64,000 bases of DNA, from positions 105,314 through 169,313 of the forward strand of contig NZ_JAFKID010000011.1 of the NCBI RefSeq assembly GCF_017306545.1. The letters run 5' to 3'. The notes under the pieces were generated by a model. That model was not told the DNA's origin. It made no database searches and was given only the letters and a program-made list of their open reading frames with translations. This document shows positions 1 through 64,000 of this stretch, one piece after another (within the stretch, counting starts at the first letter, position 1; the number at the start of each line of letters is the position of its first letter). The translations under genes and the position numbers were made by a program. Origin of the DNA: Mesorhizobium sp. (GTDB lineage Bacteria > Pseudomonadota > Alphaproteobacteria > Rhizobiales > Rhizobiaceae).

Positions 1-37
1 GCTTGCCTTTCGTTTCCACAACGGGCAACCATGCGCG

Positions 38-451
38 ATGAACGCGGTCGAAGCCGACAATCGAACAGGAAAGCTCAGGCCGCTCAGCCGCCTGGCCGCG
101 TTGCTTTGGCTGATCGCCAGCCTTCTCCTTGCCTCGGCACCGGTTCACGCCCGCATTTCGGCAGACGCCTCGCCGGTCGTCCTGTCCCCTTCGACCGACA
201 TTCCGGCGATCCTGCAAACGGATTCCGCGTCGACCTATCTCAGCGACGCAAGAAGGCTGTCGGTATGGACGAGAAGCGGCGTCCGCAAATTTTCAGGCGG
301 CCTTGCAGGCGGAACGGCATTTTTACTCCCGCCGAACTGGGCGGCCGAGGCCCCTCCTCCGGATTTCCTTCGGGATTTCGGCAGCGCCGACGAAGCCGAT
401 CAAAAGACCTACCGGTATTTCGATCCGCAAGGACCGCCGCCGCGGCTCTGA
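38..451 (+). CDS. hypothetical secreted protein
   Basis: Unrecognised 137-residue protein. Residues 18-35 are hydrophobic and are followed by a signal-peptidase-like APVHA site near residue 38, so export to the periplasm is likely. The mature part is short, proline-rich at the C-terminus (PPPDFL, PQGPPPRL) and shows no known motif. Other frames over the same bases are also open, as expected in high-GC DNA; this frame is preferred only because it has a convincing signal peptide. The start at 38 lacks a clear ribosome binding site, and the gene lies at the window edge so its operon context is unknown. Confidence 0.4.
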   Translation: MNAVEADNRTGKLRPLSRLAALLWLIASLLLASAPVHARISADASPVVLSPSTDIPAILQTDSASTYLSDARRLSVWTRSGVRKFSGGLAGGTAFLLPPNWAAEAPPPDFLRDFGSADEADQKTYRYFDPQGPPPRL

Positions 452-548
452 GCGCCGCAGGACGCGGCGACCCATCCACCCCGTAATACGCAACCGCCAC
501 GCCGCTCTTTCCGACCGGGAAGGCGCGTTGGCCGTATGGATAACTCCC

Positions 549-677
549 ATGGATAGCAACGAACCCAGGGACGACGACCATGTCGTCGTCAAATCAGCAT
601 GGATCGGCAACTTCACGATCATCGCTCTGGTGGTGATCATTCTCGGCGCTGCCTTGTTCTACAAGAACATGCTCTGA
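549..677 (+). CDS. small single-pass membrane protein
   Basis: A 42-residue frame with a charged N-terminus (MDSNEPRDDDHVVVKS) and one strong transmembrane segment, roughly residues 20-37 (FTIIALVVIILGAALFY), ending in KNML. The shape is that of a genuine bacterial small membrane protein. No family is recognised and the ribosome binding site is weak. It ends just before a GC-rich hairpin at 708-729, consistent with it being the last gene of a transcript. Confidence 0.45.
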   Translation: MDSNEPRDDDHVVVKSAWIGNFTIIALVVIILGAALFYKNML

Positions 678-707
678 CCCAAGGCGCCGAAGAACCGGAA
701 ACACAAG

Positions 708-729
708 GCCCGCCCCTGACGGGGCGGGC
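708..729. terminator. GC-rich hairpin between convergent genes
   Basis: A perfect 9-bp stem (GCCCGCCCC/GGGGCGGGC) with a TGAC loop. It lies between the end of the small membrane protein and the end of the convergent GNAT gene. There is no strong T-run on either side, so its terminator role is inferred from position. Confidence 0.5.
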
Positions 730-784
730 GCCGACAGGAACAATCGTTCCGACGTTGTTCAACCGGCCTGCCGTGACGTTTCCC

Positions 785-1360
785 TCAGGCGAACGCCGGC
801 GCGCCTGTCTTCATCCGCCGCGGAAAGGGAAAAAAATCCTCTTCTCCGGCCGGTTCCAGGCGGATGGTGCCGACCGTCTCGCCTTCCGCGAAGCTCAGCG
901 CCGCCTCGAAGCGCCGGGCGAGCGCCTTCATGGCCAGGTTGTCGGCATGGGTGGTGACGAACAGCCGCGTATAGCCAAGCCCCCTCGCCTGCTGGATCAG
1001 CCGGGCGAAGAGCCGCCCGCCGATGCCACGATGCTGAAGCCGCCGCTCGACGCTGAAAGCGATCTCGGCGGTCGGTTCGGCTTCTTCCGGCCTCTCATGC
1101 AGTTCGGCGGCGCCGAGAACTTCGTCGCCCTCGACATAGCCGATCACCGCCGCGCCCTCGGCGAAGCAGCGGTCGGCATAGGCGGCGACGAAACCGTCAT
1201 TGGTGGCGCCGTTGAAGCGGTCGCGGCGGCTCGCCGCATCGAGACGCAACAGATGGTCGCGGAAGCGCGGCAGGTCGGACGGCCGAAGCTGGCGGATGGT
1301 GCCGGTAAGCGGAAGCGGCCCGATCAACGGGGCGGCGGCAAGGGGAAGACGGTCGTCCAT
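785..1360 (-). CDS. GNAT-family N-acetyltransferase
   Basis: A 191-residue acyl-CoA-dependent acetyltransferase of the GNAT fold. The acetyl-CoA binding motif A is seen as QHRGIGGRLF within the LQHRGIGGRLFARLIQQAR helix. It is preceded by the beta-strand AEIAFSVE and followed by YTRLFVTTHADNLAMKALARR, typical of the family. The substrate cannot be told from sequence. The frame extends upstream, but ATG at 1360 is chosen because GAGGAG lies 6 nt before it. It is divergent from rirA, with 249 bp between the two starts. Confidence 0.85.
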   Translation of the reverse strand: MDDRLPLAAAPLIGPLPLTGTIRQLRPSDLPRFRDHLLRLDAASRRDRFNGATNDGFVAAYADRCFAEGAAVIGYVEGDEVLGAAELHERPEEAEPTAEIAFSVERRLQHRGIGGRLFARLIQQARGLGYTRLFVTTHADNLAMKALARRFEAALSFAEGETVGTIRLEPAGEEDFFPFPRRMKTGAPAFA

Positions 1361-1551
1361 GTCGAACTCCTCGTGGGGTCTCCTCCCTCGAGTCGTGCTG
1401 CACCCAATATTGTGCACCGCAGCATCGATTGCAAGACGGCCGCGCCTAACGGAACGTAAAGCGAAAACGCGGCGAAAGCCGCCGGCGCGGCGCATTCCTT
1501 GGGTCGATCACCAAAAGATGACGGAAAAAATCACCTATCGCGGCATGCCTG

Positions 1552-1568
1552 TCTGGAATTGTTCCAAA
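1552..1568. promoter_or_regulatory. possible Irr-type (ICE-like) operator upstream of rirA
   Basis: The palindrome TGGAA-TTG-TTCCA (1554-1566), extended to TCTGGAATTGTTCCAAA, matches the reported Irr box pattern TTTAGAA-N3-TTCTAAA at 11 of 14 defined positions. It lies about 45 bp before the rirA start. Irr control of rirA is known in other rhizobia; its operation here is inferred. Confidence 0.4.
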
Positions 1569-1609
1569 CTATGGGCCATATTCGCCCGGTCAGTTCCAAG
1601 GACGGTTCC

Positions 1610-2068
1610 ATGCGACTCACCCGCCAGACCAACTATGCGATACGCATCCTGATGTATTGCACGGCGAACAACGACCGGCTGAGCCGCATTCCCGAGATCG
1701 CCGCGGCCTATTCGGTGTCGGAACTGTTCCTGTTCAAGATATTGCAGCCGCTGGTGGAAAACGGGCTGGTGGAGACGGTGCGCGGCCGCCACGGCGGCGT
1801 GCGGCTCGGCCGCCCGGCCAAGGACATCACGCTGTTCGACGTCGTGCGCGTGACGGAGGAAAGCTTCGCCATGGCCGAATGTTTCGAGAGCGACACCGAC
1901 TGTCCGCTGGTCGATAGCTGCTCGCTGAACTCCGCTTTGCGCGAAGCGCTCAACGCCTTCTTCGAAGTGCTCGGCCGCCACACCATCGCCGACCTCGTCG
2001 CGGCACGGCCGAGCATGCGCAACCTGCTCGGCATCGACCTGCTCGAAAGCCACGCGCCGGCGGCCTGA
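1610..2068 (+). CDS. rirA: RirA, Rrf2-family iron-responsive repressor
   Basis: A 152-residue Rrf2-family regulator that closely follows rhizobial RirA, the Fe-S cluster sensor that represses iron and haem uptake genes when iron is plentiful. The N-terminal winged helix (MRLTRQTNYAIRILMYC, then SVSELFLFKILQPLVE) and the wing RGRHGGVRLGRP are intact. Cluster-ligand cysteines are present at C91, C98 and C104 (ECFESDTDCPLVDSC). ATG 1610 gives the standard RirA N-terminus. The gene converges on hmuV with only 5 bp between the stop codons, which places the regulator next to its probable haem-uptake targets. Confidence 0.93.
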   Translation: MRLTRQTNYAIRILMYCTANNDRLSRIPEIAAAYSVSELFLFKILQPLVENGLVETVRGRHGGVRLGRPAKDITLFDVVRVTEESFAMAECFESDTDCPLVDSCSLNSALREALNAFFEVLGRHTIADLVAARPSMRNLLGIDLLESHAPAA

Positions 2069-2073
2069 AATAT

Positions 2074-2865
2074 TCAGACCGACGCCGACTGCGGCAGGAA
2101 GAACGGTGCGCCAGCCGGCGGCAGCGCGCCGACGCGAAGCCGGCAATCGAAAACCCTTTCCAGAACGGAATCGACCAGCACCGCGGCCGGCGCGCCGTAG
2201 GCGGTCAGCCGTCCCCGGTGCATCACCGCGACCTGGTCTGCATACATCGCCGTCAGGTTCAGGTCATGCAGCACCGCCACCACGCCGCCGCCGCGGCGGG
2301 CGAAATCGCGGGCAATGTCCATGACGGCGAGCTGGTGGCGAATGTCGAGACTCGACACCGGCTCGTCCAGCAGAAGGTAGCGCGGCGCGCCCTCCAGCAC
2401 CGGCGCCCACACCTGGCACAGCACGCGGGCCAACTGCACGCGCTGCTGCTCGCCGCCGGAAAGCTCCTGATAGAAGCGGCCGGCGAAGCCGTCGAGATCG
2501 ACCCTCGCCAGCGCCCGCTCGGGCAGGCGCTCACTCTCGCCAGCCAGCGCGCCGGTGCGGCCGCCGAGCAGACCGAGCCTGACAATCTCGCGCACGGTGA
2601 AGGGAAAGGCCAGGCTAGTCGCCTGCGGCAGCACGGCCCGCAGGCCGGCCGCCTCGGCGGGCTTCATGGCGGAAAGGTCGCGGCCGTTGAGACGGATGCG
2701 GCCTTCGCACGCAAGCTCTCCCGTCAGCGCCTTGAGCAGCGTCGTCTTGCCCGAGCCGTTGGGGCCGACGATGGCCGTCACCTCTCCCGGCCGTGCGACA
2801 AAATCCACGCCGGCGACGATGCGCCGCCGGCCCATGGAAACGGAAACGCCCCTGGCCTCAATCAT
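2074..2865 (-). CDS. hmuV: haem ABC transporter ATP-binding protein HmuV
   Basis: A 263-residue ABC ATPase that powers haem import through HmuU. Visible motifs are Walker A GPNGSGKT (34-41), Q-loop Q81, signature LSGGEQQR (135-142), Walker B YLLLDEP (163-169) and H-loop H200 in VLHDLN. It is the last gene of hemP-hmuS-hmuT-hmuU-hmuV. The start lies 6 bp after the hmuU stop, consistent with coupled translation. No terminator separates it from rirA. Confidence 0.93.
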   Translation of the reverse strand: MIEARGVSVSMGRRRIVAGVDFVARPGEVTAIVGPNGSGKTTLLKALTGELACEGRIRLNGRDLSAMKPAEAAGLRAVLPQATSLAFPFTVREIVRLGLLGGRTGALAGESERLPERALARVDLDGFAGRFYQELSGGEQQRVQLARVLCQVWAPVLEGAPRYLLLDEPVSSLDIRHQLAVMDIARDFARRGGGVVAVLHDLNLTAMYADQVAVMHRGRLTAYGAPAAVLVDSVLERVFDCRLRVGALPPAGAPFFLPQSASV

Positions 2866-2871
2866 AGCGGC

Positions 2872-3981
2872 TCACAAGTCGACGATGCCGCGCTTGCGCA
2901 GCAATATCCACAGGAAGAACGGCCCGCCGACGGCCGCCGTGACGATGCCGATGGGCAATTCGGCGGGCGCCACGACGGTGCGGCAGAGCGCATCGGCCAG
3001 CAGCAGCAGCGCGGCACCCAGCAACCCGGAAGCCGGCAGCAGGTAGCGGTTGTCGGGCCCGATGGCGAGCCTGAGCACATGCGGCACGACGATGCCGACG
3101 AAGCCGATGCCGCCGCTGACGGCGACCGCCGCGCCCACCGCCGCCGAGACGGAGACGATGGCCGTATACTTCAGCCGCTGCACGGGGATGCCGAGATGAC
3201 CGGCCGTCGCCTCGCCCAGCGCCAGTGCGTTGAGGCCGCCCGCCAGGAACGGCGTCGCCGCCAGCGCCGCGACGATCACCGGGCCGGCGGTGCCGATCTT
3301 CTGCCATGTCGCGCCGGCCAGCGAGCCGAGTTGCCAAAAGGTCAGGTCGCGCAATTGCCGGTCGTCGGCCATATAGACCAGCACGCCGGTCAGCGCCATC
3401 GCAAGCGCCGCAAGCGCGATGCCGGCGAGCAGCATGGTGGCGACGGAGGTGCGGCCCTGTCGCGTGGCGATGCCGTAAAGGATCAGCGTCGCACAAAGGC
3501 CGCCGACGAAGGCGGCGAGCGGCAGTGCCATCGTACCCAGCAGCATGACCAGCGGGGCCAGCGCCGTCGCGCCCAAAACGATGACGGAAACGGCGCCGAG
3601 GCCGGCGCCGGCCGAAATGCCGATCAGCCCCGGATCGGCCAGCGGGTTGCGGAACAGGCCCTGCATGACGGCGCCGGACACGGCAAGCGCTGCCCCGACC
3701 AGAACCCCCATCAGCACACGCGGCAGGCGGATATCCTGAACGATGATGCGGGCGCGGGCGTCGGCGGCGTCTCCCGGCGCGGCGCCGAAGATCCAGTCCC
3801 GGATAACGGCAAAGGCCGAGGCGTCCGAAGCACCGGAGGTCAGACTGAACAGCATGGCGGCGGCGAGCACGACAACCAGCAGGACAAGGACAAGCCGGGC
3901 GCGGACGGCACGGTCGCCGTCCTGCACCCGCCCGCCGAACAGACCGGCGACGCCCGCGCCGGCAATCGACTGGTTCGCCAT
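2872..3981 (-). CDS. hmuU: haem ABC transporter permease HmuU
   Basis: A FecCD-family inner-membrane permease of about 369 residues with some ten hydrophobic segments. Diagnostic stretches include PRVLMGVLVGAALAVSGAVMQGLFRNPLADPGLIG near the N-terminus and GFVGIVVPHVLRLAIGPDNR near the C-terminus. It forms the haem channel with HmuV and receives haem from HmuT. ATG 3981 has AGGGG 8-9 nt upstream. A GTG at 3999 that overlaps the hmuT stop as GTGA is an alternative start adding six residues. Confidence 0.93.
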   Translation of the reverse strand: MANQSIAGAGVAGLFGGRVQDGDRAVRARLVLVLLVVVLAAAMLFSLTSGASDASAFAVIRDWIFGAAPGDAADARARIIVQDIRLPRVLMGVLVGAALAVSGAVMQGLFRNPLADPGLIGISAGAGLGAVSVIVLGATALAPLVMLLGTMALPLAAFVGGLCATLILYGIATRQGRTSVATMLLAGIALAALAMALTGVLVYMADDRQLRDLTFWQLGSLAGATWQKIGTAGPVIVAALAATPFLAGGLNALALGEATAGHLGIPVQRLKYTAIVSVSAAVGAAVAVSGGIGFVGIVVPHVLRLAIGPDNRYLLPASGLLGAALLLLADALCRTVVAPAELPIGIVTAAVGGPFFLWILLRKRGIVDL

Positions 3982-3995
3982 GCCGCAGCCCCTGC

Positions 3996-4889
3996 TCACT
4001 CGCCGATGGCGGCGCCGTAGAGCGCGACGGCAAGATCGTGGACCGCATCGGCCGTGCGCGGGCCGAAGCCCAGCAGGTAGCCGCCGTCCATGCGGATCAC
4101 CTTGCGCGCCGCTCCCGCCGGCGTTTGCAGGATCGCTGCGCTGGCGAACAGCTCCGCATCGGAAACGGCGATGCCGCCGCCGGTCATCATCAGCACCACG
4201 TCCGGCGCCGCCGTCACTGCCGCTTCGTCGGAAAGCTGCTTGTAGCCGCTGTAGCCTTCGACCGCGTTGACCGCGCCGGCCAGTTTGATGATGCCGTCCG
4301 CCGCCGTGCCGCTGCCGGACGCGAGGATCTTGCCGCCCTGCATGGAGAGGATGAACAGCACGCGCTTGCGCTGCCTCACCGCGGCCGTGAGTTTTTCGGC
4401 CGCCTTCAACCTGGCATCGACTTGCGAGGCCAGCTTCGCAGCCTCGTCATCGGCGCCGAGCGCCTTGCCGACGGCACGGATCTTGGCGAGGATGCCTTCG
4501 TGGTCAAAGGTCTCGGGTACTTCGATGTAGGGCACGCTCGCCTTTTTCAGCACATCCACCGCCTCGCGCGGGCCGCTGCCTTGCAGGGCCAGGATGCCGG
4601 ACGGGTTGACCGACAGCACGCCCTCCGGCGAAAGCTGACGCATATAGCCGACATCCGGAAGTTCGAGCGCCGCCGGCGGATAAAGGCTGGTCGAATCGCG
4701 CGCCACCAGATCCTTCTGCCTGCCCAGCGCGAAGACGATCTCGGTCAGCGAGCCGCCAATGGAGGCGACCCGCGATGGATCGGCGAAGACGCCGTCGTTT
4801 TCGGCCGCCCCGGCGGCGGGCAAGGCGCCAAAGACCAGAACGGCACCGAGCAGCGACCTGCGCAGAAGGGTACGAACCATGAGCATCAT
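3996..4889 (-). CDS. hmuT: periplasmic haem-binding protein HmuT
   Basis: A 297-residue class III periplasmic binding protein. It has a signal peptide (residues 1-28, ending PAAGAA) and the two-lobed fold seen as RVASIGGSLTEIVFALG and VGYMRQLSPEGVLSVNPSGILA. It captures haem delivered through HmuR and passes it to HmuUV. ATG 4889 follows the hmuS stop by 14 bp; two further in-frame ATG codons lie close behind, so the exact start is uncertain by a few residues. Confidence 0.92.
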   Translation of the reverse strand: MMLMVRTLLRRSLLGAVLVFGALPAAGAAENDGVFADPSRVASIGGSLTEIVFALGRQKDLVARDSTSLYPPAALELPDVGYMRQLSPEGVLSVNPSGILALQGSGPREAVDVLKKASVPYIEVPETFDHEGILAKIRAVGKALGADDEAAKLASQVDARLKAAEKLTAAVRQRKRVLFILSMQGGKILASGSGTAADGIIKLAGAVNAVEGYSGYKQLSDEAAVTAAPDVVLMMTGGGIAVSDAELFASAAILQTPAGAARKVIRMDGGYLLGFGPRTADAVHDLAVALYGAAIGE

Positions 4890-4903
4890 GCCGCAGCCGC
4901 CGC

Positions 4904-5953
4904 TCAGGCGGCGATCGAAGCGGGCAGGCGCGGCAGGCTCTCGGCCAGTGCGCGCCAGTCCTGCCGCTCGTCCTCACCTTCATGGCGCTCGCCGAAGAAC
5001 TGGATGATCAGCCGGCCTTGCGCGTCGTAGGCGTCGATGGTGGTGAGATGCCCCTCCCGGATCGGCCGCCGCAACGCCCATACTTCGGCGATGTGGTCGG
5101 TGCGCAGATGCAGGTGGAACGTTTCGTCCAGCACGTTAAGCCACGGCCCCATCGCCTTGATCTCGCTGACCGGCCCCGTATAGATCTGGGCACAGCCACG
5201 ACTGCCGACGAAACACATGATCGGCATTTGCGCGGCAGCCGCCTGCGGCAACAGCGTGCCGACGGCCTCGCGGTCGACCGGCCAGGCATACTCTTCGCCG
5301 ACCGCGCGCACGGCGGCATGGCGCGAGACGCCGAGGGTCTTCAACATGCCGTGGAACTGGTGCACGTCGGTCATGCCGCCCCACAGCGCGCGCAATTCCT
5401 CATGCCGCGAGAAAGGCTCTTCCGCTTCGGCCGGCACGGCTTCGGTCTTCGCGACCGGCGACTGATCCGCCGAGAGATGGTTTTCGACCAGCGCTTCGTA
5501 GGCCGAGAGGTCTGATGCCGGGCGCAGATGAATTTTGTGCACCGCCTCGCCGGCGGCGTCGAAGAATTGCAGGCTGCGGCGGATTTCGTCGCCGTCGCGC
5601 TTCTCGACGGCAAAGCCGTGCACCCAATGCTCGAAGAAGACGCGGAGGTCGACATTGTCTCCGAGCACGGCGGCGGCATGGGCGCTCGCCCGTACCTCGC
5701 CAAACGTGCCGATCGTTTCGTGCACGGCGCTGTCGTTGCGCGTCAGCGTCATCACTTCGCCGAGCGCCGGCAGTTCGCCAAGCAGGTCACGCACGCGCGG
5801 CTCGATGCGCCGCACGCCCTCGCCGCAATGCGCTGCGACCAGTTCGGCTTCGGAGATGCCCAGTTGCAGCGCAAGGTCGCGTTCCCGCATCTTGGGATTT
5901 TGCGCGCGCGCCGCCCTGATGTCCTGAGCGCCGGGTTTCACGATCCGATCCAT
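4904..5953 (-). CDS. hmuS: haem-degrading/haem-trafficking protein HmuS
   Basis: A cytoplasmic HmuS/ChuS/HemS-family protein of 349 residues with the usual two structural repeats: an N-terminal half with TLTRNDSAVHE and VFFEHWVHGF, and a C-terminal half with MCFVGSRGCAQIYTGPV and TFHLHLRTDHIAEVWALRRP. Family members bind incoming haem and release iron or hand haem on. ATG 5953 is preferred, with AGGTG just upstream; a GTG two codons earlier also fits. It lies between hemP and hmuT in the haem operon. Confidence 0.92.
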   Translation of the reverse strand: MDRIVKPGAQDIRAARAQNPKMRERDLALQLGISEAELVAAHCGEGVRRIEPRVRDLLGELPALGEVMTLTRNDSAVHETIGTFGEVRASAHAAAVLGDNVDLRVFFEHWVHGFAVEKRDGDEIRRSLQFFDAAGEAVHKIHLRPASDLSAYEALVENHLSADQSPVAKTEAVPAEAEEPFSRHEELRALWGGMTDVHQFHGMLKTLGVSRHAAVRAVGEEYAWPVDREAVGTLLPQAAAAQMPIMCFVGSRGCAQIYTGPVSEIKAMGPWLNVLDETFHLHLRTDHIAEVWALRRPIREGHLTTIDAYDAQGRLIIQFFGERHEGEDERQDWRALAESLPRLPASIAA

Positions 5954-6002
5954 GGTCACACCTGTCTGCTGGCAATGATTGTCCGTGTCGGCCGGTTGGC
6001 CG

Positions 6003-6203
6003 CTACTTGTTGAGGATGAGCTTGCCCTGCCGGGTGATTTTCAGCCGGTAGAGCGCGCCGTGATGCTCGATGCCGATCTCGTGCTCGCCCTGGAACAGCG
6101 CATTGGAAGACAGCGTGCGCGGCGAAAGCGGCGCCCGGTCCATGCGCATGGATGTCTCGGCGCGGCGGAAACGGTGGAAATCGTCAGGGTTGTGCGTGTT
6201 CAT
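6003..6203 (-). CDS. hemP: HemP/HmuP haem-uptake regulator
   Basis: A 66-residue HemP/HmuP-family protein with the diagnostic C-terminal pattern LSSNALFQGEHEIGIEHHGALYRLKITRQGKLILNK. In rhizobia HmuP acts as a co-activator required for expression of the haem receptor, which here is transcribed divergently. AGGAG lies 8 nt before ATG 6203. It is the first gene of the haem-uptake operon, 49 bp ahead of hmuS. Confidence 0.9.
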   Translation of the reverse strand: MNTHNPDDFHRFRRAETSMRMDRAPLSPRTLSSNALFQGEHEIGIEHHGALYRLKITRQGKLILNK

Positions 6204-6260
6204 GCCTCAGGCTCCTGATCTCGCGCCGTTGCCCGCGACGCCGGGAAATCTCGATTCATT

Positions 6261-6319
6261 TGTTGACTCGAATAATCATGTTTACTAGTCAGTGCAATAC
6301 CGGACTAAATGAGTCAACA
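6261..6319. promoter_or_regulatory. candidate RirA operator (IRO box) and inverted repeat between haem operons
   Basis: The 196-bp gap between hemP and hmuR contains TGACTCGAATAATCA at 6264-6278, an exact fit to the TGA-N9-TCA iron-responsive operator described for RirA. A perfect 9-bp inverted repeat, TGTTGACTC (6261-6269) and GAGTCAACA (6311-6319), brackets the region, and each arm offers a TTGACT -35-like element. It probably controls both divergent operons; this is inference from position and motif. Confidence 0.5.
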
Positions 6320-6399
6320 TTTAACGTGCCGGTTCGGATGAAAAATGCGAGCAAGCGGCAGCGCCAGCCAGCGTTCAACACAGATTTCGGAGTTGAATC

Positions 6400-8643
6400 A
6401 TGGGTTTGGTGGTTGGGGGCGAGGCGCCTGCGGACCGTTTCGAGAGCGGCGACACGAGTGGTAGCACAAGGCGGCTGGCACTAAGGAGCCTCGGCGCGCT
6501 GCTGGCCGGGGTCGCGGCGATCGCGCTGTCGGCGTCGTTCGCGCAGGCGCAGCAGGTGGCTCAGACGCTCGCGCAAACGGACGGAGAGACGGCGCAGGGA
6601 AGCGGGGGCGGCACGCTGCTGGACAAGATCCTGCTCACCAGCCGCACCGGCGAAACGGCGATCGAATCGCTCTCCTCCTCCAGCCATGTCGATCAGGAAC
6701 AGCTCGACCGCCGCATGGCGACGACGCCGACGGACGTGTTCTTCGGCGTGCCGGGCATCACCATGCAGGCCGATGCGCGGCGCACCGCCTCCAGCGTCAA
6801 CATCCGCGGCTTGCAGGATTTCGGCCGCGTGCAGGTGATCGTCGACGGCGCCCGGCAAGACTTCAACCGCTCCGGCCACGGCACCGGTTCGACCTTCTGG
6901 ATCGATCCGGACCTCATCCAGTCCGCCGAGGTGATCCGCGGTCCCGTCGCCAACACCTACGGCTCGGGCGCCATCGGCGGCGTCGTCTTCTTCGACACCA
7001 AGGATGCCACGAACTTCCTGAAGCCCGAGGAAAACTGGGCCACATCCGTCACCGGCCGCTACGAGACGAACGGCTCCGGCTGGACCACCAGCGCCACCGG
7101 CGCCTATCGCTTCAGCCCGGACTTCGACGTGCTGGGCAACATCGTCTACCGCGACTACGGCACCTACAAGGACGGCGGCGGCGACCGCGTGGCAGGCTCC
7201 GCCTTCGACGTGCTCGGCGGCCTGCTCAAAGCCACCGTGCGCCCGAGCGAGAACGGCGAACTGAAACTCGGCTGGGTCGGCTCCAGCGACGGCTGGAACG
7301 AGGTGAGCGGCGGCGTGCCGACCTCCGACCTCGCCATGAAGCAGAACACCTTCACCGCCCGCTACAACCTGACCGACGAAGACAGGAGTTGGCTCGACCT
7401 GCACGTCAACGCCTCCTACAACAAGACCGATCTGGACCGGACCTATCTCACGACGCTGAGCGGCGGCCAGTTCGACCCGGTGACAGGCCGGCCGACCACC
7501 ATTCCCGCCGGGTCGCGCACCACCTACGACCTCGACACCTGGAGCTTCGATCTCTGGAACACCTCGCGCTTCGAGACGGGCGCGCTCGGCCATGAACTCA
7601 CCTATGGCGGCGACTGGGTGAGCGACGACATGGCGACGCTGGACCCGTCCGGCGGCCAGGACACCTATACGCCGTCCGGCAAGCGGCGCGTCGGCGGCGC
7701 CTATGTCCAGGACAAGATGGAGTGGGAATGGCTCGAGGTGATCGCCGCCCTGCGCTACGACAGCTACAGCCTCGACAGCGCGACGGCCGGAAGCTCCGGC
7801 GACCGTCTTTCGCCGCGCATCACCGTCGGCGTGACGCCGTTCGAGAGCGCCGGGCTCGACGGGCTCCAACTCTACGGCACCTATGCGGAGGGCTACCGTT
7901 CGCCATCGATCACCGAGACGCTGATGAACGGCATGCACCCGACCGGCGTCACCTTTCCCTTCCTGCCGAACCCGGACCTGCGGCCGGAAGTCGGCAAGAC
8001 CTGGGAGGTGGGCGTCAACTACAAGGCCGACAGCGTCATCGAGGCCGGCGACGCGCTGCGCCTGAAGGCGGCCTATTTCAACAACGACGTCGACGACTAC
8101 ATCTCCCTCAACGACAATGTCGCCGTCGGCACGCCCGGCTGCGCCTTCATGCCGCTTCGGCCGATCTTCGCCGGCGGCTCCTACATTCCGATCTGCGCAC
8201 AGTACCAGAACTACGCCAACGCCAAGATCCGCGGCTTCGAGTTCGAAGGCGTCTACGATGCGGGCTGGGGGTTTGCCGGCCTGTCGGCCTCGGTCATCGA
8301 CGGCCACACCGTCTCCTATGCCGGCTTGAGCGAAGACCTGAAGACGGTGCCGTCATCGCAGGTGACGGCGCAGCTCGGCTTCCGCTTCCTCGAAGACAGG
8401 CTGACGGTCGGCGGCGAGGTGCAGCACAACGGCAAGCCGAAAGGCAATGCCGCCGCCGACGACTACACGCTGGTCAACGCCTTCGCCTCCTACAAGGCCA
8501 ACGACAGCCTGAAGTTCGACTTCCGCGTCGACAACATCTTCGACGTCAAATACGCCAACCCGCTCAACGCTTCGACCACCAGCACCATCTACGAGCCGGG
8601 CGTGTCGGTGAAGCTGGCGGCCACGGTCCGCTTCGGAGGCTGA
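6400..8643 (+). CDS. hmuR: TonB-dependent haem/haemoglobin receptor
   Basis: A 747-residue outer-membrane receptor of the TonB-dependent haemoglobin/transferrin family. It has an export signal ending SFAQA near residue 50, a plug domain (FFGVPGITMQADARRTASS, VNIRGLQDFGRVQVIVDGARQ) and a 22-strand barrel. Haem-receptor boxes are seen as YAEGYRSPS (FRAP-like) and LPNPDLRPE, with a histidine between them (NGMHPTG). The C-terminus ends in VRFGG. ATG 6400 has GGAG 7 nt upstream. It is cotranscribed with a secreted protein and tonB. Confidence 0.92.
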   Translation: MGLVVGGEAPADRFESGDTSGSTRRLALRSLGALLAGVAAIALSASFAQAQQVAQTLAQTDGETAQGSGGGTLLDKILLTSRTGETAIESLSSSSHVDQEQLDRRMATTPTDVFFGVPGITMQADARRTASSVNIRGLQDFGRVQVIVDGARQDFNRSGHGTGSTFWIDPDLIQSAEVIRGPVANTYGSGAIGGVVFFDTKDATNFLKPEENWATSVTGRYETNGSGWTTSATGAYRFSPDFDVLGNIVYRDYGTYKDGGGDRVAGSAFDVLGGLLKATVRPSENGELKLGWVGSSDGWNEVSGGVPTSDLAMKQNTFTARYNLTDEDRSWLDLHVNASYNKTDLDRTYLTTLSGGQFDPVTGRPTTIPAGSRTTYDLDTWSFDLWNTSRFETGALGHELTYGGDWVSDDMATLDPSGGQDTYTPSGKRRVGGAYVQDKMEWEWLEVIAALRYDSYSLDSATAGSSGDRLSPRITVGVTPFESAGLDGLQLYGTYAEGYRSPSITETLMNGMHPTGVTFPFLPNPDLRPEVGKTWEVGVNYKADSVIEAGDALRLKAAYFNNDVDDYISLNDNVAVGTPGCAFMPLRPIFAGGSYIPICAQYQNYANAKIRGFEFEGVYDAGWGFAGLSASVIDGHTVSYAGLSEDLKTVPSSQVTAQLGFRFLEDRLTVGGEVQHNGKPKGNAAADDYTLVNAFASYKANDSLKFDFRVDNIFDVKYANPLNASTTSTIYEPGVSVKLAATVRFGG

Positions 8644-8650
8644 TGCGGCG

Positions 8651-9085
8651 ATGAAGGCGGCGGTCCTTTTCCTCTCGGCAACCATGGTGGCAGCGCTTTG
8701 TCCGGACGCGGCGGCCGAAGAGGCGGGCAAGGCCGCCCCTGCCCTCTCGCTCGACCTGAACGACGCGCAGCCTTCCGACAAAGGCTGCCGCCTCACCTTC
8801 GTGGTCACGAACGAATTGGGCGCCGACCTTTCCAGGGCGGGGTTCGAGATCGCGCTGTTCAACGAGGCCGGCGTGGTCGACCGGCTGACCGTGCTGGAAT
8901 TTCAGAATCTGCCGGCCGGCAAGACCAAGGTGACGCGCTTCGACCTCGCCGGCGTCGATTGCACCAGGGTCAGCCGGGTGCTGGTCAATTCGGCCACTGA
9001 ATGCACAGGCTCGGCCATCGACCCCACGGCCTGTATGCGCGCGCTGAAGACCTCGGCGCGCGCCGGTATCGCCTTCGGCGTCTAG
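8651..9085 (+). CDS. secreted four-cysteine protein of the haem locus, unknown function
   Basis: A 144-residue protein with a signal peptide (residues 1-22). The mature part has four cysteines (C46, C104, C118, C128), enough for two disulfides. The core RLTFVVTNELG...FEIALFNEAGVV...LPAGKTKV looks like a beta-sandwich reminiscent of FxLYD-type domains. It starts 8 bp after the hmuR stop and ends 14 bp before tonB, so all three are surely one transcript. This suggests a periplasmic accessory role in haem uptake. Function is inferred from position only. Confidence 0.75.
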   Translation: MKAAVLFLSATMVAALCPDAAAEEAGKAAPALSLDLNDAQPSDKGCRLTFVVTNELGADLSRAGFEIALFNEAGVVDRLTVLEFQNLPAGKTKVTRFDLAGVDCTRVSRVLVNSATECTGSAIDPTACMRALKTSARAGIAFGV

Positions 9086-9099
9086 GCGGGCGGCGCGCG

Positions 9100-10446
9100 A
9101 TGCAGGGGACGGGGCAGACTTCGCGTGGCGCGCATGCCCTGGTCCCCACGCTTGCCAACCTGCCGCCGGAGCCGGACGATCCGCAGCTTTCCGTTCCGCG
9201 AGGCCTCCTGACGGCCGATCCCGCCGGCCCGCTCGATCAACGGACGATCGATGCGGACCGAGCCGAACTCGCGGCCGTTCCCGGCACGCCACTGGCGCCG
9301 CCGCCCGCGCATCGGCGCGGCAAGAACTGGGCGGCGACGCTCGCTTTCTCCGGCCTGCTGCATGCTGTAGCGGCGCTGGCCGTCCTTGCAGCCGGCGCCG
9401 ACCGCGTGATGATCGCCGGTTCCGAGGATGCCGGAGTGCTGTTGCTCGGCAACGCCGACGCCGATCAAGCGGCGGCCGGCGCGCCGTTTCCCGATTCCAC
9501 GCAGGTCACGCTGGTGACGATGGTGGCACCGCAGCCGGCGCAAACGGTGACGGCCGAGGCGGTGGAGCCGGTCGCTGCCCCGGCGAGCACGTCCGATGGT
9601 GTCGAGACGCCCATCGTCGCCGACACAATGCCGATGCAAAGCGAAACCGTCGAGCCAGCGGCGACCTCGCCCGAGTCCGAGGCGGTAGCCGTCCAGGCGC
9701 CGGAGCCGGTAGAAGACAAGCCGCTGCCGGCGCAGGCGGCCGATCCGGCGCCGCCCATCCTCGCCGCCGAGGTTGTGCAGCCGGCGGAGGACCCGGCCAG
9801 TGCCCTACCGCCGGCTGAAAAGACGGTGCCTGAGCCGGTCGAAGGCGCGAAGGCGGTCGCAACGCCGAACCCTGCCGAACCCGCCCAGGAACCGAGGGCG
9901 GCCGAAAGGAAGGCTGCTGAAAAATCGCCGGCGAAGGCCGGAAAAGCCCCCGCACCAAAGCAGGAAAGAAAACATCCCGCAAAGAAGAATGCGCCCGGGA
10001 AGAAGTCGGCGGAAACGCAAAAACCAGCCAGGAAAGGCGACACGAAAGCGGGATCGGGCGGCAACGCCGAGGCCGACGCCAAGCGTGGCACTACCGCCGG
10101 CGAAGCGTCGGGAACCCGGACCGTCGCCGGCAAGGGCGGCACGCTGTCGGCCGCAGGCAATGCCGCGGTGTCGAACTATCCGGGCAAGGTCGCCGCCCGG
10201 CTCAGGCGCGCCTCGCGCGGCATCTCCGGTTCCGGGCGCTCGCGGGCGACGAACACCGTCCGCGTCTCCTTTACCGTCACCGCTGCCGGCGCGCTTGCCG
10301 GCGTCCGTATCGCCAGCAGTTCCGGTTCGCCGGATCTCGACAAGGCGGCGCTGGCGATCGTGCGCCGCGCCGAACCCTTCCCGTCGATCCCGCCGGAAGC
10401 CGGCCGCCGGACCTGGGCCTTCACGCTACCTCTCGGCATTCGCTGA
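9100..10446 (+). CDS. tonB: TonB-family energy transducer
   Basis: A 448-residue TonB protein. A cytoplasmic stretch of about 76 residues, longer than usual, precedes the membrane anchor (77-99, starting WAATLAFSGLLHAVAALAV, with the SxxLH-type motif). A long periplasmic linker rich in Ala, Pro, Glu and later Lys spans about 100-360. The C-terminal TonB domain shows NTVRVSFTVTAAGAL, SSGSPDLDKAALAIVRRAEPFP and a final FTLPLGIR. It transmits proton-motive force to HmuR. ExbB and ExbD are not in the window. Confidence 0.9.
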   Translation: MQGTGQTSRGAHALVPTLANLPPEPDDPQLSVPRGLLTADPAGPLDQRTIDADRAELAAVPGTPLAPPPAHRRGKNWAATLAFSGLLHAVAALAVLAAGADRVMIAGSEDAGVLLLGNADADQAAAGAPFPDSTQVTLVTMVAPQPAQTVTAEAVEPVAAPASTSDGVETPIVADTMPMQSETVEPAATSPESEAVAVQAPEPVEDKPLPAQAADPAPPILAAEVVQPAEDPASALPPAEKTVPEPVEGAKAVATPNPAEPAQEPRAAERKAAEKSPAKAGKAPAPKQERKHPAKKNAPGKKSAETQKPARKGDTKAGSGGNAEADAKRGTTAGEASGTRTVAGKGGTLSAAGNAAVSNYPGKVAARLRRASRGISGSGRSRATNTVRVSFTVTAAGALAGVRIASSSGSPDLDKAALAIVRRAEPFPSIPPEAGRRTWAFTLPLGIR

Positions 10447-10565
10447 CGGGCGGTCCGCCCCGCCGGCAAGAAAGCCGATGCCTGTGGTCGAGCCCGGCTT
10501 GGGAATTCGGCCGCCGTCGAAGGTCCGGCCGCCAACGACCGGCGCCCGCCCGCGAAAGATGGAAA

Positions 10566-10603
10566 CGGAAAACCTCCCGGCAAGGTTGGCCGGGAGGCTT
10601 TTC
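10566..10603. terminator. bidirectional rho-independent terminator
   Basis: A 9-bp perfect stem (CCTCCCGGC/GCCGGGAGG, 10573-10597) with loop AAGGTTG. It is followed by CTTTTC on the plus strand and TTTTCC on the minus strand. It serves the convergent tonB and tatC transcripts. Confidence 0.8.
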
Positions 10604-10618
10604 GATCGGGACGAGAAA

Positions 10619-11485
10619 TCAGGCCGTCGGCTCGGTCGGCGCGTTGTCCGCTTCGCTTTCCGGCTTGGCGTCCGCCTCTTGCCTCGTGGCTTCGTCGCGC
10701 GTGCGGCTGCGCTCGATCAATCTGGCGGACCAGATCGACACTTCGTAGAGAATGATGGTGGGCAGGGCCAGGCCGATCTGGCTCATCGGGTCGGGCGGAG
10801 TGAGTACCGCCGCCACCACGAAAGCGATGACGATGGCCCATTTGCGCTTTTCCGCCAGCGCCTTCGACGACAGCAGCCCGACGCGCGTCATCAGGCTGGT
10901 CACGACCGGCAGTTGGAACACCAGGCCGAAGGAGAAGATCAGCGTCATGATGAGGCTGAGATATTCCGACACCTTGGGCAGCAGCGATATCTGCACGTCG
11001 TTGCCGGAGCCCGCCTGCTGCATCGACAGGAAGAACCACATCACCATCGGCGTGAAGAAGAAATAGACCAGCGCGGCACCCATCAGGAATAGGATCGGCG
11101 AGGCGATGAGGAACGGCAGGAAGGCGTTGCGCTCGTTCTTGTAGAGGCCGGGGGCGATGAACTTGTAGATCTGCGTGGCGATCAGGGGGAAGGCGATGAC
11201 CATGCCGCCGAAAGCGGCGAGCTTGACCTGCGTGAAGAAGAATTCCTGCGGCGCGGTGTAGATCAGTTCGACCTTATGCGGATCGAGGCCCGCCCATTGT
11301 GTCGCCCATTTGAACGGGACGACAAGCAGGTTGAACAGCCGCTTGGCGATGAAGAAACAGACCAGAAAGGCGACGAAAAAGCCCGCGATCGACCAGATCA
11401 GCCGGCGGCGCAGCTCGATCAGGTGCTCGAGCAGCGGCGCGGACGATTTCTCGATTTCCTCGCGGTCGCGTTCGGAAATGCTCAC
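10619..11485 (-). CDS. tatC: Sec-independent translocase subunit TatC
   Basis: A 288-residue polytopic inner-membrane protein that recognises twin-arginine signal peptides. The N-terminal signature PLLEHLIELRRRLIWS and six hydrophobic segments are present, including IASPILFLMGAALVYFFFTP and WAIVIAFVVAAVLTPPDPMSQ. The C-terminal tail is acidic and low complexity. Its start overlaps the tatB stop by 4 nt (ATGA). The phosphoesterase at 22.3 kb carries a twin-arginine signal and is a likely substrate. Confidence 0.95.
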   Translation of the reverse strand: MSISERDREEIEKSSAPLLEHLIELRRRLIWSIAGFFVAFLVCFFIAKRLFNLLVVPFKWATQWAGLDPHKVELIYTAPQEFFFTQVKLAAFGGMVIAFPLIATQIYKFIAPGLYKNERNAFLPFLIASPILFLMGAALVYFFFTPMVMWFFLSMQQAGSGNDVQISLLPKVSEYLSLIMTLIFSFGLVFQLPVVTSLMTRVGLLSSKALAEKRKWAIVIAFVVAAVLTPPDPMSQIGLALPTIILYEVSIWSARLIERSRTRDEATRQEADAKPESEADNAPTEPTA

Positions 11486-12201
11486 GAACTGGTCCTCTTG
11501 CGCGACGCGGGCGTACCTGCCTTCGCGACCTTTGCCACGGCAGGCGCCTTCGATGCCTTCTTGGGTGCCGGCGCGCTCGCGGCCGGCTTGGGTGTCGCCG
11601 CCGGTTTCGGCGCGTCAGCCTTCGCGGCCGGCTTGAGGGCGGCCGATGCGGCGCTCGCCACTGGCTTCGCCTTGGAGGCCTTGGCCGCCGGAGCCTTCGC
11701 AGCGGTGGGCTTGGAAACGGGTTTGGCCCTTGCGGGCTTCGCCGTGGCCGCGGCGGCCTTGGCCGGGAAAACCGGCGTTGCCGGCATCGCCTCCGGGCCG
11801 GCCACGCCCGGCATGTCCGTCGCACCGTTCTTCAACGGCTCCGCCGGCTCGGCCGGCGCATCGGCGGCGGGCACGGTCGGCTCGGCCGCCGGCTTCGGCT
11901 TCATGGCGTTGTCGATACCGGCGCGCACGTCGGCGGCGGCTTGCTCGAACGGATTGAGCTGCTTTTTGATTTCCGTCGCCGGATTGAGCGAGCGCAGCGC
12001 GTCGACCGACTTCTTGACATCGTCAAGCTCGGCTTCCTTGAGCGCTTCGTCGAACTGGCGGCGGAAATCGTTGGCCATGCCGCGCGCCTTTGCGGCCATG
12101 CGGCCGAAGGTGCGCAGCATATTGGGCAAATCCTTCGGCCCGACGACCACGATCATGACGACCGCGATCACCAGCATCTCGGTCCAACCGACCTCGAACA
12201 T
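11482..12201 (-). CDS. tatB: Sec-independent translocase subunit TatB
   Basis: A 239-residue protein with the TatB N-terminus: transmembrane helix within GWTEMLVIAVVMIVVVGPKDLPNMLRTFGR, then an amphipathic helix. The remaining part, from about residue 95, is a long Ala/Pro/Lys-rich tail that is longer than in enterobacteria but common in rhizobia. It works with TatC as the receptor for folded substrates. It lies 32 bp downstream of tatA and overlaps tatC. Confidence 0.93.
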   Translation of the reverse strand: MFEVGWTEMLVIAVVMIVVVGPKDLPNMLRTFGRMAAKARGMANDFRRQFDEALKEAELDDVKKSVDALRSLNPATEIKKQLNPFEQAAADVRAGIDNAMKPKPAAEPTVPAADAPAEPAEPLKNGATDMPGVAGPEAMPATPVFPAKAAAATAKPARAKPVSKPTAAKAPAAKASKAKPVASAASAALKPAAKADAPKPAATPKPAASAPAPKKASKAPAVAKVAKAGTPASRKRTSS

Positions 12202-12233
12202 GGCGGTGCTACCCGGCTAGAGGCAAACGAGGC

Positions 12234-12461
12234 TCAGCTCTTGCTGGCCTTCTCGCGCGCCGACACCGTTTCATCGGCCCGGTGCTCGACGGTGCGGGCC
12301 TTCTCGGCCGCATCGTCGTCATCGTCGTCGGCCATGCCCTTCTTGAAGCTCTTGATGCCCTTGGCCATGTCGCCCATCAGCTCGGGAATCTTGCCCCGGC
12401 CAAACACCAGAAGCACGATCACCAGAACGATGAGCCAATGCCAAATCGAAAACGAACCCAT
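12234..12461 (-). CDS. tatA: Sec-independent translocase subunit TatA
   Basis: A 75-residue pore-forming Tat component. The short transmembrane helix ([15 protein letters not shown]), the [10 protein letters not shown] hinge and the amphipathic helix [13 protein letters not shown] match the family, followed by a run of six aspartates and a charged tail. It is the first of tatABC. The 137-bp gap to scpB upstream could hold its promoter and contains CCACGCCG/CGGCGTGG arms at 12530-12537 and 12566-12573. Confidence 0.94.
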
Positions 12462-12598
12462 TGCTACTCTCTCTTGAGACTGTTCCCAGATGTTGATCTA
12501 TGCGTTTTCGCGTCCGGTTTCAAACAGAACCACGCCGAAGGGCAATCCGTTTTGCCGCATGTGCCCGGCGTGGTTAAGGCTGACGTGGAAAAGCGACT

Positions 12599-13339
12599 TC
12601 ACTCTTCGGTGACTTTCGGCGTCAGAAGCCCGAGTTCCTCGAGGTCGATATCGGTCAACGGGTCCTCGTCCTCGGTCATTTCGTCGGGATCGGCGGGCGG
12701 CAGGGGAATGGAGAAATTGGACGGCATGCGCGTCGACAGCAGGCCGGCGCCCTTCAGTTCCTCGATGCCCGGCAGGTCGCGGATTTCCTCCAGCGCGAAA
12801 TGGTCGAGGAATTTTTCCGTCGTGCCGTAGGTGACGGGCCGGCCGGGCGTCTTGCGGCGGCCGCGCATCCTCACCCACTCCGTCTCCAAAAGCGTGTCCA
12901 GCGTGCCCTTCGACGTCTCGACGCCGCGTATCTCCTCGATCTCGGCGCGAGTGACGGGCTGGTGATAGGCGATGATGGCCAGCACCTCCAGCGCCGCGCG
13001 GGACAGCTTTTTCTGCTGGACGCTGTCGCGGCTCATCAGGAACGCAAGGTCGCCGGCGGTCCGGAAAGCCCAGGCATCGCCGACGCGCACCAGGTTGATC
13101 CCGCGCCGCTCGTAGATCTTCCGCAATTCGGCCATCGCAGCCGGCACGTCGACACCGTCCGGCAGGCGCTGGGAAAGCTGCTTTTCCGTCACCGGCTCGG
13201 CGCTGGCGAAAACGATGGCCTCGGCCATGCGGACAGCCTCGGCCAGATGCAGACGCGCCGCCGGATTGCCGTTCTCGCCCGCTTCGGCGTCGTCACCGAT
13301 GACGAAGGGAATGACGGAAGCCTTGACGCTCTCGCTCAT
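12599..13339 (-). CDS. scpB: SMC-Scp complex subunit ScpB
   Basis: A 246-residue kleisin-associated winged-helix protein. It has tandem winged helices in the middle (AEAIVFASAEPVTEKQLSQRLP and SRAALEVLAIIAYHQPVTRAEIEEIRG) and a C-terminal acidic tail (DPDEMTEDEDPLTDIDLEELGLL). With ScpA and SMC it condenses and segregates the chromosome. Its ATG overlaps the scpA stop as ATGA, so the two are translationally coupled. Confidence 0.93.
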   Translation of the reverse strand: MSESVKASVIPFVIGDDAEAGENGNPAARLHLAEAVRMAEAIVFASAEPVTEKQLSQRLPDGVDVPAAMAELRKIYERRGINLVRVGDAWAFRTAGDLAFLMSRDSVQQKKLSRAALEVLAIIAYHQPVTRAEIEEIRGVETSKGTLDTLLETEWVRMRGRRKTPGRPVTYGTTEKFLDHFALEEIRDLPGIEELKGAGLLSTRMPSNFSIPLPPADPDEMTEDEDPLTDIDLEELGLLTPKVTEE

Positions 13340-14139
13340 CGTGCCACCTCGGCTGCTTTCGCTCGCTGGCGCCCGCGCAGGTAGATCGGCGCGAACACCT
13401 CCTGCTGGCGCACCTCCAGGCTGCCCTCGCGCACCAGTTCCAGCGTGGCGGCGAAGGACGACGCCATCGCCGTGCGCTTCTCCTGCGGGCTCGCCAGATA
13501 TTCGATCAGGAAGGCGTCCAGCGCGGTCCAGTCGGCGCTGGCGCCGATCAGGCGCGACAGCACGGCGCGCGCATCCTTGAGCGACCAGACGCCGCGTTTG
13601 GCGATGGTGACGTTGGAGATCGCCTGCCGCTGCCGCTGCGCGGCATAGGCGGTCAGCAGGTCGTAAAGCGTCGCCGAAAACCGGTTGCGCTTCTCCACGA
13701 TCACCATTTCCGGCATGCCGCGGGCAAACACGTCGCGGCCGAGCCGGTTGCGGTTGACCAGCCGGGCGGCGGCGTCGCGCATGGCCTCCAGCCGGCGCAG
13801 GCGAAATTGCAGCACCGCCGCCAGTTCCTCGCCGCTCTCGCCCTCCTCGCCGGGCTGCTTGGGAATGAGCAGCTTGGATTTCAGGAAGGCGAGCCAGGCC
13901 GCCATGACCAGATAGTCCGCCGCAAGCTCCAGCCGCATCGCCCGCACCTTGCCGATGAAGGCTAGGTATTGCTCGGCCAGCGCCAGCACCGAAATCCGCG
14001 CCAGATCGACCTTCTGATTGCGGGCAAGATGCAGCAGAAGGTCGAGCGGCCCTTCAAAGCCGTCGACATCAACCACCAGGGACGGCTCGCCGGTCGCGCG
14101 CTCGTCCTGGTTGTCGGCCCAGAGCTTATCCATGGGCAT
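13336..14139 (-). CDS. scpA: SMC-Scp kleisin subunit ScpA
   Basis: A 267-residue kleisin that bridges the SMC heads. The N-terminal domain LVVDVDGFEGPLDLLLHLARNQKVDL is diagnostic, and the C-terminal winged-helix part ends in AFAPIYL-like sequence (EVFAPIYLRG). The start is uncertain: ATG 14139 or 14133 fits the family, but a GTG at 14208 preceded by GGAG would add 23 residues and sits nearer the nagZ stop. It lies downstream of nagZ and is coupled to scpB. Confidence 0.9.
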   Translation of the reverse strand: MPMDKLWADNQDERATGEPSLVVDVDGFEGPLDLLLHLARNQKVDLARISVLALAEQYLAFIGKVRAMRLELAADYLVMAAWLAFLKSKLLIPKQPGEEGESGEELAAVLQFRLRRLEAMRDAAARLVNRNRLGRDVFARGMPEMVIVEKRNRFSATLYDLLTAYAAQRQRQAISNVTIAKRGVWSLKDARAVLSRLIGASADWTALDAFLIEYLASPQEKRTAMASSFAATLELVREGSLEVRQQEVFAPIYLRGRQRAKAAEVAR

Positions 14140-14240
14140 GGGACGACCCGTCGGCGCGGTCTTGGCCGCCCCGTCCGTTCCGTCCTTGCTGTCCGATGCC
14201 TGCGCCACCTGCTCTCCGCTCCGCGGCGAGGGCTTGCGCC

Positions 14241-15257
14241 CTATGCCACCGCCTCGAAATACTGCGCGAACTCCTCGCGCAATTCGTTTTCCTTGCCGTC
14301 GTCCTGCTTGCCGGCCCAGGCCAGCGCCGTCGCGGCCCGCACCAGCGCCCTGCCCTCCAGCGGCCTCGCCGCCGAAACCACCGCCCGCATCTCGTCCATG
14401 ACGCCGTTGCAGTGAAGGACGATATCGACGCCGGCCGCAAGGATCGCCGCCGTCTTTGCGCGGAAATCCCCAGAAAGTGCCTTCATCGAAACGTCGTCGC
14501 TGATGAGCAGGCCTTCGAAGCCGATCTCGCCGCGGATGACCTCGTCCACCACCTTGCCCGACATGGTGGCCGGATTGGCGGGATCGACGGCACGGTAGAC
14601 GATATGCGCCGTCATCGCCGCCGGCAGGTCGTTCAACGCCTGAAACGGGGCGAAATCGTGTTTCATCAGTTCGCCGATCGAGGCCGTCACGACGGGCAGT
14701 TCCAGATGGCTGTCGGCCGTCGCGCGGCCATGGCCGGGAATGTGCTTCATCACCGGCAGCACGCCGCCGGCCTTCAATCCTTCGGCCGCGGCCCGGCCGA
14801 GGGCCGCGACGATCTTCGGTTCGCGGTCGTAGGCGCGCTCGCCGATCGCCTCGCTCGCGCCGTCCACCGGCACGTCGAGCACCGGCAGGCAGTTGGCGTC
14901 GATGCGGTAGCGCGAGAGGTCGAAGGCAATCAGCCGAGCCATCAGCCAGGCGGCGCGCAAGCCGTCTTCCTCGCTGTCGCGAAAAAGCCTGCCGAGAGCG
15001 GCCGCGGCCGGGTAGTCCGGCGCCAGGGGCGGACGCAGCCGCTGCACGCGGCCCCCTTCCTGGTCGATGAAGACCGGCGCATGACGACCGACGCAATCAC
15101 GCAGATGATCGACCAGGTCGCGGACCTGCTCCGGCTCCGACAGGTTGCGGGAAAACAGGATGAAGCCCCACGGCGCTTCGTCGCGGAAGAAGGAAACTTC
15201 CTCGCGGGTCAGCGACCGCCCGGCACAGCCGAGTATGAGAGCCTGTGATTCGCTCAT
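14241..15257 (-). CDS. nagZ: beta-N-acetylhexosaminidase NagZ (GH3)
   Basis: A 338-residue cytoplasmic glycoside hydrolase family 3 enzyme that removes GlcNAc from anhydro-muropeptides during cell-wall recycling. Family marks are FIDQEGGRVQRL (63-74), the KHIPGHG loop (171-177, with catalytic H176) and the nucleophile region LLISDDVSMKAL (250-261; D254/D255). No signal peptide is present. The order nagZ-scpA-scpB-tatABC is conserved in many alphaproteobacteria, although the functions are unrelated. Confidence 0.94.
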   Translation of the reverse strand: MSESQALILGCAGRSLTREEVSFFRDEAPWGFILFSRNLSEPEQVRDLVDHLRDCVGRHAPVFIDQEGGRVQRLRPPLAPDYPAAAALGRLFRDSEEDGLRAAWLMARLIAFDLSRYRIDANCLPVLDVPVDGASEAIGERAYDREPKIVAALGRAAAEGLKAGGVLPVMKHIPGHGRATADSHLELPVVTASIGELMKHDFAPFQALNDLPAAMTAHIVYRAVDPANPATMSGKVVDEVIRGEIGFEGLLISDDVSMKALSGDFRAKTAAILAAGVDIVLHCNGVMDEMRAVVSAARPLEGRALVRAATALAWAGKQDDGKENELREEFAQYFEAVA

Positions 15258-15331
15258 CGCCGGATCCTAGAGCGTTGCAGGCGCAAAGGGAATCGCGGCG
15301 GTCCGTCGATCCCATGAGACTCCCGTCCTGC

Positions 15332-15365
15332 ACAAAGCAAAACGGCGCGGGAGGCCCGCGCCGTT
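15332..15365 (-). terminator. rho-independent terminator of the SPOR gene
   Basis: A 10-bp perfect stem (15341-15350 with 15356-15365, loop of 5) followed on the minus strand by TTGCTTTG. It starts 22 bp after the stop of the SPOR protein gene. Confidence 0.75.
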
Positions 15366-15387
15366 TTCAACTTTCTGTCGCCGATCG

Positions 15388-18300
15388 CTATTTCGAGACG
15401 AAACAGTTGCCGCCGGCGGCCTTGTAGCTGGTGCACAGCGCCACCGCGTCGTTGCGCGAGCCGGCAGGCACGCGGACCCGGTAGAAGGTGCCCTTGCCGG
15501 CGATCTCGGCCTTGACGATGCTGACGCCGTGGCCGTCGAGCACGCCGGCGTAGCGGCGAGCCAGATCCTGATAGGTCTTCTGTGCGCTCTCGGCAGTCGG
15601 CTGCGAGGCGATCTGCATCGCCCACGAACCGGGGGCCGCCGCACTCTGGTCGAGCGAGGCGACCTGATCGGGCTTGACCTCGCCGACGACATCGACCGGC
15701 TGGTCGGACGGACGCTGCGGGGCGATCGGCGCCACCGAAGGCGTGGCCGAAGAAGCCTTCGCCTTCACCTCGGCAGGCTTGGCATCCTGCGGCGCCGCTT
15801 CGGCGGGCTTGACCTGCCCGGCGGGAGCGACGGCGCCCGTCTGGTCCGCGGACGTACCGACGTGCTGCGGCGCCGGATCGGCCGGTTCGCTTGCCGCGAC
15901 CTTGGCCGGGGCCGGATCGTCGCGCGGCACCAGCGAGCCGTCGGGCTTCACGACCATGGTGCGTACCTTGCGCGGCGTCACCACGGCCGTTTCCTGCTTG
16001 CCGGCAGCATCAGGCTGCGGCGCAGCCGCCGGCTCGATCCGGTCTTCCGACTTCGGCATGGGTGCCGCCGCCTGATCGCCGGCCGCAGACAAGTCGACGA
16101 CACGGCTTTCGGGCTGCTTGGCGGCGACGTCCATAGGCTCCTGGATATCGGTCACGAGCTTCTGCTGCGTCGGCTCGGCCGGCTTCGCACTCTTGCCGAC
16201 GGCGTCGTAGACCTTGTTGTCCTGGTTGGGGATGACGGTGCCGCCGGGATTCTCCGGCTTGACCTTGATCGGCTGGTTGTCGGCCTTGACGATGGCAGGC
16301 GCATCGCTGCTGCCCTTGCCTCCCGGCGACAGCGCATAGGCGCCGAGCCCGCCGACGACCGCGACGGCACCGATGACGGCGGCCGCCAGCAGGCCACGGC
16401 TGCGCGGCCGCGCCTCGTTTTCGGCCATATCGGGGAGAGTATTGGCCTCGCTCAGCTCGGGATCGTAGTCGAGTTCGCCGGGCGCCAGCATGTCGGCGCC
16501 GGCAAAAGCCTGGTTGCCCGCTGGCATTGCGGGGGCTTCAAAACCGGCTGCGGCCGTGTTGCCGGACGCCGTCATGGCCCCGTAGGCGCCAGCCTCGCGG
16601 CCGCGCGAGAACCCGCCATAGGGATCGTCCTCATAGGCGGCGGCATGAGCCGGCGCGGGCGCCGGCTCGGCACCGTTCATGTCGCTGAGCAGGCTGGCGA
16701 ACTCCGTATCGAGATCGTCGTACGCCTGGGCTTCGGGCCGGTCCTGCTCGAAAGCCAATTCGGGAAGGTCGAGATCGTCGGCCAGCGCCACGACGCGCTC
16801 CGGCACGTCCACCGTCTCGATATCGGGCATGTCGTCCGCAGCCTGAACCGGCTGGGCATCGTGTGCCGTTTCCGGCTCATAAGCCGGCGGCGTTTCCGGT
16901 ACATAAGCCGGCGCCGCTACCGGCGCGACAAACGCTTCGGGCGGAGCGGCAACCGGGGCGCTCGCGCGCACCGGCTCCGGCTGGGCACCGGGCTGGACAA
17001 GCGGCGTGCCACGGCTCCAGGTCCAATTCGACTCGCCGGACGACCGAGCGGCGCTGTCGTCGCGGTGGACGGCGGCTGCGGCCGAAACAGCGGGGGCGGT
17101 GGGGGCGGGCTCATCCGTCAGGTCGCCGAAATCCAGCGCCTGAAGGTCCGCCAGCAGCGCCGCGTCGAGGTCTTCGTGGGCATCGGCCTCGTGAGGCTCC
17201 GCCCGTGCCGCGGGTTGCGTGAAGGAATGGGCTCCAGCACGCACCTCCGCAGCCGGCTGTCGCGGATCGGGAATGGCCGGCCGCGTCGTCATGCGGCTCA
17301 GCAGCGCATTGAGCTCATCCTCCAGCGTGTTTTCGCGCGGCGTCGCCTGCTGCGCCGCGACAGGCCACGCCGGTTCCGGCGCGACAGCGGCGGCGACAGG
17401 CTCGGGCGCGGGTTCGTCAACCAGACCGGAGGCGAAAGCCTGATCGAAAACGTCGTCGAAACCGGGTTCTTCCGCGACGAGCGCGTGATCGCCGGCCGCT
17501 TCATCAACGGGCGATCCCACGTCGCTTTCATCGAAGGGCTCGGAAGCCGCGTCCTCGGAATGGGCGCTGGCGGCAACCGGTTCAAAAGCCGGTTCTTCGG
17601 CGACATGCTCGCCGGCAGCGCTCTCATAGGTCGGCGCCTCGGCCCAGGTCTCCTCGGCGGGAGGAACGGCAGCGTCATGCTGAACAGCCTGCGCCGCCGT
17701 TTCGGCGATCGCCGGCCATGTCGCGAAATGCTCCTCGGCATCGCCGAGCGCGTTTTCGAAATAGGCGTCGAAATCGTCTTCCGTCGCACCCGCCACCGAG
17801 GCGGCAGGCCCGGTGTGTTCGAAATCGACCGCTTCGGCGGAGGCGCCGCTTTCGAAAACCGGGGCATCGCGCTGATCACCGGTCGGATTTTCGGCAACCG
17901 GATCGTCGAACCGATAATCCTCCAACGCCTGCCCGAAGGCATCGTCCGTCATCGGGGCGATCCCGGGCTGCGGTTCGGCATGGCTGTCGATGGCCGGCGC
18001 CTCGTAGGCGGCAAACTCTTCGTCCGCCATCTCGGCCGGAACCTCATGGGCGACGGCTTCGTCCTCGAAGTGGAAATCCTGCTCCAGCGAGGCGGCGACT
18101 TCCTCGTCCATGGCGGCATCGAGGCCGGGCGCGTGACCGGCGACGGCGTGATCGGCCTCGGCGGGGTGCCATTGCGGCCCGGCCTGCATGGCATCGGCAT
18201 GGGCGGTGGGCGCCGGCTCGGCGACGGCTTCGTCCTCGAAGCCTGCAAGCCCGCCCATCAATTCCTTTTCAAGATCGATGTCGAAGGCGTCGTGCGCCGG

Positions 18301-18444
18301 CTCGGCCGGAACAACCTGCACCGGCGACTGCGGCCTCACCGGCTGGCGCGGATCGAAACCCATGATCCGGGTCAGTTCCGCAAAGGGATCGTCTTCGGCG
18401 ATGCCGTGACGGTCGGCGACTTTCAGCTGGTTTCTGTCTGCCAT
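15388..18444 (-). CDS. large SPOR-domain membrane protein
   Basis: A 1018-residue protein. The first ~680 residues are strikingly acidic and Ala/Glu/Pro-rich with no recognised domain. A single transmembrane helix follows (about 684-706, GLLAAAVIGAVAVVGGLGAY), then a low-complexity periplasmic linker. The C-terminal SPOR domain (about 940-1018) contains GSWAMQIASQPTAESAQKTYQDL and FYRVRVPAGSRNDA. SPOR domains bind denuded glycan strands at division sites, so a septal role is likely. It lies between argS and nagZ and is much larger than typical SPOR proteins such as DedD or FtsN. Confidence 0.88.
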   Translation of the reverse strand: MADRNQLKVADRHGIAEDDPFAELTRIMGFDPRQPVRPQSPVQVVPAEPAHDAFDIDLEKELMGGLAGFEDEAVAEPAPTAHADAMQAGPQWHPAEADHAVAGHAPGLDAAMDEEVAASLEQDFHFEDEAVAHEVPAEMADEEFAAYEAPAIDSHAEPQPGIAPMTDDAFGQALEDYRFDDPVAENPTGDQRDAPVFESGASAEAVDFEHTGPAASVAGATEDDFDAYFENALGDAEEHFATWPAIAETAAQAVQHDAAVPPAEETWAEAPTYESAAGEHVAEEPAFEPVAASAHSEDAASEPFDESDVGSPVDEAAGDHALVAEEPGFDDVFDQAFASGLVDEPAPEPVAAAVAPEPAWPVAAQQATPRENTLEDELNALLSRMTTRPAIPDPRQPAAEVRAGAHSFTQPAARAEPHEADAHEDLDAALLADLQALDFGDLTDEPAPTAPAVSAAAAVHRDDSAARSSGESNWTWSRGTPLVQPGAQPEPVRASAPVAAPPEAFVAPVAAPAYVPETPPAYEPETAHDAQPVQAADDMPDIETVDVPERVVALADDLDLPELAFEQDRPEAQAYDDLDTEFASLLSDMNGAEPAPAPAHAAAYEDDPYGGFSRGREAGAYGAMTASGNTAAAGFEAPAMPAGNQAFAGADMLAPGELDYDPELSEANTLPDMAENEARPRSRGLLAAAVIGAVAVVGGLGAYALSPGGKGSSDAPAIVKADNQPIKVKPENPGGTVIPNQDNKVYDAVGKSAKPAEPTQQKLVTDIQEPMDVAAKQPESRVVDLSAAGDQAAAPMPKSEDRIEPAAAPQPDAAGKQETAVVTPRKVRTMVVKPDGSLVPRDDPAPAKVAASEPADPAPQHVGTSADQTGAVAPAGQVKPAEAAPQDAKPAEVKAKASSATPSVAPIAPQRPSDQPVDVVGEVKPDQVASLDQSAAAPGSWAMQIASQPTAESAQKTYQDLARRYAGVLDGHGVSIVKAEIAGKGTFYRVRVPAGSRNDAVALCTSYKAAGGNCFVSK

Positions 18445-18547
18445 AATCGTTCCCGAACTCGTACTCGTCCGCGCGCCAGCGACGTCGCGAAGGGTTGGCC
18501 CTTACCAAGCCAATGTGGGCGAAAGGTGGCAGGTGTTTTAGTCAAAC

Positions 18548-20305
18548 CTAACGCATTTCGGTGGGGGCGTCCGCCCCGATCAGCGTCAGGCCGGACGTCA
18601 GAACGTCCGAAACGGCCTGCACCAGACCCAGCCTGGCATGAGTCGATTGTCGGTCGTTAACCTTAACAAACCGTAAGCCGGGATTCTCGGTGCCCCGGTT
18701 CCAGTGCGCATGGAAGGTGCTGGCCAGATCGTAGAGGTAAAATGCCAGCCGGTGCGGCTCCTGCGCGAGCGCCGCCTGCTCGATCAGGCGCGGGTATTCC
18801 GCCAGCTTGCGGATGAGGCCGAGTTCGCCCTCGTCGGTCAGCCCGGCCACGGCGCCCTTCAGCGCAGCCCGATCGAAGGTCTCGCCCGGAAACTGCTCGG
18901 CCGCCTGGCGGAACACCGAATGGCAGCGCGCCGAAGCGTACTGCACGTAGAAGACCGGATTGTCCTTCGACTGCTCCGTGACCTTGGCGAAGTCGAAGTC
19001 CAGCGGCGCGTCGCTCTTGCGATAGAGCATCATGAAGCGAACCGGATCGCGCCCCACCTCCTCCACCACCTCGCGCAGCGTGACGAAGTCGCCCGAGCGC
19101 TTCGACATGCGCACCGGCTCGCCGTCGCGGAACAGTTTCACCAACTGGCACAGAAGCACGGTGAGCTTGACGCGGCCCCCGGTGACGGCGCGCGCCAGCG
19201 CCTCCAGCCGCTTGACGTAGCCGCCGTGGTCGGCGCCGAGCACGTAAATCAGTTCGTCGAAGCCGCGGTTCACCTTGTCCTTGAGGTAGGCCACGTCGCC
19301 GGCGAAATAGGTGAAGGAACCGTCCGACTTGACCAGCGGCCGATCCATGTCGTCGCCGACCTCGGTGGAGCGGAACAGCGTCTGCTCGCGATCTTCCCAA
19401 TCATCGGGCTTCTCGCCCTTCGGCGGCGGCAGCTTGCCCTTGTAGATGTGGCCCTTCATCGTCAGGTCGGCGATGGCCGCACGGATCGCCTTGGCGCCGT
19501 CGGCATGCAGCGTGCGCTCGGAGAAGAACACGTCGTGGTGGACGTTGAGCAGCGCGAGGTCCGCCTTGATCATCGCCATCATGGCGTCGATGGTGCGGTC
19601 CTTGACGATGGCGAGCGCCTCGTCGTCCGGCATCTCCAAAAGCTTGCGGCCGAATTCCTTGACCAGCGCCTCGCCGACCGGGATGAGATAGTCGCCCGGA
19701 TAGAGGCCGGGCGGGATTTCGCCGATAGTCTCCCCCAGCGCCTCGCGGTAGCGCAACAGCGCCGAGCGGCCGAGCACGTCGATCTGCGCGCCGGCGTCGT
19801 TGATGACGTATTCCTTCACCACCGCATAGCCGGCGAAAGCAAGCAGATTGGCCAGCGTGTCGCCCACCACCGCGCCGCGGCAATGGCCGACATGCATCGG
19901 CCCGGTCGGGTTGGCGGAGACGTATTCGACGTTGGTGCTGTGGCCCTTGCCGACCGTCGAGCGGCCGTAGTCACGCCCGGCATCCAGAATATCGACCAGA
20001 TGCGCCTGCCAGAAACGGTCGGTGAGCCTGAGATTGACGAAGCCCGGCCCGGCGATCTCGGCGGAGGCGATCTCGGCGTCGCCGCGCAGCGCTTCGGCGA
20101 TCTTTTCGGCCAACGCGCGCGGATTCTGGCCGGTGGGCTTGGCCAGCACCATGGCGGCATTGGTGGCGAGGTCGCCATGGCTGGCGTCGCGTGGCGGCTC
20201 GACGGCGATGCGCGACAGGTCGGGCGCTGCGCCCTCCTTGTCTTTCAAATCAAGCGCTTCGACGGCCTTGGTGATCCGCGCGGTGAAGTCGGCGAAGATA
20301 TTCAT
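18548..20305 (-). CDS. argS: arginyl-tRNA synthetase
   Basis: A 585-residue class I synthetase charging tRNA-Arg. The HIGH-type signature is in [19 protein letters not shown] (HVGH at 138-141). The KMSKS-type loop is [12 protein letters not shown]. The C-terminal all-alpha anticodon domain is present, and the DALR region ends in [20 protein letters not shown]. Length and motifs are complete. The gene sits between a palindromic intergenic element, upstream, and the SPOR gene. Confidence 0.96.
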
Positions 20306-20337
20306 GAGTGTATTCCAACCGTTTGGTTCGGCCAGCG

Positions 20338-20461
20338 GCGCCGCTGCCCCTCACCCTTACCCTCTCCCCGTAAACGGGGCGAGGGAGATCGCCGACGGTG
20401 GCGTTTTGTCCTTCTCCCCGTTCACGGGGAGAAGGTGCCGGCAGGCGGATGAGGGGCGGCG
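20338..20461. repeat. palindromic intergenic element (double hairpin)
   Basis: Two related hairpins stand in tandem: CCCTCTCCCCGT-AAA-CGGGGCGAGGG (about 20360-20385) and CCTTCTCCCCGT-TCA-CGGGGAGAAGG (about 20410-20435). They are bracketed by outer arms resembling GCCGC(TG)CCCCTCA and TGAGGGGCGGC. The arrangement resembles the RIME-type rhizobial intergenic elements. It lies between dgt and argS. Confidence 0.7.
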
Positions 20462-20499
20462 CCAAGGCAAAGATTACAAGGCATCGAGTGCGATTTCGC

Positions 20500-21735
20500 C
20501 TAGCTCAAATCCGGTGTGCGGTCAAACAGGCGGCGATGTTCCTTGAGCGCGTAGGTGTCGGTCATGCCGGCGATGAAATCGGCGACCGAGCGCGCCTTGA
20601 TGCGCTCCTCCGCCCGGTCCAGCCCCTCGCGCCAGCCCTCGGGCATGGCGCGCGGATCGGCGTAGTAGGCGTCGAACAGGTCCTTCACCACCTGCTCGGC
20701 GTCGGCGCGCACGCGCATCACTTCGGGATGGCGGTAAAGATGGCCGTAGAGGAAGGCCTTCAGTTCCTTCTCCTTTGCCGCCATGGCCGGCGAGAAGGCC
20801 ACGATGGGCTCGCCGGCGGCGCGCACGGCCTGAGGCGACCGCGGCGCGATGCGGGCAAGGTTGGCCGAGGCCTGCGCAATGACGTCCTCGACCATGGCGG
20901 TGATCTGCCGCCGCATCAGTTCATGCCCGGTGCGGACCGGGTCGAGGTGCGGATAGCGCTCGCGCACGCCTTTCAGGATGGCGCCCGGCAGCGCCAGGTC
21001 CGCCAGCATGTCCAGCTTCAAAAGGCCGGAGCGCAGCCCGTCGTCGATATCGTGCGTGTCATAGGCGATATCGTCGGCAAGCGCCGCGCACTGGGCCTCG
21101 ATGCCGGCGAAGCTTGAAAGTTCCAGATCGTGCAACTCGTTGTAGTTGCGGATGGACGGCGGCACCGGGCCGGCAAGCCCCCTGCCCGCCGCGTCCGTCA
21201 GCGGGCCGTTGTGCTTGACCAGCCCTTCCAGCGTCTCCCACGTCAGGTTCAGCCCGTCGAACTCGGCATAGCGGTGCTCCAGCCGCGTGACGATCCTGAG
21301 CGACTGGGCGTTGTGGTCGAAGCCGCCCCAGCTCGCCATCTTTTCGTTCAGCGCGTCTTCGCCAGTGTGGCCGAAGGGCGTGTGACCAAAATCGTGCACC
21401 AGGGCGACGGCTTCGGCGAGGTCCTCGTCCACCCTAAGCGCCCGCGCCAGAGCGCGGGCGATCTGTGCGACCTCGATGGTGTGGGTGAGCCGTGTGCGGT
21501 AGTGGTCGCCCTCATGCGCGACGAAAACCTGCGTCTTGTGCTTCAGGCGGCGGAATGCGGTGGAATGGATGATACGGTCGCGGTCGCGCTGGAAAGGCGT
21601 GCGCGTCGGGCTTTCGGGCTCGGCGAACAGCCGCCCGCGCGAGCGCGCCGGATCGCAGGCATAGGGCGCGCGCGGCCGATAGCCGAAGCCGATGTCGCCG
21701 AGGCCCGCCGCCGCCTGCTGATTGTCTTCGTTCAT
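20500..21735 (-). CDS. dgt: deoxyguanosinetriphosphate triphosphohydrolase-like protein
   Basis: A 411-residue HD-domain dNTP triphosphohydrolase (dGTPase family) that hydrolyses dGTP to deoxyguanosine and tripolyphosphate. Metal-binding residues are seen in [17 protein letters not shown] (H85), [15 protein letters not shown] (H114, D115) and the later [12 protein letters not shown]. Start ATG 21735 has GGGAG close upstream. The leader holds an unusual tandem repeat whose last mini-ORF stop overlaps this ATG as ATGA, suggesting translational coupling. Confidence 0.92.
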
Positions 21736-21831
21736 GCTCCCACCGCGCGCCTGCGGCGCGACTTCATACTTCCGCCGCGCGCCGCTGGCGCGACTTCATA
21801 CTTCCACCGCGCGCCGCCGGCGCGACTTCAT
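21732..21831 (-). other. three tandem overlapping 11-codon mini-ORFs coupled to dgt
   Basis: Reading the minus strand, ATG codons at 21831, 21799 and 21767 open frames [22 protein letters not shown] and [11 protein letters not shown]. Each ends in TGA, and each TGA overlaps the next ATG as ATGA; the third overlaps the dgt ATG at 21735. A GGAAG or GGGAG element precedes the starts of the second and third frames and dgt. This is a direct reading; whether the peptides are made is unknown. The pattern could also be only a by-product of a 32-bp tandem duplication of the dgt start region. Confidence 0.35.
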
Positions 21832-21859
21832 ACTTCCGCCGCGCGCCGCCGGCGCGACT
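21739..21859. repeat. 32-bp tandem repeat upstream of dgt
   Basis: Three full units of exactly 32 bp (21757-21788, 21789-21820, 21821-21852), each beginning CGCGACTTCATACTTCC, with partial units on both sides. They differ at only two or three positions. No spacers are present, so it is not a CRISPR array. It fills most of the gap between dgt and the divergent erpA. Confidence 0.9.
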
Positions 21860-21882
21860 GGGGCCGGTTGACTTTGCCCCAG

Positions 21883-21911
21883 TTGACTTGGCCCTCCCCG
21901 CTTCATACCTA
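21883..21911 (+). promoter_or_regulatory. candidate promoter of erpA
   Basis: TTGACT (21883-21888), a 17-bp spacer and TACCTA (21906-21911) lie about 30 bp before the erpA start. The -35 is good and the -10 weak. Confidence 0.35.
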
Positions 21912-21941
21912 TCAAGGCGGAGCCAATGCAAGGTGAGCGCG

Positions 21942-22283
21942 ATGGGTGCCGAAGCCGCCACGACCGTTGAAATGACAGACGCCGCAGCGAAGCGCATCAC
22001 GCGCATCGTCGCGGCAGAACCGGGCAAAACGGCATTGCGCGTCGCCGTCGAGGGCGGCGGGTGCTCCGGTTTTTCCTATCGCTTCGACCTCGTGGACGGC
22101 CGCAACGACGACGACGTCGCCATCGAGAAGAACGGCGCCACGCTTCTGATCGACGACCTGTCGCTGGTCTATATGGGGGGCTCGGTGGTCGATTTCGTCG
22201 ACGACCTGATGGGCCAGTCGTTCCAGATCAAGAACCCGAACGCCGTCGCTTCCTGCGGCTGCGGCACCAGCTTCTCCGTCTGA
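21942..22283 (+). CDS. erpA: A-type iron-sulfur cluster carrier (ErpA/IscA family)
   Basis: A 113-residue A-type scaffold that delivers Fe-S clusters to apo-enzymes. The three cluster cysteines are in place: C41 in VEGGGCSGFSYRF, and C105 and C107 in the C-terminal SCGCGTSFSV. Choice among ErpA, IscA and SufA is made on overall resemblance to the rhizobial dgt-adjacent ErpA. ATG 21942 follows AGGTGAGC; a longer frame upstream lacks family similarity. It is divergent from dgt. Confidence 0.9.
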   Translation: MGAEAATTVEMTDAAAKRITRIVAAEPGKTALRVAVEGGGCSGFSYRFDLVDGRNDDDVAIEKNGATLLIDDLSLVYMGGSVVDFVDDLMGQSFQIKNPNAVASCGCGTSFSV

Positions 22284-22301
22284 ATATCGACGGGCGCGCC
22301 G

Positions 22302-23408
22302 TTACACGCCGATCGTCTTGCTGAAGGCGTCGGTGAAGACGACACCGCCGTGGTCGTCGCTCGCTTCGCCGAGCACGACATCCATCGCCGCCCCGGTGAT
22401 CCGCGCCAGCGCGAAACCGCCCATATAGGCGGCCTTCGGCTTGAACAGGTCGAGCCCGTCGCGTTGATAGATCATCGGCGTTTCGTGCTGGTGGCCGTGG
22501 AAGATACCGACGACATTGTAGCCGTCCAGAACCGCCAACAGCGCCTGGCGATCCGCCTCGCTCCACCAGTGGGCCGTGCCCTTGCCGTCGTCGTCGAAGC
22601 GGTGTCGGGCCTTGTCCCAGACCTCGGTCGAGAACGTGTCCCAGCCGTAATGCTGGAACAGCACGACGGGCCGGCCGTCCGCGGCGCTGGTCGCCAGGTC
22701 CTGCTTCAGCCACGCCAGCCCGCTGGCCGCGCCATGGCCGGTATCGCCGGCGAAACGGTGCGTCTGGACGAGATGCAGGCCGCCCCAATCCCACGAATAG
22801 CAATCGGACTCGACGTCGTAGCTGCCGGCCGGCACCGGCGGTTTGAAAAACACGCCGGGGCGGTGGTTGATCTCGACATAGTCGCGCAATTCGCGCCGAT
22901 ACCAGTTGACGTGCCCCTTCGGCCCGTTCTGGTCGAGATCGTGGTTGCCCAGCCCGACATAGACGGGCACGTGCACGCGGTCCGGCCCGACGCCCTGCTG
23001 GTAGCGCTGGGAGAATTGCAGCAGTTGCGTGCCCTCGCTGGGCAACGTCACCTGGCCGCCGCCGTCGTCGGTCATGTCGCCGCCGACGACGAGGCCGAGC
23101 GGTGTGCCGATCGGCCGGCCGGCCGACCGCAGGCCCGTCGCCGCGCCGTTGATCTCGGTTGGCCAGGCTTTCCCGTCGAGGCCGTTCAGCGCGGCGATGT
23201 TGCGCAGCAGGTTGGCGTCGGTCTTCCCTTCCTGCTGGCAGTTCGGGCTGAGGCCCTTGGCCATGCGGCAGGCATGGATATCGGCGACGAACAGAAAGGT
23301 CGCGTCGATGGGCGGAGCGGAACGGAAGGATTGGCCGAAAGCCGGTTCGACAAGACCGGCCATGCCGGCTGCAACCGCCCCTTGAAGGAAATTGCGTCGC
23401 GATAGCAT
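22302..23408 (-). CDS. Tat-exported metallophosphoesterase
   Basis: A 368-residue calcineurin-like phosphoesterase. A twin-arginine signal (MLSRRNFLQGAVAAG, cleavage near PAFGQ) indicates folded export through TatABC. Dinuclear metal motifs are LFVADIHACR, VVGGDMTDDGG, GLGNHDLDQNG, VLFQHYGWD and FHGHQHE. Substrate is unknown; the sequence does not match the specialised cAMP or nuclease branches that I can recognise. It converges on erpA with an 18-bp gap. Confidence 0.85.
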   Translation of the reverse strand: MLSRRNFLQGAVAAGMAGLVEPAFGQSFRSAPPIDATFLFVADIHACRMAKGLSPNCQQEGKTDANLLRNIAALNGLDGKAWPTEINGAATGLRSAGRPIGTPLGLVVGGDMTDDGGGQVTLPSEGTQLLQFSQRYQQGVGPDRVHVPVYVGLGNHDLDQNGPKGHVNWYRRELRDYVEINHRPGVFFKPPVPAGSYDVESDCYSWDWGGLHLVQTHRFAGDTGHGAASGLAWLKQDLATSAADGRPVVLFQHYGWDTFSTEVWDKARHRFDDDGKGTAHWWSEADRQALLAVLDGYNVVGIFHGHQHETPMIYQRDGLDLFKPKAAYMGGFALARITGAAMDVVLGEASDDHGGVVFTDAFSKTIGV

Positions 23409-23489
23409 CCTGGCCTCAAATACGTTGACCGTCGCAATTCAGCACGCGCAAAGCGACGCGTCCAGATTTGCCGGCCAACAGGCTGCGCC

Positions 23490-23519
23490 GGAAAAGAAAA
23501 AGGCCGCCGAAGCGGCCTT
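23490..23519 (-). terminator. rho-independent terminator of the permease gene
   Basis: An 8-bp perfect stem (AAGGCCGC/GCGGCCTT, 23500-23519) with a 4-base loop. On the minus strand it is followed by TTTTCTTTTCC. It begins 24 bp after the permease stop codon. Confidence 0.85.
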
Positions 23520-23543
23520 CTTCGGATGACAGGCGTAAGGCGA

Positions 23544-25028
23544 TCAGGCCTCGGCGCTCATCGCCGCCTCGCGCAAGCCGGCGGCATCGCCGGTGGCGCC
23601 GTTGAAGACGAGGTTGAGCACGACCGAGGCGATCGAGGCGAGCAGGATGCCCGAATCGATCAGCGGGCCGATCGCCTTGGGCAGCCACATGTGGAAGTCC
23701 GGCGCCACCACCGGGATCATGCCGAAGCCGACCGCGATGCCGACGACGAACAGGTTGTTGCGGTTGGTCTTGAAGTCCACAGCCGTCAGGATGCGGATGC
23801 CGGTGGCCGCGACCATGCCGAACATGACGATGCCGGCACCGCCCAGCACCACCGTCGGCAGAGCCTCGACCAGCGCGCCCATCTTCGGGATCAGCCCCAG
23901 CACGACCATGATGACGCCGCCGGCGACGCAGACGAAGCGGCTCCTGATGCCGGTGACGCCGACAAGGCCGACGTTCTGCGAAAAGGACGTGTAGGGGAAG
24001 GTGTTGAAGACGCCGCCCAGGATGGTGCCGAGACCGTCCATGCGCAGGCCGGAAGAGAGCATGGGCTGCGTCACCTGCCTGCCGGTCATTTCGCCCAACG
24101 CCAGGAACATGCCGGTCGATTCGATCATGACGACGATCATCACCAGGACCATGGTCAGGATCAGCACCGGCGAAAAGATCGGCATGCCGAAATGGAAGGG
24201 CATGATCGGCGCGAACCAGGCAGCGCTCGCCACCTTCTCGAAGTGCATCAGGCCGAGCCCGGCCGCGATGACGCCGCCGGCGATGATGCCGATCAGCACC
24301 GCGATGTTGGACAGGAAGCCCTTGGTGAAGCGGGCGACGCAGACGACGATGGCCAGCACCACCAGCGAAAGCACGATGTTTGAGACCGGCGCGTAGGCCG
24401 GGTTCGGCACGCTGGGCGCCAGCGCGAGGCCTTTCGGCACAGCGGGGAGCGTCGCACCGGCTGCACCCGCCGCCTCCGTCACCGTCTTCAGCCATTCGGC
24501 GTTGGCCGGATCGACCAGCTTCGGCGCGGTCGGGCCGACGCCGAGGCCGAAGATCCAGGCGATGCCGATCTTCATCAGCGACACGCCGATGACGAGGATG
24601 ATGGTGCCCGTCACCACCGGCGGAAAGAAGCGCAGCATGCGCGACACGAACGGCGCGATCAGCACGGTGACGATGCCGGCGCCGATGATGGCGCCGAAGA
24701 TCATGCGCGCGCCCTCGGTGCCGGGATTGTTGAAGGCCATCGACACCATCGGCCCGACGGCGGCGAAGGTGACGCCCATCATGACCGGCAGCTTGATGCC
24801 GAACCATTGGGTCGCCCCCATCGATTGCAGGATCGAGGCGATGCCGCAGACAAACAGGTCGGCCGAAATCAGGAAGGCCACGTCGCGCGGTTCAAGCTGG
24901 AGCGCACGCCCGATGATGAGCGGCACGGCGATGGCGCCGGCATACATGACCAGCACATGCTGGAGGCCGAGCGCGAAAAGACGCGGCGCCGGCAGCACCT
25001 CGTCCACGGAATGCGTGGTTGATGTCAT
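23544..25028 (-). CDS. NCS2-family xanthine/uracil permease
   Basis: A 494-residue inner-membrane nucleobase transporter with about 14 hydrophobic segments. The nucleobase-ascorbate signature is present as SQNVGLVGVTGIRSR, preceded by GLGTILGGVFNTFPYTSF. The early stretch LQHVLVMYAGAIAVPLIIG is typical of XanQ/UraA-like proteins. Xanthine or uric acid is the more likely substrate, but this is inference. ATG 25028 has GAGAGG upstream; a longer frame has no family support. Confidence 0.9.
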   Translation of the reverse strand: MTSTTHSVDEVLPAPRLFALGLQHVLVMYAGAIAVPLIIGRALQLEPRDVAFLISADLFVCGIASILQSMGATQWFGIKLPVMMGVTFAAVGPMVSMAFNNPGTEGARMIFGAIIGAGIVTVLIAPFVSRMLRFFPPVVTGTIILVIGVSLMKIGIAWIFGLGVGPTAPKLVDPANAEWLKTVTEAAGAAGATLPAVPKGLALAPSVPNPAYAPVSNIVLSLVVLAIVVCVARFTKGFLSNIAVLIGIIAGGVIAAGLGLMHFEKVASAAWFAPIMPFHFGMPIFSPVLILTMVLVMIVVMIESTGMFLALGEMTGRQVTQPMLSSGLRMDGLGTILGGVFNTFPYTSFSQNVGLVGVTGIRSRFVCVAGGVIMVVLGLIPKMGALVEALPTVVLGGAGIVMFGMVAATGIRILTAVDFKTNRNNLFVVGIAVGFGMIPVVAPDFHMWLPKAIGPLIDSGILLASIASVVLNLVFNGATGDAAGLREAAMSAEA

Positions 25029-25167
25029 GGCATTTTTTCCTCTCTCCCAGAACCGGCCCGAAGAATGCCCAAGAGGGCCGGTTCCCTTCCTCCGAAGGAT
25101 GGTGCAGGATCGTCTGCAATCGCCCGGCACGCTATCAAGAACATTTTGAAATCATCGCGAGATTTTC

Positions 25168-25962
25168 ATGAAGATCGTAACGTGGAACATCAACGGCGTG
25201 CGCGCCCGCATCGGCAACCTCACGCATTGGCTGGGCGAAAGCCGACCCGACATCGTCTGCCTGCAAGAGATCAAGACCGTCGACGAGCAGTTCCCGCGCG
25301 CCGAAGTGGAGGCGCTCGGCTATCACGTCGAGACGCACGGCCAGAAAGGGTTCAACGGCGTCGCCATCCTGTCGAAGCTGCGCTTCGACGAAGTGAACCG
25401 CGGCCTGCCCGGCGACGAGAGCGACGAGCAGGCGCGTTTCATCGAAGGCGTGTTCTCCACGGACAAGGGCGCGCTGCGCGTCGCCTCGATCTACCTGCCG
25501 AACGGCAATCCGATCGACGATCCGGTGAAATTCCCCTACAAGCTTTCCTGGATGGCACGGCTGGAGCGGTGGGCCGAAGGGCGGCTGGCGCTGGAGGAGG
25601 CGCTGGTCATCGCCGGCGACTACAACGTCATCCCCGAGCCGGTCGACGCAAGGCATCCGGAAAACTGGCTCGGCGACGCGCTGTTCCAGCCTGAGACGCG
25701 GCAGGCCTTCCGGCGGCTGAAGAACCTCGGTTTCACCGAGGCCGTGCGCGCGGTGACGGACGCGCCCGACACCTACACCTTCTGGGACTATCAGGCCGGC
25801 GCCTGGCAGAAGAACAACGGCATCCGCATCGACCACCTGCTGTTGTCGCCGGAGGCGGCGAACCGCTTCTCTTCCGCCTCCATCGAAAAGCATGTGCGGG
25901 CCTGGGAAAAGCCGTCCGACCACGTGCCGGTGGCGATCGAACTCGATCTGGCGGCGGCCTGA
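25168..25962 (+). CDS. xth: exodeoxyribonuclease III (AP endonuclease)
   Basis: A 264-residue Exo III-family enzyme that cleaves DNA at abasic sites in base-excision repair. Catalytic marks are N7 in TWNING, E34 in LQEIKT, the GDYNVIPEPVD motif with Asp and Asn, and the C-terminal IRIDHLLLS and SDHVPV with the catalytic histidine. Length is normal. It is divergent from the permease, sharing a 139-bp gap. Confidence 0.95.
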   Translation: MKIVTWNINGVRARIGNLTHWLGESRPDIVCLQEIKTVDEQFPRAEVEALGYHVETHGQKGFNGVAILSKLRFDEVNRGLPGDESDEQARFIEGVFSTDKGALRVASIYLPNGNPIDDPVKFPYKLSWMARLERWAEGRLALEEALVIAGDYNVIPEPVDARHPENWLGDALFQPETRQAFRRLKNLGFTEAVRAVTDAPDTYTFWDYQAGAWQKNNGIRIDHLLLSPEAANRFSSASIEKHVRAWEKPSDHVPVAIELDLAAA

Positions 25963-26034
25963 GGCGCCTCACTCCGCGATATGGCCACAATCGGCCGTTC
26001 TGATGGTTTTCCAGGTTTCAAACTGAAGGCGGAC

Positions 26035-26529
26035 ATGCGTTTTGGATCAACGCTTGCCGCGGCCGCCGCAACGGCCGCCATGGGCGCATCGCAGGCTGCG
26101 GCCGAACCCCAGTGCCTCGCGCGCGGGGAAACGTTCGGCCTCGGCCAGTATGCCTGCCTGAACGTCGGCGACAAGGGCAAGCTTGCGCTCTGCGAGACTG
26201 CCGAGGGCGCGATGAACTGGCGCACCATCGAAAACTATTGCCCCGGCGGGAGCGGCGGCGCCGAAACCTCGCTGCCGGCCGACCAGGCCGCGAATTGCCT
26301 GGCCGACGCGCAGTCTTTCGGCGCAGGGCGGCTGGCGTGCCTCAGGGTCGGCGGCGACAGCTACCTCGCCCGTTGCGATCTCGTGCTCAACGCCTCGTCC
26401 TGGACCAAGGTGGAAGACGATTGTCCGGGCAACCCGCCGCTGAACGCCGAGAAGGAGCCCGACAAGGGCTCGTGGAAGCCGCTGGAGAAGCCGCGCGAGC
26501 TTCTGGACAGGTTTTTCGGACGATCCTGA
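26035..26529 (+). CDS. secreted protein with duplicated four-cysteine module
   Basis: An unrecognised 164-residue protein with a signal peptide (cleavage after ASQAAA, about residue 23). The mature part is two copies of one module. Cysteines at 27, 41, 53, 69 and at 88, 102, 114, 130 have identical spacing (14, 12, 16), and the modules share C-L-A, FG-G, A-C-L, W-T/K-E and CPG. A charged tail follows (KEPDKGSWKPLEKPRELLDRFF). ATG 26035 is chosen because it begins the signal peptide; an upstream in-frame ATG at 25981 would bury it. Confidence 0.75.
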   Translation: MRFGSTLAAAAATAAMGASQAAAEPQCLARGETFGLGQYACLNVGDKGKLALCETAEGAMNWRTIENYCPGGSGGAETSLPADQAANCLADAQSFGAGRLACLRVGGDSYLARCDLVLNASSWTKVEDDCPGNPPLNAEKEPDKGSWKPLEKPRELLDRFFGRS

Positions 26530-26595
26530 GGAGCATTTCCAGAGCGGCTGCGATTCGACGGCCTCTGCGAAACCGTTTTGTCCCTTCGTCCCGGT

Positions 26596-26625
26596 CACGG
26601 TTCCGGGCGCGGGACCGTGTTTTTT
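26596..26625 (+). terminator. rho-independent terminator
   Basis: A stem CACGGTTCC/GGGACCGTG (one G-T pair) around loop GGGCGC, followed by TTTTTT on the plus strand. It lies about 65 bp after the stop of the double-module secreted protein. Confidence 0.8.
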
Positions 26626-26652
26626 GCCGGAGGCGCACCCCGGGCACCGGTT

Positions 26653-27285
26653 TCACGCCGGCCGATAGATCTGCGCCACCATGCCGCCCGGAAACGCCGT
26701 CGAGCTTTCCAGCGTGAGCGACATCGGTGCCGCGAGTTCCGAAAACAGCGGCAGGCCCCTGCCCAGCGCCACGGGCGCCACGAGCAGGGCTAACCGATCG
26801 ACCAGCCGCAGGGCGATCAGGCTGCGGGCGAACCGCACCCCGCCGTATGCGATGATCGGTCGGCCGGCCTCGGCTTTCAGCCTGGCGACTTCTTCCGCGA
26901 GATCGCCGCTCGCCACGTAGGCCTGCGCCCAGCTTTCGGCGCCGGATTGCAGTTGCGCAGGTTGTCCGGCCCCTTCTCTGGCGTGGGCCGCCTCAAGCGC
27001 CGCCGCCATGCCGACATTCTTCAGGATCGCCGGCCCCTGCCGCGAGAAGACGGCTTTGGGAATCCGGTTCATCGGCGGCGCGAACTGGTCGGTGGACGTC
27101 TGCCAGTAGTTGGCCATGGCGAGGAAACTGCGGCTGCCCATGACATGCAGGCCGGCGCCGCGGATCATCCCCACGCTCCATGCCTTCGCCTCCTGATCGG
27201 AGCCGAACATCCATCCGTTGCGGCCGTCGAGATCGCTTACGAAGCCATCGACCGATATGGTCATCTTCAGGATCAGTTCTCTCAC
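26653..27285 (-). CDS. dihydrofolate reductase-like (RibD C-terminal family) protein
   Basis: A 210-residue protein of the RibD C-terminal/DHFR-like fold. It opens MRELILKMTISVDGFVSDLDGRNGW, and GPIIAYGGVRFARSLIALRLVDRLALLVAPVALGRGLPLF is the usual C-terminal NADPH-fold part. Members of this group are oxidoreductases of mostly unknown substrate. GTG 27285 is chosen as start because GAGGAGG lies 5 nt before it; the ATG at 27264 is too far into the first strand. Confidence 0.8.
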   Translation of the reverse strand: MRELILKMTISVDGFVSDLDGRNGWMFGSDQEAKAWSVGMIRGAGLHVMGSRSFLAMANYWQTSTDQFAPPMNRIPKAVFSRQGPAILKNVGMAAALEAAHAREGAGQPAQLQSGAESWAQAYVASGDLAEEVARLKAEAGRPIIAYGGVRFARSLIALRLVDRLALLVAPVALGRGLPLFSELAAPMSLTLESSTAFPGGMVAQIYRPA

Positions 27286-27434
27286 GCCTGCCTCCTCGTC
27301 GCGGTCCTGGCGCAAGGACGGCCCGGTCCGGCACCTTCCGACAATTCGCGATGATTTTTCGGCGCGCGCCCTCGATCGACCCGACGACCGAAGGAGCGCC
27401 AAGGAAAGCGCCGGGGCGGCTTCCGCGGAACGGC

Positions 27435-28259
27435 TTACTGGCCGTCGGTGCCTTTGGTGAGGATATCGTCCGCAAGCGAGATGGCGGTGCGGCGGTCGGC
27501 TTCGGGCGCCAGCGCGAACGCCTCTTCCTGCATGGAACGAATCCACGGCTGATCGCTGGCCGGGGCCCGGTCGAGCGCCGCCGTCATCATGGCGAGACCG
27601 CGCACGATCTTGCCGCTCTGGAACAGCAGGTTGCCGAGCGTCGCCTGGGCGCCGGCATGACCCTTCTCGGCGGCGAGCTGGAACCAGCGCGCGGCCTGCT
27701 TGACGGAAGCCCGCACCCCGCCCTCGCCCTTGAGGAACATCTTGCCCATTTCGAACTGGGCGACCGGATTGCGGTAGTTGGCGGCGGCGCGCATGTAGTA
27801 TTCCTGCGCCTGCACCTCGTTGGCCTCGACCGGCGTGCCGGGGATGCCCTTCTTCAGATAATTGCCCAGCGCCACCAGCGCGTCGGAAACATAGCTTTCC
27901 TCGGGCGAACCCGGCTCGACGTCCTGGTCGACGATCTCGGAGAAGAACTTGTAGGCTTCGTAGTCGTTGCGGGCGACGCCGTCGCCTTCGGCATACATGC
28001 GCGCAAGCTTCCACGTCGCGCCGATCTGGCCGTTTTCGGCGGCGTATTTGTAGGCCTCGACCGCCTGTTCCTTGTGGCCGCTCTTGTAGGCGGAGAAGCC
28101 GAACTGGAAAACGGCCCACGGGCTCGACTGCGGCTTCACGCCCGTCTTGTCGTCGAACACCTTGTCGTCGAAGGCGAACGCATGACCGGCCCCGACCAGC
28201 ACGCAGGTCGCGACAAGGGCGCACAGAAGCGCCGATTTCGTCATTCCCGCTACAGGCAT
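27435..28259 (-). CDS. exoR: ExoR-like periplasmic Sel1-repeat regulator
   Basis: A 274-residue protein with a signal peptide (about 1-29, ending GHAFA) and Sel1-type repeats such as FGFSAYKSGHKEQAVEAYKYA, GATWKLARMYAEGDGVARND and AQATLGNLLFQSGKIVRGLAMM. Length and sequence closely follow rhizobial ExoR. ExoR is a periplasmic inhibitor of the ExoS(ChvG)-ChvI two-component system that controls exopolysaccharide, motility and acid response. It stands alone, followed by a minus-strand DHFR-like gene. ATG 28259 gives the family length; ATG 28244 is also possible. Confidence 0.85.
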   Translation of the reverse strand: MPVAGMTKSALLCALVATCVLVGAGHAFAFDDKVFDDKTGVKPQSSPWAVFQFGFSAYKSGHKEQAVEAYKYAAENGQIGATWKLARMYAEGDGVARNDYEAYKFFSEIVDQDVEPGSPEESYVSDALVALGNYLKKGIPGTPVEANEVQAQEYYMRAAANYRNPVAQFEMGKMFLKGEGGVRASVKQAARWFQLAAEKGHAGAQATLGNLLFQSGKIVRGLAMMTAALDRAPASDQPWIRSMQEEAFALAPEADRRTAISLADDILTKGTDGQ

Positions 28260-28736
28260 GCAGCGAATTTCCCTCGCGCCGGACAGGACGGACGCGGCGT
28301 CCCGGCGAGCGGGGCCGACGGCCCGCGCCAACTCCCGGACGGCAAGCCGGACCGGGAGGCCACGCCAACCATAGGCAAACTTTTCGGCCAAAGCGGGGCC
28401 GCCGGCAGGCGCCGGGATGGCGCTGCTACAGCGACCCGTCAGATCCGCGAGGGAGACCACTCTGGCGCTCATACTCTTTCCTGCCGCGGGCGGTGCGGCC
28501 TGTCCTTCGCCGAACCTTCATGGCGCATGTCCGGGACCCTTTCGGGGTGCGCCGGGTTTATGGCGGGAAGTGGGCAGCGCCCGTTGCCGGCCTTTGTGGC
28601 ACGAAGGTTGTTCATAAACTGTTGCTGAAACATCACAATCGTGAAGACGGCCGCCAGAGCGCGGCAAGGCATCCGTTCTCTGCCGCGCAAACAAAAAGGC
28701 CGGGCAAAGCCCGGCCTTTTCAACAAAATCAGGGGT
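28260..28736. other. 477-bp gap between exoR and the FadL-like gene
   Basis: No convincing gene is seen. The end next to the porin gene holds the terminator at 28686-28720. The rest is the long leader or promoter region of exoR; a weak minus-strand pair TTGTGA-N16-TATGAA (28611-28638) is the only promoter-like match noted. Confidence 0.5.
28686..28720 (-). terminator. rho-independent terminator (both strands)
   Basis: A 12-bp perfect stem AAAAGGCCGGGC/GCCCGGCCTTTT around loop AAA (28694-28720), with T-runs on both strands (TTTTTGTTTG on minus). It ends the minus-strand porin transcript, whose stop is at 28737. Confidence 0.88.
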
Positions 28737-29906
28737 TTACCACTTGATGTTATAGCTCAGACTGCCGGCAACCGCATAGCCCGCCTTGACGGCGAAGCCA
28801 GCGTCGGAACCCTTCGTCACCTCGGAGGCGGTCAGGTAGCTGACGCCGACGCCGCCGCGCAGTTCGCCGCCCATGGTGTCCTTGACCGAAGCACCCACGG
28901 CCAGCGTGTAGGCGTCGGACGAGAAGTCGTAGCCGGTGCTGACGCCGCTGTCCCAGGTCAGGCTGACGAGGCCGGAGACGCGGTCGTTGAAGGCGTGGCC
29001 GACACCGCCGGTGACGGTCCAGCCGTCCTTCCAGTGGTATTCGTCATCGCTGCCCGGACCGGCAATCGGGCCGACGGGCGTGGGAATGACGCTCGTCACC
29101 AGCAGCTTGTCCTGCACGCTCCAGTCCGCCCACTTTACGGAACCGAAAGCGAGCCAACCGGGCGCGATGCCGGACTGAAGCTTGAACTCCACTGTCTGCG
29201 GCAGATGGCCGGTGCCCAGGGCGGCGAGCGGAACGCTTGCCACAGGAAGCCCGAGGAGCGCGCCAGGCACGGCGAGCGTGCCGGCAGCACCATAATCGGT
29301 GCCGGAGCGATACATCAGCTGGGCCCGGAACGCGATGTCGGGAATCTCGTAGGCGGCACCGATGCGATAGCCGAATTTCTGCCCGTCAAGCGTCAGGTTG
29401 GCCAGAGCGCCGGGGATCGGGGTCACATTCACGCGGCTGTACTGGAAATCCTCCACGTAACCGCCGCCGAGAATCCAGAAATTGCCCGGCCCGGCCTGGA
29501 GCTTGACGCCGCAGGTCAGCGCCTTTTCGTTGGTGGTGAAGTCTTCCGACAGCTTGCCGCTCGGCTTCGGCACGGCGTACGTGACCGAGCCGCCGTTGTT
29601 GTCCACCATGGTGGCGGCGCAGCGCAGATTGTCGGTGATGTTCAGCTTCACCGCGGCCGACGGCACGACATAGTCGTCGGTGTAGGACGTGCCGATGAGC
29701 GCCGGGTTCGCTGCGGGCGCGACCTTCGAAAACTCGCGCCTGGGGCTGACATAGGTCACGCCGGCGCGCATGTTGAAATTGCCGTCGTCGAACAGGATGT
29801 CGGTGTCGGCGCTGCCGCGCGCAAAGCCGCCGGCATGAGCCGCCCCCACCAGCGCCATCGTGAGGCATCCCGCCCCCGCCAGTGCCTTCAAACGCAGATT
29901 GTTCAT
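28737..29906 (-). CDS. FadL/OmpP1-family outer-membrane transport protein
   Basis: A 389-residue beta-barrel protein. It has a signal peptide (1-25, ending GAAHA), then GGFARGSADTDILFDDGNFNMRAGVTYVSP and barrel strands such as WLAFGSVKWADWSVQ and GWTVTGGVGHAFNDRVSGLVSLTWDSG. It ends in the aromatic residue W (SLSYNIKW) used for outer-membrane insertion. FadL-type channels admit hydrophobic compounds; the substrate here is unknown. ATG 29906 follows GGGGAGACAATTC. Its 343-bp upstream region contains strong inverted repeats. Confidence 0.85.
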   Translation of the reverse strand: MNNLRLKALAGAGCLTMALVGAAHAGGFARGSADTDILFDDGNFNMRAGVTYVSPRREFSKVAPAANPALIGTSYTDDYVVPSAAVKLNITDNLRCAATMVDNNGGSVTYAVPKPSGKLSEDFTTNEKALTCGVKLQAGPGNFWILGGGYVEDFQYSRVNVTPIPGALANLTLDGQKFGYRIGAAYEIPDIAFRAQLMYRSGTDYGAAGTLAVPGALLGLPVASVPLAALGTGHLPQTVEFKLQSGIAPGWLAFGSVKWADWSVQDKLLVTSVIPTPVGPIAGPGSDDEYHWKDGWTVTGGVGHAFNDRVSGLVSLTWDSGVSTGYDFSSDAYTLAVGASVKDTMGGELRGGVGVSYLTASEVTKGSDAGFAVKAGYAVAGSLSYNIKW

Positions 29907-30249
29907 GAATTGTCTCCCCGGAAGTCAGTCGGCTCATGCTAGAGCCAATCCGGGTTAACGGCGCAATACCGAATTTTTGGGCCGTACAAGTACACCCTTT
30001 GTCCCGGAACGGATCGGCTGGCCGCGTTGCTGCCCGACTGGGTGAAAACAATCAAAACTCGGAGAAAAACGACGAAAAACCTGACAAATCAGGGTGAAAA
30101 TGCACCGAAACCGGCGACTTTTCCGGGGTTCCCGACCCATTGTTACATTACGGCAACAATGGGGCCAAAATGTTTCCGTTTACGTCAATTGACGCAACGG
30201 AACGACTCGCCGAACGGTTGCAAACGGCGCCGGCTCGGCAGACGGCCGG
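29907..30249. promoter_or_regulatory. promoter region of the FadL-like gene and valS trailer
   Basis: This 343-bp gap has lower GC than its surroundings and no gene. It contains a perfect 9-bp inverted repeat CCCATTGTT/AACAATGGG (30136-30144 and 30155-30163, 10-bp spacer) and a 12-bp palindrome CGTCAATTGACG (30183-30194). A small hairpin CCTGA-CAAA-TCAGG (30080-30093) is followed by TTTTT on the minus strand. The first two look like operator sites; the last may be a weak terminator for valS. Confidence 0.5.
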
Positions 30250-33156
30250 TCAACCGGCGTCGCGCACGCGCTCCAGCGCCTTCGCCAGCCTTGCCTGCGA
30301 ATCACTATATTCGGCCAGCTTCTCGCGCTCGGCCGCCACCACGTCTTCGGGCGCGTTGGCGACGAACTTCTCATTGCCGAGTTTCTTGTGCAGGCGGGCG
30401 ATCTCTTCCGTTACCTTGGCGAGTTCCTTCTGCAAACGCGCCGCCTCGGCCGCGAGGTCGATCAGGCTGCCCAGCGGCAGGCATACCGTCGCCTCGCCGA
30501 GAACGAGCTGGGCCGAGCCCTTGGGCGCGGCATCGGCCAGCGAAACGGCGCCGACGCGCGCCAGCCGCCTGACGGCGCTGTCGTGGCGGGTGAGACGCTC
30601 GCGCGTCGCGGCATCGGCACCGATGACGACCAGCGGGGCGATCGCCGCCGCCGGCACGTTCATTTCCGAGCGCACCGAGCGGATGCCGGAAACCAGATCG
30701 ATCAGCCAGTTGATGTCGCCGGCCGCCGCGTCGTCCTCGAAATCCGGCGCCGGCCATGCGGCGTGGCAAAGAAGCGAAGACCGCGCCTCGCCTTCGGGCG
30801 CCGTCTCGGCCCACAGTTCCTCCGTCATGAACGGCATGAACGGGTGCAGCAGCTTGTAGATCTCGTCCAGAACGAAGGCGACGCAGGCGCGGCTCTCGGC
30901 CTTGGCGGCCTCGTCGTCGCCCATGAAGACGGGCTTCAGCAATTCCAGGTACCAGTCGCAGAACTGGTTCCAGACGAAGCGGTAGGCGGCGACCGCCGCC
31001 TCGTTGAACTTGTAGGCCGTTATGCCTTCGGTGACGGCGCGCGCCGTGCGCGTCAATTCCGTCAAGATCCAGCGGTTCAGCTCAAGCTTGGCGTCTCCCA
31101 GCCAGATCGCGTCGTTGCGGGCGACGCCGTTCATCTCGGCAAAGCGCGTGGCGTTCCACAGCTTCGTGCCGAAGTTGCGGTAGCCGGCGATGCGGGCGGG
31201 GTCGAGCTTCACGTCGCGCCCTTGCGCGGCCATGACGGCCAGCGTGAAGCGCAGCGCGTCCGCGCCGTATTCGTCGATCAGGTCGAGCGGGTCGATGACG
31301 TTGCCTTTCGACTTCGACATCTTGGCGCCGTTCTTGTCGCGCACCAGCGCGTGCACGTAGACGGTGTGGAACGGCTCGGTTTCCGTGAAGTGCAGGCCCA
31401 TCATCATCATGCGGGCGACCCAGAAGAAGATGATGTCGAAGCCCGTCACCAACACCGAGGTCGGATAGTAGGTTTTGAGTTCCGGCGTCTCGTCCGGCCA
31501 GCCGAGCGTCGAGAACGGCCACAGCGCCGAGGAAAACCAGGTGTCGAGCACGTCCTCGTCGCGGGTCAGGATTTCGCCCGGCTGGAAGTTTTCGAGCTTC
31601 TCCTCGACCCAGGCCTTCCACGGCCCTTCATGCGCGAGATAGTGCTGGATGGCGGCTTCCAGCGCCTCCTCCTCCGTCTTTTCGACGAAAATGGCGCCGT
31701 CCGGCCCGTACCAGGCCGGAATCTGATGGCCCCACCAGAGCTGGCGCGAGATCGTCCAGGGCTGGATGTTCTCCATCCATTCGAAGTAGGTCTTCTCCCA
31801 GTTCTTCGGCACGAAGTTGGTGCGCCCTTCGCGCACCGCCGCAATCGCCGGCTTGGCCAGCGTCTCGGCGTCGGCGAACCACTGGTCGGTCAGCATCGGC
31901 TCGATGACCTCGCCGGAGCGGTCGCCGAAGGGCTGCATGATCTTCTTCGACTCGACATAGGGAACGGCGTTGCCGTCCGCATCCGTGACCGTGACAGCCA
32001 GTCCTTCGGCATTGATGGCATCGACGATGCGCTTACGCGCCTCGTAGCGGTCAAGGCCGCGATAGTCGTCGGGCACGAGGTTGATGGCGTCGACTTCCGC
32101 CTCGCCCGGCAGTTCGCCGGAACGCACGATCCCGGCCGCCTGCGCGGCACAGACGGCGTAGGGCTCGCCGTCGTCGCGCATGGCCGCGACGCCGTTCATC
32201 AGCCGGTAGAGCGGAATGCGGTTGCGGCGGGCGACCTGATAGTCGTTGAAGTCATGCGCGCCGGTGATCTTGACGGCGCCCGAGCCGAAGTCCGGATCGG
32301 GATAGTCGTCGGTGATGATCGGGATCAGGCGCCGGTGCTCCTTCGGGCCGACCGGAATTTCGCACAGCTTGCCGACGATCGGCGCATAGCGCGCATCGGA
32401 GGGATGAACCGCCACCGCGCCGTCGCCCAGCATCGTCTCCGGCCGGGTGGTGGCGATGGAAATATAGTCGCGCTCCTCCTGGAAGGTGATGTTGCCGTCG
32501 GCGTCCTTCTCGACATAGGTGTAGGTTTCGCCGCCGGCCAGCGGATACTTGAAATGCCACATATGGCCGTCGACCTCGCGGTTCTCCACTTCGAGGTCGG
32601 AAATCGCCGTCTCGAACTTGGGGTCCCAGTTGACCAGCCGTTTGCCGCGATAAATCAGGCCTTCCTTATAGAGCGAGACGAAGACCTCCAGAACAGCCTT
32701 CGACAAGCCCTCGTCCATGGTGAAGCGCTCGCGCGACCAGTCGCAGGAGGCGCCGAGCCGCTTCAACTGGTTGAAGATGGCGCCGCCGGACTCGGCCTTC
32801 CACTCCCACACCTTCTCGATGAACTCTTCGCGGGTCAGATCGCGGCGATGGATCTGCTTTTCCATCAGCTTGCGCTCGACCACCATCTGCGTGGCGATGC
32901 CGGCATGGTCCATGCCCGGCTGCCACAAAACGTTCTTGCCGCGCATGCGCTCGAAGCGGACCATGATGTCCTGCAAGGTGTTGTTGAGCGCATGGCCCAT
33001 GTGCAGCGAACCGGTGACGTTCGGCGGCGGGATGACGATGGTGAAGGCCTCGGCGCCCTCTTCCGACCCCGCGCCGGCGCGGAAGGCGTCCGCCTCTTCC
33101 CAAATCCTGGCGATCTTCGGCTCGACGCCCTTGGCGTCATAGGTCTTTTCAAGCAT
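30250..33156 (-). CDS. valS: valyl-tRNA synthetase
   Basis: A 968-residue class I synthetase. The HIGH motif is in PPPNVTGSLHMGHALNNT (HMGH 52-55), the KMSKS loop in GAKMSKSKGNVIDPLD near residue 610, and the editing domain includes TTRPETMLGDGAVAVHP. The C-terminal coiled coil that contacts tRNA is visible in LAAEAARLQKELAKVTEEIARLHKKL. ATG 33156 gives the normal N-terminus (MLEKTYDAKGVEPKIA) although its ribosome binding site is poor; an in-frame ATG at 33198 is possible. Confidence 0.96.
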   Translation of the reverse strand: MLEKTYDAKGVEPKIARIWEEADAFRAGAGSEEGAEAFTIVIPPPNVTGSLHMGHALNNTLQDIMVRFERMRGKNVLWQPGMDHAGIATQMVVERKLMEKQIHRRDLTREEFIEKVWEWKAESGGAIFNQLKRLGASCDWSRERFTMDEGLSKAVLEVFVSLYKEGLIYRGKRLVNWDPKFETAISDLEVENREVDGHMWHFKYPLAGGETYTYVEKDADGNITFQEERDYISIATTRPETMLGDGAVAVHPSDARYAPIVGKLCEIPVGPKEHRRLIPIITDDYPDPDFGSGAVKITGAHDFNDYQVARRNRIPLYRLMNGVAAMRDDGEPYAVCAAQAAGIVRSGELPGEAEVDAINLVPDDYRGLDRYEARKRIVDAINAEGLAVTVTDADGNAVPYVESKKIMQPFGDRSGEVIEPMLTDQWFADAETLAKPAIAAVREGRTNFVPKNWEKTYFEWMENIQPWTISRQLWWGHQIPAWYGPDGAIFVEKTEEEALEAAIQHYLAHEGPWKAWVEEKLENFQPGEILTRDEDVLDTWFSSALWPFSTLGWPDETPELKTYYPTSVLVTGFDIIFFWVARMMMMGLHFTETEPFHTVYVHALVRDKNGAKMSKSKGNVIDPLDLIDEYGADALRFTLAVMAAQGRDVKLDPARIAGYRNFGTKLWNATRFAEMNGVARNDAIWLGDAKLELNRWILTELTRTARAVTEGITAYKFNEAAVAAYRFVWNQFCDWYLELLKPVFMGDDEAAKAESRACVAFVLDEIYKLLHPFMPFMTEELWAETAPEGEARSSLLCHAAWPAPDFEDDAAAGDINWLIDLVSGIRSVRSEMNVPAAAIAPLVVIGADAATRERLTRHDSAVRRLARVGAVSLADAAPKGSAQLVLGEATVCLPLGSLIDLAAEAARLQKELAKVTEEIARLHKKLGNEKFVANAPEDVVAAEREKLAEYSDSQARLAKALERVRDAG

Positions 33157-33231
33157 GGGAGGTGTCCGAATTGTCGGGATTTTCCCGCACGATGTCATTG
33201 TGTCGGTGTAAATCGGAAGGTCTTGGCCAAG

Positions 33232-34776
33232 TCAACCGTGACCGACGCCCATGACTGTTCGCAGCACCGGCACCAGCGCCTGCGGCAAATCTTCGGCGAT
33301 CAGGCCCGGGCCGAAACGGGCGCCCGCCTCGGCATGCAGCCAGACGGCGGCGCAGGCGGCCTCGAAGGCCGGCATGCCCTGCGCCAGAAAGCCGGCGACG
33401 ACGCCGGCCAGCACGTCGCCGGAGCCGGCCGTCGCCAGCCATGGCGCACCGTTGGCATTGATCGCGGCGCGGCCGTCAGCGGCTGCGATCACCGTGTCCG
33501 GCCCCTTGTAGACGACGACGCCGTGCGCGCGGGCAGCCGCCTTGCGGGCCTTGTCCAGTTTCGAGAGCGTTTCGTCGCCGGCAAGGTCCGGGAACAGCCG
33601 CGCGAACTCGCCCTCATGCGGCGTCAGCACGAGCGCCGGCGCCTCTTTTAGCCCGGCAGCGAGAAAAAGCGCCTCCGGTTTGTCGCGGAAGGCGGTGATG
33701 CCGTCGGCATCCAGCACGAGACCCTCGACACCTGGCCCTGCCGATCCCAATGCGCTGGCGGCCAGCACGGCCGACGCGAAACGCCGGGCCTTGTCGCCGA
33801 CGCCGAAACCCGGCCCGAGCACGAAGGCGGAAGGCCGACGGTCGGCAAGGAAAGCGGCGAGGTCTGCTTCATCGTCCGTCTTGCGCAGCATGATGGCGGT
33901 CAAATGCGCCGCGTTGACCAGCATGGCGCCGGCCGGCGACAGCACCGTCACCGCCCCCGCCCCGGCGCGCGCGGCGGCCATGGCCGACAATCGCGCCGCC
34001 CCCGTCGAGGCCGGGCCGCCGGAAAAGACGCCGACATGGCCGCGTTTGTACTTATGCGCATCCAAGGCGGGAACCGGCAGCGCGCCGCGCCATAGATCCG
34101 GCTCGTTGGCAAAGGTTTTCGACGCCAGCGATGCGATCACACCATCGGAGATGCCGATATCGGCGAGCACCACCTGGCCGCACGCTTCGCGCCCCGGCAA
34201 GAGCAGATGACCGGGCTTTTTTCGAGCAAAAGTGACGGTGACTGCGGCCTTGAAAGCAGGGCCGAGGGCCTTGCCACTGGCACCCGCAACGCCGGACGGC
34301 AGGTCCACCGCCACCACAGCGAGGCGAAGCGCCGTCACTCTTTCGACGGCGCGCGCATCAACGCCGGTCAGGGGTTTCGACAGACCGGCGCCGTAAAGCG
34401 CATCGACGACCAGATCGCCCGTATTTGCATCGAAAGCGGCAAGATCAACCGCCGGCAGCGGACATTCGGCGGCTGCAAGCGCCGCGTCCGTTCCGGCGCG
34501 CGGCCCCGCCGAAGCCCAGAGCGAAACCGCGACGCCGCCTTCGCGCAGCAGGCGCGCGACGACGTAGCCGTCGCCGCCGTTGTTGCCCGGCCCGCAAAGC
34601 ACATGCACGCGCCGCGCGCCGGGGAAGCGCGCAAGTACCAGGGCGGCCACCGCCTGCCCGGCATTGCGCATCAGGCCGATGCCGTCGAACGGCCCGGCGG
34701 CAATCGCGCGGCGGTCGGCCTCGGCCATTTCGGCGGGGGTCACTATGCTCAATCGGGACGGCGGCAAGATGCGCAT
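33232..34776 (-). CDS. nnr: bifunctional NAD(P)H-hydrate epimerase/dehydratase
   Basis: A 514-residue fusion that repairs damaged NAD(P)H hydrates. The N-terminal epimerase (YjeF_N) shows VHVLCGPGNNGGDGYVVARLL (GPGNNGGDG 62-70). The C-terminal ADP-dependent dehydratase (carbohydrate-kinase-like) shows KRGHVGVFSGGPASTGAARLSAMAA, VLTPHEGEFARLFP and LATAGSGDVLAGVVAGFL. This gene lies near glnBA in many rhizobia. An AGCTAGC/GCTAGCT inverted repeat (34785-34808) lies just before the start. Confidence 0.93.
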   Translation of the reverse strand: MRILPPSRLSIVTPAEMAEADRRAIAAGPFDGIGLMRNAGQAVAALVLARFPGARRVHVLCGPGNNGGDGYVVARLLREGGVAVSLWASAGPRAGTDAALAAAECPLPAVDLAAFDANTGDLVVDALYGAGLSKPLTGVDARAVERVTALRLAVVAVDLPSGVAGASGKALGPAFKAAVTVTFARKKPGHLLLPGREACGQVVLADIGISDGVIASLASKTFANEPDLWRGALPVPALDAHKYKRGHVGVFSGGPASTGAARLSAMAAARAGAGAVTVLSPAGAMLVNAAHLTAIMLRKTDDEADLAAFLADRRPSAFVLGPGFGVGDKARRFASAVLAASALGSAGPGVEGLVLDADGITAFRDKPEALFLAAGLKEAPALVLTPHEGEFARLFPDLAGDETLSKLDKARKAAARAHGVVVYKGPDTVIAAADGRAAINANGAPWLATAGSGDVLAGVVAGFLAQGMPAFEAACAAVWLHAEAGARFGPGLIAEDLPQALVPVLRTVMGVGHG

Positions 34777-34945
34777 CGCCGCTAAGCTAGCCTTCGCGAT
34801 CGCTAGCTGACAACGGCGGCGTCGCGCACGACGAGAGTCGTTCCCGATCCTCTACAGAAGATCACGATATGTGAATGGCCCCGCCGGGCGCACAGCAGTA
34901 GAAACCCGGTCGCGACGGGCGGCGGGCCAACGAAAGAGAACGGCC

Positions 34946-35587
34946 ATGAAACGCAAGATTCCCCTAGTTCTGGCGGCATCGCTGGTTGCCGCAGCCGGCT
35001 TGTCCGGAATGAGTTATGCCAAGGGCGGCAACGGAAACGGCGGCGGCCACGGCGGAGCCGACCATGGCGGGGGGCATGGAGCGTCGGCCGACGCGCATTC
35101 GGCATCGGGCTTCGCGCCGGGCCAAACGAAGGCAAGCGGCGAAAACGCCTCCGCCTATGCTCCGGGCCAACTCAAGCAGGACGACAGCGCTGCCGCCTAC
35201 GCCCCCGGCTCAGTGAAGAAGGCCACGCAGGAGGACGCCGATGCGGCGCTGGCCGACGTAACGACGGCTGACGAAGACACCGGCGGCAAGGCGAAAGCCA
35301 ATTTCGGCACGCTGATTTCGTCGATCCGCGACTCCAAGGCGAACCTGGACGGGATCGGCGCCACCGCCACCGTATCGGTCGTCGACGTCAAGGATCTGAT
35401 GCGGGGGAACAACCGCGTGGCCCTTGAGAACGCTCTGGCGGACAATCAAAGCCGGATCACCGATCTGCGCGCCGACCTTGCCGCCCTCAACTTGCCCAGC
35501 CTGCAAACGCAGGACGTGGACCAGGCGGTCGGCGTCGCCGCCGCGAAAAACGGCTCGCTGACGGTCTTTGTCGATCGTACCCAATAA
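34946..35587 (+). CDS. secreted Gly/His-rich protein with APGQ repeats
   Basis: An unrecognised 213-residue protein. A signal peptide (1-25, ending MSYA) precedes a Gly/His-rich segment (about 27-51, with H35, H40, H44, H51) that could bind metal. Three copies of [FY]APG[QS] follow at residues 56, 71 and 85. The C-terminal half is helical and charged (NRVALENALADNQSRITDLRADLAALN) and ends in a hydrophobic strand GSLTVFVDRTQ. ATG 34946 is chosen because it starts the signal peptide. It is divergent from nnr and precedes glnB. Confidence 0.75.
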   Translation: MKRKIPLVLAASLVAAAGLSGMSYAKGGNGNGGGHGGADHGGGHGASADAHSASGFAPGQTKASGENASAYAPGQLKQDDSAAAYAPGSVKKATQEDADAALADVTTADEDTGGKAKANFGTLISSIRDSKANLDGIGATATVSVVDVKDLMRGNNRVALENALADNQSRITDLRADLAALNLPSLQTQDVDQAVGVAAAKNGSLTVFVDRTQ

Positions 35588-35592
35588 GTTTC

Positions 35593-35664
35593 GCCGGCCG
35601 AAGGAATAAGCCCGTCTCGGCCGGCTTCGGGCCCTTCAGCGGCATGCCTATTCAGTAGGCATGC
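35593..35664 (+). terminator. two hairpins after the secreted protein gene
   Basis: GCCGGCCGA/TCGGCCGGC (35593-35601 and 35617-35625) and a perfect 9-bp stem GCATGCCTA-TTCAG-TAGGCATGC (35642-35664). Neither has a clean T-run; the second is followed by TGCTTACTT. They probably separate this gene from glnB. Confidence 0.5.
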
Positions 35665-35797
35665 TGCTTACTTCGCCATCAAATTTCCAACGGAGCGACG
35701 GGCTTGCCCGCCGCCCTGCCCGCGCGACGGGCGTTGGAACGCCGATTCCGCGCCATTTCCGACTGCCGGCGCACACTCGATCGGCCGAATAGCCATT

Positions 35798-35812
35798 TGG
35801 CACGTTTCATGC
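35798..35812 (+). promoter_or_regulatory. sigma-54 (-24/-12) promoter of glnBA
   Basis: TGGCACGTTTCATGC matches the sigma-54 consensus TGGCACG-N4-TTGC with one mismatch. The invariant GG and GC are exactly 10 bp apart. It predicts a start about 60 bp before the glnB ATG. Nitrogen-regulated sigma-54 control of glnBA is known in rhizobia. Confidence 0.7.
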
Positions 35813-35819
35813 TTTCTGA

Positions 35820-36209
<390 letters not shown>

Positions 36210-36253
36210 AGCTCCGGCACCCATCAAGCACTCAAAGCCACAGGAAACAGCCT

Positions 36254-37663
36254 ATGACGACCGCATCCGACATCATGAAGCAGATCAAGGACAACGACGT
36301 GAAGTTCGTCGACCTGCGCTTCACCGACCCGAAGGGCAAGCTCCATCACGTGACGGTGGACGTCGCCGAGGTGGAGGAAGACATGTTCGCCGACGGCGTC
36401 ATGTTCGACGGCTCCTCGATCGCCGGGTGGAAGGCCATCAACGAGTCCGACATGGTGCTGATGCCCGACCCCGAGACGGTGCACATGGACCCGTTCTTCG
36501 CGCAGTCGACCATGGTCGTCCTGTGCGACATCCTCGATCCGATTTCCGGCGAGGCCTATAACCGCGATCCGCGCGGCATCGCCAAGCGCGCCGAGGCCCA
36601 TCTCAAGGCCGAAGGCATCGGCGACACCATTTACGTCGGCCCGGAAGCCGAGTTCTTCGTCTTCGACGACGTCAAGTTCAAGGCCGATCCCTACAACACC
36701 GGCTTCAAACTGGACGGCGCCGACCTGCCCTCCAACGACGACACCGACTACGAGACGGGCAACCTCGGCCACCGGCCGCGCCTGAAGGGCGGCTATTTCC
36801 CGGTGCCGCCGATCGACAACGCCCAGGACATGCGCTCCGAGATGCTGACCGTGCTCACCGAGATGGGCGTGCGCGTCGAGAAGCATCACCACGAGGTCGC
36901 CGCCGGCCAGCACGAACTGGGGATAAAATTCGACACCCTGGTGCGCAACGCCGACAAGATCCTGCTCTACAAATACGTCGTGCATCAGGTCGCCAACGCC
37001 TACGGCAAGACGGCGACCTTCATGCCGAAGCCGATCTTCGGCGACAACGGCTCGGGCATGCACGTCAACATGTCGATCTGGAAGGGCGGCAAGCCGACCT
37101 TCGCCGGCAACGAATATGCCGGCCTGTCGGAAAGCTGCCTGTTCTTCATCGGCGGCGTCATCAAGCACGCCAAGGCGATCAACGCCTTCACCAACCCGCT
37201 GACCAACTCCTACAAGCGGCTGGTGCCGGGCTACGAGGCCCCTGTCCTGCTGGCCTATTCGGCGCGCAACCGCTCGGCCTCCTGCCGCATTCCGTTCGGC
37301 AATTCGCCGAAGGCCAAGCGCCTGGAGGTCCGCTTCCCCGATCCGGGCGCGAACCCCTATCTCGCTTTCGCGGCGCTTTTGATGGCCGGCATCGACGGCA
37401 TCAAGAACAAGATCCATCCCGGCCAGCCGATGGACAAGGACCTTTACGACCTGCCGCCGAAGGAGCTCAAGAAGATCCCGACCGTCTGCGGTTCCCTGCG
37501 CGAAGCGCTCCAGAGCCTCGACAAGGACCGCGGCTTCCTCAAGGCCGGCGGCGTCTTCGACGACGACCAGATCGATTCCTACATCGAGTTGAAGATGGCC
37601 GAGGTGATGCGCTTCGAAATGACGCCGCATCCGGTCGAATACGACATGTATTATTCGGTGTGA
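36254..37663 (+). CDS. glnA: glutamine synthetase type I
   Basis: A 469-residue GSI enzyme making glutamine from glutamate, ammonia and ATP. Catalytic segments are [55 protein letters not shown] and [10 protein letters not shown]. The regulatory tyrosine adenylylated by GlnE is Y398 in [10 protein letters not shown]. Length is full. It forms the glnBA operon and is followed by a strong terminator. Confidence 0.97.
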
Positions 37664-37698
37664 CGCCGGCCGCCTGGGCTGGTTTCCCCGCGCAATGC

Positions 37699-37730
37699 AA
37701 AACCCCGGCGGAAACGCCGGGGTTTTCTTT
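37699..37730 (+). terminator. rho-independent terminator of glnA
   Basis: A 12-bp perfect stem AAAACCCCGGCG/CGCCGGGGTTTT with GAAA tetraloop, followed by CTTTT. It starts 36 bp after the glnA stop. Confidence 0.92.
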
Positions 37731-37766
37731 TGGCCGTCGATCGGTCCGGGCCCATGCCGGCCCTGC

Positions 37767-38810
37767 TCAATTGCGCTTTTCAATCACCGCGTACAGAACG
37801 TTGCGGTTGTCGCCGAAGAACACCCGCACATCGACGGTATTGCGGTCGACGCTGGCGTTGACGACGTTCCACATGTCGGCCTCGGACCGCAGCAGAAGCA
37901 CCCAGTTCATGAACGTCTCCCGATATCCCGCGTCCGGGTTGCCCTCGGCATAGTTGGCGAAAAGGAAGGTGCCTCCCGGCTTCAGCATCTGGAGACAGGT
38001 CTTGGTGAGCTTTATCGCGACCTTGTCCTGGAGATAGTCGTAGAGGCCAGACGCATAGATAAAGTCGAAGGTGCCGAGCTTGTGCCCCCTCGCCAGCAAG
38101 GTCCGCACGGAACCGTCGACCGTCTCCACCGCGGTGCCGGCGAAGTCGCGTGCGACCAGCCCGACGCTCTGAGGGTCCTGGTCGAGCGCCACCCAACGCT
38201 TCAGCCGTCCCTCGCGCAAGGCGGAGGAGCGGTTCGCTTCCCGCAAATGACCGGCGGCGATGGCCAACACCTCGGTGCCCGCCCCATGTTCGGCGGCCAT
38301 GTCGTCGACATAGCGGGCGAGCAGGTCGCGCCGCTCGCGCGCCGCCACGCAGGACGGCACGTTTTGCGTATAGGCATAGAGCGCCTTGCCGATTTCCGAA
38401 GCGGCCGCGACATCGGCCGCGACATGCGGATCGCAGTAAATGTAGTCCAGCAACTGAGCGTCGCCGGAATAGCCGCGCGGCTTCTCGAACGACCACCGCG
38501 TCAGCGGGTCCTCGAGGAAATAATCGAGGACCCGATGGCCCTGGATGATCGGCGCCAGCGCCGTCCAGACATCGGCATGAAGCCTCAGCCGCATCGCTTC
38601 GAGGCGCGCCATCAGCGGGCGAATGATTTCGGCCGGTGTTTTGTGCAGCGCGATCTGCTGCTGCGTGGCGTGAAGCACGAGCGCAAGCTCGGCACGAGCC
38701 GCTTCGAAAGCCTTGCTTCGATCGTCCGGCCTCCTTCCAAGGCCAGCGGCGATCGTCTCGTCGGTAATCAGGCTTTTGCCGTCCAGAACGGTGCTCACCA
38801 AACCCTCCAT
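37767..38810 (-). CDS. SAM-dependent methyltransferase, possibly PhcB-like
   Basis: A class I methyltransferase of about 347 residues. The N-terminal helical half contains WSFEKPRGYSGDAQLLDYIY. The Rossmann half shows EVLAIAAGHLREA (motif I), RWVALDQDP (acidic loop), FDFIYASGLYDYLQ and CLQMLKPGGTFLFANYAEG. The GYSGD region recalls proteins described as making 3-hydroxypalmitate methyl ester signals in Ralstonia; that link is tentative. The start could be ATG 38810, GTG 38798 (GGAGGG upstream) or TTG 38840. It is divergent from a GGDEF-EAL gene. Confidence 0.75.
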   Translation of the reverse strand: MEGLVSTVLDGKSLITDETIAAGLGRRPDDRSKAFEAARAELALVLHATQQQIALHKTPAEIIRPLMARLEAMRLRLHADVWTALAPIIQGHRVLDYFLEDPLTRWSFEKPRGYSGDAQLLDYIYCDPHVAADVAAASEIGKALYAYTQNVPSCVAARERRDLLARYVDDMAAEHGAGTEVLAIAAGHLREANRSSALREGRLKRWVALDQDPQSVGLVARDFAGTAVETVDGSVRTLLARGHKLGTFDFIYASGLYDYLQDKVAIKLTKTCLQMLKPGGTFLFANYAEGNPDAGYRETFMNWVLLLRSEADMWNVVNASVDRNTVDVRVFFGDNRNVLYAVIEKRN

Positions 38811-38875
38811 GGCTACCAATTCGTCTTCGATGCGAAGCAAGCCCCCTGCCGAGCTTCACGGGTCGGCAGCATTCT

Positions 38876-38887
38876 AACGATATCGTT
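38876..38887. promoter_or_regulatory. 12-bp palindrome in the divergent promoter region
   Basis: AACGATATCGTT is a perfect 12-bp palindrome about 65 bp upstream of the methyltransferase start and 195 bp upstream of the GGDEF-EAL gene. It is an operator candidate from position only. Confidence 0.3.
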
Positions 38888-39081
38888 GACGTCTGATTAA
38901 CCGACTTTGATTGCGCCAGGGCATTTCGTGCCGGATTCGGTGGGCGATTAACCCGCCCTTGTGGCCTCAGGCGGCATTGTTTGCGAGGCGCAGGAGCGCC
39001 GTCGCACGTTGGAGTTGTTCTGCGTTGAGGGCGGAAGCAACAAGCGGGCTGCAAAAGCCCATCCTGAAAGGCCTCTCCGCA

Positions 39082-41088
39082 ATGAGCGACTATGCGCTTT
39101 CGGCATTGGGCGACCTTGCGCCCGTGGAGTCGGTCGCCACGCATGATGCGCCGGAACCTGCCGAGCTGCGCAGACTATTCCATGAAGAATCGCTGGCGGC
39201 GCGCAGGGTCGCGGCGCGGCCGGGGCTTTATATTGCCGTCGTCGTCTACCTGCTGTTTGCCTTCGCCGACCTCCTTCTGGTCCCGGACGTCGCCTTCTAT
39301 ACGATCTCGGCGCGGCTCGCGGTCGGCGTGACCGCGCTCGTGACGCTGGAAACCCTTTTGCGCTTCGGCGCCCGTACGGAATGGCTGGACGCCACATGCG
39401 CCGGTGCGATCATTCTCGGCTATATCGGCTGGCTGTTCCCGACCGCGACAAGCAGCAACCAGGAAAGCGTCTCCTACTATATGGTTTTCGGAACCATATT
39501 CATGATGAGCGCCAACCTGTTCTTCACTTTCCAGTTCAGGTTCTCCGTCGTCACCTCGATCATCATTCTCTCGATCCTGTATGCGGTGAACTATTTCATG
39601 CCGTCTACGGTGACATACAAACTGGTATTCGGTGCTTTCTACATTTCGTGCTTCGTATTCACGTCTTACATAAACTGGAAGCTGAACAGGGAGCGCTACA
39701 ACGTCTTCCTGAACGCCGTTGACGCGAGGAGCCAGCACAGGGAGGCGACCGAACGGGGCAAGGCGCTGCTGAAGCTGTCGCGGACGGACCCGCTGACCGG
39801 GCTGGAAAACCGCAGGGCCGTCGACGAGCGGCTGCGGGACCTGTGGACCGCCTGGCAGCTTCAGGGCAGCACCTTCGCGGTCCTGCTCATCGACGTCGAC
39901 TTCTTCAAGCGTTTCAACGACCATTACGGCCACCAGGAGGGCGACCGCTGCCTGACGCTGGTTGCCGACAGCGTCCGACGGCTCGCGGAACTGCGGGGCG
40001 TCTCGATCGGTCGCTACGGCGGCGAGGAGTTCATCGTGCTCGCCCCGCTGGCCAGGCTCGAAAGCGTCATCGGGCTCGCCGAGGAAATCCGTCAAACGGT
40101 GGAGGCGCTGGAGATCACCCATAACGAGCGCCGTGACGGCACCCAGGTGGTGACGGTCAGCATCGGCGCCGCCTTCACGCGCGACCAGGCCGGAACGAAG
40201 CTCGAAAAGATCATCCAGGAGGCGGACCGGGCCTTGTACCTGGCCAAAGCCAACGGCCGAAACTGCGCGCATCTTTTCGATCCCAAGGACCCGCAAAGCA
40301 GCGACGAGAGCGAAAACATCGCCGCCCTGCTGAAGATCGCCATCGACCGCGAACTCGTGTCCCTCGTCTTCCAGCCCATCCTCAACGTGCGTTCCGACAA
40401 GGTGGAGGCGCTGGAAGCGCTGATGCGGCTGACCATGCTGGACGGCACGGCCGTTCCGCCCAGCCTGTTCATCCCGGTCGCCGAGCGCACAGGGACGATC
40501 ATCGAACTCGGCCGCTGGGCGATAAAAACGGCCTGCCACGAACTCGCCACCAACGAGAACATTCGCACCATCAGCGTCAACGTCTCCCCCGTCCAGCTCA
40601 AGGCGCCGGGTTTCGCCGCCTCGGTCGCCGCCGCGCTGGGCGAAGCCGGCATTGCCGGCAACCGAATGGCCTTCGAGATCACCGAAGGGCTGGAAATGGA
40701 GATGCATTCGGACGTGCTGCGCTGCATCAGCGACCTGAAACTGCTCGGCATAAGAATCTGGCTGGACGATTTCGGCACCGGATTCGCCGGCCTTTCCTGG
40801 CTACGGCTGATCGATTTCGACATGGTCAAGATCGACCGGTCCTTCCTGCATGACTGCGTCTCGCCTCGCGGACGCGCCATGTTTCGGGATATCGTCGGGC
40901 TGCTGCGGAACCGCGTGCCGAAAATCCTCGCCGAAGGGGTGGAAAGCGAGGAGCAGATGGACCTGCTGCGGAAGCTGGAAATCGATCTGGCCCAGGGGTT
41001 CCATATCGGCCGGCCGGCCCGAGCGGAAAACCTGCGCTCGATTTTCCGCACATCGAGGCCCCGGAAGGTGCTCGGCAACCCGATCTGA
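39082..41088 (+). CDS. membrane GGDEF-EAL protein (c-di-GMP turnover)
   Basis: A 668-residue protein with about six transmembrane helices in residues 45-205, a GGDEF domain (about 230-395) and an EAL domain (about 410-655). The cyclase active site is GGEEF (RYGGEEFIV). The allosteric I-site RxxD is absent, since RGVS occupies that place. The EAL domain keeps EALMR, NVSPVQL, EITEG, LDDFGTGFAGLSWLR, KIDRSF and ILAEGVE, so phosphodiesterase activity is expected. No known sensor domain is recognised in the membrane part. ATG 39082 is chosen as the first start giving the membrane domain. Confidence 0.92.
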   Translation: MSDYALSALGDLAPVESVATHDAPEPAELRRLFHEESLAARRVAARPGLYIAVVVYLLFAFADLLLVPDVAFYTISARLAVGVTALVTLETLLRFGARTEWLDATCAGAIILGYIGWLFPTATSSNQESVSYYMVFGTIFMMSANLFFTFQFRFSVVTSIIILSILYAVNYFMPSTVTYKLVFGAFYISCFVFTSYINWKLNRERYNVFLNAVDARSQHREATERGKALLKLSRTDPLTGLENRRAVDERLRDLWTAWQLQGSTFAVLLIDVDFFKRFNDHYGHQEGDRCLTLVADSVRRLAELRGVSIGRYGGEEFIVLAPLARLESVIGLAEEIRQTVEALEITHNERRDGTQVVTVSIGAAFTRDQAGTKLEKIIQEADRALYLAKANGRNCAHLFDPKDPQSSDESENIAALLKIAIDRELVSLVFQPILNVRSDKVEALEALMRLTMLDGTAVPPSLFIPVAERTGTIIELGRWAIKTACHELATNENIRTISVNVSPVQLKAPGFAASVAAALGEAGIAGNRMAFEITEGLEMEMHSDVLRCISDLKLLGIRIWLDDFGTGFAGLSWLRLIDFDMVKIDRSFLHDCVSPRGRAMFRDIVGLLRNRVPKILAEGVESEEQMDLLRKLEIDLAQGFHIGRPARAENLRSIFRTSRPRKVLGNPI

Positions 41089-41121
41089 GAAAGGCCGCAA
41101 GGCCGGAGGCCGGCCAGCCCG

Positions 41122-41910
41122 TCATTCCAAAGCGGACAGCAGGCCGATTGCGGCCAGCATGTCGCGCTTGCGCTGGGCGCGGCGGGCCATCGCCTCGGCG
41201 TCCTGCCCCCATTGTTCGGCCTGCCAATCCTCATCGACATGGGCGGCCGTCCACGCGGCCTCGGCGCCAAGCCTGCCCGCCTCGACCGACAGCGCCAGCA
41301 GCGCCGAGCCGGTGATCGAGGTCATGACATGCAGCGCCGCCAGCCGAAGCGGATCGGCGCGGCGGGCAAGGTGTGCGCCGAGCACGGCGATGGATTCGCG
41401 CGGCTGCTCGACATGGATGACGCCTTCGGCCAGATTGAAGCGTGCGCCAAGATCGCTGCGCGCCCAGTCGAGAACCGGGTCCCAGTGCTCGTTCTGGCGC
41501 TCGACCAACCCTTGCGGGGCGTCGGCGCGATAGCACAGCAGGTCGGACGAGGCGAAGCGCAGGATATCCTCCAGCACAGCCTGCGGATCGGCGGCGACGC
41601 CGTCGATCGCGGTGTTGACCAGACGCAACGTCGGCATCGACACCGGGTCGATGACCTTTTCCTGCGCCTCGAACTCGCCGGCGACGATGAGCGCGGCGGC
41701 CTCGTTCGGCAGCGCTAGCAGGGCCTTGCCGGGCGTGCGCACCGGCTTGCCGTCGAGCCGTACACTGAAGGCATCGCCATCGGCTTCCACCGACACGGCC
41801 TTGTAAAAGCGCTTCGGCAGCGGCGTCCGCATCTGGATCTGGGCGCGCCGCACCGGATCGGGATCTGACAGGAACTTGCCGGCTTCGAGATCGTTCAAAA
41901 TGTCACGCAT
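41122..41910 (-). CDS. ATP12-family F1-ATPase assembly chaperone
   Basis: A 262-residue ATP12-family protein that helps assemble the F1 alpha subunit. The typical start KRFYKAVSVEADGDAFSVRLDGKPVRTPGKALLALP is followed by SSDLLCYRADAPQGLVERQNEHWDPVLDWA. ATG 41910 has GAGGTG upstream. It overlaps the end of the EamA transporter gene by 8 bp, making it the last gene of the rluC-eamA-atp12 operon. Confidence 0.9.
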   Translation of the reverse strand: MRDILNDLEAGKFLSDPDPVRRAQIQMRTPLPKRFYKAVSVEADGDAFSVRLDGKPVRTPGKALLALPNEAAALIVAGEFEAQEKVIDPVSMPTLRLVNTAIDGVAADPQAVLEDILRFASSDLLCYRADAPQGLVERQNEHWDPVLDWARSDLGARFNLAEGVIHVEQPRESIAVLGAHLARRADPLRLAALHVMTSITGSALLALSVEAGRLGAEAAWTAAHVDEDWQAEQWGQDAEAMARRAQRKRDMLAAIGLLSALE

Positions 41911-42832
41911 CAGGCACCTCGCCCGGTATCTGGCGTCTTGAAGGCCTGTTGACAATGACCAGGCCCGCCACAATCAGCACAAGGGCTGCGAAAACGCCGG
42001 GCGAAAGCGGCTCGCCGAGGAACAGGGCGCCGCACAGAACGCCGAAAATCGGCGTCAGGAAGGCGAAGCTGGACAGGCCGGAGGCCGGATAGCGGCCGAG
42101 CATCCAGAACCACAGGACATAGGTGAAGGCGACCACGTAGATCGCCTGGAACAGCAGCGCCAGCGTCGGCGTCAGCGCGAAGACGCGCACGGGCGGCCCG
42201 GAGAACGGCATGACCACAAGGCCGACCACCGCAGCGCCCGCCAGCTGGTAAAGCAGCAGCTTCTCCGCCGGCACGCTGGTCAGGTTCGAGCGCTTGATGA
42301 GGATGTTGGTGCCGGCCCAGGCAAGGCCGGCGCCGAGGCTGAGCAGGTCGCCGACCAGCATGGTGTCCTTATAGGCGCCGAGCTTGTCGGCGAATACCAG
42401 CACCAACCCGGCGAAGGCCAGCGCGAGGCCGAAGACCTTGCGTGTCGTCATATGCTCGCCAAGGAAGAAATGGCCGCCGAGCAGCATCCAGAACGGCATG
42501 GAATTCACCAGCAGCGTGTTGCGCGCCACGGTGGTGTGTTCCAGCCCGATGTAAAGGAACAGGAATTCGACGCCGAACAGCAGGCCGACGCCGATGCCCG
42601 CCGCCAGCGTGCCGTCGCGGCTCAAAAGCGCTATGCCGCGCCAACGGCACCAGGCGACCACGCACAGGCCGCCGATCAGCGAGCGCATGATCGACAGGAA
42701 AACCGGATCGTACCCGGCATAGGAAATCTTGGCGGCGACGTAGTTCAGGCCCCAGGAGAAGGTCAGGCCGACCATCAGTGCCGCGGCGCCGGCGTCGATG
42801 GGCTGGCTGCGGGCGAGCGCCGGCGCCGTCAC
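41903..42832 (-). CDS. EamA-family (DMT) transporter
   Basis: A 309-residue drug/metabolite transporter with ten predicted helices in two EamA repeats. Examples are LTFSWGLNYVAAKISYAG (helix 1), RNTLLVNSMPFWMLLGGHFFLGE in repeat 1 and SFAFLTPIFGVLCGALFLGEPLSP in repeat 2. The substrate is unknown. GTG 42832 overlaps the rluC stop as GTGA; a longer frame upstream would lie inside rluC. Confidence 0.88.
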   Translation of the reverse strand: MTAPALARSQPIDAGAAALMVGLTFSWGLNYVAAKISYAGYDPVFLSIMRSLIGGLCVVAWCRWRGIALLSRDGTLAAGIGVGLLFGVEFLFLYIGLEHTTVARNTLLVNSMPFWMLLGGHFFLGEHMTTRKVFGLALAFAGLVLVFADKLGAYKDTMLVGDLLSLGAGLAWAGTNILIKRSNLTSVPAEKLLLYQLAGAAVVGLVVMPFSGPPVRVFALTPTLALLFQAIYVVAFTYVLWFWMLGRYPASGLSSFAFLTPIFGVLCGALFLGEPLSPGVFAALVLIVAGLVIVNRPSRRQIPGEVPDA

Positions 42833-43818
42833 TCCCGCTCCCCGGCGCTCTGCTCGTCGAAGCCGATCAGGTTCCAGCTCTGGCGCATGTGCGGCGGCAT
42901 CGGGGCGGTGACGTCGAGCACGCCCTGCCCCGGATGCGGAATGCGGATGCGGCGGGCATGCAGATGCAGCCGGTTCTGGATGCCGCCGGGAAATTCCCAA
43001 TTGGTGTCGGCCTCGAAATATTTCGGATCACCGATGATCGGGCAACCGATGAAGGCGGCATGGACGCGCAACTGGTGGGTGCGGCCGGTGTAGGGCTCCA
43101 TCTCCAGCCAGGTCAGGGCGCGGGCCGCCTGCTCGACGACGCGATAGAAGGAAACCGCATGGTCGGCGCCCTTCTCGCCATGTTTGGCGACGCGCATGCG
43201 GTCGCCGTCCGGCGTCTGCTCCTTGACCAGCCAGGTCGAGATCTTGTCCTCGCGCTTCGGCGGCACGCCCTTGACCAGCGCCCAGTAGGTCTTCTTCGTC
43301 TCTCGGGCGCGAAAGGCTTCCGAAAGCTTCATGGCGGCAAGGCGGGTGCGCGCCACCACAAGCACGCCCGACGTGTCGCGGTCGAGGCGGTGGACGAGGC
43401 GCGGCTTCTCGCCCTTCTTGTTGCGCCAGGCTTCCAGCATGTCGTCGACGTTGCGCGTCACGCCCGAGCCGCCCTGCACGGCGAGCCCCGCCGGCTTGTT
43501 GAAGACGAACACCTTGTCGTCCTCGTGCAGCAGCATCTTGGCCAAAACGTCGGCGTCGTCCTGGTTGCGGATCGAATGGCCGGTGAGGTTGGCGGCATCG
43601 CCTTGTCTGTCGACGTCCAGCGGCGGGATGCGCACCACCTGTCCCGGCTCGACGCGCGTATCGGTCTTGGCGCGGCCGCCGTCGACGCGCACTTGGCCGG
43701 ACCGCAACAGTTTCTGCAAATGGCCGAAGCCGAGGCCCGGATAATGAGCCTTGAACCAGCGGTCGAGGCGCATGCCCGCTTCGCCTGCTTCAACGGTAAT
43801 TTGTTCGACGCCTGCCAT
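42829..43818 (-). CDS. rluC: RluA-family 23S rRNA pseudouridine synthase (RluC)
   Basis: A 329-residue pseudouridine synthase. An S4 RNA-binding domain covers about residues 14-60 (MRLDRWFKAHYPGLGFGHLQKLLRSGQVRVDG). The catalytic motif HRLDRDTSG is at 143-151, with Asp146 as nucleophile. Later motifs PYTGRTHQLRVHAAFIGCPIIGD and LHARRI complete the fold. RluC rather than RluD is inferred from the S4 domain and length. It heads the rluC-eamA-atp12 operon. Confidence 0.88.
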   Translation of the reverse strand: MAGVEQITVEAGEAGMRLDRWFKAHYPGLGFGHLQKLLRSGQVRVDGGRAKTDTRVEPGQVVRIPPLDVDRQGDAANLTGHSIRNQDDADVLAKMLLHEDDKVFVFNKPAGLAVQGGSGVTRNVDDMLEAWRNKKGEKPRLVHRLDRDTSGVLVVARTRLAAMKLSEAFRARETKKTYWALVKGVPPKREDKISTWLVKEQTPDGDRMRVAKHGEKGADHAVSFYRVVEQAARALTWLEMEPYTGRTHQLRVHAAFIGCPIIGDPKYFEADTNWEFPGGIQNRLHLHARRIRIPHPGQGVLDVTAPMPPHMRQSWNLIGFDEQSAGERE

Positions 43819-43859
43819 GACCGGCTATCTGCCGCGCCTTTGCAGCGGCGGCAAGGGCT

Positions 43860-44237
43860 TCAGGCGAGATTTCTGACGAGCCAGAAGGCGGCGAACAGGG
43901 CGAGAATGCCGCCGATGACCGAAACCAGCACATAGGCCAGTGCCGGGCCGAGCGCGCCGCGTTCCCACAGCGTGGCGAAATCGAGCGAGAAGGAGGAGAA
44001 GGTGGTGTAGCCGCCGAGGATGCCGGTGGCGACGAACAGGCGCAACTCGTTGGACGCGCCGAAGCGCCGCGCCAGCAATTCGATGAAGGCGCCCATGACG
44101 AAGGAGCCGGTGATGTTGATGATCATCGTGCCCCAGGGATAGCCGGAGCCGAAGAGGCGCATGGCGCCCATGTTGAGGAGGTGGCGGATACCTGCCCCGA
44201 TACCGCCGCCGACGATCACCAGCCCGAGATTCAGCAT
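43860..44237 (-). CDS. crcB: fluoride channel CrcB (Fluc)
   Basis: A 125-residue four-helix membrane protein that exports fluoride as a dual-topology dimer. Family marks are GAGIRHLLN, GTMIINITGSFVMG with the polar track Asn, and the GGYTTFSSFSLD loop with the conserved Phe and Ser residues. No fluoride riboswitch was seen upstream. It ends 41 bp before rluC. Confidence 0.92.
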   Translation of the reverse strand: MLNLGLVIVGGGIGAGIRHLLNMGAMRLFGSGYPWGTMIINITGSFVMGAFIELLARRFGASNELRLFVATGILGGYTTFSSFSLDFATLWERGALGPALAYVLVSVIGGILALFAAFWLVRNLA

Positions 44238-44306
44238 GGCCGATGTCTAGAACATCGGCCATGCCGGGAAAAGCCAAAAGCGATTGCGGGAAGCGTCCGC
44301 GCCCGC

Positions 44307-45599
44307 CTACTGCGACAGCATGGCGTAGCGGATGACGAACAGCACCGCCACGATCCACGTCGCGGCGTGGATGACGCGCCATTTGCCGGTGGCGGCCTTG
44401 AGGATGACATAGCTGATGAAGCCGAAGGCCAGGCCGTTGGCGATGGAATAGGTGAACGGCATGATGATGGCCGTCAGCGCCGCCGGCGTCGCCTCGGTGA
44501 CGTCGGCCCAGTCGATCTCCACCAGTTCGTGCAGCATCAGGCCGGCGACGTAAAGCAGCGCCGGCGCGGTGGCATAGGCCGGCACGGAGGCGGCCAGCGG
44601 CGAGATGAACAGCGCCGCCAGGAAAAGCAGCGCGATGGTCAGCGCCGTCAGCCCGGTGCGGCCGCCGGCCTGGACGCCGGAAGCGCTCTCGACATAGGCG
44701 GTGGTGCTCGATGTGCCGAGCAGCGAGCCGACGGTGATGGCGGTCGAATCGGCCAGCAGCGCGCGGCCGAGATTGCTCTGCTTGCCCTCCTCGATCAGCC
44801 CGGCGCGCTTGGCGACGCCGATCAGCGTGCCGGTGGCGTCGAACACCTCGACCAGCACGAAGACCAGGATGACATGCAGGAAGCCGGCATGCAGGGCGCC
44901 CATGATGTCGAGTTGCAGGAAGGTCGGCGCCAGGCTCGGCGGCGCCGAGACGATGCCGTGGAACTCGGTGACGCCCAGCGCCATCGACGCCAGCGTGACG
45001 ACGAGGATGCCGATGAGGATCGCGCCTTTGACCTTGAGCGCATCCAGGCCCGCGATGACGAAGAAACCGAAGATGGCGAGCAGCGTGCCGGTGTTGCCGA
45101 GATCGCCGAGGCCGACCAGCGTGGCCTGGTTGGCGACGACGATGCCGGCGTTCTTCAGCGCGATGATGGCGAGGAACAGGCCGATGCCGACGGCGATGGC
45201 GCTGCGCAGCGAGCGTGGGATGCCGCGGATCAGCCAGGCGCGCGCGCCGGTGACGGTGAGCAGCAGAAAGATCATGCCGGAGATGAAGACAGCGCCCAGC
45301 GCCTGCTGCCAGGAGAAGCCCATGGCGGCGACGACGGTGAAGGCGAAGAAGGCGTTCAGCCCCATGCCCGGCGCCATGCCGATCGGCCAGTTGGCGAAAA
45401 GGCCCATCACGGCCGAACCAAGGGCGGCCGCCACGCAGGTGGCGACGAAGATGGCGCTGCGGTCCATGCCCGTCGAGGACAGAATGTCCGGGTTGACGAA
45501 GATGATGTAGGACATCGTCAGGAAAGTGGTCACGCCAGCGACCACTTCGGTGCGCGCGGTGGTGCCGTTCTCCGACAGTTTGAAAAGCTTCTCGAGCAT
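44307..45599 (-). CDS. AzgA-type NCS2 purine permease
   Basis: A 430-residue transporter of the AzgA (adenine, guanine, hypoxanthine) branch of NCS2. Diagnostic stretches are TTFLTMSYIIFVNPDILSSTGMDR, GMAPGMGLNAFFAF, LVEVFDATGTLIGVAKRAGL and LGTSSTTAYVESASGVQAGGRTGLTAL. It differs clearly from the xanthine-type NCS2 gene at 23.5 kb. ATG 45599 has GGGAGGA upstream. A 345-bp gap with a nested palindromic element separates it from rarA. Confidence 0.92.
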   Translation of the reverse strand: MLEKLFKLSENGTTARTEVVAGVTTFLTMSYIIFVNPDILSSTGMDRSAIFVATCVAAALGSAVMGLFANWPIGMAPGMGLNAFFAFTVVAAMGFSWQQALGAVFISGMIFLLLTVTGARAWLIRGIPRSLRSAIAVGIGLFLAIIALKNAGIVVANQATLVGLGDLGNTGTLLAIFGFFVIAGLDALKVKGAILIGILVVTLASMALGVTEFHGIVSAPPSLAPTFLQLDIMGALHAGFLHVILVFVLVEVFDATGTLIGVAKRAGLIEEGKQSNLGRALLADSTAITVGSLLGTSSTTAYVESASGVQAGGRTGLTALTIALLFLAALFISPLAASVPAYATAPALLYVAGLMLHELVEIDWADVTEATPAALTAIIMPFTYSIANGLAFGFISYVILKAATGKWRVIHAATWIVAVLFVIRYAMLSQ

Positions 45600-45944
45600 C
45601 GTTCCTCCCGGTCGCCGTGTGGCTGCCTGCCTGCCCGATAGCCGTGCCGCGCTCCCCTTGCGGGCTACGCGGCATGCGGCCATCCCTCCAACCCGTAGTC
45701 TGTCGCCCAACCGGTGCGCGGTGCGCAAGGGGCTACTCGGCCGGGTCGGTTTGAAGCTGTTTCAAGTTTTCAGATTGCTGTGGCGGTCGGTTTACCGCCA
45801 CTCCTGTCCCCTCCCCGCAAGGGGGAGGGAGACGCCGACGCCGGCCTTCCGCCAAAATCGCCGGCGTCGGCGCGGTGGAGCGCTGCCGCAAAATTCCCCT
45901 CCCCCTTGCGGGGAGAGGTTAGGGGTTGGGGGGCGAGCCGAAGG
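45600..45944. other. 345-bp gap between rarA and the AzgA-type gene
   Basis: No gene was found. Most of the rarA-proximal half is a nested palindromic element (45781-45930); the remainder is the leader of the AzgA-type permease. Confidence 0.6.
45781..45930. repeat. nested palindromic intergenic element
   Basis: Perfect 19-bp arms CTCCCCGCAAGGGGGAGGG (45811-45829) and its complement (45897-45915) enclose a second perfect 12-bp inverted repeat CGCCGACGCCGG/CCGGCGTCGGCG (45833-45844 and 45861-45872). A small TGGCGGT/ACCGCCA hairpin (45781-45800) stands at one edge. The whole resembles rhizobial mosaic repeats; the family name is not certain. Confidence 0.8.
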
Positions 45945-47270
45945 TCACTCCCCTCGCTCGCGGCGCAGTTTCGCCCAATAGTCCAGGCGCTTGCGGATGT
46001 CGCGCTCGAAGCCGCGTTCGGGCGGATCGTAGAAGGTCTGGCGGCCCATTTTCTCGGGAAAGTAATCCTGGCCGGAGAAAGCGTCCGGCTCGTCATGGTC
46101 GTAGCGATAGCCGGAGCCGTAGTCCTCTTCCTTCATCAGTTTGGTCGGCGCGTTGAGGATGTGCTTCGGCGGCAGCAGCGAACCATACTGCCTGGCGGCG
46201 GCCCTGGCGGCCTTGAACGCGGTATAGACCGCGTTGGATTTCGGCGCGGTGGCGAGATAGACGCAGGCTTCGGCGAAGGCCAGTTCCCCTTCCGGCGAGC
46301 CGAGGAAATCGTAGGCGTCCTTGGCCGCGTTGGCGACGACCAGCGCCTGTGGGTCGGCCAGGCCGATGTCCTCCACCGCCATGCGCACCAGCCGGCGGCC
46401 GAGATAGAGCGGGTCCTCGCCAGCGTCGAACATGCGGGAAAGATAGTAGAGCGCCGCGTCGGGATCGGAGCCGCGCACGGATTTGTGCAGCGCCGAGATC
46501 AGGTTGTAATGGCCATCCTGCCCCTTGTCGTAGATCGGCGCGCGACGCTGCACGATGCGCTGCAAACCCTCGGCGTCGAAAACCTCGCCCGGCTTGGCGG
46601 CCCGCCAAACCTCTTCCGCCAGCGTCAGCGAGGCGCGGCCGTCGCCATCGGCCATCCGCGCCAGCATCGCCCGCGCCGCGTCGTCCAGCGGCAGCGGGCC
46701 GCCCTGCGTGGCCTCGGCGCGCTTGAGCAGGCTCTCGATGCTGTCCTCGCCGAGCGAATGGAACACCAGAACGCGGGCGCGCGAGAGCAGCGCGGCGTTG
46801 AGTTCAAAAGACGGGTTTTCCGTCGTGGCGCCCACCAGGACGATGGTGCCGTCCTCCATGACGGGGAGAAAGCTGTCCTGCTGGGCGCGGTTGAAGCGAT
46901 GGATTTCGTCGACGAACAGCAAGGTCTGGCGGCCGTTGGCGCGGCGCAGGCGAGCCGCCTCGAACACTTTCTTCAAATCGGCGACGCCGGTGAAGATCGC
47001 CGAAATCTGCTCGAAGGCGAGCTTCGTTTCGCCCGCCAGCAGCCGCGCCACCGTGGTCTTGCCGGTGCCCGGCGGCCCCCAGAAGACCATGGAACCGAGC
47101 GAACCCGAATCGATCAGCCTGGTCAGCGCGCCGTCAGGCCCGGTCAGGTGCTCCTGGCCCACCACCTCGGCAAGCGTCTTCGGCCGCAACCGGTCTGCGA
47201 GCGGTTGTCCAAGGGGCGGCTGGCCGGGCGGCGCCTTTTGCGATTCGTCGTGATTGAAAAGATCGGCCAT
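45945..47270 (-). CDS. rarA: replication-associated recombination protein RarA
   Basis: A 441-residue AAA+ ATPase of the RarA/MgsA/WRNIP1 family that acts at stalled replication forks. Walker A is GPPGTGKT (65-72) and Walker B LLFVDEIHRFN (D121, E122). Sensor segments are VGATTENPSFELNAALLSR and the C-terminal tetramer domain has ALHKSVRGSDPDAALYYLSRM and HILNAPTKLMK. ATG 47270 gives the usual N-terminus. It follows the degP-like gene with a 67-bp gap. Confidence 0.94.
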   Translation of the reverse strand: MADLFNHDESQKAPPGQPPLGQPLADRLRPKTLAEVVGQEHLTGPDGALTRLIDSGSLGSMVFWGPPGTGKTTVARLLAGETKLAFEQISAIFTGVADLKKVFEAARLRRANGRQTLLFVDEIHRFNRAQQDSFLPVMEDGTIVLVGATTENPSFELNAALLSRARVLVFHSLGEDSIESLLKRAEATQGGPLPLDDAARAMLARMADGDGRASLTLAEEVWRAAKPGEVFDAEGLQRIVQRRAPIYDKGQDGHYNLISALHKSVRGSDPDAALYYLSRMFDAGEDPLYLGRRLVRMAVEDIGLADPQALVVANAAKDAYDFLGSPEGELAFAEACVYLATAPKSNAVYTAFKAARAAARQYGSLLPPKHILNAPTKLMKEEDYGSGYRYDHDEPDAFSGQDYFPEKMGRQTFYDPPERGFERDIRKRLDYWAKLRRERGE

Positions 47271-47337
47271 GATGGCGCGAATATAGGCGCGGCCGGCGCC
47301 GTGAACCAGCGCCGGCCGCAGCAACCCACAGGCCGGA

Positions 47338-48825
47338 TCAGTAGCGCAGCACCTGCCTGAGGAGTTGGCCGTTGCGTTCGATGGTGAAACGCCACCAGCG
47401 CGTATTCTGCTGCGCGGCCTGCGCCAGCTTATCGGCGCTGTCGATGGTGGTGCCGTTGACCTCGCGCACGATGTCGCCCGGCTGGAAACCGAAATCGCCC
47501 GCCGGCGAATTGCGGTCGACATTCACCACCGCCACGCCCTTGAGGTCTGCCTTCATGCCGAGGCGCTGCGCCAGCCGCGGCGACAACTGCGCCACCTTGG
47601 CGCCGGCGAAGGGGCTGCGGCCGCGCAGCAGCACCTCGGTTTGCGCGGCGCCTTCGGGCGCACGCTCCAGCGCGACCTCGACCGTCTTTTCCTGGCCTTT
47701 GCTCAGGATGCCGAGTTGCGCCGTCGTTCCGATCGGCTGCGTCGCCAGCCGATAGCCCAGCGCATCGACGTTCTCCAGCGCGGTGCCGTTGAAGGTCAGC
47801 ACCACGTCGCCGGGCGTCAGCCCCGCCTTCTGCGCCGGCGCGTTCGGCTCGACCGCCGACACCAGCGCGCCGTGCGGCGTTTCCATGCCGAGCGATTCGG
47901 CGATCTGCGGCGTCACCAGATCGAACGTCGCGCCGATGTAGGGTCGCTCGAAATATTCGGAGCCGGATTTGGCGGCCTCGGCGAAGGCGCGCACCATGTT
48001 GGACGGGATGGCGAAGCCGATGCCGATCGAGCCGCCGCTGCGGCTGTAGATGGCCGTGTTGATGCCGATCAGCTGGCCGGCCATGTTGATCAGCGCGCCG
48101 CCGGAGTTGCCGGGATTGATGGCGGCGTCCGTCTGGATGAAGTAGCCGGAATCGGAGACGCCGATGTGGCTGCGGGCAAGCGCCGAGACGATGCCGCTGG
48201 TGGTCGTCTGGCCGACGCCGAACGGATTGCCGATGGCGAGCACAAGGTCGCCGACCTCAAGCGCGTCGGAATCGCCGATGGCGACGACCGGGAACGGCTT
48301 GTCGGAACTGATCTTGAGCACGGCCAGGTCGAGCGTCTCGTCCTTGAGCAGTATCTTGGAGGTGAACTCGCGCCCGTCGGAGGTGGCCACCTTTACCTCG
48401 TCGGCATCCTTGATGACGTGGAAGTTGGTGACGATGACGCCGCTCGGATCGACCAGCACGCCGGAACCCAGAGACGACTGCGCACGCGGCTGCGAACGGC
48501 CGAAGAACTCCTCGAAGAAGGGATCGCCGTCGAAGGGCGACGTCACCTTGGCCGTCTGCGAGGCATAGACGTTGACCACCGCCGGCGCGGTCTGCTTGAC
48601 CAGCGGGGCGAAAGACAGCTGAATCTCGTCGCGGCCGAACGGCACGCGGCGGTCCGGGCCGGCGGTCGGATTGTCGCCCTCGACGCCGTGCAGCAGGTCG
48701 GTCAGCACTTCCGAAAGGCCGGGCTCGTTGTTCTTGTCTTCGGCGAAGGCGCGGCCGGCGATGAGCGCGGCGCAGAGCGCCATGAAAGCGTAGAAGAGAT
48801 AGAGCGACGGCCTTCTGGCGCGCAT
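47338..48825 (-). CDS. DegP/DegQ-family periplasmic serine protease
   Basis: A 495-residue HtrA protease. It has a signal peptide (1-28, ending GRAFA), a trypsin-like domain with triad H136 (TNFHVI), D166 (TLDLAVLK) and S241 (NPGNSGGAL), and two PDZ domains (about 285-375 and 400-490). It performs quality control of misfolded envelope proteins. ATG 48825 has GGAGG 8-9 nt upstream; longer frames lack a signal. It lies downstream of the ribosomal cluster, beyond its terminators. Confidence 0.92.
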   Translation of the reverse strand: MRARRPSLYLFYAFMALCAALIAGRAFAEDKNNEPGLSEVLTDLLHGVEGDNPTAGPDRRVPFGRDEIQLSFAPLVKQTAPAVVNVYASQTAKVTSPFDGDPFFEEFFGRSQPRAQSSLGSGVLVDPSGVIVTNFHVIKDADEVKVATSDGREFTSKILLKDETLDLAVLKISSDKPFPVVAIGDSDALEVGDLVLAIGNPFGVGQTTTSGIVSALARSHIGVSDSGYFIQTDAAINPGNSGGALINMAGQLIGINTAIYSRSGGSIGIGFAIPSNMVRAFAEAAKSGSEYFERPYIGATFDLVTPQIAESLGMETPHGALVSAVEPNAPAQKAGLTPGDVVLTFNGTALENVDALGYRLATQPIGTTAQLGILSKGQEKTVEVALERAPEGAAQTEVLLRGRSPFAGAKVAQLSPRLAQRLGMKADLKGVAVVNVDRNSPAGDFGFQPGDIVREVNGTTIDSADKLAQAAQQNTRWWRFTIERNGQLLRQVLRY

Positions 48826-48874
48826 GAACGAATCCTCCGAACGGGTCCGGCGCCATTGTCGCAACGATTGTGCA

Positions 48875-49030
48875 AAATGAAAGGCCGCACGGAGCCAATC
48901 TCCGTGCGGCCGGTAAGGAAATTTGCCGGGCGCCTTGGCCGGCGCCCGGCTTCTCGCTCTATTGCGCTTTTGCGGATCGAGTGACGATCCACAGACCAAC
49001 GCCGCAACGAAAAAGGGGCCCGAAGGCCCC
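48875..49030 (-). terminator. three successive terminator hairpins ending the ribosomal cluster
   Basis: In minus-strand order after rplQ: GGGGCC-CGAA-GGCCCC (49015-49030) followed by TTTTTCGTT, then a 10-bp stem GCCGGGCGCC/GGCGCCCGGC (48925-48950), then a 12-bp stem GGCCGCACGGAG/CTCCGTGCGGCC (48883-48911) followed by TTTCATTTT. The first is a classic terminator 27 bp after the rplQ stop; the last two add insulation before degP. Confidence 0.88.
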
Positions 49031-49056
49031 TAATCCATTCGCGAATGCCGCGTTTA

Positions 49057-49482
49057 TTAAGCCGCGGCTTCCTCGGCGCCTTCCGCCTCGAGGCGGGCGC
49101 GATCGGCCGCACCCTTGGCCGAGGTGTCGCGGTCGACGAACTCGATAACCGCCAGCGGGGCGTTGTCGCCCTGGCGGAAACCGGCCTTCATGATGCGCAG
49201 GTAGCCGCCGTTGCGGTTGGCGTAGCGCGGCGCCAGCGTCTCGAACAGGCGCTTGACGACGCCCTCGTTGCCGATCTGCGCGATCACCTGGCGGCGTGCG
49301 TGCAGGTCGCCGCGCTTGCCGAGCGTAACCAGCTTTTCGACGATCGGACGCAGGTCCTTCGCCTTCGGCAAGGTGGTCACGATCTGCTCATGCTCGATGA
49401 GCGAGACGGCGAGGTTGGCGAACATCGCCTTGCGATGGCTCTGGCTGCGGGAGAAGCGGCGGCCCTGGAAACCGTGGCGCAT
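49057..49482 (-). CDS. rplQ: 50S ribosomal protein L17
   Basis: A 141-residue L17, which binds near the peptide exit tunnel. The family opening [34 protein letters not shown] and the [23 protein letters not shown] helix are present. The C-terminus is extended with an Ala/Glu-rich tail after the core. It is the last gene of the cluster, 103 bp after rpoA. Confidence 0.96.
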
Positions 49483-49585
49483 GGGTCTTTTCCTTCTTCA
49501 GTTGTTCAAGAGGCCACGGCCCCTGATGGTTTTCCGCATGACCGTCGGACCGGGCGGCTCAACGCCCCGGCCCTTGGAATCACGC

Positions 49586-50596
49586 TCAATACTGGTCTTC
49601 GTAACGCTTGGCGAGGTCTTCGATGTTCTCCGGCGGCCAATCCGGCACTTCCATGCCGAGATGCAGGCCCATGGCGGCGAGCACTTCCTTGATCTCGTTC
49701 AGCGACTTGCGGCCGAAGTTCGGGGTGCGCAGCATCTCCGCCTCGGTCTTCTGGATCAGGTCGCCGATGTAGACGATGTTGTCGTTCTTCAGGCAGTTGG
49801 CCGAACGCACCGACAGCTCCAGCTCGTCCACCTTCTTGAGCAGCGCCGGGTTGAAGGCGAGCTCGGTGACGGCCTCGGTCGCCACTTCCTTGTGCGGCTC
49901 CTCGAAGTTGACGAACAGGCCGAGCTGGTCCTGGAGGATGCGGGCGGCGAAAGCCACCGCGTCCTCGCCGGTGATCGAACCGTCGGTCTCGATCGCCATG
50001 CTCAGCTTGTCGTAGTCGAGCACCTGGCCCTCGCGGGTGTTCTCGACCTTGTAGGACACCTTCTTGACCGGCGAGTAGAGCGAGTCGACCGGGATCAGGC
50101 CGATCGGCGCGTCCTCGGCGCGGTTGCGCTCGGCCGGCACGTAGCCCTTGCCGGTGTCGACGGTGAACTCCATGCGGATTTCCGCGCCCTCGTCCAGCGT
50201 GCAGATGACGTGGTCGGGGTTGAGGATCTCGACATCGCCAACGGTCTGGATGTCGCCGGCGGTGACGGCGCCCGGACCCTGCTTGCGCACGACCATGCGC
50301 TTGGGGCCGTCGCCTTCCATCTTGATGGCGATTTCCTTGATGTTGAGGACGATGTCGGTCACGTCCTCGCGCACGCCGGCGATGGAGGAGAACTCATGCA
50401 GCACGCCGTCGATCTGCACCGCCGTCACGGCAGCGCCGCGCAGCGACGACAGAAGCACGCGCCGGAGCGCGTTGCCGAGCGTGAGGCCGAAGCCGCGCTC
50501 GAGAGGCTCGGCGACCAGCGTCGTCACCGTCTTGTTCTTCGACGAGAACTCGATCTTGTTCGGCTTGATCAGTTCCTGCCAGTTTTTCTGGATCAT
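49586..50596 (-). CDS. rpoA: RNA polymerase alpha subunit
   Basis: A 336-residue alpha subunit. The N-terminal dimerisation domain includes [39 protein letters not shown]. The C-terminal domain, which binds UP elements and activators, includes [48 protein letters not shown] 50596 follows GGAAGGAAGG; the longer frame upstream is not conserved. It is preceded by rpsK and followed by rplQ. Confidence 0.97.
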
Positions 50597-50703
50597 GTTG
50601 CCTTCCTTCCGTTTCCCCGCCACCATCCAATCGTGGCGAGCGACCTGGAAAAACCGCGAAAGCGCCTGCTGTTCGCAGGCGCCCCACGGCACTCGGTATC
50701 GTG

Positions 50704-51093
50704 TTAGACGCGCCGCTTCTTGCGCGGGCGGCAGCCGTTGTGCGGGATCGGCGTCACGTCGCGGATCGAGGTGATCATGAAGCCGGCGGCCTGGAGGGCG
50801 CGCAGCGCCGATTCACGGCCGGAGCCGGGACCGCAAACCTCGACCTCGAGGGTACGCATGCCGTGCTCCTGGGCTTTCTTGGCAACGTCCTCGGCCGCCA
50901 TCTGGGCAGCGAACGGGGTCGACTTGCGCGAACCCTTGAAGCCTTGAGCCCCCGCCGACGACCAGGCAATCGCATTGCCCTGCGCGTCGGAAATGGTGAT
51001 CATGGTGTTGTTGAAGGTCGAATTGACGTGGGCGACGCCCGACGAAATGTTCTTACGTTCGCGGCGGCGAACGCGGGTGGCTTCCTTGGCCAT
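50704..51093 (-). CDS. rpsK: 30S ribosomal protein S11
   Basis: A 129-residue S11, which contacts mRNA in the 30S platform. The conserved [30 protein letters not shown] and the C-terminal [16 protein letters not shown] are complete. A 142-bp gap containing an unusual 8-mer-based hairpin separates it from rpsM. Confidence 0.97.
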
Positions 51094-51150
51094 GTCTTTC
51101 CTTTCAGTCGATCTCTACGCCGCCGTAGTTCCAGCGGCTACACCTTGGAG

Positions 51151-51233
51151 AAGGGGAGTAAGGGAATAGGGCAGTAGGGGAATAGGGAAGAACCCAACCT
51201 ATTGCCTTACTCCCCTATTCCCTTATTCCCCTA
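51151..51233. repeat. inverted array of degenerate 8-mers after rpsM
   Basis: The left arm (51151-51190) is five units fitting TARGGSAR in sequence: AAGGGGAG, TAAGGGAA, TAGGGCAG, TAGGGGAA, TAGGGAAG. The right arm (51199-51233) is four complementary units fitting YTAYTSCC. Together they form a long imperfect hairpin that begins immediately after the rpsM stop. A second copy lies at 55836-55918. Confidence 0.85.
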
Positions 51234-51235
51234 AA

Positions 51236-51604
51236 TCACTTCTTCTTGCCGGCAATCGCCTTGGCCGGACCCTTGCGGGTGCGGGCGTTGGTGTGCGTGC
51301 GCTGGCCGCGGACCGGCAGGTTGCGGCGGTGACGCAGACCGCGGTAGCTGCCCAGATCCATCAGCCGCTTGATGTTCATCGAGACTTCGCGGCGCAGATC
51401 GCCTTCGACCTGGTAGTCGCGGTCGATGGTCTCGCGGATGGCAAGAACCTCGGCGTCGGTAAGCTGGTTGACGCGACGGTCAGCCGGAATGCCGACCTTG
51501 TCGACGATTTCCTGGGCAAACTTCTTGCCGATGCCGTGAATGTACTGAAGCGCGATGACGACGCGCTTGTTGGTCGGAATGTTGACGCCGGCTATACGAG
51601 CCAT
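51236..51604 (-). CDS. rpsM: 30S ribosomal protein S13
   Basis: A 122-residue S13 at the 30S head, contacting L5 and P-site t[36 protein letters not shown] and the basic tail [28 protein letters not shown] are intact. It begins 202 bp after adk; that gap carries hairpins GGCCGCC/GGCGGCC (51753-51775) and GCCAGC/GCTGGC (51625-51639), possibly a separate leader. No rpmJ precedes it, as is usual in this group. Confidence 0.97.
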
Positions 51605-51806
51605 TTTTCCTCTTCTCCATATGGGCCAGCAAGGCTGGCGCTATCCAAGATGTCCCGCGTCCGGTGGAGCCCGGCCCTTGCGGGAGTTCCAGTTCAAAGC
51701 CGTCTTGCCTCGTCCGTGCGGACAAGCAAGCCTCGTGCCTGATCGGGAGACGGGCCGCCATACGCCACGGCGGCCTCCCCGTCAAGTGCGACCGTTCATT
51801 TTCAGG

Positions 51807-52391
51807 TCAGGCGCCGGCGAGAACGCCTTCGATCTGCCGGGTCACGGCGTCGATATCGGCCATGCCGTCGACGCTCTTCAGACTGCCCTTGGCGTAATAG
51901 TAACCGATGAGCGGCGCCGTCTTCTTGTAATATTCGCGCAGGCGCTCCTCGAACACCTGCGGATTGTCGTCCTTGCGCACCGGCTGGCCGGCCGCTTCGG
52001 CGTCCTTCGCCCGCTTGACGATGCGGCCGACGAGCGCCTTGTCGTCAACGACCAGTTCGACCACGGCATCGAGCTTGAGGTTGCGCTCGGCCAGCATCGC
52101 TTCGACGGCGTCGGCCTGCGGCAGCGTGCGCGGATAACCGTCGAGAATGAAGCCGTTCGCGCAATCGGGCTGGTCGATGCGCTCGGCGACGATGGCGTTG
52201 ACGATGGCGTCCGACACCAGTTCGCCGGCATCCATGACCGCTTTGGCGCGCTTGCCGACCTCGGTGCCGTTCTTCACCGCCGCGCGCAGCATGTCGCCGG
52301 TGGAGAGTTGCGGAACGCCGTTCCGCTCGACGATGCGCTGCGCCTGCGTCCCCTTGCCCGCTCCAGGCGGGCCAAGCAATATCAACCTCAT
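51807..52391 (-). CDS. adk: adenylate kinase
   Basis: A 194-residue nucleoside monophosphate kinase (AMP + ATP to 2 ADP). The P-loop is [10 protein letters not shown] (7-16). The NMP-binding part is [12 protein letters not shown] and [18 protein letters not shown]. It is the short form without a long LID domain, as in many alphaproteobacteria. Its ATG overlaps the secY stop by 4 nt (ATGA). Confidence 0.96.
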
Positions 52392-53728
52392 CTACCCCTC
52401 TTACCCCCGCGCAGCTTCGACTTCTTGATCAGACCCTCGTACTGGTGCGCGATCAGGTGTCCCTGGATCTGCGCGACCGTGTCGAGCGTAACACTGACAA
52501 CGATCAGAAGCGAAGTGCCACCAAGGTAGAAGGGCACGCCAGTCGCAGCGATCAGATATTCAGGCAGCAGGCAGACGGCGACGAGATAGATGGCACCGAC
52601 GACGGTGATGCGGGTCAGCACATAGTCGATGTAGTCGGCGGTGCGGTCGCCGGGCCGATAGCCCGGAATGAAGCCGGAATGCTTCTTGAGCTGGTCCGCG
52701 GTCTCCTTCGGGTTGAAGACGATGGCGGTGTAGAAGAAGGTGAAGAAGGCGATCATCGCGCCGTAGAAGATCATGTAGAGCGGCTGGCCGTGGCCGAGCG
52801 CAGCAAGCACCGTATTCGCCCAGCCCGGCAGGCTGGTCGTGTTGGAAAAGCCGGCCAGCGTCGCCGGCAGAAGCAGCAGCGAGGAAGCGAAGATCGGCGG
52901 GATGACGCCGGACGTGTTGAGCTTCAACGGCAGGTGCGAGGTATCGCCCTGGAACATGCGGTTGCCGACCTGCCGCTTCGGGTACTGGATCAGCAGCCGG
53001 CGCTGGGCGCGCTCGAAGAAGACGATCAGCGCGACGACGACGATGGACAGGACGATGATGCCCAGGATGACGCCGGTGGACAGCGCTCCGGTGCGGCCCA
53101 TCTCCAGCGTGGCGCTCAAGGCGCGCGGCATGCCGGCGATGATGCCGGCCATGATGATCAGGGACACGCCGTTGCCGATGCCGCGGGCCGTGACCTGCTC
53201 GCCCAGCCACATCAGGAACATGGTGCCGCCGGTCAGGCTGATGACGGTGGAAATCTGGAAGAACAGGCCGGGATCGTTGACGATGCCGTTGCCGCTCTCC
53301 AGGCCGACGGCGATGCCGTAGGACTGGACGATGGCGAGCAGCACGGTGCCGTAGCGCGTGTACTGGTTGATGATCTTGCGCCCCTGCTCTCCCTCCTTCT
53401 TCAAGGCTTCGAGCGAGGGAATGACCGACGTCATCAGCTGCATGATGATGGAGGCGGAAATGTAGGGCATAATGCCCAGCGCGAAGATCGCCATGCGCTG
53501 CACGGCGCCGCCGGCGAACATGTTGAACATGCCGAGCACGCCGCCGCTCTGCTGGTTGAAGGCCTGGGCGAAGGCCTGCGGGTTGATGCCCGGCAGCGGG
53601 ATATAGGTGCCCAACCGATAGACGAGCATCGCACCAAGGGTGAACCAGATGCGCTTCTTGAGTTCCTCGGCCTTGGCGAAGGTCGCGAAATTCAGATTGG
53701 AAGCAAGTTGTTCAGCAGCCGAGGCCAT
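52388..53728 (-). CDS. secY: preprotein translocase subunit SecY
   Basis: A 446-residue protein-conducting channel subunit with ten transmembrane helices. Recognisable parts are [20 protein letters not shown], the plug region [37 protein letters not shown], and GKEPIRPGDRT-like loop seen as [25 protein letters not shown]. It is coupled to adk. The 246-bp gap after rplO holds a 9-bp hairpin AGCGGCCGC/GCGGCCGCT (53906-53929). Confidence 0.97.
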
Positions 53729-53974
53729 GCCTGATTCTCCGCCAGCGCATTCCCGCTTCGCGGAAATGCTCCTTCCTTTTATGTTCTCGCAATTCCGGGC
53801 GGAAAACCGGTTCCCGCTTTCCCTGGAGTTGCTCTAGGTCACGCTGCAAGGGCCCGGATCAGGCAAAGCGCGAAATCGAGATAAGCTTGCAGCCCTGAAT
53901 ATGCAAGCGGCCGCAATGACGCGGCCGCTCGTTTACGGGACGGATCGGGGCGCCGTGCGCCCTGCCCGGCGTTC

Positions 53975-54448
53975 CTACTCGGCGGCCGCCTTCTCGGGCA
54001 GCTTGACCGAACCGCCGGCCTTCTCGATCTTCTCGAGCGCGACCTTGGAAGCGCCGGCAACGTCGAAGGCGACCTTGGCCTTCAACTCGCCGTCCGAGAG
54101 GATGCGCACGCCGTCCTTGGCACGGCGGATGACGCCGGCCTTGACGAGAGCCTCGGCGTTGACCGTTTCCTTGGCGTCGAGCTTCTTGGCGTCGATCGCG
54201 GCCTGGATGCGGGCCAGCGACACCGTCACGAACTCCTTCGCGAAGATGTTCTTGAAGCCGCGCTTCGGCAGGCGGCGATAGAGCGGCATCTGGCCGCCCT
54301 CGAAGCCGTTGATGGCGACGCCCGAACGGGACTTCTGGCCCTTGACGCCGCGGCCGCCGGTCTTGCCGGAGCCGGAGCCGATGCCACGGCCGAGACGCTT
54401 CTTGGAATGGGTCGCGCCTTCGTTGTCACGCAGATCGTTGAGTTTCAT
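53975..54448 (-). CDS. rplO: 50S ribosomal protein L15
   Basis: A 157-residue L15. The Gly-rich N-terminus [27 protein letters not shown] and [11 protein letters not shown] are diagnostic; the extended N-terminus threads into 23S rRNA. It starts 19 bp after rpmD. Confidence 0.96.
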
Positions 54449-54467
54449 GGTCTTTCTCCTGCGCGCC

Positions 54468-54662
54468 CTACTCTTCCACGACGCGGACGAGGTGGGAAAC
54501 GGCGGCGATCATGCCGCGCACGGAGGGCGTATCCTCCAGCGTGCGCCGCTTGTGCATCTTGTTCAGACCGAGTCCGACCAGCGTGGCGCGCTGTTCCTTC
54601 GGCCGGCGGATCGGCGAGCCGATCTGTTCGACGATGAGGGTCTTGGCAGCTTTCTTGGCCAT
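54468..54662 (-). CDS. rpmD: 50S ribosomal protein L30
   Basis: A 64-residue L30. The family core [37 protein letters not shown] is complete and ends in SHLVRVVEE. It lies 18 bp after rpsE and 19 bp before rplO, all clearly cotranscribed. Confidence 0.95.
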
Positions 54663-54680
54663 TTTCGTGGTCCTTCCAGC

Positions 54681-55244
54681 TTACTCTTCAGCCGCAACGG
54701 CAGTGCCGCGGCGGGCCTGAAGGGTCGAATACTTGATGCCGCGCGCGGCAGCCACATCCTTCGGATGCATCTGGTTCTTCAGCGCGTCGAACGTGGCGCG
54801 AACCATGTTGTACGGGTTCGAGGAGCCCATCGACTTGGCGACCACGTCGTGCATGCCCAGCGTCTCGAACACGGCGCGCATCGGACCGCCGGCGATGATG
54901 CCGGTACCGACCTTGGCCGAGCGCAGCAGAACCTTGCCGGCGCCCCAGCGGCCTTCGACGTCGTGATGCAGCGTGCGGCCGGAGCGCAGCGGCACGAAGA
55001 TCATGTCGCGCTTGGCCGACTCGGTCGCCTTGCGGATGGCTTCCGGCACTTCGCGCGCCTTGCCATGGCCGAAGCCGACGCGGCCCTTCTGGTCGCCGAC
55101 GACGACGAGGGCTGCGAAGCCGAAGCGACGGCCACCCTTGACCACCTTGGCGACGCGGTTGATGTGTACGAGCTTGTCGACGATGCCGTCGTCGCGCTCC
55201 TCACGGTCGCGGCCGCGGCCGCGTTCCCTGGGTTCCTGTGCCAT
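54681..55244 (-). CDS. rpsE: 30S ribosomal protein S5
   Basis: A 187-residue S5, important for decoding accuracy. The charged N-terminus [46 protein letters not shown] and the later [18 protein letters not shown] are conserved. ATG 55244 (CAGGAT just before) gives the family start; the longer frame adds ten unlikely residues. A 149-bp gap separates it from rplR. Confidence 0.96.
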
Positions 55245-55393
55245 ATCCTGGTCCTTGTTCTTTTCCGGTAGCACGGGCTGCTGAAATGCCGGCGCCCCGT
55301 TTCGGGGTCGCCGGCGGCGAAATCGCGCTCCCTGTGAACGATCCCGGCGTAAAAGTCAGCAACTTTTTTGCCAGAACCGCCGAAGAAGCGATT

Positions 55394-55753
55394 TTAGAAG
55401 CTCAAACCGCCTTCGCGGGCTGCCTCGGCCAGCGCCTTGACGCGGCCGTGATAGATGTAGGCGCCACGGTCGAAGACGACTTCCTTGACGCCGGCCTTGA
55501 CGGCGCGCTCGGCGACCAGCTTGCCGATCGCGGCGGCAGCGGCGGAATCGGCGCCCGTCTTCTTGCCGGCCTTGAAATCCTTCTCCAGCGTCGAGGCGGC
55601 GGCCACGGTATGGCCCTTCGCGTCATCGATCACCTGGGCGTAGATGTTCTTGGAGGTGCGGTGCACCGAAAGACGCGGACGGTCGCCGGCGACCTTCTTG
55701 ATCTGGCGGCGGATGCGCTGCGCGCGCTTCTGGATAGCGGCCTTGTCTGCCAT
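55394..55753 (-). CDS. rplR: 50S ribosomal protein L18
   Basis: A 119-residue L18, which binds 5S rRNA with L5. [34 protein letters not shown] and [26 protein letters not shown] are typical and complete. It begins after a 165-bp gap that holds the second copy of the 8-mer hairpin. Confidence 0.96.
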
Positions 55754-55835
55754 GGTCTGTTCCTGCCTTCATAAACCGGGGTCTGCCGTATGCGGTAGCA
55801 TTGCTCCCGCGACAAATCCCCGTGGCGTTGAATCT

Positions 55836-55918
55836 TAAGGGAGTAAGGGAATAAGGCAGTAGGGCAATATGTGTGCCCTTGTTGTTGCCTTACTCCCCTA
55901 TTCCCCTATTGCCTTAAA
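55836..55918. repeat. second inverted array of degenerate 8-mers, after rplF
   Basis: The left arm (55836-55867) reads TAAGGGAG, TAAGGGAA, TAAGGCAG, TAGGGCAA. The right arm (55882-55913) reads TTGTTGCC, TTACTCCC, CTATTCCC, CTATTGCC, followed by TTAAAT up to the rplF stop. Unit, order and position relative to the upstream stop codon match the copy at 51151-51233. Confidence 0.85.
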
Positions 55919-56452
55919 TTACTTCTTCTTGCCTTCCTTGCGCACGATGCGCTCGCCGGCATAGCGCACGCCCTTGCCCTTGTAGGGCTCAGGACCGCGA
56001 TATTCGCGGATCTCGGCGGCGACCTGGCCGACCTGCTGCTTGTCGATGCCGACAACGCTGATCTCGGTCGGCTTCGGCGTCGAGATGGTGATGCCGGCCG
56101 GCGTCTTGTAGACGACGTCGTGCGAGAAGCCGAGCGCCAGCTGCAAATCCTTGCCCTGCATGGCGGCGCGGTAGCCGACGCCGGTGATCTCGAGCTTCTT
56201 TTCGAAGCCGTCCTTCACGCCGGTCAGGATGTTGACGATCTGCGTGCGCGACATGCCCCACTTGGAGCGCGCGTCCTTGGACTCGTCACGCGGCTGGACG
56301 GCGATGTGGCCGTCTTCCATCTTGACCAGAACCTCGTCGTTGACGACGAATTTCAGCTCGCCCTTCGGGCCCTTGGCCGTGACGGTCTGGCCGTTGACCG
56401 AAGCGGTCACGCCCTGCGGTACCGAGACCGGTTTCTTTCCAATACGAGACAT
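55919..56452 (-). CDS. rplF: 50S ribosomal protein L6
   Basis: A 177-residue L6 with two related domains. [33 protein letters not shown] opens it, and the second half ends with the rRNA-binding [24 protein letters not shown]. It starts 38 bp after rpsH. A repeat hairpin directly follows its stop codon. Confidence 0.97.
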
Positions 56453-56490
56453 CTTCGTCTCCTCGCTTCTTATCAGTTGCCTCTACCGGA

Positions 56491-56889
56491 TCAGACGATC
56501 TGGCAGAGCACTTCGCCGCCGACGTTCTGCTCGCGCGCCTCGTGATCGGCCATCACACCCTTCGGCGTCGAAAGAATGGCGATACCAAGGCCGTTGGCGA
56601 CCTGCGGGATGGACTTGGCCGAAACATAGACGCGGCGGCCCGGCTTGGAGACGCGGGAAATGTCGCGCACCACCGGATTGCCGTCGAAATACTTCAGTTC
56701 GATCTCGATTTCGGACTTGCCGTTGTCGAAATCGGTCTGGCTGTAGTCGCGGATGTAGCCTTCCGCCTTCAGCACGTCGAGAACGCGGGCGCGCAGGCGC
56801 GAGGCCGGCGTCGAAACGCTCGACTTCTTGCGGCCGTAGGCGTTGCGGATGCGGGTCAGCATATCGCCGAGAGGATCGCTCAGTGACAT
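56491..56889 (-). CDS. rpsH: 30S ribosomal protein S8
   Basis: A 132-residue S8, a primary 16S rRNA binder. [42 protein letters not shown] and the C-terminal [31 protein letters not shown] are intact. It lies 12 bp after rpsN. Confidence 0.97.
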
Positions 56890-56901
56890 CTTTCAGTCTC
56901 C

Positions 56902-57207
56902 TTACCAGCTCGACTTGACCAGGCCCGGAACCTGTCCGGTATTGCCGAGGTCGCGCAGCGCGATACGCGACAGGCCCAGCTTGCGGTAATACGCACGCGG
57001 ACGGCCGGTCACTTCGCAACGGTTGCGGATGCGGATCTTGGCCGAATTGCGCGGCAGCGCCGACAGCTTCAGCTGGGCGCGGAAACGCTCGTCCATCGGC
57101 TTGGACTGATCCATGATGATCGCCTTCAGAGCGGCGCGCTTGCCGGCATACTGCGCGGCGAGCTTACGGCGGCGATTGTTCTTCTCAACTGAGCTGGTCT
57201 TTGCCAT
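56902..57207 (-). CDS. rpsN: 30S ribosomal protein S14
   Basis: A 101-residue S14 of the long form. Only one cysteine remains ([20 protein letters not shown]), so it is the zinc-free type. [16 protein letters not shown]-like start seen as [15 protein letters not shown] fits ATG 57207; longer frames upstream run into rplE. It ends in GLVKSSW. Confidence 0.96.
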
Positions 57208-57233
57208 TTCAGATTTTCCTTTGCTCGCTGCCG

Positions 57234-57806
57234 TTACTGGCGGAAGGGGAAGTTGAAGGCCTTGAGCAAAGCCCTGGCCTCGTCGTCCGTCTTCGCAGTC
57301 GTACAAACGATGATGTCCATGCCCCAGATCTGATCGACCTTGTCGTAGTTGATCTCCGGGAACACGATGTGCTCCTTGATGCCCATGGCGTAGTTGCCAC
57401 GGCCGTCGAAGCTCTTCGGGTTCAGGCCGCGGAAGTCGCGAACGCGCGGCAGCGCGATGTTGACCAGACGGTCGAGGAACTCGTACATGCGCTCTGCGCG
57501 CAGCGTCACCTTGGTGCCGATCGGCATGTGCTCGCGCACCTTGAAGGTGGCGATCGACTTGCGCGCGCGGGTCACGACGGCCTTCTGGCCGGCGATCAGC
57601 GACAGGTCCTCGGAGGCGACGGTCGGCTTCTTGGAATCGCCCGTGGCCTCGCCGACACCCATGTTCAGCACGATCTTGTCGAGACGCGGGATCTGCATCT
57701 CGTTGTCGTACTTGAACTGTTCCTGCAACGCCTTGCGGATGGTCTCGTTGTAGACCTTCTTCAGGCGCGGCGTGTTGTTGGCTTGCGCCTGCGCTGCCTT
57801 AGCCAT
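57234..57806 (-). CDS. rplE: 50S ribosomal protein L5
   Basis: A 190-residue L5, part of the 5S rRNA protuberance. [46 protein letters not shown] and the C-terminal [26 protein letters not shown] are characteristic. Its start overlaps the rplX end by 8 bp, indicating translational coupling. Confidence 0.97.
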
Positions 57807-58113
57807 TGATCGTTTCTCCCGAGCGCTTGGCGAAGCGCACCTTCTTGCCGTCCTTCTCGAACTTGAAGCCGACGCGGGTCGGCTTGCCGTCCTTGGGATC
57901 GGCAACGGCGAGGTTCGAAAGATGGATCGGCGCTTCCTTGCGAATGAGGCCGCCCTCCTGCGCCTGGGTCTGGCGCTGGTGGCGGATGACGATGTTGATG
58001 CCGCGCACGATGGCGGTGTCTTCCTTCGGCTGCACGGACACGACTTCGCCGGAGCGGCCCTTGTCCTTGCCGGAAAGCACGACGACCTTGTCGCCCTTAC
58101 GGATCTTCTGCAT
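57799..58113 (-). CDS. rplX: 50S ribosomal protein L24
   Basis: A 104-residue L24, an assembly initiator of the 50S subunit. The KOW motif is [23 protein letters not shown], followed by [33 protein letters not shown]. It lies 12 bp after rplN and overlaps rplE. Confidence 0.96.
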
Positions 58114-58125
58114 TTGTCCGGCTCC

Positions 58126-58494
58126 TTACAGCACTTCGGGGGCCAGCGAGATGATCTTCATGTGGTTCTTGGCGCGAAGCTCGCGCGGAACCGGGCCGAA
58201 GATACGCGTGCCCACCGGCTCTTTCTTGTTGTCGACGAGAACGGCCGCGTTCTTGTCGAAACGGATCACGCTGCCGTCGGGACGGCGGATGTCCTTGGCG
58301 GTACGAACCACCACGGCCTTCATCACGTCGCCCTTCTTCACGCGGCCGCGCGGAATGGCTTCCTTGATCGACACCACGATGATGTCGCCGACGGACGCAT
58401 ACTTCCGCTTCGAGCCGCCCAGCACCTTGATGCACATGACACGGCGCGCGCCGGAATTGTCGGCAACGTCCAGGTTAGTTTGCATCTGAATCAT
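58126..58494 (-). CDS. rplN: 50S ribosomal protein L14
   Basis: A 122-residue L14 at the subunit interface. [33 protein letters not shown] and [34 protein letters not shown] are near-invariant in the family. A 71-bp gap separates it from rpsQ. Confidence 0.97.
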
Positions 58495-58565
58495 GACTGG
58501 CCGCCTTCTTCTCTTCTAACGGGACGGGCGCACCGCCCTTCCCCGGTCTGTCCAAAATTCGTTTC

Positions 58566-58820
58566 TTACGCCTGGGCCTGTTCGGCCTGCTCGGCGGTGA
58601 CGACAACCCAGCGCTTGTCCTTGGAGATCGGAGCCGACTCCTGGATGAACACGGTGTCGCCGACCTTGTGGGCGTTGTTCTCGTCGTGCGCCTTGTACTT
58701 CTTCGACATACGCACGGTCTTCTTCATCACCGGGTGCGTGAAGCGACGCTCGACCTTCACGACGACGGTCTTTTCGTTCTTGTCGCTGACGACGACGCCC
58801 TGCAGGATGCGCTTCGGCAT
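58566..58820 (-). CDS. rpsQ: 30S ribosomal protein S17
   Basis: An 84-residue S17 that binds 16S rRNA helices 7 and 11. [49 protein letters not shown] is diagnostic, and the OB-fold core ends at [13 protein letters not shown]. It lies 10 bp after rpmC. Confidence 0.96.
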
Positions 58821-58830
58821 GGTCTTGTCC

Positions 58831-59031
58831 TTAAGCCTTCTTGGCCGCTGCCTTCTCGGCAGCGATGGTCTTGATGCGGGCGATGTCCTTGCGGACCTGC
58901 TGCACGCGGGCGGTCTTCTCCAGCTGGCCGGTGGCCTTCTGGAAGCGCAGGTTGAACTGCTCCTTCTTCAGGGCCGCCAAGTCGTCGGCGAGCTGATCCT
59001 GGGTCTTCGAACGGAGTTCTTCGGCTTTCAT
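58831..59031 (-). CDS. rpmC: 50S ribosomal protein L29
   Basis: A 66-residue L29, a two-helix protein by the exit tunnel. [38 protein letters not shown] and [16 protein letters not shown] are present, with an Ala/Lys-rich tail. ATG 59031 lies 11 bp after the rplP stop; the longer frame is inside rplP. Confidence 0.95.
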
Positions 59032-59042
59032 CTTCGGCGTCC

Positions 59043-59456
59043 TTATTCGGCGATGCGCTGCACGAAGCGCGTGCGGACCGACAGCTTGGCCGCGCCGAGG
59101 CGCAGCGCCTCGCGGGCAGTCTCTTCCGGCACGCCGTCGATCTCGAACATGATGCGGCCGGGCTTGACGCGGCAGGCCCAGTAATCGATCGCGCCCTTGC
59201 CCTTGCCCATGCGGACTTCGGTCGGCTTCGACGTCACCGGAACGTCCGGGAACACGCGGATCCACACACGGCCGGCGCGCTTCATCTCGCGGGTGATCGC
59301 GCGGCGGGCCGCCTCGATCTCGCGCGCGGTGACGCGGTTCGGCTCCAGCGCCTTCAGCCCGAAGCCGCCGAAATCCAGGTTGGTGCCGCCCTTGGCGGTC
59401 CCATGGATGCGACCCTTGAACTGCTTGCGGAACTTTGTGCGCTTTGGCTGCAGCAT
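59043..59456 (-). CDS. rplP: 50S ribosomal protein L16
   Basis: A 137-residue L16, near the A-site of the peptidyl-transferase region. [19 protein letters not shown] and [27 protein letters not shown] are diagnostic. A 79-bp gap follows rpsC. Confidence 0.97.
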
Positions 59457-59535
59457 AGTCCTAACTCCAAATTCTCTCTTTTAGCGTGGTCTTGTCCAGA
59501 AACCGGTGTCCGGTTTCCGGGACCGCGCATTATGC

Positions 59536-60249
59536 TCAGGCGTTTTCGCGACGGCGCGCGCCCGAACGCTCGCCAGCGTGATCGCCCTCGGTGGCACGGC
59601 GCTCCGAAGCCATCGGGTCGTGCTCGAGGATCTCGCCCTTGAACACCCAGACCTTGACGCCGCAGATGCCGTAGGCGGTGTGCGCCTCGGCCGTGCCGTA
59701 GTCGACATCGGCGCGCAGCGTGTGCAGCGGAACGCGGCCTTCGCGATACCACTCCATGCGCGCAATCTCGGCGCCGCCGAGACGGCCGGCGCAGTTGATG
59801 CGGATGCCCTCGGCGCCGAGACGCATGGCCGACTGCACGGCGCGCTTCATGGCGCGGCGGAACGCAATGCGGCGCTCGAGCTGCTGGGCGATCGACTGCG
59901 CGATCAGCGTGGCGTCCGTCTCCGGCTTGCGCACCTCGACGATGTTGAGGTGGGTCTCGGACTTCGTCATCTCGGTCAGCTTCTTGCGCAGCTTCTCGAT
60001 GTCGGCGCCCTTCTTGCCGATGATCAGGCCAGGACGCGCCGCGTGGATGGTGACGCGGCACTTCTTGTGCGGACGCTCGATGACGATCTTGGAGATCGCG
60101 GCCTGCTTGAGTTCCTTCTCAAGATATTCGCGGATCTTCAGGTCCTCGTGCAGCAGCTTGCCGTAGTCGCCGGTGTTGGCGTACCAGCGCGAATCCCAGG
60201 TGCGGTTGATGCCGAGGCGCAGCCCGATCGGATTGATTTTCTGGCCCAT
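59536..60249 (-). CDS. rpsC: 30S ribosomal protein S3
   Basis: A 237-residue S3, which helps unwind mRNA at the entry site. The KH motif region [29 protein letters not shown] and the C-terminal domain [34 protein letters not shown] are complete. Its ATG shares one base with the rplV stop (TGATG). Confidence 0.97.
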
Positions 60250-60638
60250 CAGGCGGCCTCCCCTTTCTCTTCCACTTCACGAACGACGATCGTGAGGTGT
60301 GAAAACGGCTTCTCGATGCGGCTTGCGCGACCGCGGCCACGAGCGTGGAAACGCTTCATGACGATCGACTTGCCGACATAGGCCTCTGCCACCACCAGCG
60401 CATCGACGTCGAGGTCGTGGTTGTTCTCCGCGTTGGCGATCGCCGACTCCAGCGTCTTCTTGACGGTGCCGGAAATGCGCTTGCGCGAGAATTCGAGGTT
60501 GCTCAGCGCAGCCGCCACCTTCTTGCCGCGGATCATGGCGGCAACCAGGTTCAGCTTCTGCGGGCTGATGCGGATCGTGCGCAGGACCGCGCGCGCCTCA
60601 TTGTCGGCGAGCTTGCGCGGTGCTTTGGCCTTGCCCAT
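60249..60638 (-). CDS. rplV: 50S ribosomal protein L22
   Basis: A 129-residue L22 whose hairpin lines the exit tunnel. [31 protein letters not shown] and the loop [26 protein letters not shown] (macrolide region) are conserved. It starts 2 bp after rpsS. Confidence 0.97.
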
Positions 60639-60640
60639 CG

Positions 60641-60919
60641 TTACTTCCTCTTTGCCTTCTTGTCCGCGCCGTGGCCGTAATAGGTACGGGTGGGAGCGAA
60701 CTCACCGAACTTGTGGCCGACCATGTCCTCGTTCACGGAAACGGGAACATGCTTCTGGCCGTTGTAGACGCCGAAGGTGAGGCCGACGAACTGCGGCAGG
60801 ATGGTGGAGCGACGGCTCCACATCTTGATCACTTCGTTGCGGCCGCCATCACGGACTTTGTCTGCCTTCTTCAGCAGATAGCCGTCGACAAACGGGCCTT
60901 TCCAGACTGAACGTGTCAC
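60641..60919 (-). CDS. rpsS: 30S ribosomal protein S19
   Basis: A 92-residue S19 of the 30S head. [69 protein letters not shown] is nearly invariant. It lies 15 bp after rplB. Confidence 0.97.
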
Positions 60920-60934
60920 TTCAGCTACCTCTTC

Positions 60935-61768
60935 TTAGCTCTTGCGCGCGTGGCGCGAGCGCACGATGAACTTGTCGGTCGACTTGTTCGACCGCGTCTT
61001 CTTGCCCTTGGTCGGCTTGCCCCACGGGGTGACCGGGTGGCGGCCGCCCGAGGTGCGGCCTTCGCCGCCGCCGTGCGGGTGGTCGACCGGGTTCATCACG
61101 ACGCCGCGGTTGTGCGGGCGCTTGCCGCGCCAGACCGTGCGACCGGCCTTGCCGTCGTTGATGTTGCCGTGGTCCGGGTTCGACACCGCACCGATGGTGG
61201 CGAAGCACGAACCGTGGACGATGCGCTGCTCGCCCGAGTTCAGGCGCAGGATCGCCATGCCCTGGTCGCGGCCGACGAGCTGGGCGTAGGCACCGGCCGA
61301 ACGGGCGACCTGGCCGCCCTTGCCCGGCTTCAGCTCGATGTTGTGGACGATGGTGCCGACCGGCATGGCCGAGAGCGGCATCGCGTTGCCCGGCTTCACG
61401 TCGGCGGCCATCGAGGCCACGACCTTGTCGCCGGCAGCGAGGCGCTGCGGGGCGATGATGTAGTTCAGCTCGCCGTCCTCATACTTGATGAGGGCAATGA
61501 AGGCGGTGCGGTTCGGGTCGTATTCGATACGCTCGACGGTGCCCACGACATCCAGCTTGCGGCGCATGAAGTCGATGATGCGGTACGAACGCTTGTGACC
61601 GCCGCCGATGAAGCGCGCCGTGATGCGGCCGTAGTTGTTGCGGCCGCCCGACTTGGTCAGGCCCTCGGTCAGACCCTTGACGGGCTTGCCCTTGTAGAGC
61701 CCCGAGCGGTCGACGATGACGAGCTGGCGGGTGCTCGGCGTGATCGGGTTAAAGTGTTTCAAAGCCAT
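60935..61768 (-). CDS. rplB: 50S ribosomal protein L2
   Basis: A 277-residue L2, required for subunit association and peptidyl transfer. [17 protein letters not shown] and the C-terminal [39 protein letters not shown], with the functionally important histidine in DHPHGGGEG, are present. It starts 23 bp after rplW. Confidence 0.97.
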
Positions 61769-61791
61769 TTTCTTGTCCTCAGCGCCCTAGC

Positions 61792-62085
61792 TCAAAGACC
61801 GGTCGCGACGTCGATCGACTGGCCGTCGGCCAGCGTCACGACTGCCTTCTTGACGTCGCCCTGACGGCCGACCGTGCCGCGGAAGCGCTTGACCTTGCCC
61901 TTGCGCACCAGCGTGTTGACGGCGGTGACCTTGACGCCGAACAGCGCCTCGACGGCCGCCTTGATCTCCGGCTTCGACGCCTTCTTGGCGACGTTGAAGA
62001 CCACCTGGTTCTGCTCCGACGCCATGGTCGACTTTTCGGTGATCGCCGGCGAGACGATCACATCGTAGTGACGAAGGTCGGTCAT
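61792..62085 (-). CDS. rplW: 50S ribosomal protein L23
   Basis: A 97-residue L23, the docking site for trigger factor and [58 protein letters not shown] is typical. Its ATG overlaps the rplD stop as ATGA. Confidence 0.96.
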
Positions 62086-62702
62086 TTGAAGCGCTCCTCG
62101 AGGGCCTCGATCGCCGCCTTGGAAAGGACCAGCGTGCCGCGGCGCAGGATGTCGTAGACGTTGATGCCCTGGATCGGCAGCACGTCGATGTTCGGAATGT
62201 TGGCAGCGGCCTTCTTGAAGCCCTGGTCCAGTTCGGCGCCGCCGATGAACAGAGCGTTGGTGAGGCCGAGCGTGGCGAAGTTGGCCGCCAGCGCCTTGGT
62301 CTTGGCCTCGGTCAGCTTCAGATCGTCGACGACGATGATCGAAGCCGCCTTGGCCTTGGCCGACAGCGCATGCTTGAGGCCGAGAGCGCGGACCTTCTTG
62401 GGCAGGTCGTGCTCATGGCTGCGGGCCACCGGGCCATGCGCCTTGCCGCCGCCGCGAAACTGCGGAGCGCGCGCCGAATGGTGACGGGCGCGGCCGGTGC
62501 CCTTCTGCTTGTACATCTTGGCGCCGGTGCGGGCGATGTCCGCGCGGCCCTTGGCCTGGTGGGTGCCCTGCTGCTTCTTGGCCAACTGCCAGCGCACGAC
62601 GCGCTGAAGAATGTCCTCGCGCGGGTCGAGACCGAAGATCTCGTCGGAGAGCTTGACGTTGCCGGCTTCCTTGCCGGCGAGCGTGGTGATCTTGATGTCC
62701 AT
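62082..62702 (-). CDS. rplD: 50S ribosomal protein L4
   Basis: A 206-residue L4, an exit-tunnel protein that in some bacteria also autoregulates this operon. The tunnel loop [46 protein letters not shown] is present. It shares one base with the rplC stop (TAATG) and overlaps rplW. Confidence 0.97.
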
Positions 62703-63415
62703 TATTCCGCTCCTTCAGCGGCCGGAGCCTCGGTCTTGCCGGCCGCGCGAATGGCCGCGGGCTTCGGCGCGTTGGCCGGCAGCGGCACCTTGACGGCGTC
62801 GCGGACCAGGATCCAGGCGCCCTTGGTGCCGGGAACGGCGCCGCGGATCAGGATCAAGCCGCGGTCGGCGTCGGTGGAGACGACCTCGACGTTCTGCGTG
62901 GTGACGCGCTCGGCGCCCATGTGCCCGGCCATCTTCTTGCCCTTGAACACCTTGCCGGGGTCCTGGCGCTGGCCGGTCGAACCGGCGATGCGGTGCGACA
63001 GCGAGTTACCGTGGGTGGCGCGACCGCCGCCGAAATTGTGGCGCTTCATGACGCCCTGGAAGCCCTTGCCGGTCGAAGTGCCGGTGACGTCGACCTTCTG
63101 GCCGGCGACGAAGTGATCGACGGTGATCTCGGCGCCGACGTCGAGCAGGTTCTCGGGGGAAACGCGGAACTCCGCGACCTTCGCCTTCGGCTCGACCGAG
63201 GCGGTCGCGAAATGGCCGCGCATCGCCTTCGGCGTGTTCTTCACCTTGGCCAGACCGACGCCGAGCTGGACGGCGGTGTAGCCGTTCTTCTCCTGCGTGC
63301 GCTGGGCCACGACCTGGCAGTTCTCCATGCGGAGAACGGTGACGGGAACGTGCTCGCCGGCATCGTTATAGATGCGGGTCATCCCGACCTTCTGTGCAAT
63401 CACTCCTGAACGCAT
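62702..63415 (-). CDS. rplC: 50S ribosomal protein L3
   Basis: A 237-residue L3, near the peptidyl-transferase centre. [27 protein letters not shown], the methylated-Gln loop region [36 protein letters not shown] and an Ala/Glu-rich C-terminal tail are seen. A 104-bp gap follows rpsJ. Confidence 0.97.
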
Positions 63416-63519
63416 CGGTTCATCTTCCTTTAGAGCTTCCCGCCGGGCTTTCGGCCGCCGCGGGCGCTTGTTTTCCAGAGGAGCCGTCCGGACTTGCCGT
63501 CGGGCTCATGTGTCGCTCC

Positions 63520-63828
63520 TTAGAGCTTGATCTCGACGTCGACGCCGGCGGCAAGATCGAGCTTCATCAGCGCATCGACCGTCTGCGGGGTCGGGTCGAC
63601 GATGTCGAGCAGGCGCTTGTGGGTGCGCATCTCGAACTGCTCGCGGCTCTTCTTGTCGACGTGGGGCGAGCGGTTGACCGTGAACTTCTCGATCCGCGTC
63701 GGCAGCGGGATCGGGCCGCGCACGTTGGCGCCGGTGCGCTTGGCAGTCGACACGATCTCGCGCGTCGAGGCATCCAGCACGCGGTGATCGAACGCTTTAA
63801 GTCGGATGCGGATATTCTGACCGTTCAT
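63520..63828 (-). CDS. rpsJ: 30S ribosomal protein S10
   Basis: A 102-residue S10, which also acts as the antitermination factor Nus[72 protein letters not shown] is near-invariant. It lies 64 bp downstream of the tuf stop. Confidence 0.97.
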
Positions 63829-63892
63829 CTCGTCATTCCTTGTTCTGGCGCGGCGCGGGCGTTGGCCCGCCCGCGACAGATCTCTTTTTCTC

Positions 63893-64000
<108 letters not shown>

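Follow-up and report, generated by a model that had tools for sequence, protein, structure and literature searches.

The dgt gene of a Mesorhizobium sp. is preceded by a tandem array of a 32-bp unit whose start codons are chained to one another, and finally to dgt itself, by overlaps of four nucleotides. We consider it probable that this array is a tolerated tandem duplication of the dgt start region, possibly with translation coupled from one copy to the next. The array is a real feature, with an ordinary origin and an unusually neat outcome.

In the window (the whole 64,000-nt stretch of DNA that was analysed), the array occupies positions 21731-21859. TRF describes it as 129 bp with a period of 32, 4.0 copies, 90% matches and a score of 209, reported as a single array and with the top score among the 20 TRF rows for the window. 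Direct reading of both strands resolves it, in the direction of dgt (minus strand), into one truncated and three full copies. The truncated first copy (28 nt, 21832-21859, minus strand) has no ATG, while each of the full copies opens a frame of 11 codons: mini-ORF 1 at 21796-21831, mini-ORF 2 at 21764-21799 and mini-ORF 3 at 21732-21767, all on the minus strand. The ATGs of these frames lie at 21831, 21799 and 21767 and that of dgt at 21735; at all three junctions the TGA that ends a mini-ORF overlaps the next ATG as ATGA (-4 nt), the last of them at the dgt start. TRF and direct reading thus confirm what a sequence-only reading had described as three full 32-bp repeats with 11-codon frames and ATGA overlaps leading into dgt; its count of three full repeats was correct, and the truncated copy without an ATG adds a fourth. 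The frame of mini-ORF 1 is open further upstream, to an ATG at 21906 that lies inside the conserved block described below (36 codons). The same reading had noticed a GGAAG/GGGAG element before the second and third starts; the element is present, but GGAAG is found upstream of each mini-ORF start, the first included. The GGAAG/GGGAG element ends 1 nt 5' of the ATG, nearer than a normal Shine-Dalgarno element would stand; the better candidate is GGTGG, which lies some 6 nt upstream of mini-ORF 2 and of dgt. Elsewhere in the window, TRF also finds two short tandem repeats at 51147-51233 that flank position 51190 and have 16-base units that look mutually inverted, as well as a TAAGGCAG repeat at 55836-55869 that looks related to the repeats around 51190.

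The array lies between dgt, which encodes a deoxyguanosinetriphosphate triphosphohydrolase (20500-21735, minus strand; NF002328, E 7.1e-218; PF13286 and PF01966), and its divergent neighbour erpA, which encodes an iron-sulfur cluster insertion protein (21942-22283, plus strand; NF010147, E 5.7e-37). There is no in-frame ATG, GTG or TTG between the dgt ATG and the upstream TGA, and an ATG is found at the corresponding position in relatives; judged by these observations, the dgt start at 21735 is sound. On the erpA side, a conserved block at 21883-21911 (plus strand) consists of TTGACT, 17 nt and TACCTA, which on the dgt strand read AAGTCAAC and TAGGTATGAA, and its spacing is constant among the leaders listed. 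We read this block as a putative erpA promoter because of its conservation and spacing, since a sigma-70 consensus scan of 21600-22100 returned no promoter. According to direct reading and the congeneric leaders, a second copy of AAGTCAAC lies at 21867-21874 (minus strand), next to the first at 21882-21889. This motif, likely the erpA -35 region on the opposite strand, recurs every 14-17 nt in the window (21867-21889) and in the leaders L018, L026, L255 and L267. The array lies between this erpA-side block and dgt: in 145 leaders, a median of 16 nt separates AAGTCAAC from the dgt ATG, compared to 146 nt in the window.

Chance cannot account for the tandem repeat; once the repeat is there, the ATGA chain contributes little further evidence. 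When 20000 32-mers of 67% GC, each containing one ATGA, were simulated and placed in tandem, 76% of them yielded an identical ATGA chain. The three overlaps amount to one fact. The first four bases of dgt are ATGA, so that a copy of its start context contains ATGA too, and the unit length of 32 is 2 mod 3; at such a period a TGA is read in the frame set by the ATG one copy earlier, and a chain of short frames can follow.

Within the genus, the array DNA was found at full length by BLAST in one of 146 genomes, which is the source genome. At E ≤ 0.01 there were matches in 33 of the 146, with only a few candidates scored per genome; the 32 others matched over 20-79 bases, the longest being 79 bases at 74%. 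None of the 144 other scored congeneric dgt leaders contains the array, and the longest of them is 69 nt (145 scored; window and M. composti excepted). In a sample of 394 genomes of the family, drawn from a larger group, a 24-letter pattern of the unit was found in ten, with zero mismatches only in the source genome; the remaining nine genomes have three mismatches each, and the reversed control pattern was found in nine genomes. A search for further copies in the source genome gave nothing above control level, with five places outside the array at two mismatches each and five for the reversed control. A genus-wide pattern search at up to three mismatches matched at least 97 of 146 genomes, with controls matching too, and was kept out of the claim of uniqueness. 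Among the species found, M. composti (L044/L124) is the closest, with its dgt at 95%, and it does not have the array. In M. composti, erpA and dgt are separated by a GNAT-type acetyltransferase gene that stops 11 nt short of the dgt ATG; none of the other 144 scored congeneric leaders is long enough for such a gene.

The dgt leaders of related genomes show that the start of this gene has been duplicated more than once. Leaders were gathered from 146 congeneric genomes, 145 of which could be scored (L232 failed the motif search); M. composti (L124) was left out of the tandem and upstream-ATG counts because a gene occupies its dgt leader. The counts were computed over all 145 leaders, not every one of which was read by eye. 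With a minimum length of 12 nt and up to two mismatches allowed, tandem repeats are found in 10/144 dgt leaders and in 0/144 erpA stretches of equal length; erpA coding sequence is constrained, so that this control favours a duplication reading and the 0/144 is no proof of a mutational hotspot. The repeats in the ten leaders are of unrelated kinds, the 32-bp array being one of them. In L143, L194, L255 and L267 the AAGTCAAC motif is repeated every 14-15 nt, L020 has a GGCCAAAGTCAG-type repeat, and in L134, L031, L033 and L245 it is the dgt start itself that is repeated. L134, for instance, has two upstream units ATGATGAATGAGTTRGGGCC at steps of 20 nt followed by the dgt start ATGACGAATGAGTTGGGC; the units encode MMNELGP frames that end at the next ATGA, with the same arithmetic as in the window. 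The Mesorhizobium clade to which L134, L031, L033 and L245 belong (the L134-L245 clade) carries its own dgt start in 2-4 tandem copies at steps of 18-20 nt, and sequence comparison indicates that it duplicated this start independently of the array in the window.

These relatives bear on two suggestions of the sequence-only reading. One, that the array could be an expansion of the dgt start region, is supported, both by a unit that runs up to the dgt ATGA and by the independent duplication of the dgt start in another clade. The other was that copy-number variation with preserved ATGA overlaps would speak for a leader-peptide array; variation of this kind does occur. In the L134-L245 clade, 10 of the 12 genomes with an upstream ATG carry a mini-ORF that ends at the dgt ATGA; the sequence there is however unrelated to the array, and steps of 19, 18 and 15 nt also occur, so that the register is not strictly kept. 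A tree of erpA and the dgt start requires eight changes for "ATGA" and nine for any upstream ATG, with the carriers scattered. The tree (145 rows, 423 columns) is weak, with 19 of its 142 inner branches starred, and is thus used only to show this scatter.

The origin of the unit may lie in a palindromic repeat that is scattered through the genus. This repeat reads CCTCCCC..GGGGAGG and then TCGCGCC-GNA-GGCGCG-GGTGGGGTG, with GGTGGGG following GGCGCG; a 25-base core with up to two mismatches is present in 62/144 Mesorhizobium genomes (reversed control, 0), and the source genome has one copy at up to three mismatches. Loci with the two-hairpin form include L289, L290-L309, L154, L156-L159 and L165. 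Eleven loci from pattern or BLAST matches were inspected, two of which (L034 and L153) are the same place; the palindromic repeat is present at six, and the remaining four are within long open frames. The likeness to the array, first noticed in a BLAST listing, concerns the dgt-adjacent copy: at 21739-21762 (minus strand) this copy matches the second hairpin (GTCGCGCCGCAGGCGCG, one extra C, GGTGGG) with an alignment score of 43; the alignment spans 27 GC-rich positions and includes a single indel and a single mismatch. Outside the array, nothing in the 64-kb window scores above 28, and a score of 43 was reached by 0/3000 shuffled copies and 0/1500 shuffled arrays. The other array copies score 25, 31 and 26, and the array lacks the repeat's other hairpin. 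This is suggestive of, but does not prove, an array unit that is a remnant of the scattered repeat and was duplicated later.

We therefore propose the following scenario. A 32-bp segment immediately before dgt, which holds a GC-rich hairpin that may be the remnant of a palindromic repeat and which is bounded by the dgt ATGA, would have been duplicated in tandem by replication slippage to about four copies in the source lineage. Each copied start codon would then open a short frame ending at the start that follows. Ribosomes loading anywhere on the lengthened leader could undergo termination and reinitiation at the -4 nt overlaps and so be carried into dgt, and this reinitiation would make the insertion tolerable, in line with a proposal for mycobacterial MIRUs. 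Termination-reinitiation coupling at ATGA gene overlaps is described in the excerpts available from PMC6728339 and PMC10666635. Reinitiation is efficient at short overlaps (excerpts of PMC10666635 and PMC12548453), coupling being most efficient at spacings of -4 to +3 nt according to the latter, and in E. coli gene pairs the final 15 nt of the upstream partner are enough, according to the available part of PMC10666635. Excerpts of PMC12548453 also describe MIRUs as repeats that insert at start codons and whose ORF is coupled at -4 nt, an arrangement likely to limit their effect on expression. Coupled translation of the putative mini-ORFs into dgt is possible.

The most serious competitor, though an unlikely one in our estimate, is that the array is purely a by-product of slippage: the mini-ORFs would never be translated, dgt would initiate alone at 21735, and the array would have no effect. 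The predicted pairing with the anti-Shine-Dalgarno sequence over the 16 nt before the start is compatible with this for mini-ORFs 1 and 3, whose -5.0 kcal/mol is weak, 33.7% of the window's 1752 ATGs pairing at least as strongly; dgt pairs at -6.5 kcal/mol (16.1% of ATGs as strong or stronger), near the median of -6.1 kcal/mol over 145 congeneric dgt starts. The presence of the array in one genome only, among those searched, also fits a sequence without consequence. However, the pairing of mini-ORF 2 (-6.4 kcal/mol, 17.2%) is close to that of dgt, a Shine-Dalgarno sequence is dispensable at many alphaproteobacterial starts, and a transcript from upstream of the array would bring ribosomes to three AUGs before they reach dgt. 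By the pairing values the mini-ORFs are neither clearly initiation sites nor clearly not.

A more far-reaching view of the relatives is that dgt in Mesorhizobium forms a natural ladder of start duplications, mainly those in ATGA register or in frame that would deliver ribosomes; the array would have arrived convergently, outside mycobacteria, at an equivalent of MIRU coupling, and its copy number would set dGTPase output and, through it, the dNTP balance. We regard this as improbable. The narrower idea that the array is a selected device for delivering translation also seems improbable to us; here the coupled mini-ORFs would have been kept for increasing or stabilizing dgt translation, and selection would favour spacings of 2 mod 3 in every duplication of the start. 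An upstream ATG is found in 18/145 dgt leaders, or 17 when M. composti is left out, and in 14 of these 17 a mini-ORF stop overlaps the dgt ATGA; such mini-ORFs have at least three sequence-unrelated origins (the window, L024/L174/L212, and the L134-L245 clade), with spacings of 32, 20 and 11 nt, which favours a selected device. The remaining leaders show an in-frame upstream ATG at a 15-nt step (L209 and L224, 2/17) or a frame that ends 47 nt inside dgt (L265, 1/17). Against selection, the 19-nt spacing in L031, L033 and L245 sends the innermost mini-ORF 11 nt into dgt, and a register bias in start duplications is unsupported: among the hand-grouped spacing types (32, 20, 11, 19, 15 and 31 nt), 3/6 are 2 mod 3 where two are expected, and three or more would arise with a chance of about 0.32 in this hand count, which omits the 18-nt step of L245 and the extra ATGs inside the L134 and L237 units.

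It is quite improbable, in our view, that the array acts through DNA or RNA hairpins, in the manner of REP-like elements, as a protein-binding site, a barrier between the divergent promoters or an mRNA-stability element, with the ATGs being incidental. The copies vary at 6 of 32 columns; none of these falls in the 12 stem columns of CGCGCC-NNN-GGCGCG and three fall in its loop, so that within the palindrome variation is confined to the 3-nt loop and the stem is invariant. These invariant stems could reflect selection on the hairpin; the absence of variation from the stems has a chance of 0.043, which is marginal for a test that was picked after viewing the data. The likeness of the last copy to the scattered palindromic repeat would fit a hairpin function as well, as would the predicted fold, in which adjacent copies pair with each other to form longer hairpins. 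The folding itself is not convincingly above that of shuffled sequences: the predicted leader fold (201 nt) has a z of -1.8, with 6/200 shuffles as low, and the array alone a z of -1.1, with 28/200 shuffles as low, which is just slightly better than the shuffles.

The idea raised by the sequence-only reading, a regulatory array of leader peptides that senses arginine or ribosome supply and thereby tunes dgt translation, has three Arg-rich frames and an unbroken -4 nt chain in its favour, but an array found at full length only in the source genome and nowhere else among the genomes searched makes it very improbable. Nor do the copies show a peptide kept through silent changes: the share of codon differences altering the amino acid is 2/2 between copies 1 and 2, 2/4 between copies 1 and 3 and 4/5 between copies 2 and 3. 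The possible single changes in the unit are 59 nonsynonymous, 28 synonymous and 3 stop, and the differences between copies are about what random changes would give; there is no sign of peptide conservation, or of a selected role for the mini-ORF peptides. The richness in arginine arises because the hairpin is GC-rich; arginine is encoded by CGC and CGG and, once, by AGG, and no run of scarce codons is evident. Rfam gave no match in 21600-22100 at E up to 1, a scan found no terminator-like site within 21731-21859, and a Pfam scan of the joined mini-peptides yielded nothing meaningful.

If the array is a tolerated duplication of the dgt start region, then a chain of mini-ORFs coupled at -4 nt can arise at once from tandem duplication, without selection on the peptides, and caution is due before such chains are taken for leader-peptide regulators. 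If the coupling does carry ribosomes, the dgt leaders of Mesorhizobium, with 1 to 4 copies of the start in varied registers, would offer a set of natural variants for tandem reinitiation, and would also show which insertions before a gene are tolerated. Among the titles listed in literature searches, none of those on Mesorhizobium, dgt and erpA deals with this leader, and none describes tandem repeats of this kind at a start codon.

MIRUs, reportedly described by Supply et al. in 1997, also occur in tandem, and their units are longer than 32 bp. They resemble the array, as far as the excerpts of PMC12548453 describe them, in that a short repeat sits at a start codon and a mini-ORF is joined at -4 nt to the next gene; they differ in being found in many places and apparently mobile, whereas the array occupies one locus in one genome. 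Since the array is not scattered, it does not count as a MIRU; its unit is 32 bp, and the likeness is one of architecture. The ATGA overlaps between genes (excerpts of PMC6728339 and PMC10666635) have the identical -4 nt junction, which in the array occurs three times consecutively; such overlaps join genes, whereas the upstream partners in the array are predicted 11-codon frames without known function. A very short ORF upstream of a gene is also found in rhizobial leader peptides such as peTrpL, which is described in the available parts of PMC7298713 and PMC10117765 as a leaderless part of a tryptophan attenuator; no attenuator features were found at the array. With the REP-like repeats of rhizobia the array shares a GC-rich hairpin, and its last copy matches one hairpin of the scattered repeat; the array holds part of one hairpin only, in tandem and not scattered, and we do not equate the scattered repeat with RIME, the rhizobial repeats reportedly described by Osteras et al. 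in 1995. A counterpart within the genus is the clade of L134, L031, L033 and L245, which also has tandem copies of the dgt start, mostly forming mini-ORFs that end at the dgt ATGA. Its sequence is unrelated to that of the array, its steps are 18-20 nt (15 nt and in frame in L209/L224), and its repeated unit is formed by the first codons of dgt itself.
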